DNA of 43,814 nucleotides. Origin: Desulfoscipio geothermicus DSM 3669. GTDB lineage: Bacteria; Bacillota; Desulfotomaculia; Desulfotomaculales; Desulfallaceae. The stretch lies in NCBI RefSeq assembly GCF_900115975.1, contig NZ_FOYM01000032.1:1-43814 (forward strand), given 5' to 3'. A model generated the notes under the pieces. That model was given only the letters and a program-made list of their open reading frames with translations, was not told the origin of the DNA and searched no databases. Below are positions 1-43,814 of the stretch, piece after piece. Position 1 is the first letter of the stretch; the number at the start of each line of letters is the position of its first letter. A program made the translations under genes and the position numbers.

Positions 1-47
1 GGCCTGCGCATTACGAGTGCGCTGCTCTACCACTGAGCTACGCCGGC
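1..47 (-). tRNA. tRNA-Thr (anticodon CGU), 3' part cut by window edge
   Basis: Read on the minus strand the sequence begins GCCGGCG and has a typical D arm (GCTCAGTGGTAGAGC). The anticodon stem GCGCA/TGCGC encloses the seven-base loop CTCGTAA, so the anticodon is CGU, which reads ACG threonine codons. The variable region, T arm and acceptor 3' strand lie beyond base 1. Only the 5' two-thirds is visible. Confidence 0.9.
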
Positions 48-286
48 ATAATATTCACATACAATCTTAATATTACTCTTGTTATGCTTAATTGTCAAGA
101 TGAAAGCACTGCCAGCGCAGCAAAGAAGCCCCTTCCCTTACGGAAAGAGGCCCCTTTATGTCATGGGCCCGCAACAATCCGCTCGACCATTGCGACCCGT
201 AATTATATTATGACCGGTATTTCGTCAATTATTTATGGAATGGTTTACCGAAACGATGATTATTGTTAATGTAAAAATTGTATAAT

Positions 287-1897
287 TTATCTCGAGCCTA
301 TCTTATCCAGTAACGCGGCCAGCCGCGCGCCTATACCGGGCAAACGCCGCATATCCTCAGCCTTTAAGCCGCCCAGTACAACCAGCACCAGGGGATAAAC
401 AAGTGCACCGGACACCACGGCGATCAGAGTGGGCCAGTTATTGCCCCCGATTTGCCCCGCCGCCGCCCGGTAAACCAACAGCACACCGGCGGACATAACC
501 AGCGTGGCCAGACCCGGCCGCCAAAACATTTCCTGTATATTGAATTTAAAATCCACCAGACGTGCTATGGAAACCAGGTTAAGGGACGAAGACAATGCAA
601 AAATTATAACGGTACCCATTGCCGCGGCCCGGATACCCAGGGGTGTGGGTGTAAGGTAATAGGTAATAAGCAGCTTGACCAAAATGCCGATTACCAGGTT
701 GCGCACCGGCACGACGGCCCGGCCCATACCCTGAAGCGCACCGGAAGTAACCAGGTGGACGGACCAGAAAACCGCTACGGCGGATAAAGCAGCCAGGGGC
801 ACCCCGGCGGATTCCTCGGCAAAAAGCAGCAAAGTTAATTGAGGGGCCAGTATGTACAGTCCCGCCGCAGCGGGCAGGGAAAAAATGATAACCAGCCGCA
901 GGGCCTGCAGCAATTGATATCTGATGCGGTCCAGGTTTTTCAAAGCAAACGATTCCGCCACCGCGGGCACCAGACTGGCCCCCAAGGACACGGCCAGGGC
1001 TGTGGATATATTGATGAAAGACATGGCCATCTGGTTGAATTGCCCGAACTGGGCAATGGCCTGCTGATGGCTGTAACCCACCAACTGCAAGCGGTCAACA
1101 ATGAGCTTGTGGTCAATAATACCGGTAATGGACATGGCCACGCCGGCGAAGGATACCGGCAGCGCCGTGCTGAAAATTCGCTTTAGCAGAGAAAACGTAC
1201 CCTCCCTGATCCCGGACGTATCCTCCCTGGCCATGGCCACTATATCCCGCCGCTGCCTGCGATAAAGGTAAACCAGCATCAGCGTGGCCCCCACCGCGCC
1301 GGGCACGGCGCCCAAATTCGCCCCGGCGGCGGCAATGGCCGGACCGTGCGGCAAGAGCAGGTAACTGAACAGCAGGGTGGCGGTTACCAGCATTACCTGG
1401 TCGGCTACCTGTGAATAGGCCACTACCCGCATATTTTGCATGCCCTGAAAAAGCCCCCGGTAAGCGGCGGTGACTGCGGCGAAAAAAATCACCGGGGCGA
1501 TGGCCCGCATGCCCAGGTATGCGTCGGGGCTGGGCACCAGTCCGCTTTCAATCAACCACCCGGCGCCGGCAAACAGCAGTATGGAAAACGCCAGCCCCAC
1601 CAGGAACATGACGCCCCGGGCCACCCGAAAGGTGCGCAGGGCATCCCGGTAATGCCCAACGGCCATTTTTTCCGATATTATGCTGGCCACGGCCACCGGT
1701 ATCCCCGCCGACGTAAGGGTAAAAAAAAGCAGGTAAAACTGGTTGGGCACGGCATAAATACCCAATCCCTCGTCACCCAGCATACGGCCCAGGGGTATCC
1801 TGTAAACAGCCCCCAGAATCCTTATAAACAACCAGGCAATAGTCAGGGTAATGGCACCCTGGAGTACCGTCTGTTTATTGAACGGGCTTTTGGACAT
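287..1897 (-). CDS. SpoVB/MurJ-like polysaccharide flippase
   Basis: A 536-residue, almost wholly hydrophobic protein of the MATE/MOP flippase superfamily, in the polysaccharide-biosynthesis (SpoVB, YtgP/MurJ-like) branch. It starts MSKSPFNKQTVLQGA and has the family's early segment with an RILG...YRIPLG pattern, followed by about 14 predicted membrane segments. Length fits SpoVB-type proteins (about 520-550). Such proteins flip lipid-linked cell-wall or spore-cortex precursors across the cytoplasmic membrane. Paralogues are usual in Clostridia, so the exact substrate cannot be read from sequence. A possible ribosome site (AAGAGGT) lies 11 bases before the ATG. It is the last protein gene before the tRNA and seems to be its own unit. 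Confidence 0.8.
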   Translation of the reverse strand: MSKSPFNKQTVLQGAITLTIAWLFIRILGAVYRIPLGRMLGDEGLGIYAVPNQFYLLFFTLTSAGIPVAVASIISEKMAVGHYRDALRTFRVARGVMFLVGLAFSILLFAGAGWLIESGLVPSPDAYLGMRAIAPVIFFAAVTAAYRGLFQGMQNMRVVAYSQVADQVMLVTATLLFSYLLLPHGPAIAAAGANLGAVPGAVGATLMLVYLYRRQRRDIVAMAREDTSGIREGTFSLLKRIFSTALPVSFAGVAMSITGIIDHKLIVDRLQLVGYSHQQAIAQFGQFNQMAMSFINISTALAVSLGASLVPAVAESFALKNLDRIRYQLLQALRLVIIFSLPAAAGLYILAPQLTLLLFAEESAGVPLAALSAVAVFWSVHLVTSGALQGMGRAVVPVRNLVIGILVKLLITYYLTPTPLGIRAAAMGTVIIFALSSSLNLVSIARLVDFKFNIQEMFWRPGLATLVMSAGVLLVYRAAAGQIGGNNWPTLIAVVSGALVYPLVLVVLGGLKAEDMRRLPGIGARLAALLDKIGSR

Positions 1898-1956
1898 AAG
1901 ATATTCATACCTCTTGCGTAGTATCTAATGAACATATTATCCATTTATTACCAAAT

Positions 1957-2502
1957 TTATATTTCACACAAAGGATACCGGCCATCCGGCCCCGGTACCA
2001 GCCCTTCGGTGGCCAGCAGGCGGCGCTTCCACTCGGGGCGCCCGCCGAACCCGCCCAGGCTGCCGTCGCCGCGAATTACCCGGTGGCAGGGTATAACCAG
2101 CAGCATGCGGTTGGACCCCAGCGCCCCACCCACCGCCCTGGCCGCCCGGGGATAACCGGCCAGGGCGGCCACCTGCCCGTAGGACAAAAGCGAGCCATAC
2201 CCTATGCCATGCACCACCCGCAGCACTTTTTGCTGAAAAGATGAATAAACAGACCAGTCCACGGGGAATTCAAACTCGGTGCGTTCCCCGTTATAATACC
2301 TGTTCAATGCCTCTTCCAGCCCGGCGAGTTCATCCCCCGCCCCGGGCGGCGCCATTACATAACCACCCGCCACCCCCAGCCCGGAAAGATGCTTTATACT
2401 TTCTTCCGCGCTCGGCACCGGTAAAGTAAGCGCCGCCAGGCCGTTTCCGGTACGGGCGGCACCCACCCACCCGGCAGGCGTGCGCATTGTCCAGACCCGC
2501 AT
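1957..2502 (-). CDS. ogt: methylated-DNA--protein-cysteine S-methyltransferase (Ogt)
   Basis: 181 residues. The C-terminal half carries the methyltransferase signature with the active-site cysteine in IPCHRVI (Cys139), preceded by a GSLLSYGQVA segment that resembles the DNA-binding helix of the family. It removes O6-alkyl groups from guanine by irreversible transfer to its own cysteine. Length matches single-domain Ogt (about 160-185). The ATG overlaps by one base the stop codon of a truncated EamA reading frame upstream, so translation may be coupled to a relic. The N-terminal domain is poorly conserved, as usual. Confidence 0.88.
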   Translation of the reverse strand: MRVWTMRTPAGWVGAARTGNGLAALTLPVPSAEESIKHLSGLGVAGGYVMAPPGAGDELAGLEEALNRYYNGERTEFEFPVDWSVYSSFQQKVLRVVHGIGYGSLLSYGQVAALAGYPRAARAVGGALGSNRMLLVIPCHRVIRGDGSLGGFGGRPEWKRRLLATEGLVPGPDGRYPLCEI

Positions 2503-2762
2503 TATATTTCCCCCACATGAGCTTGTTTTTTAACCGCCCCGCAGGCCAGAACCACATCCCGCCACCCCATGGCGCGCAGTTCACGCCAGCCGGTGGCCAG
2601 TGTCACCGGAGCCAGCAGCAACACGGTAAATCCCAGCCTGTACAGGGCAATAATTAACGGCGGCGCCTCGGCCGCCTTGGTAAATATGGACGAAAAGGCT
2701 GCGGCAAATACACCCAGTATTACCGCCAGATACGGGTTGATAACCGGCTGTGGCATCTTCAT
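2502..2762 (-). pseudogene. EamA/DMT-family transporter, N-terminal remnant
   Basis: 86 codons beginning MKMPQPVINPYLAVILG, then IFTKAAEAPPLIIALYR, which is the first part of an EamA (drug/metabolite transporter) repeat with two hydrophobic segments. Normal family members have about 300 residues and ten membrane segments. Similarity stops after LACG, and an unrelated tail (AVKKQAHVGEI) runs straight into the ogt start. The simplest reading is a deletion that removed most of the gene and joined its 5' end to ogt. A functional two-helix product is unlikely but cannot be excluded. Confidence 0.7.
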
Positions 2763-2856
2763 TTCACTTCCTTGTTATGCAATTAATTCGCTACAGGCTG
2801 TTATTATACCTGCATAATTTTTCGCACAGCCGGTTGTTTTCATCCTCTACAGTAAG

Positions 2857-3795
2857 CTATTCTTCCGGCGTTTTAAACTGGAACAGTTCCGTGGACAGGT
2901 AGCGTTCCCCTGTATCCGGGAATATGGCCACCACCGTACGGCCGCGATTTTCCTCCCGCCCGGCAAGTTCCAGAGCCGCGTGAGCCGCCGCCCCCGAGGA
3001 AATGCCCACCAGCAGACCCTCTTCCCGCGCCAGCCGCCTGGCGGCAGTCATGGCCTGAACGCCGGTGACCCGCATTATTTCATCCAATACATTTGTGTTT
3101 AACACTTCGGGTACGAAACCGGCACCAATGCCCTGGATTTTATGCGGCCCGGGTTTACCTCCCGATAAAACGGGCGATTCGGCGGGTTCCACCGCCACCA
3201 CCCGCAGGCCGGGCTTTCTTTCCTTGAATACTTCACCAATGCCGGTGACAGTGCCCCCGGTGCCCACCCCGGCCACCAGGATATCTACCTGCCCGGCGGT
3301 ATCCCGCCAAATTTCCTCCGCCGTGGCGGCCCGGTGCGCGGCGGGGTTGGCCGGATTGGCAAACTGGGCGGGAATGACGGCCCCCGGTATTTCCAGTGCC
3401 AGTTCTTCCGCCCGGCGAATGGCGCCGGGCATCCCCTCGCCGCCGGGGGTAAGGACCACTTCAGCCCCCAGGACCCGGAGCAGGTTTCGCCTTTCCACGC
3501 TCATGGTTTCGGGCATGGTTAAAATACACCGGTATCCCCGGGAAGCGCAAACCATGGCCAGCCCAATACCGGTATTGCCGCTGGTGGGTTCGATGACCAC
3601 GCTCCCCGGGCGCAGCACACCGTTTTGTTCGGCTGCTTCAAGCATGGCCAGGGCGATACGGTCCTTGATGCTGCCGCCGGGGTTGAAAAATTCCAGCTTG
3701 GCCAGTATACGGCCCGGCAAACCCGTGCCGAATTTTTTAAGTTCGTACAATGGCGTATTGCCGATCAATTGTTTTAAATCATCATAAACAGGCAT
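2857..3795 (-). CDS. cysK: cysteine synthase A (O-acetylserine sulfhydrylase)
   Basis: 312 residues from [15 protein letters not shown]. This ATG is chosen over an in-frame start 27 codons upstream because GGAAGTG sits just before it and family proteins begin here. The PLP lysine lies in NPGGSIKDR (Lys44), and the substrate loop PTSGNTGIG and the phosphate loop [10 protein letters not shown] are present. The enzyme replaces the acetyl group of O-acetylserine with sulfide to give cysteine in the cytoplasm. Length is normal (about 305-315). It stands alone, between the groESL terminator upstream and the EamA stub downstream. Confidence 0.92.
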
Positions 3796-3884
3796 CTGAT
3801 CACTTCCATACAATAAATTTAAGTTTCTATAAATATTGTCACCTTTCAATGGTATTTTAACACCGTGAACTAACATTCCTTCTT

Positions 3885-3919
3885 AAAAAACAAGACCCCG
3901 CACAATTGGCGGGATCTTG
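3885..3919 (-). terminator. rho-independent terminator of groESL
   Basis: Inverted repeat CAAGACCCCGC (3891-3901) and GCGGGATCTTG (3909-3919) with a seven-base loop and one G-T pair. On the minus strand it is followed by a run of six T. It lies 20 bases beyond the groEL stop, so it ends the chaperonin transcript before cysK. Confidence 0.88.
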
Positions 3920-3939
3920 GCAATAATCGTTTATTTTAT

Positions 3940-5577
<1,638 letters not shown>

Positions 5578-5633
5578 TTATAACTTACCTCCCTTTATTT
5601 AGATATGATTGATTTCAGATAATTATCCTGAAA

Positions 5634-5918
5634 TTACTCAATCACGCCGAGAATATCCATTTCACGCAGAATCAGGTATTCTACATCGTCAATTTTCACT
5701 TCATTGCCGGCATACTTGGAAAATAGCACTTTATCTCCCGCTTTCAGGTCGATGGGCACCCGCTGACCGTTTTCCAGCAGTTTGCCCGACCCTACCGCCA
5801 CAACTTCGCCTTGCTGCGGCTTTTCCTTGGCCGTATCCGGCAGAACGATACCGCTTTTAGTTACTTCTTCGCTGGGCAGAGGCTTAACAACTACCCGATC
5901 GCTTAAAGGTCTAATCAC
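5634..5918 (-). CDS. groES: 10 kDa co-chaperonin GroES
   Basis: 94 residues, standard length. It has the N-terminal strand [13 protein letters not shown], the mobile-loop region around [18 protein letters not shown] and the conserved [11 protein letters not shown]. It forms the heptameric lid of GroEL. It is the first gene of the groESL operon and has a consensus promoter and CIRCE operator directly upstream. Confidence 0.97.
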
Positions 5919-5966
5919 AAAAACCCCTCCTTTGATATTTGGTAAAATGTTGAGCGGTTTTATTTG

Positions 5967-5993
5967 TTAGCACTCATTTAGATTGAGTGCTAA
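5967..5993. promoter_or_regulatory. CIRCE operator (HrcA binding site)
   Basis: Perfect consensus: TTAGCACTC (5967-5975), nine bases, GAGTGCTAA (5985-5993). In Firmicutes the repressor HrcA binds this palindrome and releases it on heat shock. It lies just downstream of the groES promoter and 48 bases before the groES start, so it also sits in the mRNA leader. hrcA itself is not in the window. Confidence 0.97.
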
Positions 5994-6007
5994 TACCCAC
6001 AGGTAAT

Positions 6008-6036
6008 ATAATATAGAACAAGCAAACCAAAAGCAA
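6008..6036 (-). promoter_or_regulatory. sigma-A type promoter of groESL
   Basis: On the minus strand -35 TTGCTT (6031-6036), a 17-base spacer and -10 TATTAT (6008-6013). The predicted transcript start falls at the edge of the CIRCE palindrome, the usual arrangement for HrcA-repressed operons. Confidence 0.75.
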
Positions 6037-6214
6037 GCATTTTTTCAGGAGAAATTAACTAAATTTCTCTTAATTAAAGTGAACTTGTTTAAAATTGCTT
6101 TTGATTTCTCCTTCTATATTTTTCTTATTGGGTCACAATACCGCCGTTATTTTTTTTCATAGAATATTTTGCCACAGTGTTATCCTCTTTATACAGTCAT
6201 TTCCAAAAAAAATT

Positions 6215-6706
6215 CTATTCCGCGCCGCACTCCCCGGCCCGGCCCGTAAGTATTTCCAGCCCATGGGGCAGCGCCGGCAAAATCACATCCAGGCACTCGC
6301 GCACCCCCTTGGGACTGCCGGGCAGATTGACAATCAGGGACCTGTTTCTAACCCCCGCCACCGCCCGGGAAAGCATGGCCCGGTTAGTTTTTTTCAAGCT
6401 TTCTATGCGCATGGCCTCGGCCAGACCCGGCACTTCCCGCTGAATCACCGCCAGCGTGGCCTCGGGGGTATTGTCCCGCGGACCGAGGCCCGTACCTCCG
6501 GTGGTCAGAATGAGATCATTTTTACCATGATCAACCAGATCGATCAACGTTTCCTTGATCAGGTCGTAATCATCGGGGATAACCCGGTAATCCACCACCG
6601 CCCAATTCAGTTTTGCCACCATTTCTTTAATCACACCCGCGCTGCGGTCCTCTCGCTCCCCCCGGGCCCCTTTGTCGCTCATGGTTACAACTGCTACCTT
6701 AAACAA
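6215..6706 (-). CDS. mogA: molybdopterin adenylyltransferase (MogA/MoaB type)
   Basis: 163 residues if translation starts at the TTG at 6706. A GGGAGG lies 10 bases before it, whereas the in-frame ATG at 6724 has no ribosome site, so TTG is preferred. The protein begins FKVAVVTMSDKG and has the molybdopterin-binding TTGGTGLGPRD loop, the EVPGLAE segment and the NLPGSPKG loop typical of MogA. It adenylylates molybdopterin before metal insertion by MoeA. It is divergent from fdhD and close to two moeA genes, which fits molybdenum or tungsten cofactor synthesis. MoaB paralogues look alike, so the symbol is less certain than the activity. Confidence 0.87.
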   Translation of the reverse strand: MFKVAVVTMSDKGARGEREDRSAGVIKEMVAKLNWAVVDYRVIPDDYDLIKETLIDLVDHGKNDLILTTGGTGLGPRDNTPEATLAVIQREVPGLAEAMRIESLKKTNRAMLSRAVAGVRNRSLIVNLPGSPKGVRECLDVILPALPHGLEILTGRAGECGAE

Positions 6707-6738
6707 TGTTATATCGCCTCCCATTATTTCAACATCCC

Positions 6739-6768
6739 TTGCGCCATGCTTCCAAACTCCGGTACAAT
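6739..6768 (+). promoter_or_regulatory. candidate fdhD promoter
   Basis: TTGCGC (6739-6744), an 18-base spacer and TACAAT (6763-6768), ending 46 bases before the fdhD ATG in the divergent mogA-fdhD spacer. The match is moderate and rests on sequence alone. Confidence 0.45.
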
Positions 6769-6814
6769 ATCTTTAAAAAAACCAGTATCGTTTAGAAAAA
6801 ACCGGAGGATTCAA

Positions 6815-7615
6815 ATGACCGACAGAAAAGAAATATACATAGAAAAAATAACCGGTTCCACCCGTACCCGAAAGAAAGACTTGGTGGTTCGGGAAACGGC
6901 CGTCACCATCCATCTCAACAACACTGAACTGGTCACCCTGGTTTGCTCACCCACCCACCTGCAAGAACTTTGTTACGGCTTCCTGTATGCGGAAGGCATT
7001 ATCACCGCCGCAAGCGACGTAACCGAATTTTTCATCAACGAGAAAGACGGGCTGGCCTGGGTGGAAACCCGCCGCCCGGTACAAGCTGAGCATAACTTTT
7101 TAAAAAGACACGTGGCGTCCTGCTGCGGTCGGGGCCGGGCATCCTTTTATTTCGTCAATGACGCCGACATCGAACCGGTGTCAGGCGGTTTAACCATTTC
7201 CACCGCCGCCATTGTCGCCCTGCGCAGCGACGTGGAACGCCGGGCCGCACTGTTTACAACCACCGGCGGTGCACACGGCGCGGCCCTCAGCGACGGTGAA
7301 AACATTCTTTGTTTTTTTGAAGATGTCGGCCGCCATAATACATTGGATAAAATCAGCGGGTGGTGTTTGCTGCAAAAAATGCCCGCCCGGAACAAAGTGC
7401 TCCTTTTTTCCGGGCGGGTATCCTCGGAAATACTGCTTAAAACGGCCCGCCTGGGTATTTCGGTGGTCATTTCCCGCTCCGCCCCCACCGATTTGGCCCT
7501 GGAACTCGCCGACCAGTTGAATATCACCGTGGTGGGGTTTGCCAGGGGCGACCGCATGAACATCTATACCCGGGGTGAGCGCATCACCGGTAGCACCGAT
7601 GGTGCCGAGTGTTGA
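6815..7615 (+). CDS. fdhD: formate dehydrogenase accessory sulfurtransferase FdhD
   Basis: 266 residues from the ATG at 6815, which has CGGAGG seven bases upstream. A much longer in-frame extension upstream overlaps mogA and is not used. Family features are RETAVTIHLN near the N-terminus, the cysteine motif ASCCGRG (Cys103-Cys104), GGAHGAAL and the signature FEDVGRHNTLDKI. FdhD carries sulfur from IscS to the molybdenum/tungsten cofactor before it enters formate dehydrogenase. The paired adjacent cysteines differ from the spaced CxxC of the E. coli protein. It is the only plus-strand gene in the cofactor island. The nearest formate dehydrogenase gene, at 13.8 kb, is broken, so its client must lie elsewhere. 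Confidence 0.93.
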   Translation: MTDRKEIYIEKITGSTRTRKKDLVVRETAVTIHLNNTELVTLVCSPTHLQELCYGFLYAEGIITAASDVTEFFINEKDGLAWVETRRPVQAEHNFLKRHVASCCGRGRASFYFVNDADIEPVSGGLTISTAAIVALRSDVERRAALFTTTGGAHGAALSDGENILCFFEDVGRHNTLDKISGWCLLQKMPARNKVLLFSGRVSSEILLKTARLGISVVISRSAPTDLALELADQLNITVVGFARGDRMNIYTRGERITGSTDGAEC

Positions 7616-7633
7616 AATGTTGCGATTCGCTTG

Positions 7634-9571
7634 TTATCCCCGGCTGTCGTACATTATTTTGCCGCAGTCCCGCAGGTCATAACCGCCCAGAGCCCGCACT
7701 TCCTCCCGAAAGGCTGGTTCGGCCATGACCTCCAGCAGCCGTTGGATATACGGCGTATCGTAATATTCCACCGGGATGCAAAGGTCGTAACGTTCCTCCA
7801 CCACGGGCACAAAATCCAGGCCCAGGGCCAAGGCCGCGGCCCGGATGCCCATCCCGGCGTCCGCGGAACCCGAGGCCACCGCCGCCGCCACCGCCATATG
7901 GGTGTATTCCTCCCGTTCGTAACCCCGAATGTCATCGGGACTGATCCCCTGCTGCTTCAACTTAAAGTCAAACAAAATACGCGTGCCGGCGCCCCGCTGC
8001 CGGTTGATGTAGCCCAGTCCTGGCGTCGCCAGGTCTTCCACCCCGCGAATGCCGTGGGGATTACCCGGCGCCACGATCAGCCCCTGCTCCCGGTAAACCA
8101 GGTTAACCACAACCACCGGCCGGTCGGCCAGCAGCCTTTTAATGTAAGACACGTTATAATCTCCGGTTTCCTCGTCCAAAAGGTGCGTACCGGCGCAGTG
8201 AGCTTCTCCCCTTTTCAGGGCGCTCAACCCCCCCAGACTGCCGACGTGGGCCGAGGAAAGGGTGGCGTAAGGATGTTTTTTGCGCAGGTGATTGGCCAGC
8301 ACATCCAGGGTAATGTCATGACTACCGATAATCACCGTGGTTTCCCGCACTTCTTCCAGCGAGCGCATCAACTCCACCGGCACAGTCTGCCCCGCGTTAT
8401 AACCCTCGGAAAGCCTGGGCACCCGCAGTATGCCGTCGGCCCGCACCATGGACATAATCACCCCGGCGCCCCGGGATATGGGAGTGGCTATGATTTTGTC
8501 ACCCACTTGTCCCAGCTTGACCCGTACAAATTCTTCCGTGCCCATGGGCGATACAATTTTGCGGGACACTATAACCTCGGCCTTTTCCGGCACCGGCGGC
8601 ACCGTGCCCAACTTCCTGTAAATAATGGGTTTGACAAACAACTCGGCGGCCAGCACTGCGGAAACGGGATAACCGGGCACTCCCACCACCGGTTTGCCCG
8701 CCACTTCCCCCAGCACCACGGGCTTGCCGGGCTTGATGGCCACGCCGTGAGTGAGTACCCGGCCCAGTTCGCCGATCAGGGACGCGGTAAAGTCCTCCCG
8801 TCCCGCCGAAGAACCGGCGTTGATCAACACCACGTCACTTTCGGACACGGCCTCCTGCAGCCGCGCCTTCAGAGCACCGTAATCATCGGCCGTGATTTCC
8901 CGTCGCCGGGGTGAACCGCCCCACTGGCTCACCATGGCGCCCAACACCCGAGTATTATATTCAATAATGTCCCCCGGTTTCAGTTCAGCACCGGGTTGCA
9001 CCAGCTCGGTTCCGGTGGGCAACAGCGCCACCCGCGGCCTGGGGTGCACGGCGATTTCGGTCACGCCGCCGGCCAGTATACCCCCCAGGTCCACGGGGCG
9101 CAGGAGGTGGTTGGCGGGAACGATCATTTCCGTAGCCACCACATCTTCCCCGATGACCCGCATATGCTGCCAGGGCACGGCACCGGCGGTTATTTCAAAT
9201 GTTATATCATCTAAAAAGTGCACATCCTCAATCATGATAACGGCGTCACATTCCGGTGGCAACGGGTCCCCGGTATCCACCACAACGGCGCGTTCGCCCA
9301 CAGCGAGTCTTTTGGGGGTGGCATCCGAGGCGCCGAACGTATCCGCAGCCCGCACCGCCACCCCGTCCATCGCCGCGGCATGGTAGTGGGGCGAAGATGA
9401 CCGGGCATAAACCGGCGCCGCCGTAACCCGGCCCGCCGCATCCTCCACCGGTATTACTTCACTCTCCCCCGGCTGCAGCGCCCCCACTTGGTCCAGGTGG
9501 CTCATATATTCCGCCAGGGCTTCCTCCAAGGGCTTATCTTCCAGGTAAACATCACGTTTCATAAATTTCAC
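7634..9571 (-). CDS. MoeA molybdotransferase fused to a periplasmic-binding-like domain
   Basis: 645 residues in two parts. Residues 1 to about 410 are a full MoeA with the MDGVAV motif, an ALLPTGTEL start of the MoCF fold, the INAGSSAGREDF loop and GVAIKPGKP / GVPGYPVSA. Residues from about 415 (VIIGSHDITLDVLANHL) form a type-2 periplasmic-binding-like (LysR/PBP) domain with GSLGGLSAL, GNPHGIRGVEDL and NRQRGAGTR motifs. This part resembles the effector domain seen in molybdate-responsive proteins. MoeA inserts the metal into adenylylated molybdopterin. The extra domain may bind molybdate, tungstate or another ligand, which is inference. Such fusions occur in anaerobes and archaea that also have a plain MoeA, and a plain one follows upstream here. 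Confidence 0.9.
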   Translation of the reverse strand: MKFMKRDVYLEDKPLEEALAEYMSHLDQVGALQPGESEVIPVEDAAGRVTAAPVYARSSSPHYHAAAMDGVAVRAADTFGASDATPKRLAVGERAVVVDTGDPLPPECDAVIMIEDVHFLDDITFEITAGAVPWQHMRVIGEDVVATEMIVPANHLLRPVDLGGILAGGVTEIAVHPRPRVALLPTGTELVQPGAELKPGDIIEYNTRVLGAMVSQWGGSPRRREITADDYGALKARLQEAVSESDVVLINAGSSAGREDFTASLIGELGRVLTHGVAIKPGKPVVLGEVAGKPVVGVPGYPVSAVLAAELFVKPIIYRKLGTVPPVPEKAEVIVSRKIVSPMGTEEFVRVKLGQVGDKIIATPISRGAGVIMSMVRADGILRVPRLSEGYNAGQTVPVELMRSLEEVRETTVIIGSHDITLDVLANHLRKKHPYATLSSAHVGSLGGLSALKRGEAHCAGTHLLDEETGDYNVSYIKRLLADRPVVVVNLVYREQGLIVAPGNPHGIRGVEDLATPGLGYINRQRGAGTRILFDFKLKQQGISPDDIRGYEREEYTHMAVAAAVASGSADAGMGIRAAALALGLDFVPVVEERYDLCIPVEYYDTPYIQRLLEVMAEPAFREEVRALGGYDLRDCGKIMYDSRG

Positions 9572-9586
9572 TCCGTTTTTTTATAG

Positions 9587-9614
9587 AATTCAGGAGTCAG
9601 AATACAGAAGTCAG
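9587..9614. repeat. short tandem repeat, 14-base unit
   Basis: Two adjacent units, AATTCAGGAGTCAG and AATACAGAAGTCAG (12 of 14 identical), followed by the start of a third (AATTTA). It lies in the spacer between the two moeA genes. No coding or promoter role is seen. Confidence 0.6.
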
Positions 9615-9660
9615 AATTTAGGGTAATTGCATATTTTTGTATAAACCGATTTCCCAAACC

Positions 9661-10890
9661 TCAGAACAACTTTACCTCAACATACTCCCCCGCCTCAACG
9701 CCCTCCTTGTCCGCCGGTATGCGGGCCAGCCCGCCGGCCTGTACCATGGTGCTGATCAAACCCGATTTGCCCAGCACGGGATCGGCTGTAATTTCACCGC
9801 CCTCGCGGTTCAGCCTAACCCGAATATAATCTTCCCGCCCGGCAGCCGAGCGCATATTACGCTTCAAGCGGGCCCGCACGGGAAATTCCAGGGGGTCGTC
9901 CACGTAAGCGCCGTACTTTAACAGCGGAGTCACCAGCAGATTAAAGACCACCATGGCCGATACGGGATGGCCCGGTAACCCGAATACCGGCTTGCCGTCC
10001 ACCACCGCCCCCACAGTTGGCTTGCCGGGCTTGATGGAGATGCCGTGAAACAATACGCCCGGCGATCCCAGGGTATCCAGCACCTTGGCGGCCACGTCCC
10101 GTGTTCCCACTGAACTGCCGCCCGACAACAGTACCAGGTCGCACTCCGCCACCGCCTGCTGCAGCCTTTCCAGCAACAGGTCAAAATTGTCCCGCACAAT
10201 ACCGCATATCCGGGCCTGCGCCCCGGCGCGGACCGCCTGGCCGTACAGGGCATAAGAATTGATGTCCCGTACCTGCCCCGGCCCGGGTCGCTCATGGGGT
10301 TCAACCACTTCGTCCCCGGTGGAAATTATGCCCACCCGCAGCGGGCGGGCCACCGATACTTCGGATAATCCCACCGCCGAAAGCACCCCCAGGTCCTGGG
10401 GACGCAGTACATGCCCCGCAGGCAGTACCTTACTGCCCGCGGCTATATCCTCCCCGGCGCGCACCACATGGTCGCCCGGCGCCACCGGTTTGGTCACCCC
10501 GATGGTCCGGTCGTCCAGTTCTTCCGTATATTCAATCATCACCACCGCATCAGCTCCGGGGGGTAGCATGCCCCCGGTGGGAATGCGCCAGGCCTGCCCC
10601 ACCTCCAGGTCGCCGGCGGCCTCACAGCCCATAAGCACCTCTCCGGTTATGTCAAGGTAAGCAGGCAGGCTTTCCGAGGCCCCGAAGGTATCCCTGGCCC
10701 GCACCGCAAACCCGTCCATGGTGGAACGGTCAAACCCGGGCACGTCGTCCACGGCCGCAACGTCCTCCGCCAGTCGCCGGCCCAGCGCCTCCAGAAGCGG
10801 CACCCTTTCCGCCCGGCGGCCTGTTTTGATATGCACGCCCAGCAGTTCCCGGGCCTCCCTGACAGTTCGGGCCTGAAATAGTTCGGCCAT
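9661..10890 (-). CDS. moeA: molybdopterin molybdotransferase MoeA
   Basis: 409 residues, the normal length for a four-domain MoeA. It has the MDGFAVRARDTFGAS motif, GIISTGDEVVEP at the start of the MoCF domain, LLSGGSSVGTRD, GISIKPGKPTV and GLPGHPVSAMVV, then the domain IV tail. It catalyses insertion of molybdate or tungstate into molybdopterin-AMP. It starts 11 bases after the stop of the 59-residue cysteine protein and probably shares its transcript. The coexistence of this enzyme and the fused MoeA downstream could reflect separate molybdenum and tungsten paths; the sequence cannot decide. Confidence 0.93.
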   Translation of the reverse strand: MAELFQARTVREARELLGVHIKTGRRAERVPLLEALGRRLAEDVAAVDDVPGFDRSTMDGFAVRARDTFGASESLPAYLDITGEVLMGCEAAGDLEVGQAWRIPTGGMLPPGADAVVMIEYTEELDDRTIGVTKPVAPGDHVVRAGEDIAAGSKVLPAGHVLRPQDLGVLSAVGLSEVSVARPLRVGIISTGDEVVEPHERPGPGQVRDINSYALYGQAVRAGAQARICGIVRDNFDLLLERLQQAVAECDLVLLSGGSSVGTRDVAAKVLDTLGSPGVLFHGISIKPGKPTVGAVVDGKPVFGLPGHPVSAMVVFNLLVTPLLKYGAYVDDPLEFPVRARLKRNMRSAAGREDYIRVRLNREGGEITADPVLGKSGLISTMVQAGGLARIPADKEGVEAGEYVEVKLF

Positions 10891-10901
10891 TTTTTTACCC
10901 C

Positions 10902-11081
10902 CTAAAAACAGCCCAGTTCGCAGGCAAATATTTTTATCTTCAACTCGTCCGCCGCCCGGCCGATCTCCCGGGGCGGCACTCCCAGTTCCTCAGCCAGTTG
11001 TCTGGCGCGGGTACAGCTCAGCTTTCCGCCGGTGGCGGCGTTTTGTACCGCAGCCTTGATTTCTTCCATGCTTTTACTCAT
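10902..11081 (-). CDS. 59-residue cysteine-containing protein upstream of moeA
   Basis: A short open frame, ATG at 11081 preceded by GGGAGA, stop TAG at 10902. The protein begins MSKSMEEIKAAVQNA, continues GGKLSCTRARQLAEELG, and ends IKIFACELGCF. The first part looks like a small helical, possibly helix-turn-helix fold (CTRARQLAEELGVPPREIGRAA). Three cysteines (one in LSCTR and two in CELGC) could bind a metal. Good codon structure, a ribosome site and 11-base spacing to moeA argue that it is a real gene in the moeA operon. Its function is unknown. A DNA-binding or metal-sensing role in cofactor synthesis is only a guess. Confidence 0.78.
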   Translation of the reverse strand: MSKSMEEIKAAVQNAATGGKLSCTRARQLAEELGVPPREIGRAADELKIKIFACELGCF

Positions 11082-11253
11082 TGTTTAACATCTCCCTCTT
11101 AATTTTTTCCTTGGCATGGCAAAATAAACAATCATACCGCTAAATATAACTCCGGTCATTTGCCCGGGCGTTCTGTTTGAAAATACATATTGCTATACTA
11201 AAAGATAACCTGTTTTGGCATATGATGCAACATGCGAGTAAAGATTCAGACAT

Positions 11254-11281
11254 AAAAAAAGAAAGGAACTCCTGTCCTTTC
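11254..11281 (-). terminator. rho-independent terminator
   Basis: GAAAGGA (11261-11267) and TCCTTTC (11275-11281) around a seven-base loop, followed on the minus strand by seven T (11254-11260). It ends the transcript of the unknown 332-residue gene, 10 bases after its stop, and separates it from the moeA operon. Confidence 0.8.
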
Positions 11282-11290
11282 CGACTACAA

Positions 11291-12289
11291 TCAATCCGCG
11301 CATTCTATGGACCGTTCCAGTTCCAGCAGCCTTTCCAACGTATCCGGACTGAGCCTGGCGTACAGTTCCTCGCGGTAAAACCGCCCGGATTTTTTTTCCG
11401 GCCCCAGTCTCCTGGCCACATCCGACCAGCTTATTTTTTGCCGCCGGTGATACAAGTCCATATCCACGAACCTTTTACCCGCAGCGTTATATTCCAGACT
11501 AACCAGTATTTTTTTTATTTCCAGGGGTTCCATCATGGTAAACAACCGTACCTGGTAAGCGGCTACCGAAAGCAATGCCAGGGCATGGTCCCTGGTCCAG
11601 GCTTCGCCCAGGATAAAACCGGCCTCCAGGTCCCCCAGAACCAGCGCCAGCCGCTGGGAGTGAGTTTTATAATGCTCATCGGCATCATAGATATTGATGC
11701 GCACGTCATACCACCGGCTGTTTTCCATGGCCTCGGTGAAATAACGCACCGCTTCCCGCCGCAATTCCCGGTAAACACTGGGGACTGATTTGTTTACCAG
11801 TAAGGCCGGTTCCATTAGGTCGGCCACCCGCACCGATCTTCTTAGAGGACGCCGGGTAAAAATAATTACCGTATCGCCCGGCCCCCCTTGGCTTACAGCT
11901 TCGGTAAATTCCAGGGGCTGCGCACGGTAATCCTGCCTGATGATATCAATGATACCGGACCCGCCGTCCGGCAAACGCTGCACCAATAGTCCCGGCCCCA
12001 GCGCGGCCCGGGATACCAGCGACACCAGACCGTGGTTGATGATTTCCGTCAGGGCTACCGAAGAACCCAGGCGCAGAAACACCACCCGGGCCCGGCTGTG
12101 AACCACGTTTTCCTCCTCTGAGGACATGATAAAGATGATGGTATCCGACTCACCGGAAATTTCCAGAGCCCCGGTAAAATCAATTTCCTTTCCACCCAAT
12201 GCCGTTATCAGCCCATTACGCAGTTCTTCATCCCGGTTTGTTCGTAAAAAGAGAAATCGCGGGCCGGTACGCACAAAAATCATTGGCAA
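11291..12289 (-). CDS. conserved-looking protein of unknown function, 332 residues
   Basis: I do not recognise a family. The protein begins MPMIFVRTGPRFLFLRT, has no signal peptide or membrane segment, and is rich in short hydrophobic strands in its first 170 residues (for example TIIFIMSSEEENVV and VIIFTRRPLRRSVRV). The last 160 residues are mostly charged helices (RREAVRYFTEAMENSRWYD, VARRLGPEKKSGRFYREEL). It has clean codon use like its neighbours. It follows the metallophosphoesterase gene by 21 bases on the same strand and ends in a strong terminator, so the two form a two-gene operon. A shared role with the phosphoesterase, perhaps in nucleotide or stress signalling, is inference from position. 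Confidence 0.7.
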   Translation of the reverse strand: MPMIFVRTGPRFLFLRTNRDEELRNGLITALGGKEIDFTGALEISGESDTIIFIMSSEEENVVHSRARVVFLRLGSSVALTEIINHGLVSLVSRAALGPGLLVQRLPDGGSGIIDIIRQDYRAQPLEFTEAVSQGGPGDTVIIFTRRPLRRSVRVADLMEPALLVNKSVPSVYRELRREAVRYFTEAMENSRWYDVRINIYDADEHYKTHSQRLALVLGDLEAGFILGEAWTRDHALALLSVAAYQVRLFTMMEPLEIKKILVSLEYNAAGKRFVDMDLYHRRQKISWSDVARRLGPEKKSGRFYREELYARLSPDTLERLLELERSIECAD

Positions 12290-12310
12290 ACAACTCCCCT
12301 TTTTAGTAAG

Positions 12311-12943
12311 TTAAATGGATCCGGGCAAACCATAATAAGCATCCATCTTCCGGTGTGCGTTAATTGACCAGGGGTACGGCAACTTGTAAACCCGGCGCGA
12401 GGGATAAAAAATAATGTTTACTTCATTAAGACCGTTCAGGTAACGATACCTGTCATCCCGCGGGCCGGGGTGGAAATTATGCCCATACAAGTTAAAGTCA
12501 GTGCCCACCGGCAATTTTTTTACCCGGTGGGCCAGTCCCAAAGACATATCACCAACGGAAATGATTTCTCCTTCGCCCACCAACCGGGCGTGCCTGCTGT
12601 ATTCATCAATTACAGAAGCCATATCATGGTTGCCGGGCGTTATATATATTTTACCGGCGCACGATTCTTCAAGCAATGCGATCAGCGACGCCGCAGCCCG
12701 CCGGTAGACCGTTGATTTACCAGGATCCAGTTCCAGTTTAATATCATCAGCCAGGTCACCGGTATGAATCAAAACCTGCGGCTTTAGTTCCGTAATCAAG
12801 TCTTTAACTGCCGGGTAAAATTCGGTGGGCGTATCGCTGATATGCAATATTTTCTTTTCCGGTGCCCGCTTTATTTCGGGCGGTACATAAATACGTCCGG
12901 TCGCCCGGAAAACCATGCCCCGGCAAAACTCCAATACGGACAT
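12311..12943 (-). CDS. metallophosphoesterase family protein, altered first motif
   Basis: 210 residues. It carries recognisable calcineurin-like phosphoesterase motifs: ILHISDTP, IHTGDLADD, ITPGNHD and later YGHNFH. The first motif normally reads D-x-H, but here it is DTP, so one metal-ligand histidine is missing. The GD, GNHD and GH motifs are intact. The family hydrolyses phosphomonoesters or phosphodiesters with a two-metal site. The protein is cytosolic, with no signal peptide. It is the first gene of a pair with the unknown 332-residue protein. Activity with a changed metal site is uncertain. Confidence 0.78.
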   Translation of the reverse strand: MSVLEFCRGMVFRATGRIYVPPEIKRAPEKKILHISDTPTEFYPAVKDLITELKPQVLIHTGDLADDIKLELDPGKSTVYRRAAASLIALLEESCAGKIYITPGNHDMASVIDEYSRHARLVGEGEIISVGDMSLGLAHRVKKLPVGTDFNLYGHNFHPGPRDDRYRYLNGLNEVNIIFYPSRRVYKLPYPWSINAHRKMDAYYGLPGSI

Positions 12944-13010
12944 AATCTGATATCCTCTCTAGATGAAAAGGTCAGTGAGCTTGAACAATTAGTTGACATG
13001 TATGCCTTTA

Positions 13011-13322
13011 TTATTTGGTCTCGTTTTCCTTGTGCGGATTAACCAAACCAAGAATAACCCGGTATGGTCCGGGGGTTCCAGGGGGCACAAAGGCTACCCG
13101 GTCACCGGGGCGTATAGAACGGTTTTTTAGCGGGCCGGCTACACCGTTGATAAAAACCGCCTCTAATTTTTCCAGAGGCAGTTCCAGCTGCCGCGCCAGT
13201 TCTTCCGCGGTGCATTCCCTTTCCAGGGGCACCGACATGGGAAAAGGCCAACCCCGGCTGTCAAATATTTCCTTAATAAAGGAAAATCCCCTTACTTCAA
13301 CTGCTCCTGTCTTTCCGGTCAA
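13011..13322 (-). CDS. MoaD/ThiS-like ubiquitin-fold protein
   Basis: 103 residues if translation starts at the TTG at 13322, which has AAGGGGTGG five bases upstream. The ATG at 13352 has no such site. The C-terminal half reads LEAVFINGVAGPLKNRSIRPGDRVAFVPPGTPGPY, the beta-grasp pattern of MoaD/ThiS and Mut7-C-linked ubiquitin-like proteins (x-VFVNG...L-x-PGDRVAFVPPG). These usually carry sulfur as a C-terminal thiocarboxylate on a Gly-Gly tail. Here the tail continues to NPHKENETK without terminal Gly-Gly, so sulfur carriage in the usual way is doubtful. It lies in the cofactor island, between the metallophosphoesterase and a formate dehydrogenase remnant, which supports a cofactor-related role. 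Confidence 0.65.
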   Translation of the reverse strand: MTGKTGAVEVRGFSFIKEIFDSRGWPFPMSVPLERECTAEELARQLELPLEKLEAVFINGVAGPLKNRSIRPGDRVAFVPPGTPGPYRVILGLVNPHKENETK

Positions 13323-13352
13323 AAGAACCACCCCTTTAATAAAAGAATACAT

Positions 13353-13824
13353 AAAACAATTATTTTAAAACAATTGTAACATAAGTTAAAGTAAAAAACG
13401 TCAGTAAAAAAATTTGTTCCACTATTGGGCGCCCACCCTAAAAACACCTTCAGCCAACAGGTGTTTTTGGGTGCCCCGTAGCCCCCGCGGCCAGGCTTAT
13501 AAAAAGGATAACCGCGGGTAATAAAGAATACTTGCATCAAGAAAACACCGCACTGGAGTGAACAACATGTTATGCCCGGCGAAATCACCCTCCACGGCGT
13601 TACTGCACCCCGGGGAATGCAATTCACTGTATCCGGTAACTTCCGGGTGGCACCAGGCGGTAAAAATATTATTTTCCAACCGACCAGCATAACCGTAGGT
13701 CAGAACACCTTGGACCAACAAGTGCTGGACTACATTTCATACCAGCACCCGTTGGCCTGGGACATTACAAAAAACTTTCCCATGCTTTCCATATCAAATT
13801 TGACTACTGACAACCGCAAAATAA
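13353..13824. other. 470-base stretch without a recognised gene
   Basis: Both strands hold open frames of 70-120 codons, but none resembles a known family and their frames conflict. On the minus strand there is a glycine-rich run (RGYPFYKPGRGGYGAPK) in one frame and VQGVLTYGYAG in another. This would fit a decayed gene with frameshifts lying downstream of the broken formate dehydrogenase. The part nearest 13434-13518 holds two strong hairpins, listed separately. Confidence 0.4.
13434..13518. other. two strong hairpins upstream of the MoaD-like gene
   Basis: Hairpin A: AAAAACACCT (13440-13449) and AGGTGTTTTT (13459-13468), extended by CACCC/GGGTG on the outside. Hairpin B: CCCGCGG (13484-13490) and CCGCGGG (13512-13518) with a 21-base loop. 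On the minus strand B then A precede the MoaD-like start by 110 to 200 bases. A run of seven T lies 13-15 bases beyond A, so A may be a weak terminator of the decayed gene. A structured mRNA leader is the other reading. Confidence 0.5.
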
Positions 13825-14501
13825 TCATATCTTTAAATTCATAATAAATCCTATCGGTAAACCCGGCAGCGGGCGGAAGTGCCGCGTTTCGGGCACCCCG
13901 GTTTGCACCCGCACGGGGTTGATGGAAATCACCTCCGCCCCGTTTGCCGCGGCCTTGCGCAAGTACTCCAGCAGATGCGGGTTGGTGCGGGCCGGGTCGC
14001 GCCCCAGAGCAGCACGGTGCGGGAATTGGCCAGGTCGTCCCACTCATGGGCCTGATGCCCGCCGAAATCCAGTTCTTGGGCCGCCAGGCCGCTGCCCCGG
14101 CACAGGCTGCCCCCGGGCACGGTAACACCGCCGTACACATTGAAAAAACGGCTGCCCAGCCCCCGCAAAAGCCCGTTGGAGCCGCTGGCATCGTGGTGCA
14201 ACACGGCGGTGGTGCCATAGTGCTCTTTAATTTCCGTCAGCTTAGTGGCCCAATGATCCAGCGCTTCTTCCCAGCCGATACGTCGCCACCCACTGCCCTC
14301 ACGCAACAGCGGGTGCAAGATACGCCGGGAACTGTACATCCGCTCCAGGTGCTTGCGGGCCTTGCCGCATACCTTGCCCCGGGTAAGCGGGTGCCCGGGA
14401 TCGTCCTTGATGTCCGTGACCCGGCCGTTTTCCGTGTAAATAAGCAGGCCGCAGGAAGCATAACAATCCTGCGGACACGCCGAACGAAAAACCTTTTTTA
14501 T
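13825..14501 (-). pseudogene. formate dehydrogenase / molybdopterin oxidoreductase, N-terminal remnant
   Basis: The frame reads RSACPQDCYASCGLL (iron-sulfur cysteines), then HPLTRGKVCGKARKHLERMYS, WEEALDHWA, SGSNGLLRGLG and PGGSLCRGSG, all typical of the N-terminal part of molybdopterin oxidoreductases of the formate dehydrogenase group. Three defects are seen. The expected start codon is ATA (14501-14499) instead of ATG. One G is missing in LLWG|RDPARTN near 14010, shifting the frame, and homology resumes as GRDPARTNPHLLEYL in the next frame. It stops after INPVRVQTG...RPLPG, about 190 of the usual ~700 residues. It follows the YkgJ-type gene with overlap and looks like its former operon partner. 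Confidence 0.85.
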
Positions 14502-15325
14502 TTGTTAAACACCTCATCCCTAACAGTCATGGACTTGCGCAGGTCAAAATCGCCGGCCAGCCATTTAAAACCATACTGCAAGAGGGCCAAGTCATCATGC
14601 TTGATGCTCCCGGCGGTTTCGTCGGACACTGCGAATGTCCGCAAAAAACTGCTTTCAAAAACATAACGGCGAAACCTGTCCAGATCGTAACACACCATGA
14701 AAAACATCTCCCGGATATGCTCATCCAAGCTGGACAACCCGGTAAACCTGAGCCGCGTTTGAATTGGGGCAAATCCCTTCTCCAGTTTGGCATACCCCTC
14801 AATGCCCTGGTTTTTCATCCACTCAGCCACGGTCCATTCCCTGTCTTCCAGCAAGCCGCGGCAGTGGTTGCTGTCAAAGGCAAAGCCGTATTTATTCTCG
14901 CCCCTGATTTCAACAGGAGCCATCCGGCAGGACCAGGGCCGCTCATCGTATATTGAACAGCCCCCCTCGGTAACAAAGGGGCACCCCAGGTCGGCATCCT
15001 CCCGCATTTTAATAAGCACCACGGGGAAGCCTGCCCCCCCCGGCAACAGCCTGGTGGTATACCGGTCCAAGAAGTCGCCGGTTTGTAGTCCCAGTTTCCT
15101 GCTCATGCGCAGCACATCATAGGGGGAAAGAAAAATATTGATATCCCGGCAGCACCGGTTAAAACAAGCCAGTTTTTCGTGGCATAAAAACCTGAACTTC
15201 TGCTCCCCAGTAAACTCGGTATGCCGGCCTTGTATTGGTCGCCGGTCGTCGATGGTCAGTCGTCGGTTGGTTATTTGGTTCACCCCCGAAAATCGCGTTC
15301 TAACGGGGTCGGTTATTCCTCGCAA
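14498..15325 (-). CDS. YkgJ-family cysteine cluster protein (putative zinc/iron chelating)
   Basis: 275 residues as an open frame from TTG at 15325. The family domain begins about residue 45 and carries the clustered cysteines LACFNRCCRD, DLGCPFVTEGGCSIYDERPWSCRMAP and NHCRGLL. The spacing resembles the YkgJ/FliB-type metal-binding domain; its role is poorly known, with metal or iron-sulfur binding assumed. Residues 15-40 include NRRLTIDDRRPI, encoded by a low-complexity GTCG/TCGG-rich stretch (about 15230-15290), so the true start is unclear and the 5' end may have been altered by a repeat. The stop codon overlaps the lost start of the formate dehydrogenase remnant, which suggests the two once worked together. 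Confidence 0.75.
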   Translation of the reverse strand: MRGITDPVRTRFSGVNQITNRRLTIDDRRPIQGRHTEFTGEQKFRFLCHEKLACFNRCCRDINIFLSPYDVLRMSRKLGLQTGDFLDRYTTRLLPGGAGFPVVLIKMREDADLGCPFVTEGGCSIYDERPWSCRMAPVEIRGENKYGFAFDSNHCRGLLEDREWTVAEWMKNQGIEGYAKLEKGFAPIQTRLRFTGLSSLDEHIREMFFMVCYDLDRFRRYVFESSFLRTFAVSDETAGSIKHDDLALLQYGFKWLAGDFDLRKSMTVRDEVFNK

Positions 15326-15402
15326 GTGAAGTATCGGAGCACCGGTCCCGCATAAAATCTATTGTACCATAACCGCCGCCGGTTAGACCCGGAGCATTTT
15401 GG

Positions 15403-16623
15403 CTAATCTTTGTCGCGCAGGGTCAAACCAAGCAGCAGCCCCAGCGCCAGCATGAATATGATCCCTGCCGTCACTCCCGGCCACCCCCGGGCGTGCCATA
15501 AAAAACCCAGCCCGGTGCTGCCGAAACTTCCACCCACATAATAAAACAGCAGGTACAGGCCCATAGCGCTGGCCCTGGCCCGCCGGGCCTGACGATTCGC
15601 CCAGGCGCTGGCCGCGGCATGGACGGCAAAAAAACCGAAACAAAAAAACAGCAGTCCCAGAACTATTGCCCACAAAGCCGGCAACAGCGTAATCAGTACA
15701 CCGCCCAGGGCGATCAGCACGCCAAGTATCACGGCAACCCGGTTGCCGGCCAAGTCAATAAACCGCCCCGATACGGTGGAGCTGATCGTACCGGCCGAGT
15801 ATGTAAGAAAAAGCCAGCCCACCGCCGCCGGCGACAGGTTGTAAGGGGGCCCGCTAAGGCGAAATGTAATATAATTAAAAATCCCCACAAAAGAAAACAT
15901 GATAACAAACGCTATACTGTAAGCTTTGAGCAGGGACCCGTTACGCAAGTGCTCCCCGATATCCTGCAACCCTTTGCGCAATCCCGCCGGAGCGGGCTTA
16001 AAGTGAGCGGACGGAGGCAGCAAAAGGTAGAATAAAATTACCCCCACCAATCCGATTATACCCATTACCAGAAAAGAGGCCCGCCAGGAGTAGGCCTCGG
16101 CCACCATGCCGCTGATCACTCGCCCGCTCATGCCGCCGATGGAGTTACCGCTTATGTATAACCCCACCGCCAACCCCAGCGCCCGGGGGGAAAACTCCTC
16201 CCCCAGGTAAGCCATGGCCACAGATGGCAGCCCGGCCAGGAGTAGGCCCTGAGCAATGCGTATTAGCAGCAATTGGTTTATGGAACTAACCAGCGGCGCC
16301 AGCAGCGCCGGCAGGACAGCCAGGGCCATGGTCCAAAACATTACCGGGCGACGGCCCACGGCATCAGATACCGGTCCGAAAATGAGCAGGGCAAAGCCCA
16401 GGGCAAAGATGGTCAGCGATACCGTCAAGCTGGATACGGCCGGGGTAATGTCAAATTCATCAACTAATAAAGGCAATAAAGGCTGAGTTATGTAAATATT
16501 GGCGAAAGTCAAAAAAGAAGCGATAAACAGCGCCAGGGAAGCGCGCCGGAATTCCGGCGTCCCCGGCACAAATCGTTCCCTCTCTACTTCCGCCCGGTTG
16601 TCGCAAATTAACAGCGGGGCCAT
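15403..16623 (-). CDS. MFS transporter, YnfM-like
   Basis: 406 residues with about 12 predicted membrane segments. The motif between segments 2 and 3 is GPVSDAVGRRPVM, a good match to the major facilitator signature G-x-x-x-D-x-x-G-R-R. Later comes GRFIDLAGNRV in the second half. It begins MAPLLICDNRAEVERERFVPGTPEFRRASLALF, like YnfM/arabinose-efflux-type exporters. The family uses the proton gradient to export small molecules; the substrate cannot be inferred. It stands alone, just downstream of the candidate guide-RNA element, whose removal of iscB may have brought it next to that RNA. Confidence 0.85.
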   Translation of the reverse strand: MAPLLICDNRAEVERERFVPGTPEFRRASLALFIASFLTFANIYITQPLLPLLVDEFDITPAVSSLTVSLTIFALGFALLIFGPVSDAVGRRPVMFWTMALAVLPALLAPLVSSINQLLLIRIAQGLLLAGLPSVAMAYLGEEFSPRALGLAVGLYISGNSIGGMSGRVISGMVAEAYSWRASFLVMGIIGLVGVILFYLLLPPSAHFKPAPAGLRKGLQDIGEHLRNGSLLKAYSIAFVIMFSFVGIFNYITFRLSGPPYNLSPAAVGWLFLTYSAGTISSTVSGRFIDLAGNRVAVILGVLIALGGVLITLLPALWAIVLGLLFFCFGFFAVHAAASAWANRQARRARASAMGLYLLFYYVGGSFGSTGLGFLWHARGWPGVTAGIIFMLALGLLLGLTLRDKD

Positions 16624-16645
16624 TGTTTTTCCTGATTTCTAAAAC

Positions 16646-16675
16646 TTACGCATACTTACTTAAAATATAGCGCAT
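16646..16675 (-). pseudogene. possible iscB start remnant (nine codons)
   Basis: On the minus strand ATG at 16675 starts MRYILSKYA and then a TAA stop. IscB proteins typically begin with a short strand of the type M-x-Y-V-x-V-L-S-K-x-G-K-P-L-M, so YILSK could be its first residues. The position, directly after the candidate guide RNA and a GAAAGGGTGAAA stretch, is where iscB starts in such loci. The rest of the gene is absent. Nine residues are too few to prove this. Confidence 0.35.
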
Positions 16676-16683
16676 GTTTTTCA

Positions 16684-16900
16684 CCCTTTCGACAAATGGG
16701 CGGCAGTGTCACAGGATTCAACTGCCAGGCCATAGACTCTCGCCTATGTTCCGGGTGGTTCACCTTTTTGGATCACCGCCGGTAGCTTTGCGGCAACCGT
16801 TCTGCCCGGAAAGGGTGTTACCCTTGCCTCGGTAGCCAACTTATGACAGCAGCCTTTCACAGCGGTACTGCTGCCATACCGCAAACTTATGAGAATAGGA
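16684..16900 (-). ncRNA. candidate HEARO / IscB-type omega RNA, orphan
   Basis: About 215 bases on the minus strand with dense secondary structure and no coding frame. Visible elements in order are a hairpin TGGCAGCAG / CTGCTGTCA, a small hairpin GGGTAACACCC, CGCAAAGCTACCGGCGGTGA, then GGTGAACCACCCGGAACATAG with the partner GAGTCTATGGCC, and a 3' hairpin GGCAGT / ACTGCC. It ends CGAAAGGGTG just before a short ATG frame. From memory, the CCCGGAAC-ATAG core followed by a GCCxGG stem resembles IscB-associated guide RNAs (HEARO). Two copies of AACTTATGA (16838, 16884, plus strand) flank the first hairpin. This is recognition from memory and was not tested with a covariance model. Confidence 0.5.
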
Positions 16901-16928
16901 TTACCCTATACCTAACAGTTTTTTCCGG

Positions 16929-17072
16929 TTAAACGTGCCAGGAAACCAGGCTGTTCACCCCTTTCTTTTGCAGATGTTTTAGTACGGTTTTCTTTATGGA
17001 AGCCCAATATATTGTTACCAGCAGATGTACATGATCAGGCATAATTTCATTTGCGAAGGTCCAAAATCCAGT
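16929..17072 (-). mobile_element. IS200/IS605-type TnpA (Y1 HUH transposase) fragment
   Basis: About 45 codons on the minus strand reading WTFANEIMPDHVHLLVTI and ending VSWHV before a TAA. IMPDHVHLLV is the HUH (His-x-His) metal-binding signature of IS200-like and REP-associated Y1 transposases. The N-terminal part and the catalytic tyrosine region are missing, so it is inactive. It lies directly upstream, in transcription sense, of the candidate omega RNA and may be the relic of the same or a neighbouring element. Confidence 0.65.
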
Positions 17073-17143
17073 TTTTTTTCCAAATTATACCGCCAACAAG
17101 TATTACCATATACATAAAAAAATGCAGAAAAGATCAAAACTAA

Positions 17144-17180
17144 GCCCGTTAATCATAGCCCCAAAGGGAACGGGCATTTT
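17144..17180. terminator. terminator downstream of the PAS kinase
   Basis: GCCCGTT (17144-17150) pairs with AACGGGC (17169-17175), with a smaller CCCTTTGGGG-like pairing inside. T-rich tracts occur on both sides, so it may act on both strands. It lies 60 bases past the stop of the minus-strand histidine kinase. Confidence 0.55.
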
Positions 17181-17234
17181 TGTTGTACATTTCTTTGTAC
17201 TATGCATTAACTTAACCCGAAAGCAATACCGCAG

Positions 17235-18728
17235 TTAAATTTCGCCTGCTGGCAAAATTACCGAAAATGTGGTCCCTGCCCCGGGTAGGCTGGTCACTTT
17301 AATCTCTCCCCGGTGATCAGCGATAATACGGTTGGAAATAGCCAATCCCAGGCCCGTACCATCTTCTTTGGTGCTGACAAAAGGGTCAAATACTTTATCC
17401 AGCAGGCCCTTCGGAATACCCACGCCGTTATCAATTAAATCAATGATTACCATGGATTGATCATCCGACGCCGTCGATTTGATGGTTAGAACACCTTTTT
17501 CACCCATTGCCTGAAAAGCGTTGCTGATGATGTTTAAAAACACCTGGCTCAGCTGGTCCTTGTCCCCGACAACGGACGGCAGGGAGGGGGCCAGTACTTT
17601 GTTAATTTTGATGTTTTGGCGCAGAGCCTCGTTTTCCATTAGAAACATCACTTCGTTTAACAGGCTGTTGATATCTAGTAGCTGGATTTGTGTTTGCTTG
17701 GGTTTAGCCAGGTTTAAGAAATCGGTAATGATTTGATTAACCCGATCGATTTCCGCCAACATTAGGTTCACTTGGTCGTCAAACTCGTTAATCCCCATTT
17801 GCCGAAGTTTTTGATGAATCACCTGCACAAATCCTCGCACGGTGGTTAGGGGGTTCCTGATTTCGTGGGCCGTGCCGGCCGCTAGCTCACCAATTATGGA
17901 AAGCTTTTCACTTCTGGCCAGCTGTAATTCAATTTCTTTAATCTTGGTGATATTTTTAAGAAAAATAATCGTTCCGTCCGATTCATCCACATCATTTTTT
18001 AGCAGGTAGGTGTCGCAAATATAATGATGCTTATTATTGTTTATGTAAAATACCAGCTCACGGTCCCGGATTTCCTTTTGCTTGGTTAAAGCGTTCAATA
18101 CTTGCTCTTTGTCCTCGATAAATTGCCCGATGAAATCACCAAAGGGCTGACCAATCACCTGTCGCTGACTGAAACTGAAACTTTTTTCGGCATATTTGTT
18201 GAACATAGTAATCTTCAAGCTATTGTCCACTGCAATGACGCCGGTGTTGATAGTATTTAAGATGATCTCCGATTGTTTTAGCAGTTTGTTATAGCTAACC
18301 TCACGGGTAATATCGTGGACCAGACAAACAGCCCCCGACCGTACCTTATTGCCGCTAAAAATGGGATAAATATGTACGTTAACGGGTATGTTGGTATGTT
18401 CGTCAATGAGCATGTTGTCCCGGCAATTCATGATGGGGATGCCAAAATCTAGAATTTTAGTAACTTCCTCATCTTTAAAATCCATTTCATTAAAACAAAC
18501 GTTGTTTTTTGTTGGTACAGCGCCAGCGCAGCACAGTTCATCAAAAGCCTTATTGGTTGTCACCACCTGGCCTTGCTGGTCCACCACAATAATAGGCTGG
18601 GTAATCCGGTGTAATATCTCGCCGGATATTTTTTTTAGCAGGTCCTTGCCGTCCGGGTCTAAAATGTGGCCTACTATCATGGTTAAAGGGAATGATTGCA
18701 GATCCGGCGCAGAATAAGACGGTATCAT
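17235..18728 (-). CDS. cytoplasmic PAS-domain sensor histidine kinase
   Basis: 497 residues without membrane segments. Two PAS domains (about residues 35-140 and 150-260) are followed by HisKA with the phospho-histidine in TAHEIRNPLTTVRGF (His288). The ATPase domain has N403, DNGVGIP (433-439), FDPF and GTGLGL (457-462). The layout matches the soluble sporulation kinases KinA/KinE and NtrB-like kinases: two PAS sensors and the HEIRNP box. A role in starvation or sporulation phosphorelay is likely but is inference. No response regulator lies beside it. AAGGGGG precedes the ATG by seven bases and a TATAAT lies upstream. It is more AT-rich than the genes before 16.6 kb. Confidence 0.88.
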   Translation of the reverse strand: MIPSYSAPDLQSFPLTMIVGHILDPDGKDLLKKISGEILHRITQPIIVVDQQGQVVTTNKAFDELCCAGAVPTKNNVCFNEMDFKDEEVTKILDFGIPIMNCRDNMLIDEHTNIPVNVHIYPIFSGNKVRSGAVCLVHDITREVSYNKLLKQSEIILNTINTGVIAVDNSLKITMFNKYAEKSFSFSQRQVIGQPFGDFIGQFIEDKEQVLNALTKQKEIRDRELVFYINNNKHHYICDTYLLKNDVDESDGTIIFLKNITKIKEIELQLARSEKLSIIGELAAGTAHEIRNPLTTVRGFVQVIHQKLRQMGINEFDDQVNLMLAEIDRVNQIITDFLNLAKPKQTQIQLLDINSLLNEVMFLMENEALRQNIKINKVLAPSLPSVVGDKDQLSQVFLNIISNAFQAMGEKGVLTIKSTASDDQSMVIIDLIDNGVGIPKGLLDKVFDPFVSTKEDGTGLGLAISNRIIADHRGEIKVTSLPGAGTTFSVILPAGEI

Positions 18729-19311
18729 GTCATGCCCCCTTACATCATTATATAGTAATATTTTGTCATCCGTCTACTATATCCTGCTATAATCTGGCCA
18801 AAATAACCATCTTAGTCACAGGGTTAGATTTGGGGGGTAATCCAAAGAAAAAACAAGCTGTTTAAAAAAAACCGCGCATATAATTCTAATGCTACCGTAT
18901 TGCAGATGCTAAAAAGCGGCTTTTTACAAAAAAAACATTACTCCCTATCCACCGAACTATCCCCTACCCCTCTTCTGTCCTGTCTTGTAAAAGACATAAA
19001 ATAATTCCTGTGAAACGAAGAAATTAATCCCTCTTACTTAAATCACCGCTCATTTCCTGCCAAACGCTATGCCCTGTATGGCAAAAAAAAAACACAAAAA
19101 GGATCTCCTCAATTCCTCTTTCCCTGTTTGGTATAACCACCCTATACTCCCGTTAGTTGGGTAAGCAACCAGGGCCGCTCTCCGTACAGGGATGGTGTGG
19201 ATTGAAAATTGCTATAGAACTATCGCTCACCCGTTAGTTTTAGAAGGAAAGCACGTCGTGATCAAAATACTTATCATACCTAAATGCCCTATGATCGTCT
19301 ATCAGCAAATC
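18729..19311. other. 580-base stretch without a recognised gene
   Basis: No plausible frame is seen on either strand. A TATAAT box for the kinase lies near its right-hand start. TAAAAAGC/GCTTTTTA form an imperfect palindrome around 18909-18925. The ten bases CCCGTTAGTT occur twice, at 19149 and 19230. The composition is AT-rich and looks like decayed DNA. A GGATTGAAA at about 19198 resembles the end of a CRISPR repeat, but it does not recur. Confidence 0.5.
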
Positions 19312-19680
19312 TTAAGAACCTATTCCCCTAATTCTAATCCTGTTTTCTTCCACGATCCATAAGTTACCACAAATCTTTTCTTCACTGGAGGCAAGAACGG
19401 GTAATAATTTATTAACTAAAGTTATAACAGCTCTTTTACTTTGATTTTCAACCCTTAAAACAATTATGCCCTTAAATTTTTCGGGTGGATAGGCAAAAAT
19501 ATTTGAAAAATCATTATCCAGCGTAATTAAAACCCGTTGTTCCTTTTTGCATATTGCAATTAATTGCCTGTCCGAGCACCCTTCAATACCTTCAGAATAA
19601 ACAGAATGTGCTTCATGACCCGTATTTTCAAAAACATCAATCACATCTACAGGCATATTTTCATCAATTTTTATTCTCAT
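19312..19680 (-). CDS. DUF5615 PIN-like protein, probable toxin
   Basis: 122 residues starting MRIKIDENMPVDVIDVFENTGHEA, with D in DRQLIAICKKE and TLDNDFSNI. These are the pattern of DUF5615/Mut7-C-like PIN proteins: an N-terminal DEN acidic motif and a central LDxDF acidic motif that bind metal in a PIN nuclease fold. Partners of DUF433 proteins with this fold are regarded as RNase toxins of type II toxin-antitoxin pairs. AGGTG lies eight bases before the ATG. The gene follows the DUF433 gene by 11 bases. Activity against RNA is inferred from family and pairing. Confidence 0.82.
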   Translation of the reverse strand: MRIKIDENMPVDVIDVFENTGHEAHSVYSEGIEGCSDRQLIAICKKEQRVLITLDNDFSNIFAYPPEKFKGIIVLRVENQSKRAVITLVNKLLPVLASSEEKICGNLWIVEENRIRIRGIGS

Positions 19681-19691
19681 AAGGATTTCAC

Positions 19692-19931
<240 letters not shown>

Positions 19932-20062
19932 TCAAAAATTAATTATTATATATTTATTAGAAAGTATATCAACTTTTAATTATCTCAGACAACTTTAAAT
20001 GTTGGAGTACTCCACATTTTACTGCCCGATAGTTTAAGATGCTACACATAATAGACAGGCTG

Positions 20063-20095
20063 CGCAGGATTGATATTTTTCAATCCTGCGTTTTA
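20063..20095 (+). terminator. strong terminator-like hairpin, plus strand
   Basis: CGCAGGATTG (20063-20072) and CAATCCTGCG (20081-20090), a perfect ten-base stem with an eight-base loop, followed by TTTTAT on the plus strand. No plus-strand gene precedes it within the window's last kilobase, so it may be a leftover of a deleted gene. Confidence 0.65.
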
Positions 20096-20169
20096 TCTCC
20101 GTAGACTGCAACTTCCGGCCTTATTCCTCTTATCTTGACTTCGTTAAAACAACCCCTAAACAAAAAACA

Positions 20170-20403
20170 CTAGCCATGGTAGCTAGTTAATAAAATGCTG
20201 ATTTTTTTAAATATCAAATGTATTGATCGTTGTGATAATCGCCTGGGTTTACTCCTCTCCGTCACAAAAAGAGCCTTTTCAGTATCTTTACGACTGTCAA
20301 GGTATTTTTTAAGCGCGCGGGCTGCCCGGGCACCGATGAATATCACTCTTTCCTTGTTTCCTTTTCCAATAACCGAAAAGCATCTCTCTTGCCAGTGCAA
20401 CAT
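20170..20403 (-). pseudogene. tyrosine recombinase (phage integrase / XerC-like) fragment
   Basis: 77 codons reading FSVIGKGNKERVIFIGARAARALKKYLDSR and then LSQRSIHLIFKKI. GKGNKER-x-(I/V)-P/F-I is the start of the integrase catalytic domain. The catalytic Arg-His-Tyr C-terminal portion and the N-terminal core-binding domain are missing. It is inactive debris of an integrase and marks past mobile-element activity next to the TA pair. Confidence 0.75.
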
Positions 20404-20750
20404 CTGACAGCCTGGTACTTTTCCGCAAGCCCTTCAGACCTCACCTCGCGGTGAGCGCCCTACCCTCCGGGTTGATACCCGGCTCCTGAGGCATTTACCC
20501 CCAGGTTTGGATATAAGTCCCCTAGTCCGTGACTCAGTGTAACTTGAACCCACCTGACAGCCACGCTGTCACGCACACACTACGGGCTCATCTGCCACCT
20601 GGCACCACATAGGCTCGCCCTTGTGTTCCCACTTGTTTAAGTTTACCTGCTTTTTCCAGGATAATGCCGGGCGAACTAAAGAAAAACCGGGCTACGCCCG
20701 GTGCGCCCTATATCCCCAGGCTTAAAAGCCGGGGCTTTACGGGCTTTTTG
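20404..20750 (+). mobile_element. possible IS200/IS605 (TnpB-type) right end with guide-RNA-like region
   Basis: No coding frame. The plus strand ends with hairpin CCGGGCTACGCCCGG (20687-20701), CCCTATAT, then CCCCAGGCTT / AGCCGGGG (20714-20734) and CTTTACGGGC. This order (CCCTATATCC, a GC hairpin, GGGGCTTTACGGGC) resembles, from memory, right ends of tnpB-carrying IS elements, where the RNA guide scaffold overlaps the end of tnpB. Upstream, 20440-20620 has several further pairings such as CACCTCGCGGTG and CTGACAGCCACGCTGTCA. No tnpB is present, so this would be an orphan right end. It could also be an unrelated structured RNA. Confidence 0.4.
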
Positions 20751-20783
20751 GTAAGATTGTCACTTCCGCCCTGTCCTTGCCCA

Positions 20784-22694
20784 TCATGTCGCACAATCGT
20801 TCCTGTCGTATTTGAAATTCTGCAGCTTTACATTTATCTCATCAGCTATGCCTGACAGCGTTTCCGCCATCCCATGCACCTCTTCTGAAATTGCGGTTTG
20901 TTCCTCTACCAGTGCCGACACTTGCTGGCTGGTCGCTCCAATCCGTTCAATTTGCCGCACCACCAGGTCGATCTCTTGGTTGATGGCCTTAACGGCCTCC
21001 ATTATCTCATTAAAAGCTTCATTGCTCTGTACAACTAAATGAGCACCCGATTTAACATCATGCACACTTTGCTCCATCCCCCGCACCACTTGAACAACCT
21101 GTTGCTGCATCTCCTCAAGCTCTCCGGCGATCTGCCGGGCTGCCGATGCAGACTGTCCCGCCAGTTTTCTAACTTCACCGGCCACCACGGCAAACCCGTG
21201 GCCTTTTTCTCCCGCCCGGGCCGCCTCAATGGCTGCATTAAGGGCCAATAAATTGGTTTGTTCCGCCAAACTATCTATTAAACCGGTGATATTGGAAATG
21301 TTTCTTGAGCGGTCGGCCAGTTCTTTGACCACCTTTCCCAATACCAGCATATGATCTTCAACAGCCGTAATTTGCCCCACCGCCTGTTCCACGACGCTCG
21401 AACCCGACCGGGCCGCCTCCATGGTTTCGTCCGCCCGGTCAAGCATCTTTCGAGCGCTTTCTTCCAGGCCAACCGAAGAACCTGCCAGGTCAGTCGCCGC
21501 GGCAGCGGATTCCTGCAATCCCGCGCTGCTGTCTTCAGTAATTTTATTAAGCTGCTGCCCTGATTCTGCCAACGTTTTCATTTTATATGTAACGGTTTGA
21601 AAAATATCCCGCAAATTTTCAGTGGCACGGTTCAAGTACCGGCCCAGCTTGGCAAACTCATCTCCGCTGTCTTCGTTAAAACAAACCCCCAGTTCGCCCT
21701 GTCCCATCCTTTGAATGGCCAGGCTAAAAGTATTAAAAGGTCGGAATAGTATATTAATTACTATGTATAATAACCCGCTGATAACGATAAGAACCAGTAT
21801 GGCGGTTATCGCCGCTCTTTGCATGATGCCGTTAATTCTGCCCAGCACTTCCGCCCGGTCACGCAACACCTTAAGGTAACCGATAACCTTGCCGCTGTAG
21901 TCATGCAAGGGAATAATTATGGCGGCCGTTTTATTTCCGTTAAGATATGCCGTTTGGGCCTTCCCGGAACTTAATATATCGTCAATCACTGCGGGCTTTA
22001 ACTTATAAGAATCTTTAGAATTCGTAGCGGCCAGCAAACCATCCTGGCTCTTTTCCCAGGAAACCCCGGCGTTGCCTTTGCAATATATGTAATAATCCCC
22101 CCCGGTCTGGCTCTGCCATTTTTTCAACAGGGAGGCATTAAAGCCCATGCCGTACTCCACACTGCCCACGTGACTGTCCTGGTAGAACACCGGCATTACT
22201 ACCCGAAAACCGAATCCGCCCCGACCTTCCTCCAGACCCTGCACTGTTTTAAGGCTGCTGTTGCATTGCAGCACTGTGTTGCGAAACGAAGACAAATCAT
22301 CACCATATTTGTCCGGCTTGTGCAGGCGTAAAAAAGAAGTCGCCGGGGCCAGGTGAAATTGGAATTGCTCTATACCTTTTTGATGAACTTCCTTGAATAT
22401 GGGCTCTGTTAAGACAATAAGCTGCTCCCGGTCCCGCCGGGCAAAAGCCTCCTGTATGGCCGGGTTTTGCGCCACCCCGACCAGGCCCAGCGCAGTGCGG
22501 GCGAATATACCCTCCAGGTCGCTGTTGACCCGCCGGGCAATTAAATCATATTTTTCCTCCTCCTGCTCCAGCACCAGTTCCACCATGTTTTTATAGCCCT
22601 GGTATATTATTAACAACAAACTGGCGGACACAATAATAAATACGGCAGTAATTATTTTAAACCGGATACTCTTCCCCATAATATGGCCCATCAA
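20784..22694 (-). CDS. methyl-accepting chemotaxis protein with double-Cache-like sensor
   Basis: 636 residues. A first membrane segment (about 13-31) is followed by a ~265-residue extracellular domain with [22 protein letters not shown] and [18 protein letters not shown], typical of the dCache_3-like sensor of chemoreceptors. A second membrane segment (about 295-318), a HAMP region ([19 protein letters not shown]) and the signalling domain follow. The domain tip is [32 protein letters not shown]. It senses a small ligand outside the cell and controls CheA. The start is not settled: TTG at 22694, ATG at 22691 and ATG at 22679 are in frame, and GGGAG is close to the first two. It is a single-gene unit. 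Confidence 0.92.
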
Positions 22695-22718
22695 CTCCCA
22701 TTTTAATGTATTACCTTT

Positions 22719-22739
22719 ATGTTAAGTACATGTTAACAT
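22719..22739. promoter_or_regulatory. inverted repeat in divergent spacer
   Basis: ATGTTAA (22719-22725), seven bases, TTAACAT (22733-22739), in the spacer between the chemoreceptor and the divergent 125-residue gene. Perfect arms and position would suit a regulator site, but no regulator is identified. Confidence 0.4.
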
Positions 22740-22874
22740 TAATTACCGCTGCAGCATGTCCTGCACCTGACAATAGATTGTCGCCCGGCGGACAAAATTT
22801 AGTTTTTTTTAACTGGCAACCACGGCAATTGCATGCTAAAATACAAAAAATCAAAGATGAAAAGGGGATTTACT

Positions 22875-23252
22875 ATGATTGGCATGACCAGACATTTCGG
22901 TATCGGCCTGTTAATTTATGATGATATTATCGACTGGGAAAACTACGAGTCAAAGGTAGACCCGGTGATGAAAAAGGAGTTTGAATTTGAGGGGATACGC
23001 AAAAAGGTTTACGAAGTCATCATTGTCCCGGTGGACAGGCCGTATATAGGGGTCATACTGCCCAGCCTGTGGGGCAGAATCCGCTCAGCCGGCCGGGGCG
23101 GTCATGAACTGGATTTAAATGAAGTGGACCCCCGCAGCATCGGGTTAAGTATTTATGCCCTGGACACCGCCGCCATAATATTAAACGAAATTTCCACCCG
23201 CCGGATAAGTTTGAAAGAATTGAAACTGCGGTTTTATGAATACTGGGTTTAG
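22875..23252 (+). CDS. hypothetical protein, 125 residues
   Basis: I do not recognise a family. AAAGGGG lies seven bases before the ATG at 22875, so this start is preferred over one 14 codons upstream. The protein begins MIGMTRHFGIGLLIYDDIIDWENYESKV and continues FEGIRKKVYEVIIVPVDRPYIGVILP. It is cytosolic, with alternating strands and charged helices and a C-terminal segment SLKELKLRFYEYWV. It lies between the divergent chemoreceptor and acuA, 144 bases before acuA. A regulatory or binding partner role cannot be inferred. Confidence 0.7.
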   Translation: MIGMTRHFGIGLLIYDDIIDWENYESKVDPVMKKEFEFEGIRKKVYEVIIVPVDRPYIGVILPSLWGRIRSAGRGGHELDLNEVDPRSIGLSIYALDTAAIILNEISTRRISLKELKLRFYEYWV

Positions 23253-23396
23253 GACCAGCCTATAATGCAAAACATAACTGAAAATTTTTAATATAAACAC
23301 TTAATTTCCATCTATTGAAAACCGCTCTGAACTGCAGTTATAATAGCTTAAACAGTCGATAAACAAGACCGAACGGTTATATATTGAGGTGATGGC

Positions 23397-24023
23397 ATGA
23401 TAAACCGGATGGTCCATGAAACTCCCAAAGGCACAGTATATATAGAAGGTCCCTGTTCCGATGCACACCTGGCGGAATTGACCATGAACGAAAAATTAAC
23501 CAACTTCAGACCGCCGGAAAAGCAAAAAGGCGCGCTGATGATGATCACCAACATGCCTCATGGCATGATCTATATAGCCAGACACGAAAAGGAAATCGTC
23601 GGTTACGTTACATTCCACCTGCCGGATGAAAGTTCACGCTGGATTAAACATCCCCGGGTGCTGGAATTGGGCGGCATTGAAATAAGCGCCGATTGGCGGC
23701 GCTGCGGAATTGCCGAAAACATTTTAAAAGTAAGTTTCACCAACCCGGTAATGGATAACTATATAGTTATTACCATGGAAATGTGCTGGCACTGGGACAC
23801 CCGCAACACCAAACTGGACATCTGGGCTTACCAGCGAGTTTTGACAAACCTTTTCGGCACCGTGGGATTGCAGCGTGTGCCCACAGACGACCCTGATATT
23901 ATTGAACACCCGGCCAATGTGCTGCTGGCCCGTTTCGGAAAAAACGTCACCCAAAATGACATCGCCATTTTTGAAAGCATGCGTTTCCATAACAAGTACG
24001 GTAACGCCGTCAACCTTTTATAA
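23397..24023 (+). CDS. acuA: AcuA-like GNAT acetyltransferase
   Basis: 208 residues; the Bacillus subtilis AcuA has about 210. Shared features recalled from that protein include GxVxIEGP near residue 15, the LTNFRPPEKQ segment, IVGYVTFHLP, ELGGIEISADWRRCGIAENIL (acetyl-CoA-binding region), MEMCWHWDTRNTKLDIW and TDDPDIIEHPANVLLARFG. AcuA acetylates a lysine of acetyl-CoA synthetase and switches it off. GAGGTG lies five bases before the ATG. The usual acuB and acuC partners are not next to it here. A strong terminator follows 10 bases after the stop, so it is the last gene of its unit. Confidence 0.88.
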   Translation: MINRMVHETPKGTVYIEGPCSDAHLAELTMNEKLTNFRPPEKQKGALMMITNMPHGMIYIARHEKEIVGYVTFHLPDESSRWIKHPRVLELGGIEISADWRRCGIAENILKVSFTNPVMDNYIVITMEMCWHWDTRNTKLDIWAYQRVLTNLFGTVGLQRVPTDDPDIIEHPANVLLARFGKNVTQNDIAIFESMRFHNKYGNAVNLL

Positions 24024-24033
24024 AAAAGCAAAA

Positions 24034-24083
24034 AGGGGGACTGGCACCGATTCACAAAACGAATCGGAGCCAGTCCCTTTTTT
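24034..24083 (+). terminator. rho-independent terminator of acuA
   Basis: GGGACTGGCACCGATTC (24037-24053) and GAATCGGAGCCAGTCCC (24061-24077) form a 17-base stem with one internal mismatch and a seven-base loop, followed by six T. It is one of the strongest terminators in the window. Confidence 0.92.
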
Positions 24084-24116
24084 GATATTCTTTCCTAAAC
24101 AATAAAAAACAGTTAC

Positions 24117-24147
24117 AGTCTCTCGAAAAAGCGAGAGACTTTTTATT
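24117..24147. terminator. terminator between acuA and the convergent urease operon
   Basis: AGTCTCTCG (24117-24125) and CGAGAGACT (24132-24140), a perfect nine-base stem with a six-base loop. T tracts occur on the plus side (TTTTTATTT) and, some bases on, on the minus side, so it may end the ureD transcript as well. It lies 20 bases beyond the ureD stop. Confidence 0.7.
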
Positions 24148-24167
24148 TACCTGAGTTATAAACTAGG

Positions 24168-24971
24168 TTAAACACATTCATAAATCTCTTGCTTAAGGTC
24201 AAAAAGAACTTTAAAAAGATAGTCAGCGCTGCTTCCCAAAATTCGAACAATTAATCCAAACCTTTTTGTTTCGGTCAAACCAAACTCAATATCACAAGTC
24301 TTTTTTAAAATATCATATAACCGTTCAAGCAATTGCTCATCAAAATTATCATAAAAAAATGCTAATGTTGCTTGATGTGTATAACCCTCAAAACAACCGA
24401 TTCCTTCAAGATTCTGACAACTGGGCATAAGTACTTGATGATCAAGAAAAATCAAATCGCCTTGATAATAAACCTTGTTACAGTTTTTGTACTCTCTAAA
24501 TGCAAAGCGTTCTCCTCTCTTTACCCTCCCGCAAGCGAAGACATCTGAATACAGAAATGCTGAACCACTTTGCAAAAAACATTCCGAAACAGATTGAAAA
24601 CTTGAACCGGCATAAGGAATGGTGGGTTTTGGTGCATAGTCCAAAAAGGCGCCCTTTGCTATAAAAAACTGATTGAACTGACTTGCCTGACCTTCTTGCA
24701 TACGATGGATCTTGGTATAAGTCTGGCCATGCAGAGCAACCCTCGCACCAGCACCTAACTCAAGCCTTGTTCGATAATAATCTCCTTCCATAATGCCGGC
24801 AGAAGCACTCATAATGATAATATTCATTAAACCTTTTTTTTCATCCCAAAAAGGTTTCGCTATTTTGTATGGAGCAGTAAAATAATAATCCTCTAAACAA
24901 GTCCTGCCATTTATATTTTTAGCTTTAATGTACAATTCACTGTCTTGTCCAAATTTATTAATCATAATCAT
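24168..24971 (-). CDS. ureD: urease accessory protein UreD (UreH)
   Basis: 267 residues from the ATG at 24971, which overlaps the ureG stop as ATGA and so implies translational coupling. Typical UreD features are [11 protein letters not shown] near the N-terminus, [40 protein letters not shown] and [14 protein letters not shown]. UreD binds apo-urease and, with UreF and UreG, forms the complex through which nickel reaches the active site. It closes the urease unit; the order ureABCEFGD is normal for Firmicutes. Length is usual. Confidence 0.93.
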
Positions 24972-25576
24972 AGGCCTTCCAAAAGTACGCTTTGTTTGAT
25001 CCATTTGATCACATCATCAAGACCTTCATTAGTATTAAGGTTGGTGAAAATGAAAGGTTTTTCACCTCGCATCTTTTTCGCATCCCTTTCCATAACTTCA
25101 AGACTTGCTCCAACATAAGGGGCTAAATCTATTTTATTAATAACCAGCAAATCGGATCGGGTAATTCCCGGTCCACCTTTGCGTGGTATTTTATCCCCTT
25201 CGGCAACATCAATGACATAAATTGCTGCATCAGCCAGATCAGGGCTGAATGTGGCCGACAAGTTGTCGCCGCCACTTTCGATAAATAGGATTTGTATATC
25301 CGGAAAACTATTAATTAACTCATCAACCGCTTCCAGATTCATGGAAGCGTCTTCACGAATCGCCGTATGTGGACAACCACCGGTTTCAACGCCGATGATT
25401 CTCTCCGGTGGAAGCACGCTGTTTTGCACTAAAAATTCGGCATCTTCCTTGGTGTAGATATCATTTGTAATCACGCCTATACTGTAGTTAGGTGCTAACA
25501 ACCTTGTCAAGCGCTCAATTAACGCAGTTTTGCCGGAACCAACCGGTCCACCGATACCGATCTTGACAAATGCCAT
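24968..25576 (-). CDS. ureG: urease accessory GTPase UreG
   Basis: 202 residues from the ATG at 25576, with GGAGG eight bases upstream. The in-frame start 18 codons earlier has no ribosome site. The P-loop is [17 protein letters not shown], followed by [14 protein letters not shown], the nickel-binding [15 protein letters not shown] (Cys-Pro-His), the [15 protein letters not shown] switch and [11 protein letters not shown]. UreG is the GTPase whose GTP-bound, nickel-carrying dimer delivers metal to urease. Length is standard (about 200-205). It lies between ureF and ureD. Confidence 0.97.
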
Positions 25577-25595
25577 ATAAATTACCTCCAAAATA

Positions 25596-26336
25596 TTACG
25601 ATATATACAATCTTGTATACAATCTTTCATGCTGCATGGACCTCAAATCAAAGCCAACAAAGCAAATCCCCAGGTTGCTCTCGTTTAGCGTCTCCACTTT
25701 ATCGATTATCTGTTGAAATATTGCCTGGGCACCAAACAAGATCTTCTGCCCGTCTTTTTGACTTATTGGTACCAGCTTGGCACAGTTATTAACAATTTGA
25801 GAAGCTGCGCTATAGGTCACTGCCGATAAAGCAAGGGTTTTATCTATATTTAACAGTTTGGTAGCCAAGCCGTAGATTACGCTGTAATGCCCGGCACCTT
25901 GACCACTTTTTACCCTTTGTAGATATGAAATAAAAAAAGAATGATCCTTTAACACTGATTCTACAATGATCGAAAACCGCGTTCCTAATTTCATACTGGC
26001 CGTTCTAAGTTCCCTCGGGGCTTTGGCCGCACTAATAATATCTTCCAAATTCCCTATCCCATCCAAATTGGCGTCACCGGTATATTCCCAGGCAAGTTTA
26101 ACCGCCAGTAAATCATTATAGAGAAAATTGTTCAGGAGATAACTCTCCAGATACTTCTTGGCTGAACCAGCATCATGGACAATGCCTTTTTGAACATAAG
26201 TCTCTAAACCAAATGACTGGGTAAACCCGCCGATGGGTAACAAAGGGTCACTTATTTGGAGCAAGCAAAAAAGAGGATAGGTCTTAACTTCTGCGGCTTT
26301 AGGAGTGCCCATGTAAGTGTCCATGTGAGTGCTCAT
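25596..26336 (-). CDS. ureF: urease accessory protein UreF
   Basis: 246 residues from the ATG at 26336, chosen because AGGTGG lies eight bases upstream. The core reads [27 protein letters not shown], the UreF signature, followed by [22 protein letters not shown] and [16 protein letters not shown]. UreF bridges UreD and UreG in the nickel-insertion complex and guards the GTPase cycle. It overlaps the 3' end of ureE by 38 bases, where the ureE frame codes for its histidine-rich tail. A conserved C-terminal region ([16 protein letters not shown]) is present, so the protein is complete. Confidence 0.93.
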
Positions 26337-26769
26337 GTTTATAACCACCTAAAGGTGTTTTTAATTTAGCAGTTTTCCTATATACCGCAAAACCATATTT
26401 CTCAAGCACATTAAAAAGTGGTGCGTCAAAGGGCGTGAGCAATTCTCCGTCTTCCATAAATAAGGGAGCATGCCTGTTGCCAATCTCATAACAGGCTTTT
26501 GCCATTTCGCTCATGGTGTTCGGTTTAAGTGCTATACAATCACAAGGCAAGATTTCTACAATCAAAGCCCTGTGGGCGTCATGCCATAAAATAGCACCGT
26601 CACGTAAAGGGCGCCCTTCATGATTACGAATCCCTATACCCAAGCCATTGCGACTTACTTTATGCAGCACTTTCTTTTCAACTTCATACCATTCGATGGC
26701 TATATAATCACGCTCCAGGTCACCAAGGTCCTGTTCATTAAGATCATGAACAATATTTTCGATCAGCAC
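26299..26769 (-). CDS. ureE: urease nickel chaperone UreE
   Basis: 156 residues. The N-terminal domain includes ERDYIAIEWYEVEKKVLHKVSRNG, and the metal-binding domain has YEIGNRHAPLF, where the histidine is the usual dimer-interface nickel ligand. The tail [16 protein letters not shown] has six histidines in 13 residues and should store several nickel ions, as in the Klebsiella protein. UreE passes nickel to UreG. It lies 23 bases after ureC. The 3' end overlaps ureF. Confidence 0.93.
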   Translation of the reverse strand: MLIENIVHDLNEQDLGDLERDYIAIEWYEVEKKVLHKVSRNGLGIGIRNHEGRPLRDGAILWHDAHRALIVEILPCDCIALKPNTMSEMAKACYEIGNRHAPLFMEDGELLTPFDAPLFNVLEKYGFAVYRKTAKLKTPLGGYKHEHSHGHLHGHS

Positions 26770-26792
26770 AGGCTCACCTCTTCGTGGAATTA

Positions 26793-28511
26793 TTAAAATA
26801 AAAAGTACCTCTGGGCCAAAGAAAGTGTTTGCGAAGGTTCACAGGTTAAATGTTCCCCATCAACTCTCACTTGGTATGTTTCAGGATCCACATCAATATT
26901 AGGCGTGGCGTTATTTAAAACCATGTCTTTCTTCGATACATTTCTGCAGCCGACAACCGGTACAACTTGTTTCTGAAGGTTTAATTTCTCAAGAGCTCCC
27001 GATTCCAGTGCCGCCTTGGATACAAAAGTCAGACATGTGCTGTACTTGGCCCGGCCAAAAGCGCCAAACATTTTTCTATAAATCACCGGTTGCGGTGTAG
27101 GTATTGACGCGTTGGCATCGCCCATTTTACTGGCGACAATAAATCCTCCCTTAATAATCATCTCCGGCTTGACTCCAAACATAGCCGGTTTCCATAAAAC
27201 AACATCAGCAAGTTTACCTTTTTCCAAAGAACCCACATAATTAGCCATGCCGTGTGTTAATGCAGGATTAATCGTATATTTGGCTACATATCTCTTCACA
27301 CGGAAATTATCATTCCGGTCACTGTCTTCCGGTAACGGACCCCTTTGTTTTTTCATTTTATCAGCAGTCTGCCAGGTTCTGATAATAACTTCTCCGACTC
27401 TGCCCATGGCCTGGGAATCAGAAGCCATCATGCTGAATACGCCCAAGTCATGCAGAATATCTTCCGCAGCAATGGTCTCCGGCCGTATTCTTGAGTCGGC
27501 AAAGGCAACATCCTCGGGCACCTTGCTGTCCAGGTGGTGACAAACCATCAGCATATCTAAATGTTCGTCTATGGTGTTGACCGTAAAAGGCATGGTCGGA
27601 TTTGTGGAAGACGGCAGCACATTCGGCAGCGCAGCAACCTTGATGATATCAGGCGCATGGCCGCCGCCGGCTCCTTCAGTATGAAAAGTATGAATTACCC
27701 TTCCATCAATAGCTCGCATGGTATCTTCGACAAAACCCGCTTCGTTTAACGTATCAGTATGGATAGCAACTTGTACATCATACCTGTCGGCTACCTGCAA
27801 GCATGTATCTATAGCTTTCGATGTTGTTCCCCAGTCTTCATGTAATTTTAGCCCGATGGCTCCCGCTTCAACTTGCTCAACCAGCGGACCTGCAAAGGAT
27901 GCATTACCCTTGCCCAAAAAACCAAGGTTCATGGGAAAGCTTTCAGCAGCTTCCAGCATTCTATGGATATGAAAACTGCCAGGTGTGCAAGTGGTGGCGT
28001 TGGTGCCATCCGCCGGTCCCGTTCCTCCGCCGAGCATTGTTGTAATACCGCTGTACAACGCCGTTTCAATCTGCTGGGGACAAATGAAATGAATATGCGC
28101 GTCAATGCCGCCCGGCGTAGCTATGAGCCCTTCGCCGGCAATCACCTCTGTCGCGGCGCCGATGACTAAATCCGGCGCTACACCATCCATTACATCTGGA
28201 TTTCCCGCCTTGCCGATACCGACAATTTTACCGTCCCTGACACCGATATCACCTTTCACAATCCCCCAGGAATCAACTACTATGGCATTGGTGATAACCA
28301 AATCCAAAACACCATCTTGCCTTGCCGCTGACGGCGATTGACCCATGCCGTCCCGGATTGATTTACCACCCCCAAATTTACATTCATCTCCGTAAAATGT
28401 AAAATCATCTTCAATCTCTATGATCAAATCCGTATCAGCAAGTCTTATTCGGTCGCCCTTTGTTGGACCGTACATGCCTGCATAATCCCGGCCCGGTATT
28501 TTATAGCTCAC
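26793..28511 (-). CDS. ureC: urease alpha subunit UreC
   Basis: 572 residues, standard length. Nickel ligands are His139 and His141 in GIDAHIHF, the carbamylated Lys222 in GLKLHEDWG, His251 ([10 protein letters not shown]), His277 ([14 protein letters not shown]) and Asp365 (MASDSQAMG). The flap Cys324 and catalytic His325 are in MVCHHLD. All active-site residues are in place, so it should be active. The enzyme hydrolyses urea to ammonia and carbamate in the cytoplasm. It follows ureB without a gap and precedes ureE. Confidence 0.98.
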
Positions 28512-28886
28512 TTAATCTTCAACTCCTTTAAAGTCTAGATTTTTTGCTTTTAACAGAGCATTCTGCAAAACATCCGCATCCTTAACGCTGCCGCCGGTCA
28601 GGTCGTTCAAGCCATGGATGACGGCATTGCCGCCCATAGCAACCAACTCCACTTCTTTCTCTTCGCCGGGTTCAAATCTCACTGCCGTTCCGGATGGAAT
28701 GTTCAACCTCATGCCAAAGGCTTGACCCCTTGGAAAAGCCAAACATTTATTGACTTCAAAAAAGTGAAAATGCGAGCCCGCTTGAACAGGTCTATCGCCG
28801 GTATTTGCAACTTTGATTGTAATTTTCTTTCTATCGCGATTCAAAGTAATGTATTCATTATTAATAAAATATTCCCCGGGTATCAT
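28512..28886 (-). CDS. ureB: urease beta subunit UreB
   Basis: 124 residues. It begins MIPGEYFINNEYITLN and has NTGDRPVQAGSHFHFFEVN, RLNIPSGTAVRFEPGEEKEVELV and GFN-like ending KNLDFKGVED. This is the separate beta subunit found in bacteria such as Klebsiella, not the fused ureAB form of Helicobacter. The stop abuts the ureC start, so both are translated together. Confidence 0.96.
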   Translation of the reverse strand: MIPGEYFINNEYITLNRDRKKITIKVANTGDRPVQAGSHFHFFEVNKCLAFPRGQAFGMRLNIPSGTAVRFEPGEEKEVELVAMGGNAVIHGLNDLTGGSVKDADVLQNALLKAKNLDFKGVED

Positions 28887-28904
28887 TAATCTTCACCCCT
28901 TACA

Positions 28905-29207
28905 TCAACGGATTGGGTTATGCACGGTAACCAGTTTCGTACCATCGGGGAAGGTTGCTTCAATTTGAATTTCATGGATCATGGCGTCTACTCCTTCCAT
29001 GACATCATCCTTCGTTAGGATTGCGGCACCAAACCGCATCAATTCAGTAACAGTTTTACCGTCCCTGGCAGCTTCGAGCAACTCCGCACTAATCAAGGCA
29101 ACCGCCTCGGGGTGGTTTAGTTTAAGTCCCCTTGCTTTTCTTTTTTTAGCCAGCTCCCCTGCTAAATGCAGCATTAATTTTTCTGTTTCGATTGGTGTTA
29201 AATGCAT
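28905..29207 (-). CDS. ureA: urease gamma subunit UreA
   Basis: 100 residues from the ATG at 29207, which has GAGAGGTG seven bases upstream. The TTG two codons earlier is an unlikely start. The protein is the classic gamma subunit: [47 protein letters not shown] and [27 protein letters not shown]. It caps the alpha subunit in the trimer-of-trimers. It follows urtE by 13 bases, joining the transporter and urease genes in one unit. Confidence 0.97.
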
Positions 29208-29220
29208 AAACAATCACCTC

Positions 29221-29919
29221 TCAAATAGCTATTTTCGCCTGAATTTGTCGAGGCTCAACATATTTTGTATTGCCTTCCATAACAATGCAACCTTTATCCA
29301 TCACATAAAAATAATCAGCAACTTCTAAAACAAACTCAAGATATTGCTCCACGATTAACATCGTGATATTGCCCTTGCTTTTTAGCTTCTTGATGACTTT
29401 GGCAATTTCTTGTATGATCGATGGCTGAATACCTTCTGTTGGTTCATCAAGTAAAAGCAGTTTAGGGATTGACACCAGGGCCCGGGCAATTGCCAATTGC
29501 TGCTGCTGTCCACCGCTTAAATCGCCGCCTTTTCTTTTCAGCATCGTTTTTAAAACAGGAAAGAGTTCGTAAATGCTTTCGTCTAAAGTACTGTTATTTT
29601 TATTTCTTTCCAGCCCCAACAGCAAGTTTTCATAAACACTTAAATTAGGGAAAATATCCCTTCCTTGGGGGACATAGCCGATTCCTTGCAATGCCCTGTT
29701 ATACGAAGGCATTTTGATTATTTCCGTGCCATCAAGCATAATGCTGCCGTTAGGCGTTTTTACAAGACCCATAATGCTTTTCAGAAATGTTGTTTTTCCA
29801 ACACCATTTCTTCCCAGCAGGCAGACAACTTGTCCTTGTTTAATTCGCAAGCTGATATTTTTCAGGATAATACTGTCGCCATAATAGGCATCTAAACCAC
29901 TTACATCCAGCACCTTCAC
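29221..29919 (-). CDS. urtE: urea ABC transporter ATP-binding protein UrtE
   Basis: 232 residues. The Walker A loop is GRNGVGKTTFLK, where Arg-Asn and Val are characteristic of UrtE. The Q-loop follows in IGYVPQGRDIFPNLSVYENL, the signature is LSGGQQQQLAIARAL and Walker B LLLLDEPTEGIQPSI. It powers import with UrtD as a heterodimeric ATPase in the LivF-like half. The urtD stop overlaps its start by four bases (ATGA-type), and ureA follows by 13 bases. Length is normal. Confidence 0.95.
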   Translation of the reverse strand: MKVLDVSGLDAYYGDSIILKNISLRIKQGQVVCLLGRNGVGKTTFLKSIMGLVKTPNGSIMLDGTEIIKMPSYNRALQGIGYVPQGRDIFPNLSVYENLLLGLERNKNNSTLDESIYELFPVLKTMLKRKGGDLSGGQQQQLAIARALVSIPKLLLLDEPTEGIQPSIIQEIAKVIKKLKSKGNITMLIVEQYLEFVLEVADYFYVMDKGCIVMEGNTKYVEPRQIQAKIAI

Positions 29920-30662
29920 TCACCGCCCCGGCCTAGATAAACTTCAATTACCCGCGGGTCTTTCTGCACTTCCTCCATATCGCCTTCAACCAAAAGTGTT
30001 CCTTCATGCAGAACAGTAACGGTACTGGCAAAATCTCTTACAAAGTCCATATCATGTTCAACAACCACCACGGAACAGTCTTTGGCGATTTCTTTAAGCA
30101 ACTCGCCGGTCTTGTCCGTTTCCTTCCTGCCCATGCCGGCTACGGGTTCATCTAAAAGCATAATTTCCGGCTGCTGGACGAAAAGCATACCTATTTCCAA
30201 CCATTGTTTTTCACCATGCGACAAAGCTGCCGGCTTCTCGAATCTCTTTTCATATAAACCAATTATATTGAGCACATATTCAATTCTTTCCATTTGTTCC
30301 TGACTGAGTTTCGAAAAAAGGGTAGAAAAAATGGTTCTTTTCTTTTCAGCAGCCAGTTCCATATTCTCAAAAACTGTAATGCTATTAAATACGGACGGAA
30401 CCTGAAATTTCCTACCGATACCACGTTCAACAATTTCATGTTCAGCCAACTTAGTCACGTCACCACAGTCTTTGAAAAATATCGAACCGGCAGCAGGCTT
30501 AACGCGTCCGCAGATGGCATCAAGTAAAGTAGTCTTACCGGCACCATTCGGTCCGATAAAAAAATGGATATCCCCTTTTTTTACAGCAGTACTTACATCA
30601 TTGACTGCTTTAAAACCATCAAAACTCACTGTCAAATCCTTAATCTCCAAAACTGTATCCAT
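29916..30662 (-). CDS. urtD: urea ABC transporter ATP-binding protein UrtD
   Basis: 248 residues from the ATG at 30662; the GTG three codons before lies inside the ribosome site. The Walker A loop is GPNGAGKTTLLDAICG, with the LivG-like insert GRVKPAAGSIFFKDCGDVTKL, GIGRKFQVPSVF, signature LSHGEKQWLEIGMLF and Walker B MLLDEPVAGMGRKE. These match UrtD. It pairs with UrtE in the cytoplasm to energise urea uptake and overlaps urtE by four bases. Confidence 0.95.
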   Translation of the reverse strand: MDTVLEIKDLTVSFDGFKAVNDVSTAVKKGDIHFFIGPNGAGKTTLLDAICGRVKPAAGSIFFKDCGDVTKLAEHEIVERGIGRKFQVPSVFNSITVFENMELAAEKKRTIFSTLFSKLSQEQMERIEYVLNIIGLYEKRFEKPAALSHGEKQWLEIGMLFVQQPEIMLLDEPVAGMGRKETDKTGELLKEIAKDCSVVVVEHDMDFVRDFASTVTVLHEGTLLVEGDMEEVQKDPRVIEVYLGRGGE

Positions 30663-30732
30663 CAAAATCACACCTTTAAGATGATTTTAAATAACAGCTA
30701 ATCCTTTTCAGTTACAGCTCCAGCGACGGTGA

Positions 30733-31821
30733 TCAATGCTTCATAGCTGCTTCCTTTCTCTTTAACAGCAAAGAATTGCGCCAGACTTTTTTTATTTGCT
30801 GATAGATTCCAACCAGCCCCGAAGGCATGAAAATAACAATTACTATGAAGGTAATGCCGATAAAATATGACCATATATCAGGAAAACTTTCGCTAACTAC
30901 ACTTTTTAATGAATTAACCAGCACAGCTCCGATAATGGCGCCTGTTAACGTGCCACGTCCCCCTATGGCAACCCAACTAACCATTTCAATGGAAGGTATA
31001 ATGCCCATTTCCGCAGGCGATATTATCCCAACCTGGGGCACATAGACAGCACCTGCCAAACCGGCCAGGCCGGCAGAAATGGCGTAAACAAACACTTTAT
31101 AAACGGTTGGGTTGTATCCTGAAAAACGGATCCTGTTTTCACCGTCTCGAATAGCCACCAATACTCGACCAATACGTCTGTCGATGATAAGTTTGCAAAA
31201 CACATATGCTGCCAGTAACAACAAAACAGCAATATAATAAAGGCTGAGTTTGGTTGCTGGGTCGGAAAGAGAGAAACCCAAAATAGTTTTAAAGTTGGTT
31301 ATCCCGTTTGTGCCGCCTGTGTAAGCTTGCTGACCAATAAATAGAACGACAAAGATAATCGATAGAGCTTGGGTTAAGATGGTGAAATATACGCCGCGGA
31401 TGCGATTCTTAAAGGTTAAGTAGCCAATAATCATGGCTAATAACACAGGAATAAGAATGGCCATTGTTAACGCAAATGGGGCGGAAGCGAACGGCTTCCA
31501 AAACCATGGCATTACTTCCAGTCCGCTCCAGGACATGAAGTCCGGCACCTTACCCGCACTTGATTCCAGCTTGAGGTACATCGCCATACAGTAGGCGCCC
31601 AGGCCAAAAAACACCCCATGTCCAAGGCTCAGAATCCCCGTATAACCCCAAATAAGATCTATACCCAGAGCAAGTATGGCAAAGGCCACAAATTTACCAA
31701 GCAAATTGATTCTAAAATCTGATAAAAATAACGGCGCCAGACATAATAAAACAAATATTATGGAGATGACCGCATTCCGTTTTAGAAAGTATTCTTTAAT
31801 TTTTGCGACTATCTCAAGCAA
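30733..31821 (-). CDS. urtC: urea ABC transporter permease UrtC
   Basis: 362 residues from the TTG at 31821. GGAGG lies nine bases upstream, just after the urtB stop. In-frame ATG codons further up lie within urtB and are not supported. The protein has about nine membrane segments and the LivM-family permease motif GHGVFFGLGAYCMAMYL near the start. The C-terminal part has GAVYVPQVGIISPAEMG and WVAIGGRGTLTGAIIGA. It forms the channel with UrtB. urtD follows after 70 bases. Confidence 0.93.
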   Translation of the reverse strand: MLEIVAKIKEYFLKRNAVISIIFVLLCLAPLFLSDFRINLLGKFVAFAILALGIDLIWGYTGILSLGHGVFFGLGAYCMAMYLKLESSAGKVPDFMSWSGLEVMPWFWKPFASAPFALTMAILIPVLLAMIIGYLTFKNRIRGVYFTILTQALSIIFVVLFIGQQAYTGGTNGITNFKTILGFSLSDPATKLSLYYIAVLLLLAAYVFCKLIIDRRIGRVLVAIRDGENRIRFSGYNPTVYKVFVYAISAGLAGLAGAVYVPQVGIISPAEMGIIPSIEMVSWVAIGGRGTLTGAIIGAVLVNSLKSVVSESFPDIWSYFIGITFIVIVIFMPSGLVGIYQQIKKVWRNSLLLKRKEAAMKH

Positions 31822-31837
31822 ATTAGTACACCTCCAA

Positions 31838-32746
31838 TTACTCATCCAGGGCGCGACTTTTGATTGTAAAGAAGCCCTGTGGCTTCCATTGCAGGAACAA
31901 GATAACCACTGAAAACACGAGTACCTTGCCAAGGGATGCATCAGTTAAAAACTCAAAAGTTGTATTCCCCAGACCAATTATGCCGGCACCTGCAACAGTG
32001 CCGATAATTGTGCCCACACCGCCGAGAACTACAACCATAAATGTATCAATGATGTAATTCGTGCCCAGGGTTGGTCCTATCGAACCAAGCAGCGTAAGGG
32101 CACAGCCTGCAATACCAGCCAAGCCGGAGCCAATTGCAAAAGTCATGGCATCAACCTTCCGGGTGTTAATACCGAGGCTTTTCGCCATGGTCCGGTTTTG
32201 CATAACTGCCCGGATCCTGCGTCCAGTGGTTGTTTTGTAGAGAAAATAATAAACTCCGCATATGCAAAGTGCCACAAGCAACATGATAAACAGTCTCTTA
32301 TACGGCAGCTGTAAATCCCCCCAGATAAGGATGCCGCCATCAAGCCATGTGGGACTTTTGACATCAACATTAGGGGCCCCAAAAATACTTCTGGCCAGTT
32401 GCTGCAATACGAGGCTTACCCCCCAGGTAGCCAACAAACTATCCAGCGGTCGACCATAAAGATGCCTGATGATGGTAATTTCCAGCAAATAGCCGACAAA
32501 TGCCGTAATAACAAAGGCAGCAAGTAAAGCAAAAATAAAATAGATGTCAAAATAATCTTTATCTACATATGACATAAAGATATTTTGTGTTACAAATGTT
32601 ACATAAGCACCGATCATGATCAATTCACCATGGGCCATATTAATAATCTTCATTAAACCAAATATAATAGCCAGGCCCAAAGCAGCAAGCATCAAAATCG
32701 AACTGACGCTGATCCCGTTGAATATTTGCAAAACATATGTTTCCAT
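31838..32746 (-). CDS. urtB: urea ABC transporter permease UrtB
   Basis: 302 residues from the ATG at 32746. The frame extends 19 codons further up, but the family starts at METYVLQIFNGIS, and GGAGAG lies 13 bases before it. The LivH-type core is ALGLAIIFGLMKIINMAHGELIMIGAYV, and near the end FMVVVLGGVGTIIGTVAGAGIIG. It has about eight membrane segments. The long distance between the start and GGAG may reduce its translation relative to urtA. A hairpin lies in the urtA-urtB spacer. Confidence 0.94.
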   Translation of the reverse strand: METYVLQIFNGISVSSILMLAALGLAIIFGLMKIINMAHGELIMIGAYVTFVTQNIFMSYVDKDYFDIYFIFALLAAFVITAFVGYLLEITIIRHLYGRPLDSLLATWGVSLVLQQLARSIFGAPNVDVKSPTWLDGGILIWGDLQLPYKRLFIMLLVALCICGVYYFLYKTTTGRRIRAVMQNRTMAKSLGINTRKVDAMTFAIGSGLAGIAGCALTLLGSIGPTLGTNYIIDTFMVVVLGGVGTIIGTVAGAGIIGLGNTTFEFLTDASLGKVLVFSVVILFLQWKPQGFFTIKSRALDE

Positions 32747-32773
32747 AGACCCAATCACTCTCCGATTTTTTAG

Positions 32774-32806
32774 CCTGTGCAGGATGATTGTTTCATCCTG
32801 CACAGG
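32774..32806. other. intercistronic hairpin between urtA and urtB
   Basis: CCTGTGCAGGATGA (32774-32787) and TCATCCTGCACAGG (32793-32806): a perfect 14-base stem with a five-base loop. On the minus strand it is followed by CTAAAAAATCGG, with no T run, so it is not a normal terminator. Stems after the binding-protein gene of ABC importers often protect the upstream mRNA or block read-through in part, so that the binding protein is made in excess. Confidence 0.75.
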
Positions 32807-32828
32807 TAAAGCTGCTTTTATTAGTTAA

Positions 32829-34088
32829 TTAGTTACTTAAATCTTTAGCCCAGGCATAGGATTTAAGATAAGGATCTGGTTTTACAGCTTCTTTGGTACT
32901 CCAAATCTCCTTGATCAAGCCATCTTCCTGCACCTCACCGATTCGGACAGGTTTCCACAGGTGCTGGTTCTCTCCCTCAATCTTGACCAATCCTTCAGGG
33001 GCTTTATACTCAAGCCCTTTAGCGGCCTCTCTAACCTTGTCAACATCAGTAGAACCTGCTTTTTTCACTGCTTCAGCCCATAGATGAACTTGGATGTATG
33101 CTGCTTCAATGGGATCGTCAGTTACTCGATCTGCACCGTATTTTTCCTTATATTTCTTAACAAACTCTTTGTTTTCGGGGGTGTCTGTGGTCTGATAATA
33201 ATTCCAGGAAACCAGATGCCCCTTCATGTTTTCAGCGCCAATGCCGCGGATCTCTTCTTCCGCAACACTTACTGAGAGAGTAGTCAGGTCTTGCGAAGTT
33301 ATCCCGGCATCTTTTAACTGCTTGAAGAAGGCAACATTGCTGTCACCGTTCAAGGTGTTGAAGACAACATCGGGTTTAGTTGCCTTGATTTTGTTAATGA
33401 TAGTACTATAGTCCGTGTGTCCAAGGGGTGTATATTCTTCTGCAATCAGTTCTCCACCCATAGCCTTAAGCTGCGCTTTGATGATTTTATTGGCTGTTCT
33501 TGGGAAGACATAATCGGAACCAAGGAGGAAAAACTTTTTGCCTTTGTTCTCCAGCAACCATTCAACAGCCGGTACTATTTGCTGATTTGGAGCAGCACCG
33601 GTGTAGAAAATGTTTGGCGAAGCTTCCATTCCCTCATATTGGACCGGATACCACAAAAGTCCATTATTCGCTTCAAATACCGGAAGTACTGCCTTACGGC
33701 TGGCAGAAGTCCAACAACCAAAAACAGTTGCCACTTGATCATTTTGCAAAAGCTTCTTGGCCTTCTCTGCAAATTTAGGCCAATCGGATGCGCCATCTTC
33801 AATGATGGGTTCAATCTTTTTGCCAAGAAGACCACCGGAAGCATTGATTTCCTCGATAGCCATCATTTCAGCATCTTTTACAGATACTTCACTGATCGCC
33901 ATGGTACCGCTTAAAGAATGCAAAATACCAACCTTGATCGTATCACCGGCATCTGTTGCAGCCGGCTTTGCCTCATTTGACCCTCCAGTTTTCTCTGTGC
34001 CACACCCTGCCAAAAGCAGCGACAAAACAAGCGCAATAGTAACTACCCCAGCGATACCCTTAAATTTGTTCGCAAATCTTATTTTCAT
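32829..34088 (-). CDS. urtA: urea ABC transporter substrate-binding lipoprotein UrtA
   Basis: 419 residues. A lipoprotein signal (positive [11 protein letters not shown], hydrophobic core, lipobox LLAGC with Cys29) anchors it outside the membrane. The mature protein reads [63 protein letters not shown] and [15 protein letters not shown]. These are hallmarks of UrtA/AmiC-like urea or short-amide receptors. It binds urea outside the cell and hands it to UrtBC. It is the first gene of the twelve-gene unit, and two palindromes lie in its upstream region. Confidence 0.95.
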
Positions 34089-34114
34089 TGCTATATCGCC
34101 CTTCTTTCTTTAAT

Positions 34115-34154
34115 GTAAATTCAAGTTTACCAACATACATTTCATGGCCATGAA
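34115..34154. promoter_or_regulatory. two palindromes upstream of urtA
   Basis: GTAAATTCAAGTTTAC (34115-34130, one mismatch pair) and TTCATGGCCATGAA (34141-34154, perfect) lie 27-66 bases before the urtA start. They are placed where an activator or repressor of the urea genes would bind. No sigma-54 -24/-12 pair is seen here. Which protein binds is unknown; the AraC-type regulator next door is one candidate. Confidence 0.45.
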
Positions 34155-34166
34155 CGTAATGTGGTT

Positions 34167-34295
34167 ATGATGGCTATATATAAAACAACAACACAAAAAG
34201 GCGCTATGAAAATTCACATTCAATCATTGAATGCATTTTCATAGCGCCCCAGCTATGCTCTTATGACTAACTTAGTCATTACCTATAGCCATCAT
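34167..34295. repeat. nested inverted repeats in the regulator-urtA spacer
   Basis: ATGATGGCTATA (34167-34178) is the exact inverse of TATAGCCATCAT (34284-34295). Inside lie the terminator hairpin (34200-34248) and the palindrome ATGACTAA-C-TTAGTCAT (34263-34279). The 129-base block bounded by 12-base inverted ends could be a small non-autonomous element (MITE-like) or a complex control site. Confidence 0.5.
34195..34248 (-). terminator. terminator of the AraC-type response-regulator gene
   Basis: GGCGCTATGAAAAT (34200-34213) and ATTTTCATAGCGCC (34235-34248) form a 14-base stem. The inside carries CATTCAAT/ATTGAATG, giving a long near-continuous hairpin. On the minus strand TTTTTGTG follows. 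It separates the regulator transcript from urtA. Confidence 0.75.
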
Positions 34296-34405
34296 TTAAA
34301 TAATATCTTACACTGAAGTTTGATAAAATTTAACACCAAAAAACAGTAATCTCACCCCAAAAATCTGTAATAGTTAAACCTGTCCAGAACATTTTCCAAA
34401 TGCAA

Positions 34406-35494
34406 TTAAACATTATTGTATAATTTTTTAAATTCTGTGGGCGTGTGCCCGGTATATTTCTTAAACAGGCGACTGAAATAATCCGGCTTACTATAGCCTA
34501 ATTTCTCACTGACTTCATAGTTTTTAAATTCACCGGTTTGAATGAGGTATTTGGCATGTTCCATTTTGACTTTGGTTACAAAATCGTTAAAGTTACAGCC
34601 TGTCTTTTGCTTGAATAGTTTACCGACATAATCTTTACTCATGTGCACTTCGTTGGCGATCATTTCGAGTTTAATATCCTGTTCAACATGCTCTATAACG
34701 TAAGCACAGGTTCTCCTGATTACACTATCGGCATGATGTAATTCATATTTCTTGATCATTTCTAAGCAGCTGTTAATATACATAAAGAATTTTTGCTTCA
34801 TCTCAGCAATTGATTGAGCCTCCGTCATATCATAGGTAAAATTTTTGTCTCCAAGTTTTTGTAACCAGGGAAAGGTAGCATAAATCTTTTCACTTAGATT
34901 GGCAAGCAGCATATTCAGTAAAATGCCCATTTTGTATAGATCATTTTCAAATATTTTGGTAATTTCCAGCAAGGTGTTTTCTATCTCTTTGGTGATCAGA
35001 GAACTGCCGGAAAGCAAGCAAGCGGCAAGTTTTTTTTCACGCTTCTTGGGATAATAAAGCTTTAGGCTTTCTGCAAGCTGCTTTTTCTCCGCTTCCATCT
35101 TCGTTCTTTTTTTGTATTCTTCATCTAAATAGGTTTTTGCTCTTTCTAAAGCTTCGCCAAGCAAATCATCATTAAGAGGTTTGGTCATATAGTCAAAAAC
35201 TCCCAAGCGTATACCTTGTTTGGCATATTCAAAATCACTATGTGTACTAAGAAAAATAACACAAGCTTGCCAATTCATACTTTTGAACTCCTGCAGAAAC
35301 TCAATGCCATCCATACCCGGCATTCTAATATCTGTAATAATCAGGTCAAAATAACAAGATTTCAGCTTTTGCAAAGCCTCTTTGCCGTCACAAGCTTCGT
35401 CTGCGATGGCAAAGCCATAAGATTCCCACTTCTTAAACCGCTTGAGCATATATCTTGTTGATCTGTCATCATCAATAATCAACACTTTATACAT
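34406..35494 (-). CDS. response regulator with AraC-type DNA-binding domain
   Basis: 362 residues from MYKVLIIDDD; AAGGAAG precedes this ATG, while codons upstream lie inside the kinase gene. The receiver domain has DDD at residues 8-10, the phospho-acceptor Asp55 in IITDIRMPG and the lysine in YMTKPLN. A linker of about 140 residues follows. The last 100 residues hold two helix-turn-helix units (LEMIANEVHMSKDYVGKLFKQKTG and YEVSEKLGYSKPDYFSRLFKKYTGHTPTEFKK), the AraC/YesN pattern. It overlaps the 3' end of the hybrid kinase gene by eight bases, so the two act as a pair. Position next to urtA suggests it controls urea uptake, which is inference. Confidence 0.9.
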   Translation of the reverse strand: MYKVLIIDDDRSTRYMLKRFKKWESYGFAIADEACDGKEALQKLKSCYFDLIITDIRMPGMDGIEFLQEFKSMNWQACVIFLSTHSDFEYAKQGIRLGVFDYMTKPLNDDLLGEALERAKTYLDEEYKKRTKMEAEKKQLAESLKLYYPKKREKKLAACLLSGSSLITKEIENTLLEITKIFENDLYKMGILLNMLLANLSEKIYATFPWLQKLGDKNFTYDMTEAQSIAEMKQKFFMYINSCLEMIKKYELHHADSVIRRTCAYVIEHVEQDIKLEMIANEVHMSKDYVGKLFKQKTGCNFNDFVTKVKMEHAKYLIQTGEFKNYEVSEKLGYSKPDYFSRLFKKYTGHTPTEFKKLYNNV

Positions 35495-38234
35495 TTTTTG
35501 TTTCTTCCTTACTTGATCCATCATGAGCACCTTTTCCTCTAATTCTCAAAATAATCTCTTGCAAATCCGCTGCTGCTTCGTAGAGATTATAGGACGAGAT
35601 ATTCTTATCTAATCGAGCATAATCTTTTTCCCCTAAGTTTTGCTTAAGCTTATTTTTGTATGTTTGAAACAAATTTTTTGCCTCAGCATCTCCGTCCTGC
35701 AACAAAGCAAGCAACTCCATGAGAACTTTATGCACATCTCCAGAATCAACCTTTTTTTCTTCCTCTTCTTTAATACCAAGCACATCATCTAACTGAGTAG
35801 TGGCAAAAACACAAAGTGCCTGCAAATTTACCTTGAAATCATGCATAGCCTGGTCAAGTTGATTCTGATCATTATTTAATATCACTTGTTCCAGTGTTAC
35901 GCTGGCATCTTTCAAACCTATTGCTCCAATATTATTGGCAATGCCTTTGATTGTATGGACTAATATTTTCGCTTCCGTCAAATCGTTTATAGATAAAAGA
36001 TACTCAAGTTTATTTGCATCTTCACTATGATTGCTGATAAATTGCTTCATTATTTCTCTGTATTTCCTCTTGTTACCACCTAGTCTTCTGATCCCCTTTT
36101 CCCAATCAAGACAAGCTTGAACATCTTTTGGCGCTCCGGTTTCTTCATCAGGCATGTCCGCAAAATCTTCATCAGCAGCTTCGATTTGAATATAACTCTT
36201 CAATACTTCAATAAGTTTTAATGGATTTAATGGTTTAGTCAAATACCCGTTCATGCCTGCTGCTTTAGCTTTTTCAGCCACGCCTTCCACCGCATCCGCC
36301 GACAAAGCGATAATGGGCAGGTTCTCGGTGCCCTGTAAAGCCCTTATGCGGCGTGTTGTTTCGTATCCGTCCATCTCTGGCATTCGAATATCCATTAAAA
36401 CAGCATCGTAAAACTTTTTTTCAACCCTCTGTAAAGCTATAAAACCGTTTTCAGCTGTATCGGTGTCAAAACCTAAGTGGTTAAGAATTTCTTTAGTCAT
36501 CTGCAAATTAATGGGATTATCCTCGATAAGCAGAATTTTTTTCTTTTCAAATATTCTTGTTAATTTTGCAATTTCACCTTCCTCCTGTTCCACAGGAATT
36601 TTATCTGCAATTGAAAAATTAGCTGTAAAACTGAATGTCGACCCCTTCCCTACTTCACTTTCCACTTCTATATGGCCGCCCATGAGTTCAACCATTTTTT
36701 TGCAAATAGCCAACCCTAAACCTGTACCACCATATTTTCTTGATGTCGACGCATCTCCCTGGGTAAAAGCTTGGAAAAGCGACTTTTTCTGTTTTTCAGA
36801 AATGCCTATCCCGGTATCAGCAACGCTAAAACGTAAATTAAGCTGGTTTTGCTCTTTTTCCAGTAATTCCACCAGAATATTTATGCTTCCCTCATGGGTA
36901 AACTTTACGCTATTGGCCAGCAGGTTTAAGATAACCTGTTTGAGTCGCACTGGATCCCCTTTTATATACTGTGGTACATCCGGTTTGATGCTTAAATTAA
37001 GTTGAACCCCCTTGCGTTGAGCTTCAACGCCAATCATACCGCAAAGATCATCTATAATTTTAAATAAATCGAAATCAACCAACTCAAGTGTCATCCTGCG
37101 TGCTTCGATTTTTGAGAAATCGAGAATTTCATTGATAATTCCCAGCAAGTTTTTGGCTGCCATATCAATCTTATCGGCATACTCTTTTTGCTTCGGATCT
37201 AAGTGGCTATTCTCCAATAAGTATGTGTATCCTGTTATTGTATTTAGCGGTGTTCTGATTTCATGGCTCATATTTGCCAGAAACTCACTTTTGGCACGGT
37301 TGGCACGCTCAGCCTCATCTTTAGCAGCTTTCATAGTTTCTTCCGCCTGTTTTCGTTTCACCAGTTCATCTTGAAATGAGCCATATAAATCATTGAACGT
37401 CATAGCAAGCAGTCTGAGTTCATGCGAGCCTTCGGGGATAAGCCTGAAACTTTCATTACTAAAAGAGATATCTTTCAATAACTCGGTATAATTCTTAATT
37501 GGATAGTTAATTTGTGTAAAAAGAATTCTAATCAACACCGCAACTGCACCAATAATAATACCGGCAAGTATGGTTTGTAAAATTGCCGCTCTTCTGGTAC
37601 CTTCACGAGCCACTTCCAATTCAGCTTCCAAACGTGCATTCATAACTTGTTGGAATTTCTCAATGGGGCTCATGATACTTTTCTTATCCGCGTCATACTG
37701 AGCATCAAACATAATAGCACGTGCTTTAGCAAATTTTTCCTCTTTGCTTAGCTGCTGTTCTTCTTCACTTAAACGATAACTGGCGACTTCAGGAACCATG
37801 TTAGCTTCTTTTTCTCCCAGACCTTCTAAAACCAACCGCATGGAATGTCTCTCAGTTTCCACAAGGTCATCGGAATGTTTTTTCGCCTCTGCCAACAGCG
37901 CCTTCTCAGCAGGTGGTGAATCAAGTTCACCAAGTCGAGATATAACATAATCCCTCGTTTTTGTTATATTAATTTCTTCCCAATATTTATATAAATGGGT
38001 GATATCTTTAGTTACAGCATATTTTCTTGCTTCCGCTGTCAAATAATCGGAAGCGTCCGCCAGATCCATACCAAGCTGTTTGAATTCTGTTCTTCTTTTT
38101 TCAGCAGTTTGCTCGGCTTTAATACTCTGACTCATATATAAAATACTTCCTGCCAGCAATGTCGCTATGAGGAAAAATATGCCCAAAATCAGCGCACTAA
38201 TGGTTGACTGCTTTATAATCATTTTTGAGCTCAC
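35487..38234 (-). CDS. hybrid sensor histidine kinase with receiver and HPt domains
   Basis: 915 residues. A membrane segment (about 12-33) is followed by a ~180-residue helical sensor outside the cell, a second membrane segment (about 217-240) and a HAMP-like linker. The kinase core has MSHEIRTPLN (His324), NSVKFTHEG, DTGIGIS and GGTGLGLAI. A receiver domain with Asp615 (LMDIRMPEMDG) follows, then a C-terminal HPt domain with His760 in LVHTIKGIANNIGA. This is a multistep phosphorelay in one protein, probably passing phosphate to the overlapping AraC-type regulator. The signal is unknown. Confidence 0.92.
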   Translation of the reverse strand: MSSKMIIKQSTISALILGIFFLIATLLAGSILYMSQSIKAEQTAEKRRTEFKQLGMDLADASDYLTAEARKYAVTKDITHLYKYWEEINITKTRDYVISRLGELDSPPAEKALLAEAKKHSDDLVETERHSMRLVLEGLGEKEANMVPEVASYRLSEEEQQLSKEEKFAKARAIMFDAQYDADKKSIMSPIEKFQQVMNARLEAELEVAREGTRRAAILQTILAGIIIGAVAVLIRILFTQINYPIKNYTELLKDISFSNESFRLIPEGSHELRLLAMTFNDLYGSFQDELVKRKQAEETMKAAKDEAERANRAKSEFLANMSHEIRTPLNTITGYTYLLENSHLDPKQKEYADKIDMAAKNLLGIINEILDFSKIEARRMTLELVDFDLFKIIDDLCGMIGVEAQRKGVQLNLSIKPDVPQYIKGDPVRLKQVILNLLANSVKFTHEGSINILVELLEKEQNQLNLRFSVADTGIGISEKQKKSLFQAFTQGDASTSRKYGGTGLGLAICKKMVELMGGHIEVESEVGKGSTFSFTANFSIADKIPVEQEEGEIAKLTRIFEKKKILLIEDNPINLQMTKEILNHLGFDTDTAENGFIALQRVEKKFYDAVLMDIRMPEMDGYETTRRIRALQGTENLPIIALSADAVEGVAEKAKAAGMNGYLTKPLNPLKLIEVLKSYIQIEAADEDFADMPDEETGAPKDVQACLDWEKGIRRLGGNKRKYREIMKQFISNHSEDANKLEYLLSINDLTEAKILVHTIKGIANNIGAIGLKDASVTLEQVILNNDQNQLDQAMHDFKVNLQALCVFATTQLDDVLGIKEEEEKKVDSGDVHKVLMELLALLQDGDAEAKNLFQTYKNKLKQNLGEKDYARLDKNISSYNLYEAAADLQEIILRIRGKGAHDGSSKEETKNV

Positions 38235-38519
38235 GTTCTTTACCTCCGCAACTTGCTTAATATATTAAACATATCATCAAAAAATTACTAACTGGCCAAG
38301 GGAATCGTTAAACAGGTAAATAAAATAAAGGCAAAGAAGTTGGTATGCAAGCTCTGCAAACCACAGCCTCTTTGCCTTGAAATTTATTGTAAACTATAAT
38401 AACAGCTTTTGCAAATGTCAAAAATAAAAATCCAAAGGGATTGTTTTCATACGTTCCTTCGTTTAATATTTAATCATCTGGAAGAGGACGCACAGAATAT
38501 ATTCACGGAGATGATACCC

Positions 38520-39641
38520 TTGGAAATAATCCAAAAGAACAATCAACCAGAAATATTACTGGTAGAAGATACACCGGAACATATTGAAGCAGTTGTAGCA
38601 GTACTGCAAAAAAACAATTTTAGAATAAGAATTGCCAACAAATGGAGTACTGCTCTAAAACTTTTAAGTCAGCATCAACCGGATTTGATTCTATTAGATA
38701 TTTTTATGCCTGAAATGGATGGTTTTGAACTGTGTAAAACTATTAAAAGGAACCGTGCATATAGTAGTATCCCCATCATATTTTTAACTGCCCGGGATGA
38801 TGAAGATAGTATCCGGAAGGGATTCGAACTTGGAGCACAGGATTACGTAATCAAGCCCTTCAACACCTCCGAACTGCTGGCCCGTGTAAAAACGCACATC
38901 AAGCTAAAGCAGCAAACTGAATCGCTCAAAGAAGCTAATCGCGAATTAGACAGCTTTTGCTATACTATAGCTCACGATTTAAAAGCTCCGCTGTTGTCAA
39001 TTAATAAGCTTATTGAATATCTTGTTGCAGATTATAGGAATGAACTAGATAGTGAAGGCCAAGAGCTGGTTACTATTATTCAGGAAAAATCTCTGGAAGT
39101 CATTGCTATCATTGAGCATTTGCTTGAGTTCTCAAAGATGTGTGAAATGCCAATGCAAAATGAAGTTATACAGTTAGAGCATTTGTTTCTTGATGTATAT
39201 AATGAGCTTGTTCAGCTACAAGGTGAACGGCAAGTCGAATTAAATCTTAAACCTTTGCCTAATGTAACTGGCGATCCTGTAATGATGAGAATGCTTGTTT
39301 CAAATATACTTTCTAATGCATTAAAGTATACGCGGACCAGGGAAATTGCCATGATCGAGGTTAGCTTTAGCGAGAGCGAAAACGAATACACCTTTGCAGT
39401 GAAAGATAATGGTGTAGGGTTTGATATGCGTTATTCAGCTCGACTTTTTGGAGTATTCCAAAGACTCCATTCACAAAATGAGTTTGAAGGTTCAGGTGTA
39501 GGACTCGCTATATGTCAGAAAATACTCAAAAGGCATAATGGTCAAGCCTGGATGATTGGCGAAATTGATAAAGGTGCTACTTTTTATTTTAGTTTTCCGA
39601 AGCAAGCGGCGTGCGCCGCAGCAACATTGAGGTCTACTTGA
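38520..39641 (+). CDS. receiver-domain-linked histidine kinase (REC-HisKA-HATPase)
   Basis: 373 residues from the TTG at 38520, which has GGAG nine bases upstream; in-frame starts further up (38409, 38415) lack a ribosome site. The order is reversed from usual: the receiver domain comes first (EILLVEDTPE, Asp60 in LLDIFMPEMDG, Lys in VIKPFN). A coiled linker and HisKA (CYTIAHDLKAPLLS, His152) follow, then the ATPase domain (NALKYT, DNGVGFD, GSGVGLAIC). There are no membrane segments. Such proteins can be phosphorylated by a partner and then signal onward. It is divergent from the hybrid kinase with 285 bases between them, so cross-talk is possible. The tail AACAAATLRST is low in complexity. 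Confidence 0.88.
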   Translation: MEIIQKNNQPEILLVEDTPEHIEAVVAVLQKNNFRIRIANKWSTALKLLSQHQPDLILLDIFMPEMDGFELCKTIKRNRAYSSIPIIFLTARDDEDSIRKGFELGAQDYVIKPFNTSELLARVKTHIKLKQQTESLKEANRELDSFCYTIAHDLKAPLLSINKLIEYLVADYRNELDSEGQELVTIIQEKSLEVIAIIEHLLEFSKMCEMPMQNEVIQLEHLFLDVYNELVQLQGERQVELNLKPLPNVTGDPVMMRMLVSNILSNALKYTRTREIAMIEVSFSESENEYTFAVKDNGVGFDMRYSARLFGVFQRLHSQNEFEGSGVGLAICQKILKRHNGQAWMIGEIDKGATFYFSFPKQAACAAATLRST

Positions 39642-39716
39642 AAATTTAAGTTTTCCCAGATATACTACCTAATTCCTTAATAATATCACCTCGTAATTTA
39701 AATCTTAGAGTTTTAA

Positions 39717-39821
39717 CGAAGAATCCTACCAATATGGAACCGGGAGGGGGTCGAGAAGTTGGCCCAATACATTGTCCGGACTCCCATCGCACAGGAAAGT
39801 AGTCTTCCCCCGATAAATTAG
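39717..39821 (+). mobile_element. remnant of IS91/IS801-type transposase
   Basis: About 34 codons on the plus strand reading WNREGVEKLAQYIVRTPIAQESSLPP before a TAG. The pattern E-G-V-x-x-L-A-x-Y-I-x-R-x-P-x-S/A-Q-E is a conserved stretch of the putative-transposase domain of IS91-like elements. Nothing else of the gene remains. Confidence 0.5.
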
Positions 39822-39858
39822 ACAGTGATTGATTTATTTCCATGTGTAGTTAATATTG

Positions 39859-40080
39859 TCAAGAAGCGCATTGTCCTAGCTTTTCATAACTTTCCGGACT
39901 CATGTAGTTTATTGAAGAATGCATCCTAACCCGGTTGTAGAATACTTCTATGTATTCAAACAAGTCCCGGCGTGCCTGGGCACGAGTCTTATATAGCCGA
40001 TGGTAAACCAACTCCGTTTTGAGGGTGTGAAAAAAACTCTCCATTACAGCATTATCCCAACAGTTTCCTTTTCGGCTCAT
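39859..40080 (-). mobile_element. IS3-family transposase (OrfB) C-terminal fragment
   Basis: 73 codons beginning [30 protein letters not shown] and ending [19 protein letters not shown]. This is the last part of the DDE integrase core of IS3-type OrfB, with the catalytic Glu in NAVMESFF. The first two catalytic aspartates and OrfA are missing. The end of the element may lie near 39840. It is inactive. Confidence 0.88.
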
Positions 40081-40142
40081 AGAGCACTCTATATGTATAC
40101 TCGCCTTTCCTCTCCCACAGCTTCCAGCACCTCCTGTTAATA

Positions 40143-40394
40143 CTATACACTCTTAACTTGGTGTCTATCAAATCGAGGGAGAGGCAAACTTTCAGGCTGA
40201 TTGTTGGCAGGTCGACCGAAATTAGAATAAAGAGATGAAATAACATCTTTAAGAGGGTCTAAATCAAGCACATATACCTTTTCAATAAGGTCAGCATAAA
40301 AACTCATTTGGGATTCATGTTCTAAAATTAAAGACTTGAGCTTAGATACCAACCAAACTTGATATTCATAGTGAGAACGCCAATAACCTAACAA
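40143..40394 (-). mobile_element. transposase N-terminal fragment of another family
   Basis: 83 codons reading MLGYWRSHYEYQVWLVSKLKSLILEH, then DLIEKVYVLDLDPLKDVISSLYSNFGRPANNQPES. The G-R-P-A-x-N-Q-P-E motif with a preceding L-D-P...Y pattern is the start of a DDE transposase that normally continues I-x-R-S-L-V-L-M. Similarity ends at NQPES. I cannot name the family with confidence (an ISNCY-type element is possible). Confidence 0.55.
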
Positions 40395-40539
40395 AAAAAT
40401 CGCCTCCGAAGATGGATTAAAGGTAAAAAATACTTAAACAGCGTTTCTACTTAAATGTAACAAGCCTAGAAAATTTTAATGGAAAGGATGGTAATAACAT
40501 ATTTTTATAAAAAAATCTAATTCTTAGGAGGTGAATTTT

Positions 40540-41319
40540 ATGAAAAAGCGTATAGTATCAATTACCGTAATTTTTGCTTATTATTAGTGAACTTTTTACC
40601 GGCGGCCTTTGCTATGGAAAAAGACTTAAAAAATCAGGATATCAAAATTGTTTATATAAGCAAAAGTAAAAGCAAAGTTTTAGAGGCAAAATCTGGTTCT
40701 ACTACTACCTATATAGTTCTTGTAGATCCAATAAAAATTAATGACCTTTCAGATAAGAAAAAAATAAAGAAGATTACGGACAAGGACAAAGAAGCTAAAA
40801 TAGTAGGTAATCGAACTTACTTTACTTTTGTCGATGATCTTGAGAAAGCTAAAAAAATGGCTGATAGTGCACCTACCTCCGATAGTAATACTTCAGGGGA
40901 AGTTTCAACGGAACCTATTGATTACTTTTGGCACTACAGTTATATCGAAGACTATTATTCCGGAGGCGTCCTTAATTATCATACTCACTTAACACCAACT
41001 GATGTGGCATATGTTCGAGATGTTGGAATAGCTATAGCGGATACGTTGTCAGCCGTACTCGTTGCTACTGGGGGTGTTACGGGACCTGTTTGGCGTTGTG
41101 CTTGGAGGTATAGTAACTATTGCAATACTCAGTTATTTCCAATTTACAACCAATTCTGATGGTTCATTAGATATTAATGCAAAACGCACAGACTTGAATA
41201 TCAATGATACTACGGTTGAATCAGGAGAACGCCTTGGTCTTGCCCAAGCTGGAACCGGTTATTGGAGGACATACTATTGGCCCAGTAGTGCACCCGATTA
41301 TAGCTTACAAGGGGGATTT
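40540..41319 (+). pseudogene. secreted protein gene broken by two frameshifts, family unknown
   Basis: TAGGAGGTG precedes ATG at 40540. The first frame gives MKKRIVSITVIFA and then stops after YY because one T is missing. In the next frame the signal peptide continues LLVNFLPAAFAMEKDLKNQD and a ~170-residue extracellular part follows, with KIVYISKSKSKVLEAKSG and YFWHYSYIEDYYSGGVLNYH. A second shift near 41090 restores the first frame, in a glycine-rich hydrophobic stretch (VATGGVTG...VVLGGIVTIAIL), then SYFQFTTNSDGSLDINAK and YWRTYYWPSSAPDYS. The frame runs on without a stop into the next gene. A secreted, perhaps membrane-active product is suggested by the hydrophobic segment. Sequencing errors could also explain it. 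Confidence 0.6.
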
Positions 41320-41511
41320 ATGGCAAAATACGCAAGGTTAATACCAATAATATTTTTATTATTGGTAACATTAATTACAGATACATTTGTAAGGTCTTAC
41401 TTTATTGATATCGGATTACCTCCTAAAGATACTTATACCATAACAATAATTTCTGTAATAAGTTATATTTTAGGTGTCCTATCAATGGAGTTATATAACC
41501 GTTATCGTTAA
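41320..41511 (+). CDS. small membrane protein, 63 residues
   Basis: ATG at 41320 with AAGGGGGATTT just before it. The protein reads MAKYARLIPIIFLLLVTLI, then FVRSYFIDIGLPPKDTYTI, and ends VISYILGVLSMELYNRYR, with two hydrophobic segments. The frame is open through from the broken secreted-protein gene, so it may instead be its C-terminal end. As a separate gene it could be an immunity-like or anchoring partner, but nothing shows this directly. Confidence 0.45.
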   Translation: MAKYARLIPIIFLLLVTLITDTFVRSYFIDIGLPPKDTYTITIISVISYILGVLSMELYNRYR

Positions 41512-41532
41512 AATATAATGCTCGGTCGTCAA

Positions 41533-41558
41533 GGAAGGGCAAGACCCTTCCTTTTTCT
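41533..41558 (+). terminator. rho-independent terminator
   Basis: GGAAGGG (41533-41539) and CCCTTCC (41545-41551) with a five-base loop, followed by five T on the plus strand. It ends the transcript of the broken secreted-protein gene and the small membrane protein. Confidence 0.85.
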
Positions 41559-41564
41559 CCTAAA

Positions 41565-41942
41565 TGGGGTCTGACCCCAGCGAACGGTATCTCTTTTTTA
41601 GATGAAAAATAGAACAATATCAAACACCGCCTGTCCTATATTAGCCAGAATTAGCGGGAAAGACGCTGGTAAGTTATGAAACGATGAAGAACTGGCTCAA
41701 GCTAACTTGAAGCAGAAACTGTTCCACAGTCAATGGAATTATATAATTTCACCCAATAGCCTATGCCACTGAATTTTTTTTGACTATTACCATTTTTTTT
41801 GAAACCAAATGGCGCACTGCAAATTAACGAAGGCCCCCGTACAGTTTGGTCATATACACACATTACCCTAACCCATTAGACGAATTTGACAATTCCAAAG
41901 ATATTTAATTAATTGATGATTATAGTAAACTAAATCAATATG
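41565..41942. other. intergenic stretch with palindrome and a weak transposase relic
   Basis: TGGGGTC-T-GACCCCA (41565-41579) is a perfect palindrome. From 41683 to 41772 the plus strand reads DEELAQANLKQKLFHSQWNYIISP before a stop. FHxxWNYxIxP resembles the FHGEWNYTIKP stretch of ISAzo13-type transposases, so it may be a short relic. The remaining bases (41773-41942) are AT-rich with no frame of interest. Confidence 0.4.
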
Positions 41943-42224
41943 TTACCGTGTCTTGATTGTGCTCCAGCCACTACTGGTGGATTTCTGCAATGAGACAGTC
42001 AAATCTACACTGTGTGAATCGTCGTAAAGGGTAACAATCCCTACGCAGGTGGCTTTTCCGGATGAGCTGATAGATAGGCCCGGATTTAACATAGAGATGT
42101 ACGTAAATTGAGGGGTTATTACTGCTTTTTGGGACTCTTTTTTTGTCCCCGCATCTGCGTAAACCGGAACAGCGGAGAAAATGACCATAAGGAAGAGAAT
42201 ACCCATGCAGACAAATTTTTTCAT
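41943..42224 (-). CDS. small secreted protein, possibly truncated
   Basis: 93 residues with a clear signal peptide (MKKFVCMGILFLMVIFSAVPVYA, cleavage near ADAG). The mature part reads ITPQFTYISMLNPGLSISSSGKATCVGIVTLYDD and SVDLTVSLQKSTSSGWSTIKTR. The I-x-P-x-x-x-x-I-S-x-x-x-x-x-L-S-I-S-x-S-G-K-A-x-C pattern is seen in small Clostridia proteins (from memory, DUF6147-like), which usually continue past W-x-T-I-K for 20-40 residues, so the end may be lost. AAAAGGAGG precedes the ATG. Function unknown; it may be a cell-surface protein. Confidence 0.7.
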   Translation of the reverse strand: MKKFVCMGILFLMVIFSAVPVYADAGTKKESQKAVITPQFTYISMLNPGLSISSSGKATCVGIVTLYDDSHSVDLTVSLQKSTSSGWSTIKTR

Positions 42225-42308
42225 AAATAAAAACCTCCTTTTAATTATCTTTCACCCATTAAAGACAATTAAGGGAGGTTTTCTGCAACAATAAAATTCA
42301 AATATATT

Positions 42309-43076
42309 TTACTTTACATAGATAACCCCTTCGGCTACCTTCATCGCCGTGTCTTTACCCGTTCGTGTCTGAACCATAAGAATACGGTTATCCATTTCCC
42401 ATACGATTGTAACCATAGAATTTTTCACCATAAGCGTTCCCTTATGCCCATTGATACTGACTGTTTCAAATTCAGAAGCATCCTCCGTATCCACCCCGGG
42501 GCTGTTGGCTCCGCTTAATTCCGTATAAATGATATGCGATTTGTCTTGCTGGTTTTCAAATATGATTCTTTTATAAGATTCGCTGCTGGAAATGTTGCTG
42601 ACTTTATATCCGTCCGGTATATAGGTCGGAACATAGCTATTTGTCCAGTTTACAACCAGATTCCCACCCTCCGGGCCGCCACCGCTGTCCTTTAATTGAA
42701 AAGACGTATATTCTGGTTGAATATTCATTAAAAAATTCAGCACCCTGACCCTAACTGCCTGCACGGTCCCCACGGTGGTAAAGAATATAACAATAATGGC
42801 CAGCAAAGCGACAGCAGTTCTGTTTAATGCTCTCAACATGCGCTGCCTTCTGGCGTAAGCCTTCGGCTTTTTAAAATGAGCATCCAGTTGTTGGTTAAAC
42901 CTTTTGAATGTCTCCCCGGAAGGCAGGGCCTCCGAGGTATTTTTCAGCTTTTCTTTTTCTTCCAGAAAAAGCTTTCCTTCCTTTTCCGCGGCATCGTGCA
43001 TGATCAGTTTGAACAGACTGTCTTCATATTCCTCATAAAGCTTTTTTCGAATTTGTTCCGGGCTGTTATTCAGCAC
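42309..43076 (-). CDS. membrane protein with DUF4367-like domain, probable anti-sigma factor
   Basis: 255 residues. The first 85 are charged and cytoplasmic (MLNNSPEQIRKKLYEEYEDS, EAEKEGKLFLEEKE-like helices), followed by one membrane segment (about 86-108). The extracellular part has NWTNSYVPTYIPDGYKVSNISSSES, FENQQDKSHIIYTE and SINGHKGTLMVKNSMVTIVWEMDNRILMVQT, the DUF4367 pattern of Firmicutes. The gene overlaps the 3' end of the sigma-factor gene by 11 bases, which is typical of ECF sigma/anti-sigma pairs. The partner sigma gene lacks its 5' end, so the pair may be inactive. Confidence 0.75.
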   Translation of the reverse strand: MLNNSPEQIRKKLYEEYEDSLFKLIMHDAAEKEGKLFLEEKEKLKNTSEALPSGETFKRFNQQLDAHFKKPKAYARRQRMLRALNRTAVALLAIIVIFFTTVGTVQAVRVRVLNFLMNIQPEYTSFQLKDSGGGPEGGNLVVNWTNSYVPTYIPDGYKVSNISSSESYKRIIFENQQDKSHIIYTELSGANSPGVDTEDASEFETVSINGHKGTLMVKNSMVTIVWEMDNRILMVQTRTGKDTAMKVAEGVIYVK

Positions 43077-43497
43077 GCTTATTCATCTCCTTATCCATGA
43101 GTTCTTTGGCTGCTCTTCGGGCTCTTGTCAAATATTGCCGTACACTGTCGGGGGCTATTCCGAAAGTTTCCGCTATTTCCGTATCAGTCATTTCCAGTAT
43201 GTACTTAAAATACAATAAATCTTTCTGCTTCTCCGAAAGCCTCAATATGGCATTCCCCATCTCTTCTATTTCTTCCTGATGGATGATCCTGTCTTCTATG
43301 GTGCCTTCAAGGCTGGGAACCTTTTCCGCCAGATCCATGTCTTCTCCATAATACGTATGCTTTTTTTGTACACTTCTATGTTTCATGAAGTTGATTGCCA
43401 ACCTCCTGGAAGTATAGACAACATAAGCGGCTGTCTTGCAACTGTCTAGAGTTCGAACTAAAGATATCTTTTCAAGAGCCTGTTCGAAAAGCCGTCT
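43066..43497 (-). pseudogene. ECF sigma-70 factor, 5'-truncated
   Basis: The frame is open from 43497 and reads RRLFEQALEKISLVRTLDSCKTAAYVVYTSRRLAINFMKH, the end of sigma region 2. Region 4 follows with LRLSEKQKDLLYFKYILEMTDTEIAETFGIAPDSVRQYLTRARRAAKEL. A TAG lies directly upstream (43498-43500), and residues before RRLFE, about the first 50 of region 2 with the start codon, are missing. Without promoter-10 recognition residues it should not work. An internal ATG (43386) would give region 4 only. It overlaps the DUF4367 gene. Confidence 0.75.
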
Positions 43498-43661
43498 CTA
43501 TCATGAAAAATAAAGAAATAATTACCAAAAATACCATGGCTATTTTGACAAAAATCATGTCTATTTATGCTAAACAATATTATCACGTAAATTGCGCTTA
43601 AAATTGGACAGAGATATCCTGTGGATTGTGGATAATGTTTTTTTCAGGTATGAATTTAGTT

Positions 43662-43814
43662 TTATACACCAACCGGGTGTGTAAAACTATTGATTCGCAT
43701 TTTATTCAAAAACTCATCCCGTTCCTTTGGAATAACGGTAGCACGCATATGTTTTATCATCAGCTTAATTAGTCTAAAGATGTCCGTCATTACAGTAAAT
43801 ATCTGCACCCTGGG
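43662..43814 (-). CDS. partial reading frame running off the window edge
   Basis: In frame from the window edge to a TAA at 43662-43664 the minus strand reads RVQIFTVMTDIFRLIKLMIKH, then VIPKERDEFLNKMRINSFTHP. An ATG lies at 43790. I do not recognise a family; the helical, basic character is compatible with many proteins. Most of the gene, if real, lies beyond the window. Confidence 0.35.
   Translation of the reverse strand, partial: PRVQIFTVMTDIFRLIKLMIKHMRATVIPKERDEFLNKMRINSFTHPVGV

What the first reader, a model, noticed from the sequence alone, without database searches (positions are those of the whole stretch)
16646..16900. Orphan IscB-type guide RNA (HEARO/omega RNA) with a nine-codon iscB stub
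A ~215-base, non-coding, heavily structured minus-strand block has a core (CCCGGAAC-ATAG, GCC-TGG) recalled from IscB guide RNAs and ends directly before ATG reading MRYILSK, where iscB starts. iscB itself is gone and the MFS gene follows. A solitary guide RNA could still bind a trans-acting IscB, regulate, or be silent debris. The 5' flank beyond 16900 would be the guide. Motifs are seen; family is recalled; function is inferred.
Basis: partly seen in the sequence, partly recalled or inferred. Interest (0 to 1): 0.72.

Follow-up and report, generated by a model that had tools for sequence, protein, structure and literature searches.

The report
Orphan guide RNA at ribosome-binding site
The block is not an IscB guide RNA but the surviving right end of a small jumping gene (an IS607-type element with a TnpB protein) that carries a structured, probably guide, RNA and belongs to a family that mostly lands inside the ribosome-binding sites of host genes, including genes for ribosomal proteins.

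Summary
The structured minus-strand block is real, but it is not HEARO/IscB: Rfam gives no match, and the "iscB stub" is one arm of a terminal hairpin whose ATG occurs in 2 of 98 copies. It is the right end of an IS607-family element. In full copies the order is left end, tnpA (IS607 transposase, 183.7 bits, cut-off 110), a divergent ~485-residue tnpB, this RNA, then a right end reading AGAAACCAGG. The RNA has covarying helices (15 of 28 pairs) and occurs at 115 places in 34 of 113 genomes of the order. By position and structure it is probably the TnpB guide-RNA scaffold, so the guide would run into the downstream gene's start, not lie beyond 16900. The unexpected result is that these elements sit in Shine-Dalgarno sequences: 67 of 92 unique right ends have a start codon 6-10 nt beyond the terminal GG (8.3% of control GGs), and most empty sites checked in relatives carry GGAGG there. 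A published IS607 TnpB target-adjacent motif, AGGAG, is nearly the same sequence (PMC11061315). The window copy shows no left end, and no intact cognate TnpB was found in its genome.

The parts
16929..17009 (-). remnant of the tnpB 3' end (~27 codons, one in-frame TAA)
   Evidence: profile match positions 450-479, E 0.034, 1 TAA; tblastn 25 residues
17017..17052 (-). possible fragment of an IS200/IS605 tnpA (reads MPDHVHLLV), tentative; that this resembles Y1 transposases is recalled
   Evidence: weak blastn to annotated IS200/IS605 tnpA in two plasmid records, E 0.05 and 0.6; reading seen
16831..16920 (-). 5' hairpin part of the non-coding block
   Evidence: conserved in copies; fold
16677..16830 (-). 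core of the structured RNA, proposed TnpB guide-RNA scaffold
   Evidence: R1 match 154.6 bits; covariation in 23 copies
16631..16676 (-). terminal hairpin and right end of the element (AGAAATCAGG; family consensus AGAAACCAGG); terminal GG = 16631-16632
   Evidence: alignment of copies
16646..16675 (-). ATG-to-TAA frame of nine codons called 'iscB stub': part of the terminal hairpin, not a gene start
   Evidence: ATG present in 2 of 98 copies; nearest copies have none
16611..16630 (-). where the guide segment would lie if the RNA is a TnpB guide RNA (7 nt spacer plus start of the MFS gene); inferred, 20 nt assumed
   Evidence: geometry of the right end; published IS607 reRNA with a 20-nt guide (PMC11061315)
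15403..16623 (-). MFS transporter gene whose start codon lies 7 nt after the element's terminal GG
   Evidence: ORF, PF07690 160.5 bits, distance

Best explanation
The block is the right end of a decayed IS607-family insertion sequence together with the RNA scaffold that its TnpB protein would have used as guide RNA. Shown: the element family is tnpA (IS607 serine recombinase) - tnpB - structured RNA - right end, and its copies mostly sit in Shine-Dalgarno motifs (GGAGG) in the orientation of the downstream gene. Inferred: TnpA exchanges strands at the 3' GG of GGAGG; TnpB bound to this RNA recognises GGAGG as its target-adjacent motif and the gene start that follows as target, so it would act on unoccupied sites and not on occupied ones, where the element's own right end replaces the motif. 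The window copy shows no left end, no tnpA of this family and only a tail of tnpB, so it should not move by itself; its RNA could work only with a TnpB supplied in trans. It is most likely an inert relic whose right end (CAGG) now serves as a weak ribosome-binding site of the MFS gene.
For: IS607 TnpA 183.7 bits over a cut-off of 110; TnpB with TIGR01766 at 31-38 bits (cut-off 32; two of four proteins over it) and NF040570 at 40-60 bits (cut-off 100). RNA directly downstream of tnpB and ending at the element end. Covariation: 15 of 28 pairs change on both sides; 0 of 500 shuffles reach the observed covariation score. Start codon with ORF >=50 aa at 6-10 nt after the terminal GG in 67 of 92 unique junctions, against 1390 of 16784 control GGs, 49 of 272 GGAGG and 18 of 63 AGGAGG. 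Left boundary reads GGAGG, within one base, in 9 of 9 copies whose boundary was set by alignment. Empty sites: GGAGG before the transketolase start in 7 of 8 other genomes of the genus, and before rpmF in 14 of 19 other genomes of the family that matched. Published IS607 TnpBs have TAM AGGAG in 18 of 22 strains (PMC11061315, passage). No intact cognate TnpB found in the own genome.
Against: No expression or biochemical data; the guide-RNA role is inferred from position and structure. The published IS607 guide RNA is RAGATH-18, and this RNA matches no Rfam family, so it is at best a different class. In all 9 clostridial-side TnpBs aligned, the third RuvC acid is His (Asp in 3 Thermus-side relatives, two of them identical there), so cleavage activity is uncertain. 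25 of 92 junctions lack a start codon at 6-10 nt; of full-tnpB copies only 16 of 26 have it. Some short copies do not show GGAGG at the left boundary (L124, L126, L131, L135). MFS orthologues read in 7 relatives have no GGAGG before the likely start (L237 has AGGAG, L238 GGAG), so the pre-insertion motif of the window site is not shown. A long-range helix between the tnpB end and the core was tested and not supported. One of five covariation measures, further pair types, is reached by 12 of 500 shuffles.
Confidence: 0.85

Rival explanations
1. An IscB/IsrB omega RNA (HEARO) with a decayed iscB gene.
For: Structured RNA of similar length (HEARO model 211 positions), RNA-guided-nuclease setting, a short ATG frame reading MRYILSK.
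Against: No HEARO match at E<=10 in the region or E<=1 in the genome (in 14 control genomes that search rings once, below cut-off). 26 of 99 copies have near-full tnpB upstream and 14 more a part of it. The ATG is present in 2 of 98 copies.
Confidence: 0.02
2. The RNA is mainly a leader or ribozyme that protects the host gene, for instance by leaving the transcript (IStron-like splicing) so that GGAGG is restored, or by supporting initiation from the right end.
For: Insertion takes the median Shine-Dalgarno duplex from -12.3 to -3.8 kcal/mol (random -3.0), yet copies sit before rpmB, rpsR, rpmF and pyrG (names by eye from sequence); exact removal would restore the site.
Against: No group I or II intron match in six element loci at E<=1. 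Copies without tnpB and without a left end that I could see decay (median 80 bits, against 148.5 with full tnpB and 140 with left end), which is not expected if the host gene needed the RNA.
Confidence: 0.07
3. The Shine-Dalgarno association is mostly what survives: elements insert at any GGAGG or GG and those inside genes are purged. (This concerns the cause of the pattern and can hold together with the best explanation.)
For: IS607 TnpA needs GG with little further specificity (PMC4058570, PMC6188088, passages); 18% of GGAGG sites in the same flanks are already before start codons.
Against: Insertions at intergenic GG or GGAGG elsewhere would also survive; GGAGG at 9 of 9 alignment-set left boundaries and at most empty sites shows motif choice beyond GG. 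Purging may still explain part of the rise from 18% to 73%.
Confidence: 0.4

Closest known systems
IS607 TnpB with RAGATH-18 reRNA (ISFba1 and relatives; PMC11061315, passages read)
   Same: IS607 element; structured RNA next to tnpB and outside its coding sequence; published TAM AGGAG or GAGGG, which overlaps the GGAGG seen here
   Different: RNA matches no Rfam family; TnpB here ~485 aa against 330-433 aa, below the NF040570 cut-off, third RuvC acid His
HEARO / IscB omega RNA (Rfam RF02033)
   Same: transposon-encoded structured RNA of ~200 nt next to an RNA-guided nuclease gene
   Different: no covariance match; here the RNA is downstream of the nuclease gene (that HEARO lies upstream of iscB is recalled); nuclease is TnpB-like
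Group B IStrons (IS607-type IS fused to a group I intron; PMC4227781, passages read)
   Same: IS607-type element, insertion next to GG, copies without ORFs known
   Different: no group I intron detected; here insertion is before start codons and no splicing is shown
TldR (RNA-guided transcription factors related to TnpB; seen in search listings, details recalled) and Cas12m2 (PMC10442227, passages read)
   Same: altered RuvC active site with RNA-guided architecture kept; Cas12m2 is the best Foldseek hit
   Different: here only the third acid is changed and the protein is still part of a mobile element; Cas12m2 has the first Asp as His and the Glu as Asp; the model here is of low confidence

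Membership tests
HEARO / IscB omega RNA | covariance match to RF02033 | tested here: not met
HEARO / IscB omega RNA | iscB gene directly downstream in intact copies | tested here: not met
   a host gene start follows in 67 of 92 junctions; near-full tnpB is upstream in 26 of 99 copies
IS607 family element | MerR-HTH plus serine recombinase TnpA | tested here: met
   NF033518 183.7 bits over 110, PF00239 and PF00376 over cut-off for L047; the window copy itself has no tnpA match
IS607 family element | GG at the exchange site | tested here: met
   right ends end in GG, empty sites mostly GGAGG
TnpB RNA-guided nuclease | TnpB profile | tested here: inconclusive
   TIGR01766 31-38 bits, cut-off 32, two of four over it; NF040570 40-60 bits, cut-off 100; PF07282 below cut-off or absent
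TnpB RNA-guided nuclease | RuvC Asp-Glu-Asp triad | tested here: not met
   Asp and Glu invariant in 12 of 12; third residue His in 9 of 12, Asp in 3 of 12
TnpB guide RNA (omega RNA / reRNA) | conserved structured RNA between tnpB and the right end | tested here: met
   position and covariation
TnpB guide RNA (omega RNA / reRNA) | binds TnpB and directs it to DNA with a guide from the flank | not testable with these tools
   needs biochemistry
RAGATH-18 reRNA | covariance match to RAGATH-18 | tested here: not met
   no match among 4227 Rfam families at E<=10 in the window region or E<=1 in six element loci; that Rfam holds RAGATH-18 I take from PMC11061315, its accession was not looked up
IStron | group I intron in the element | tested here: not met
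   no Rfam intron match in six element loci

The most novel reading that the evidence does not exclude
A family of RNA-guided mobile elements that uses the Shine-Dalgarno sequence as insertion target and as target-adjacent motif at once, so that each copy's guide is the start of the gene it sits in front of. Short copies of ~350-480 bp, carrying only both ends, the tnpA promoter region and the guide RNA, spread with TnpA and TnpB supplied in trans. With His in place of the third RuvC acid, TnpB might bind or nick unoccupied gene starts instead of cutting them, i.e. silence or mark them. The block in the window is a relic of this system.
Probability: 0.3. Interest if true: 0.85.

Novelty: new variant of a known kind. 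Interest (0 to 1): 0.6.

Why it matters
Ribosome-binding sites recur in front of most bacterial genes. A transposon family that uses them as landing site would find a target beside very many genes, at the price of replacing the host's own signal. It would also give a reason why a TnpB target-adjacent motif is AGGAG; the main text of the paper reporting that motif holds no 'Shine', 'ribosome' or 'RBS'. It offers a large natural set of solitary guide RNAs and occupied/empty site pairs on which guide use, trans mobilisation and the cost of losing a Shine-Dalgarno sequence can be tested directly, and it adds a structured RNA class without a match in Rfam 15.

Tried and rejected
HEARO: searched three ways, no match. 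RAGATH-18 and group I/II introns: no match in six element loci. Plasmid and phage collections: only short matches. Viral contigs: no relative of TnpB. Long-range helix between the end of tnpB and the RNA core, suggested by the fold of the window copy: own pairings are no better than swapped ones (mean -10.7 against -11.1 kcal/mol, 37 copies), so not claimed. Structure of TnpB: the AlphaFold model is poor (mean pLDDT 62.4, pTM 0.42); the best Foldseek hits are Cas12m2 (E 1e-7) and Cas12f, but their TM-scores are 0.2-0.33; weak support for the fold class only. Solved-structure sequence search: no hit. Rfam scan of four loci with other TnpB matches of this genome: only two tRNAs in one of them. 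The left-end scan used a pattern that contains GGAGG, so it is not evidence that left ends have GGAGG; 7 of its 30 rows (L015, L050, L052, L053, L061, L112, L163) I judge false. The search of the class repeated the same 113 genomes as the order.

Rows dropped: of 115 places (sum of its table), 99 were fetched and analysed; 16 were left out (14 with E from 4.7e-8 to 8.8e-5 and two 46-nt partial matches in G024). Of the 99, L049 has no recognisable right end, L130 has under 200 nt of flank, and 5 are duplicates by the 40 nt after the right end, which leaves 92. Seven degenerate right ends (L116, L145, L147, L155, L170, L173, L176) were added with patterns chosen by eye after the automatic pass, which gave 71 of 90 at 3-20 nt with ORF >=60 aa (control 3686 of 16318). 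Orthologous insertions inherited from an ancestor (for example L155, L170, L174) still count apart, so the binomial p-values are too small. rpmB (12 nt) and pyrG (4 nt) are outside the 6-10 nt window and count as misses there.

Full report
What is there. On the minus strand, 16920-16631 is a structured non-coding block. As single-stranded RNA, 16632-16925 folds at -102.9 kcal/mol, z -4.1 against 200 shuffles. It is a repeat: the own genome has three more copies (C49 93%, C34 89%, C40 80% over part), and 20 of 100 genomes searched, own genome included, have DNA matches at E<=0.001.

It is not HEARO. Rfam gives no HEARO hit in the window at gathering level, none in 16400-17250 at E<=10, and none in the whole genome at E<=1. 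The frame MRYILSK at 16675-16646 is one arm of a terminal inverted repeat: the nearest copies read AACTTACGC...GCGTAAGTT at the same place (L017, L018, L036), and of 98 copies with a right end only the window and L171 have an ATG there.

It is the right end of an IS607-family element. In full copies the order is: left end beginning GGAGG, tnpA, tnpB, this RNA, right end AGAAACCAGG (L047 is 2431 bp). TnpA scores 183.7 bits with NF033518 (cut-off 110). TnpB is divergent: NF040570 40-60 bits (cut-off 100), TIGR01766 31-38 bits (cut-off 32; two of four proteins over it). Named carriers of tnpB relatives in the genome collection include Desulforamulus putei, Desulfotruncus arcticus, Desulforadius tongensis and Pelotomaculum (64-88%), Desulfosporosinus lacus (46%), Anaerosalibacter (44%) and Thermus and Thermaceae (30-33%, one short match 44%). 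In the window, what remains above the RNA is a tnpB tail at 16929-17009 with one stop, then possibly a scrap of an IS200-type tnpA (weak). I see no left end. No intact cognate TnpB was found in this genome: a search with one member and one with a nine-row profile gave fragments on C34, C49 and C39, and a remote match to another TnpB on C82. The TnpB domain PF07282 has five matches in the genome, among them C82 (358 aa) and C38 (322 aa). The assembly has 83 contigs, so a copy lost at a contig end is possible.

The RNA. In 23 copies, 15 of 28 predicted pairs change on both sides and stay paired; 97.0% of cells pair (shuffled mean 88.0%), and no shuffle of 500 reaches the covariation score; the count of further pair types is reached by 12 of 500. 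The structure was derived from the same alignment, which favours it. A covariance model finds 115 places in 34 of 113 genomes of the order at E<=1e-4. No Rfam family matches the block: in the window region only four chance-level hits at E<=10, and in six element loci the only significant hit, a TPP riboswitch in L063, lies outside the element. By position (downstream of tnpB, up to the element end, outside the coding sequence) it corresponds to the reRNA of IS607 TnpBs described in PMC11061315 (passages read), but it is not that RNA class.

Where it lands. Of 99 places fetched, 92 give a unique right end with enough flank. In 67 of 92 a start codon opening a frame of at least 50 codons lies 6-10 nt after the terminal GG; among 16784 control GGs in the same flanks it is 1390 (8.3%). 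The distance peaks at 7 and 8 nt (21 and 23 of 92). Against GGAGG sites the control is 49 of 272, against AGGAGG 18 of 63. By class: full tnpB 16 of 26, partial 11 of 12, none 40 of 54. Downstream genes, named by eye from their sequence, include rpmB (L107/L110, 12 nt), rpsR (L165, 7 nt), rpmF (L137 9 nt, L168 10 nt), pyrG (L120/L122, 4 nt), a transketolase subunit (L048, 7 nt) and thiC (L063, 8 nt). Empty sites support the target: at the transketolase site 7 of 8 other genomes of the genus have GGAGG just before the start; at the rpmF site 14 of 19 other genomes that matched have it, four have AGGGG-type sequences and one carries an insertion of its own. Left boundaries set by alignment read GGAGG, within one base, in 9 of 9 copies from three genomes, but several short copies show none (L124, L126, L131, L135). 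Farther relatives: after the terminal CCAGG a start codon with ORF >=50 aa lies at 13 nt in D. lacus, 7 nt in Anaerosalibacter, 6 nt in Thermus L222 and 5 nt in L221 (53 aa); two Thermaceae loci, L223 and L224, which share the same flank start, have none within 20 nt.

For the window copy: AGAAATCAGG (one change from consensus), 7 nt, then ATG of the MFS gene. Eight relatives of 59 have an MFS match; of the seven I read, none has GGAGG before the likely start (L237 has AGGAG, L238 GGAG), so the original motif at this site is inferred.

Short copies. 59 of 99 places have no tnpB match upstream; 9 of these have under 400 nt of upstream sequence. By my reading 18 of the remaining 50 show a left end starting GGAGG; those measured are 346-480 bp. 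Those I read keep a TTGACA...TATAAT-like promoter or a second GGAGG followed by an ATG like the tnpA start, so they look like internal deletions that could still transcribe the RNA; no promoter was tested. RNA intactness follows mobility: median model score 148.5 bits with full tnpB (26), 138 with partial tnpB (14), 140 for tnpB-less copies with a left end (18), 80 for tnpB-less copies in which I saw none (32), 100 at contig edges (9). The decay of the fourth group speaks for debris and against a kept host function. The window copy (154.6 bits, partial tnpB) is still intact in sequence.

Cost to the host. Replacing GGAGG by the right end takes the median duplex energy with the anti-Shine-Dalgarno sequence from -12.3 to -3.8 kcal/mol, near random 20-mers at -3.0 (73 junctions; the 'before' state assumes GGAGG at every site). 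How genes such as rpmB live with this is open; splicing of the element from the mRNA is not excluded, though no known intron class is present in six loci.

TnpB activity. In 12 aligned TnpBs the first RuvC Asp and the Glu are invariant, while the third acid is Asp in 3 Thermus-side sequences (two identical there) and His in the 9 others. Cas12m2, with His at the first position and Asp for Glu, binds without cutting (PMC10442227, passages). That His also serves in some RuvC-type sites is recalled, not looked up. So this TnpB may cut, nick or only bind.

Mechanism proposed. Shown: element type, RNA conservation, insertion mostly in Shine-Dalgarno motifs. Inferred: TnpA exchanges at the 3' GG of GGAGG; TnpB with this RNA reads GGAGG as target-adjacent motif (published motif AGGAG for relatives) and the following gene start as target; occupied sites are spared because the right end replaces the motif. 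Inferred for the window: immobile, no partner found in the assembly, likely inert.

Print search. Full-text searches for TnpB with Shine-Dalgarno (3 papers), IS607 with ribosome binding site (2), TnpB with ribosome binding site (8), IS607 with AGGAG (1), IS607 with target site and TnpB (24), RAGATH-18 with TnpB (7) and a general target-site search gave listings in which no title or abstract start reports this targeting. I read passages of five papers (PMC11061315, PMC4058570, PMC4227781, PMC6188088, PMC10442227), none in full; papers outside the library were not searched.

Noticed in passing
window 28061-28356 (+): Rfam 5_ureB_sRNA match (75.6 bits) lies antisense inside an ORF that by eye reads as urease alpha subunit (26793-28511 minus); probably the conserved coding sequence rather than a real antisense RNA.
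   Followed up: partly
window 19312-19913 (-): DUF433 and DUF5615 (PIN-like) gene pair, a layout I recall as typical of toxin-antitoxin modules; next to a phage-integrase fragment at 20170-20403.
   Followed up: partly
L063 755-853 and 928-3009: The element in front of thiC sits between a TPP riboswitch (74.1 bits) and the thiC start, so riboswitch control of thiC may be broken or rerouted there.
   Followed up: no
L155, L170, L174: Apparently orthologous insertion in three genomes of one genus: RNA scores are 91, 54 and 41 bits, while the right end reads ACGAGGTG in two of them, a better Shine-Dalgarno match than CCAGG. May be host adaptation after insertion.
   Followed up: partly
L195 (G102), L168 (G054) and L137 (G070): rpmF carries an element end in three genomes of two genera, so the same ribosomal-protein leader was hit more than once or long ago.
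   Followed up: no
L127, L136, L137, L139, L142 (G070): Five copies of one genome match the RNA model over 223-229 nt instead of about 154: an extra stretch with its own inverted repeat inside the RNA (seen in the alignment for L028 and L041).
   Followed up: no
window 1-47 (-): tRNA gene cut by the contig end.
   Followed up: no
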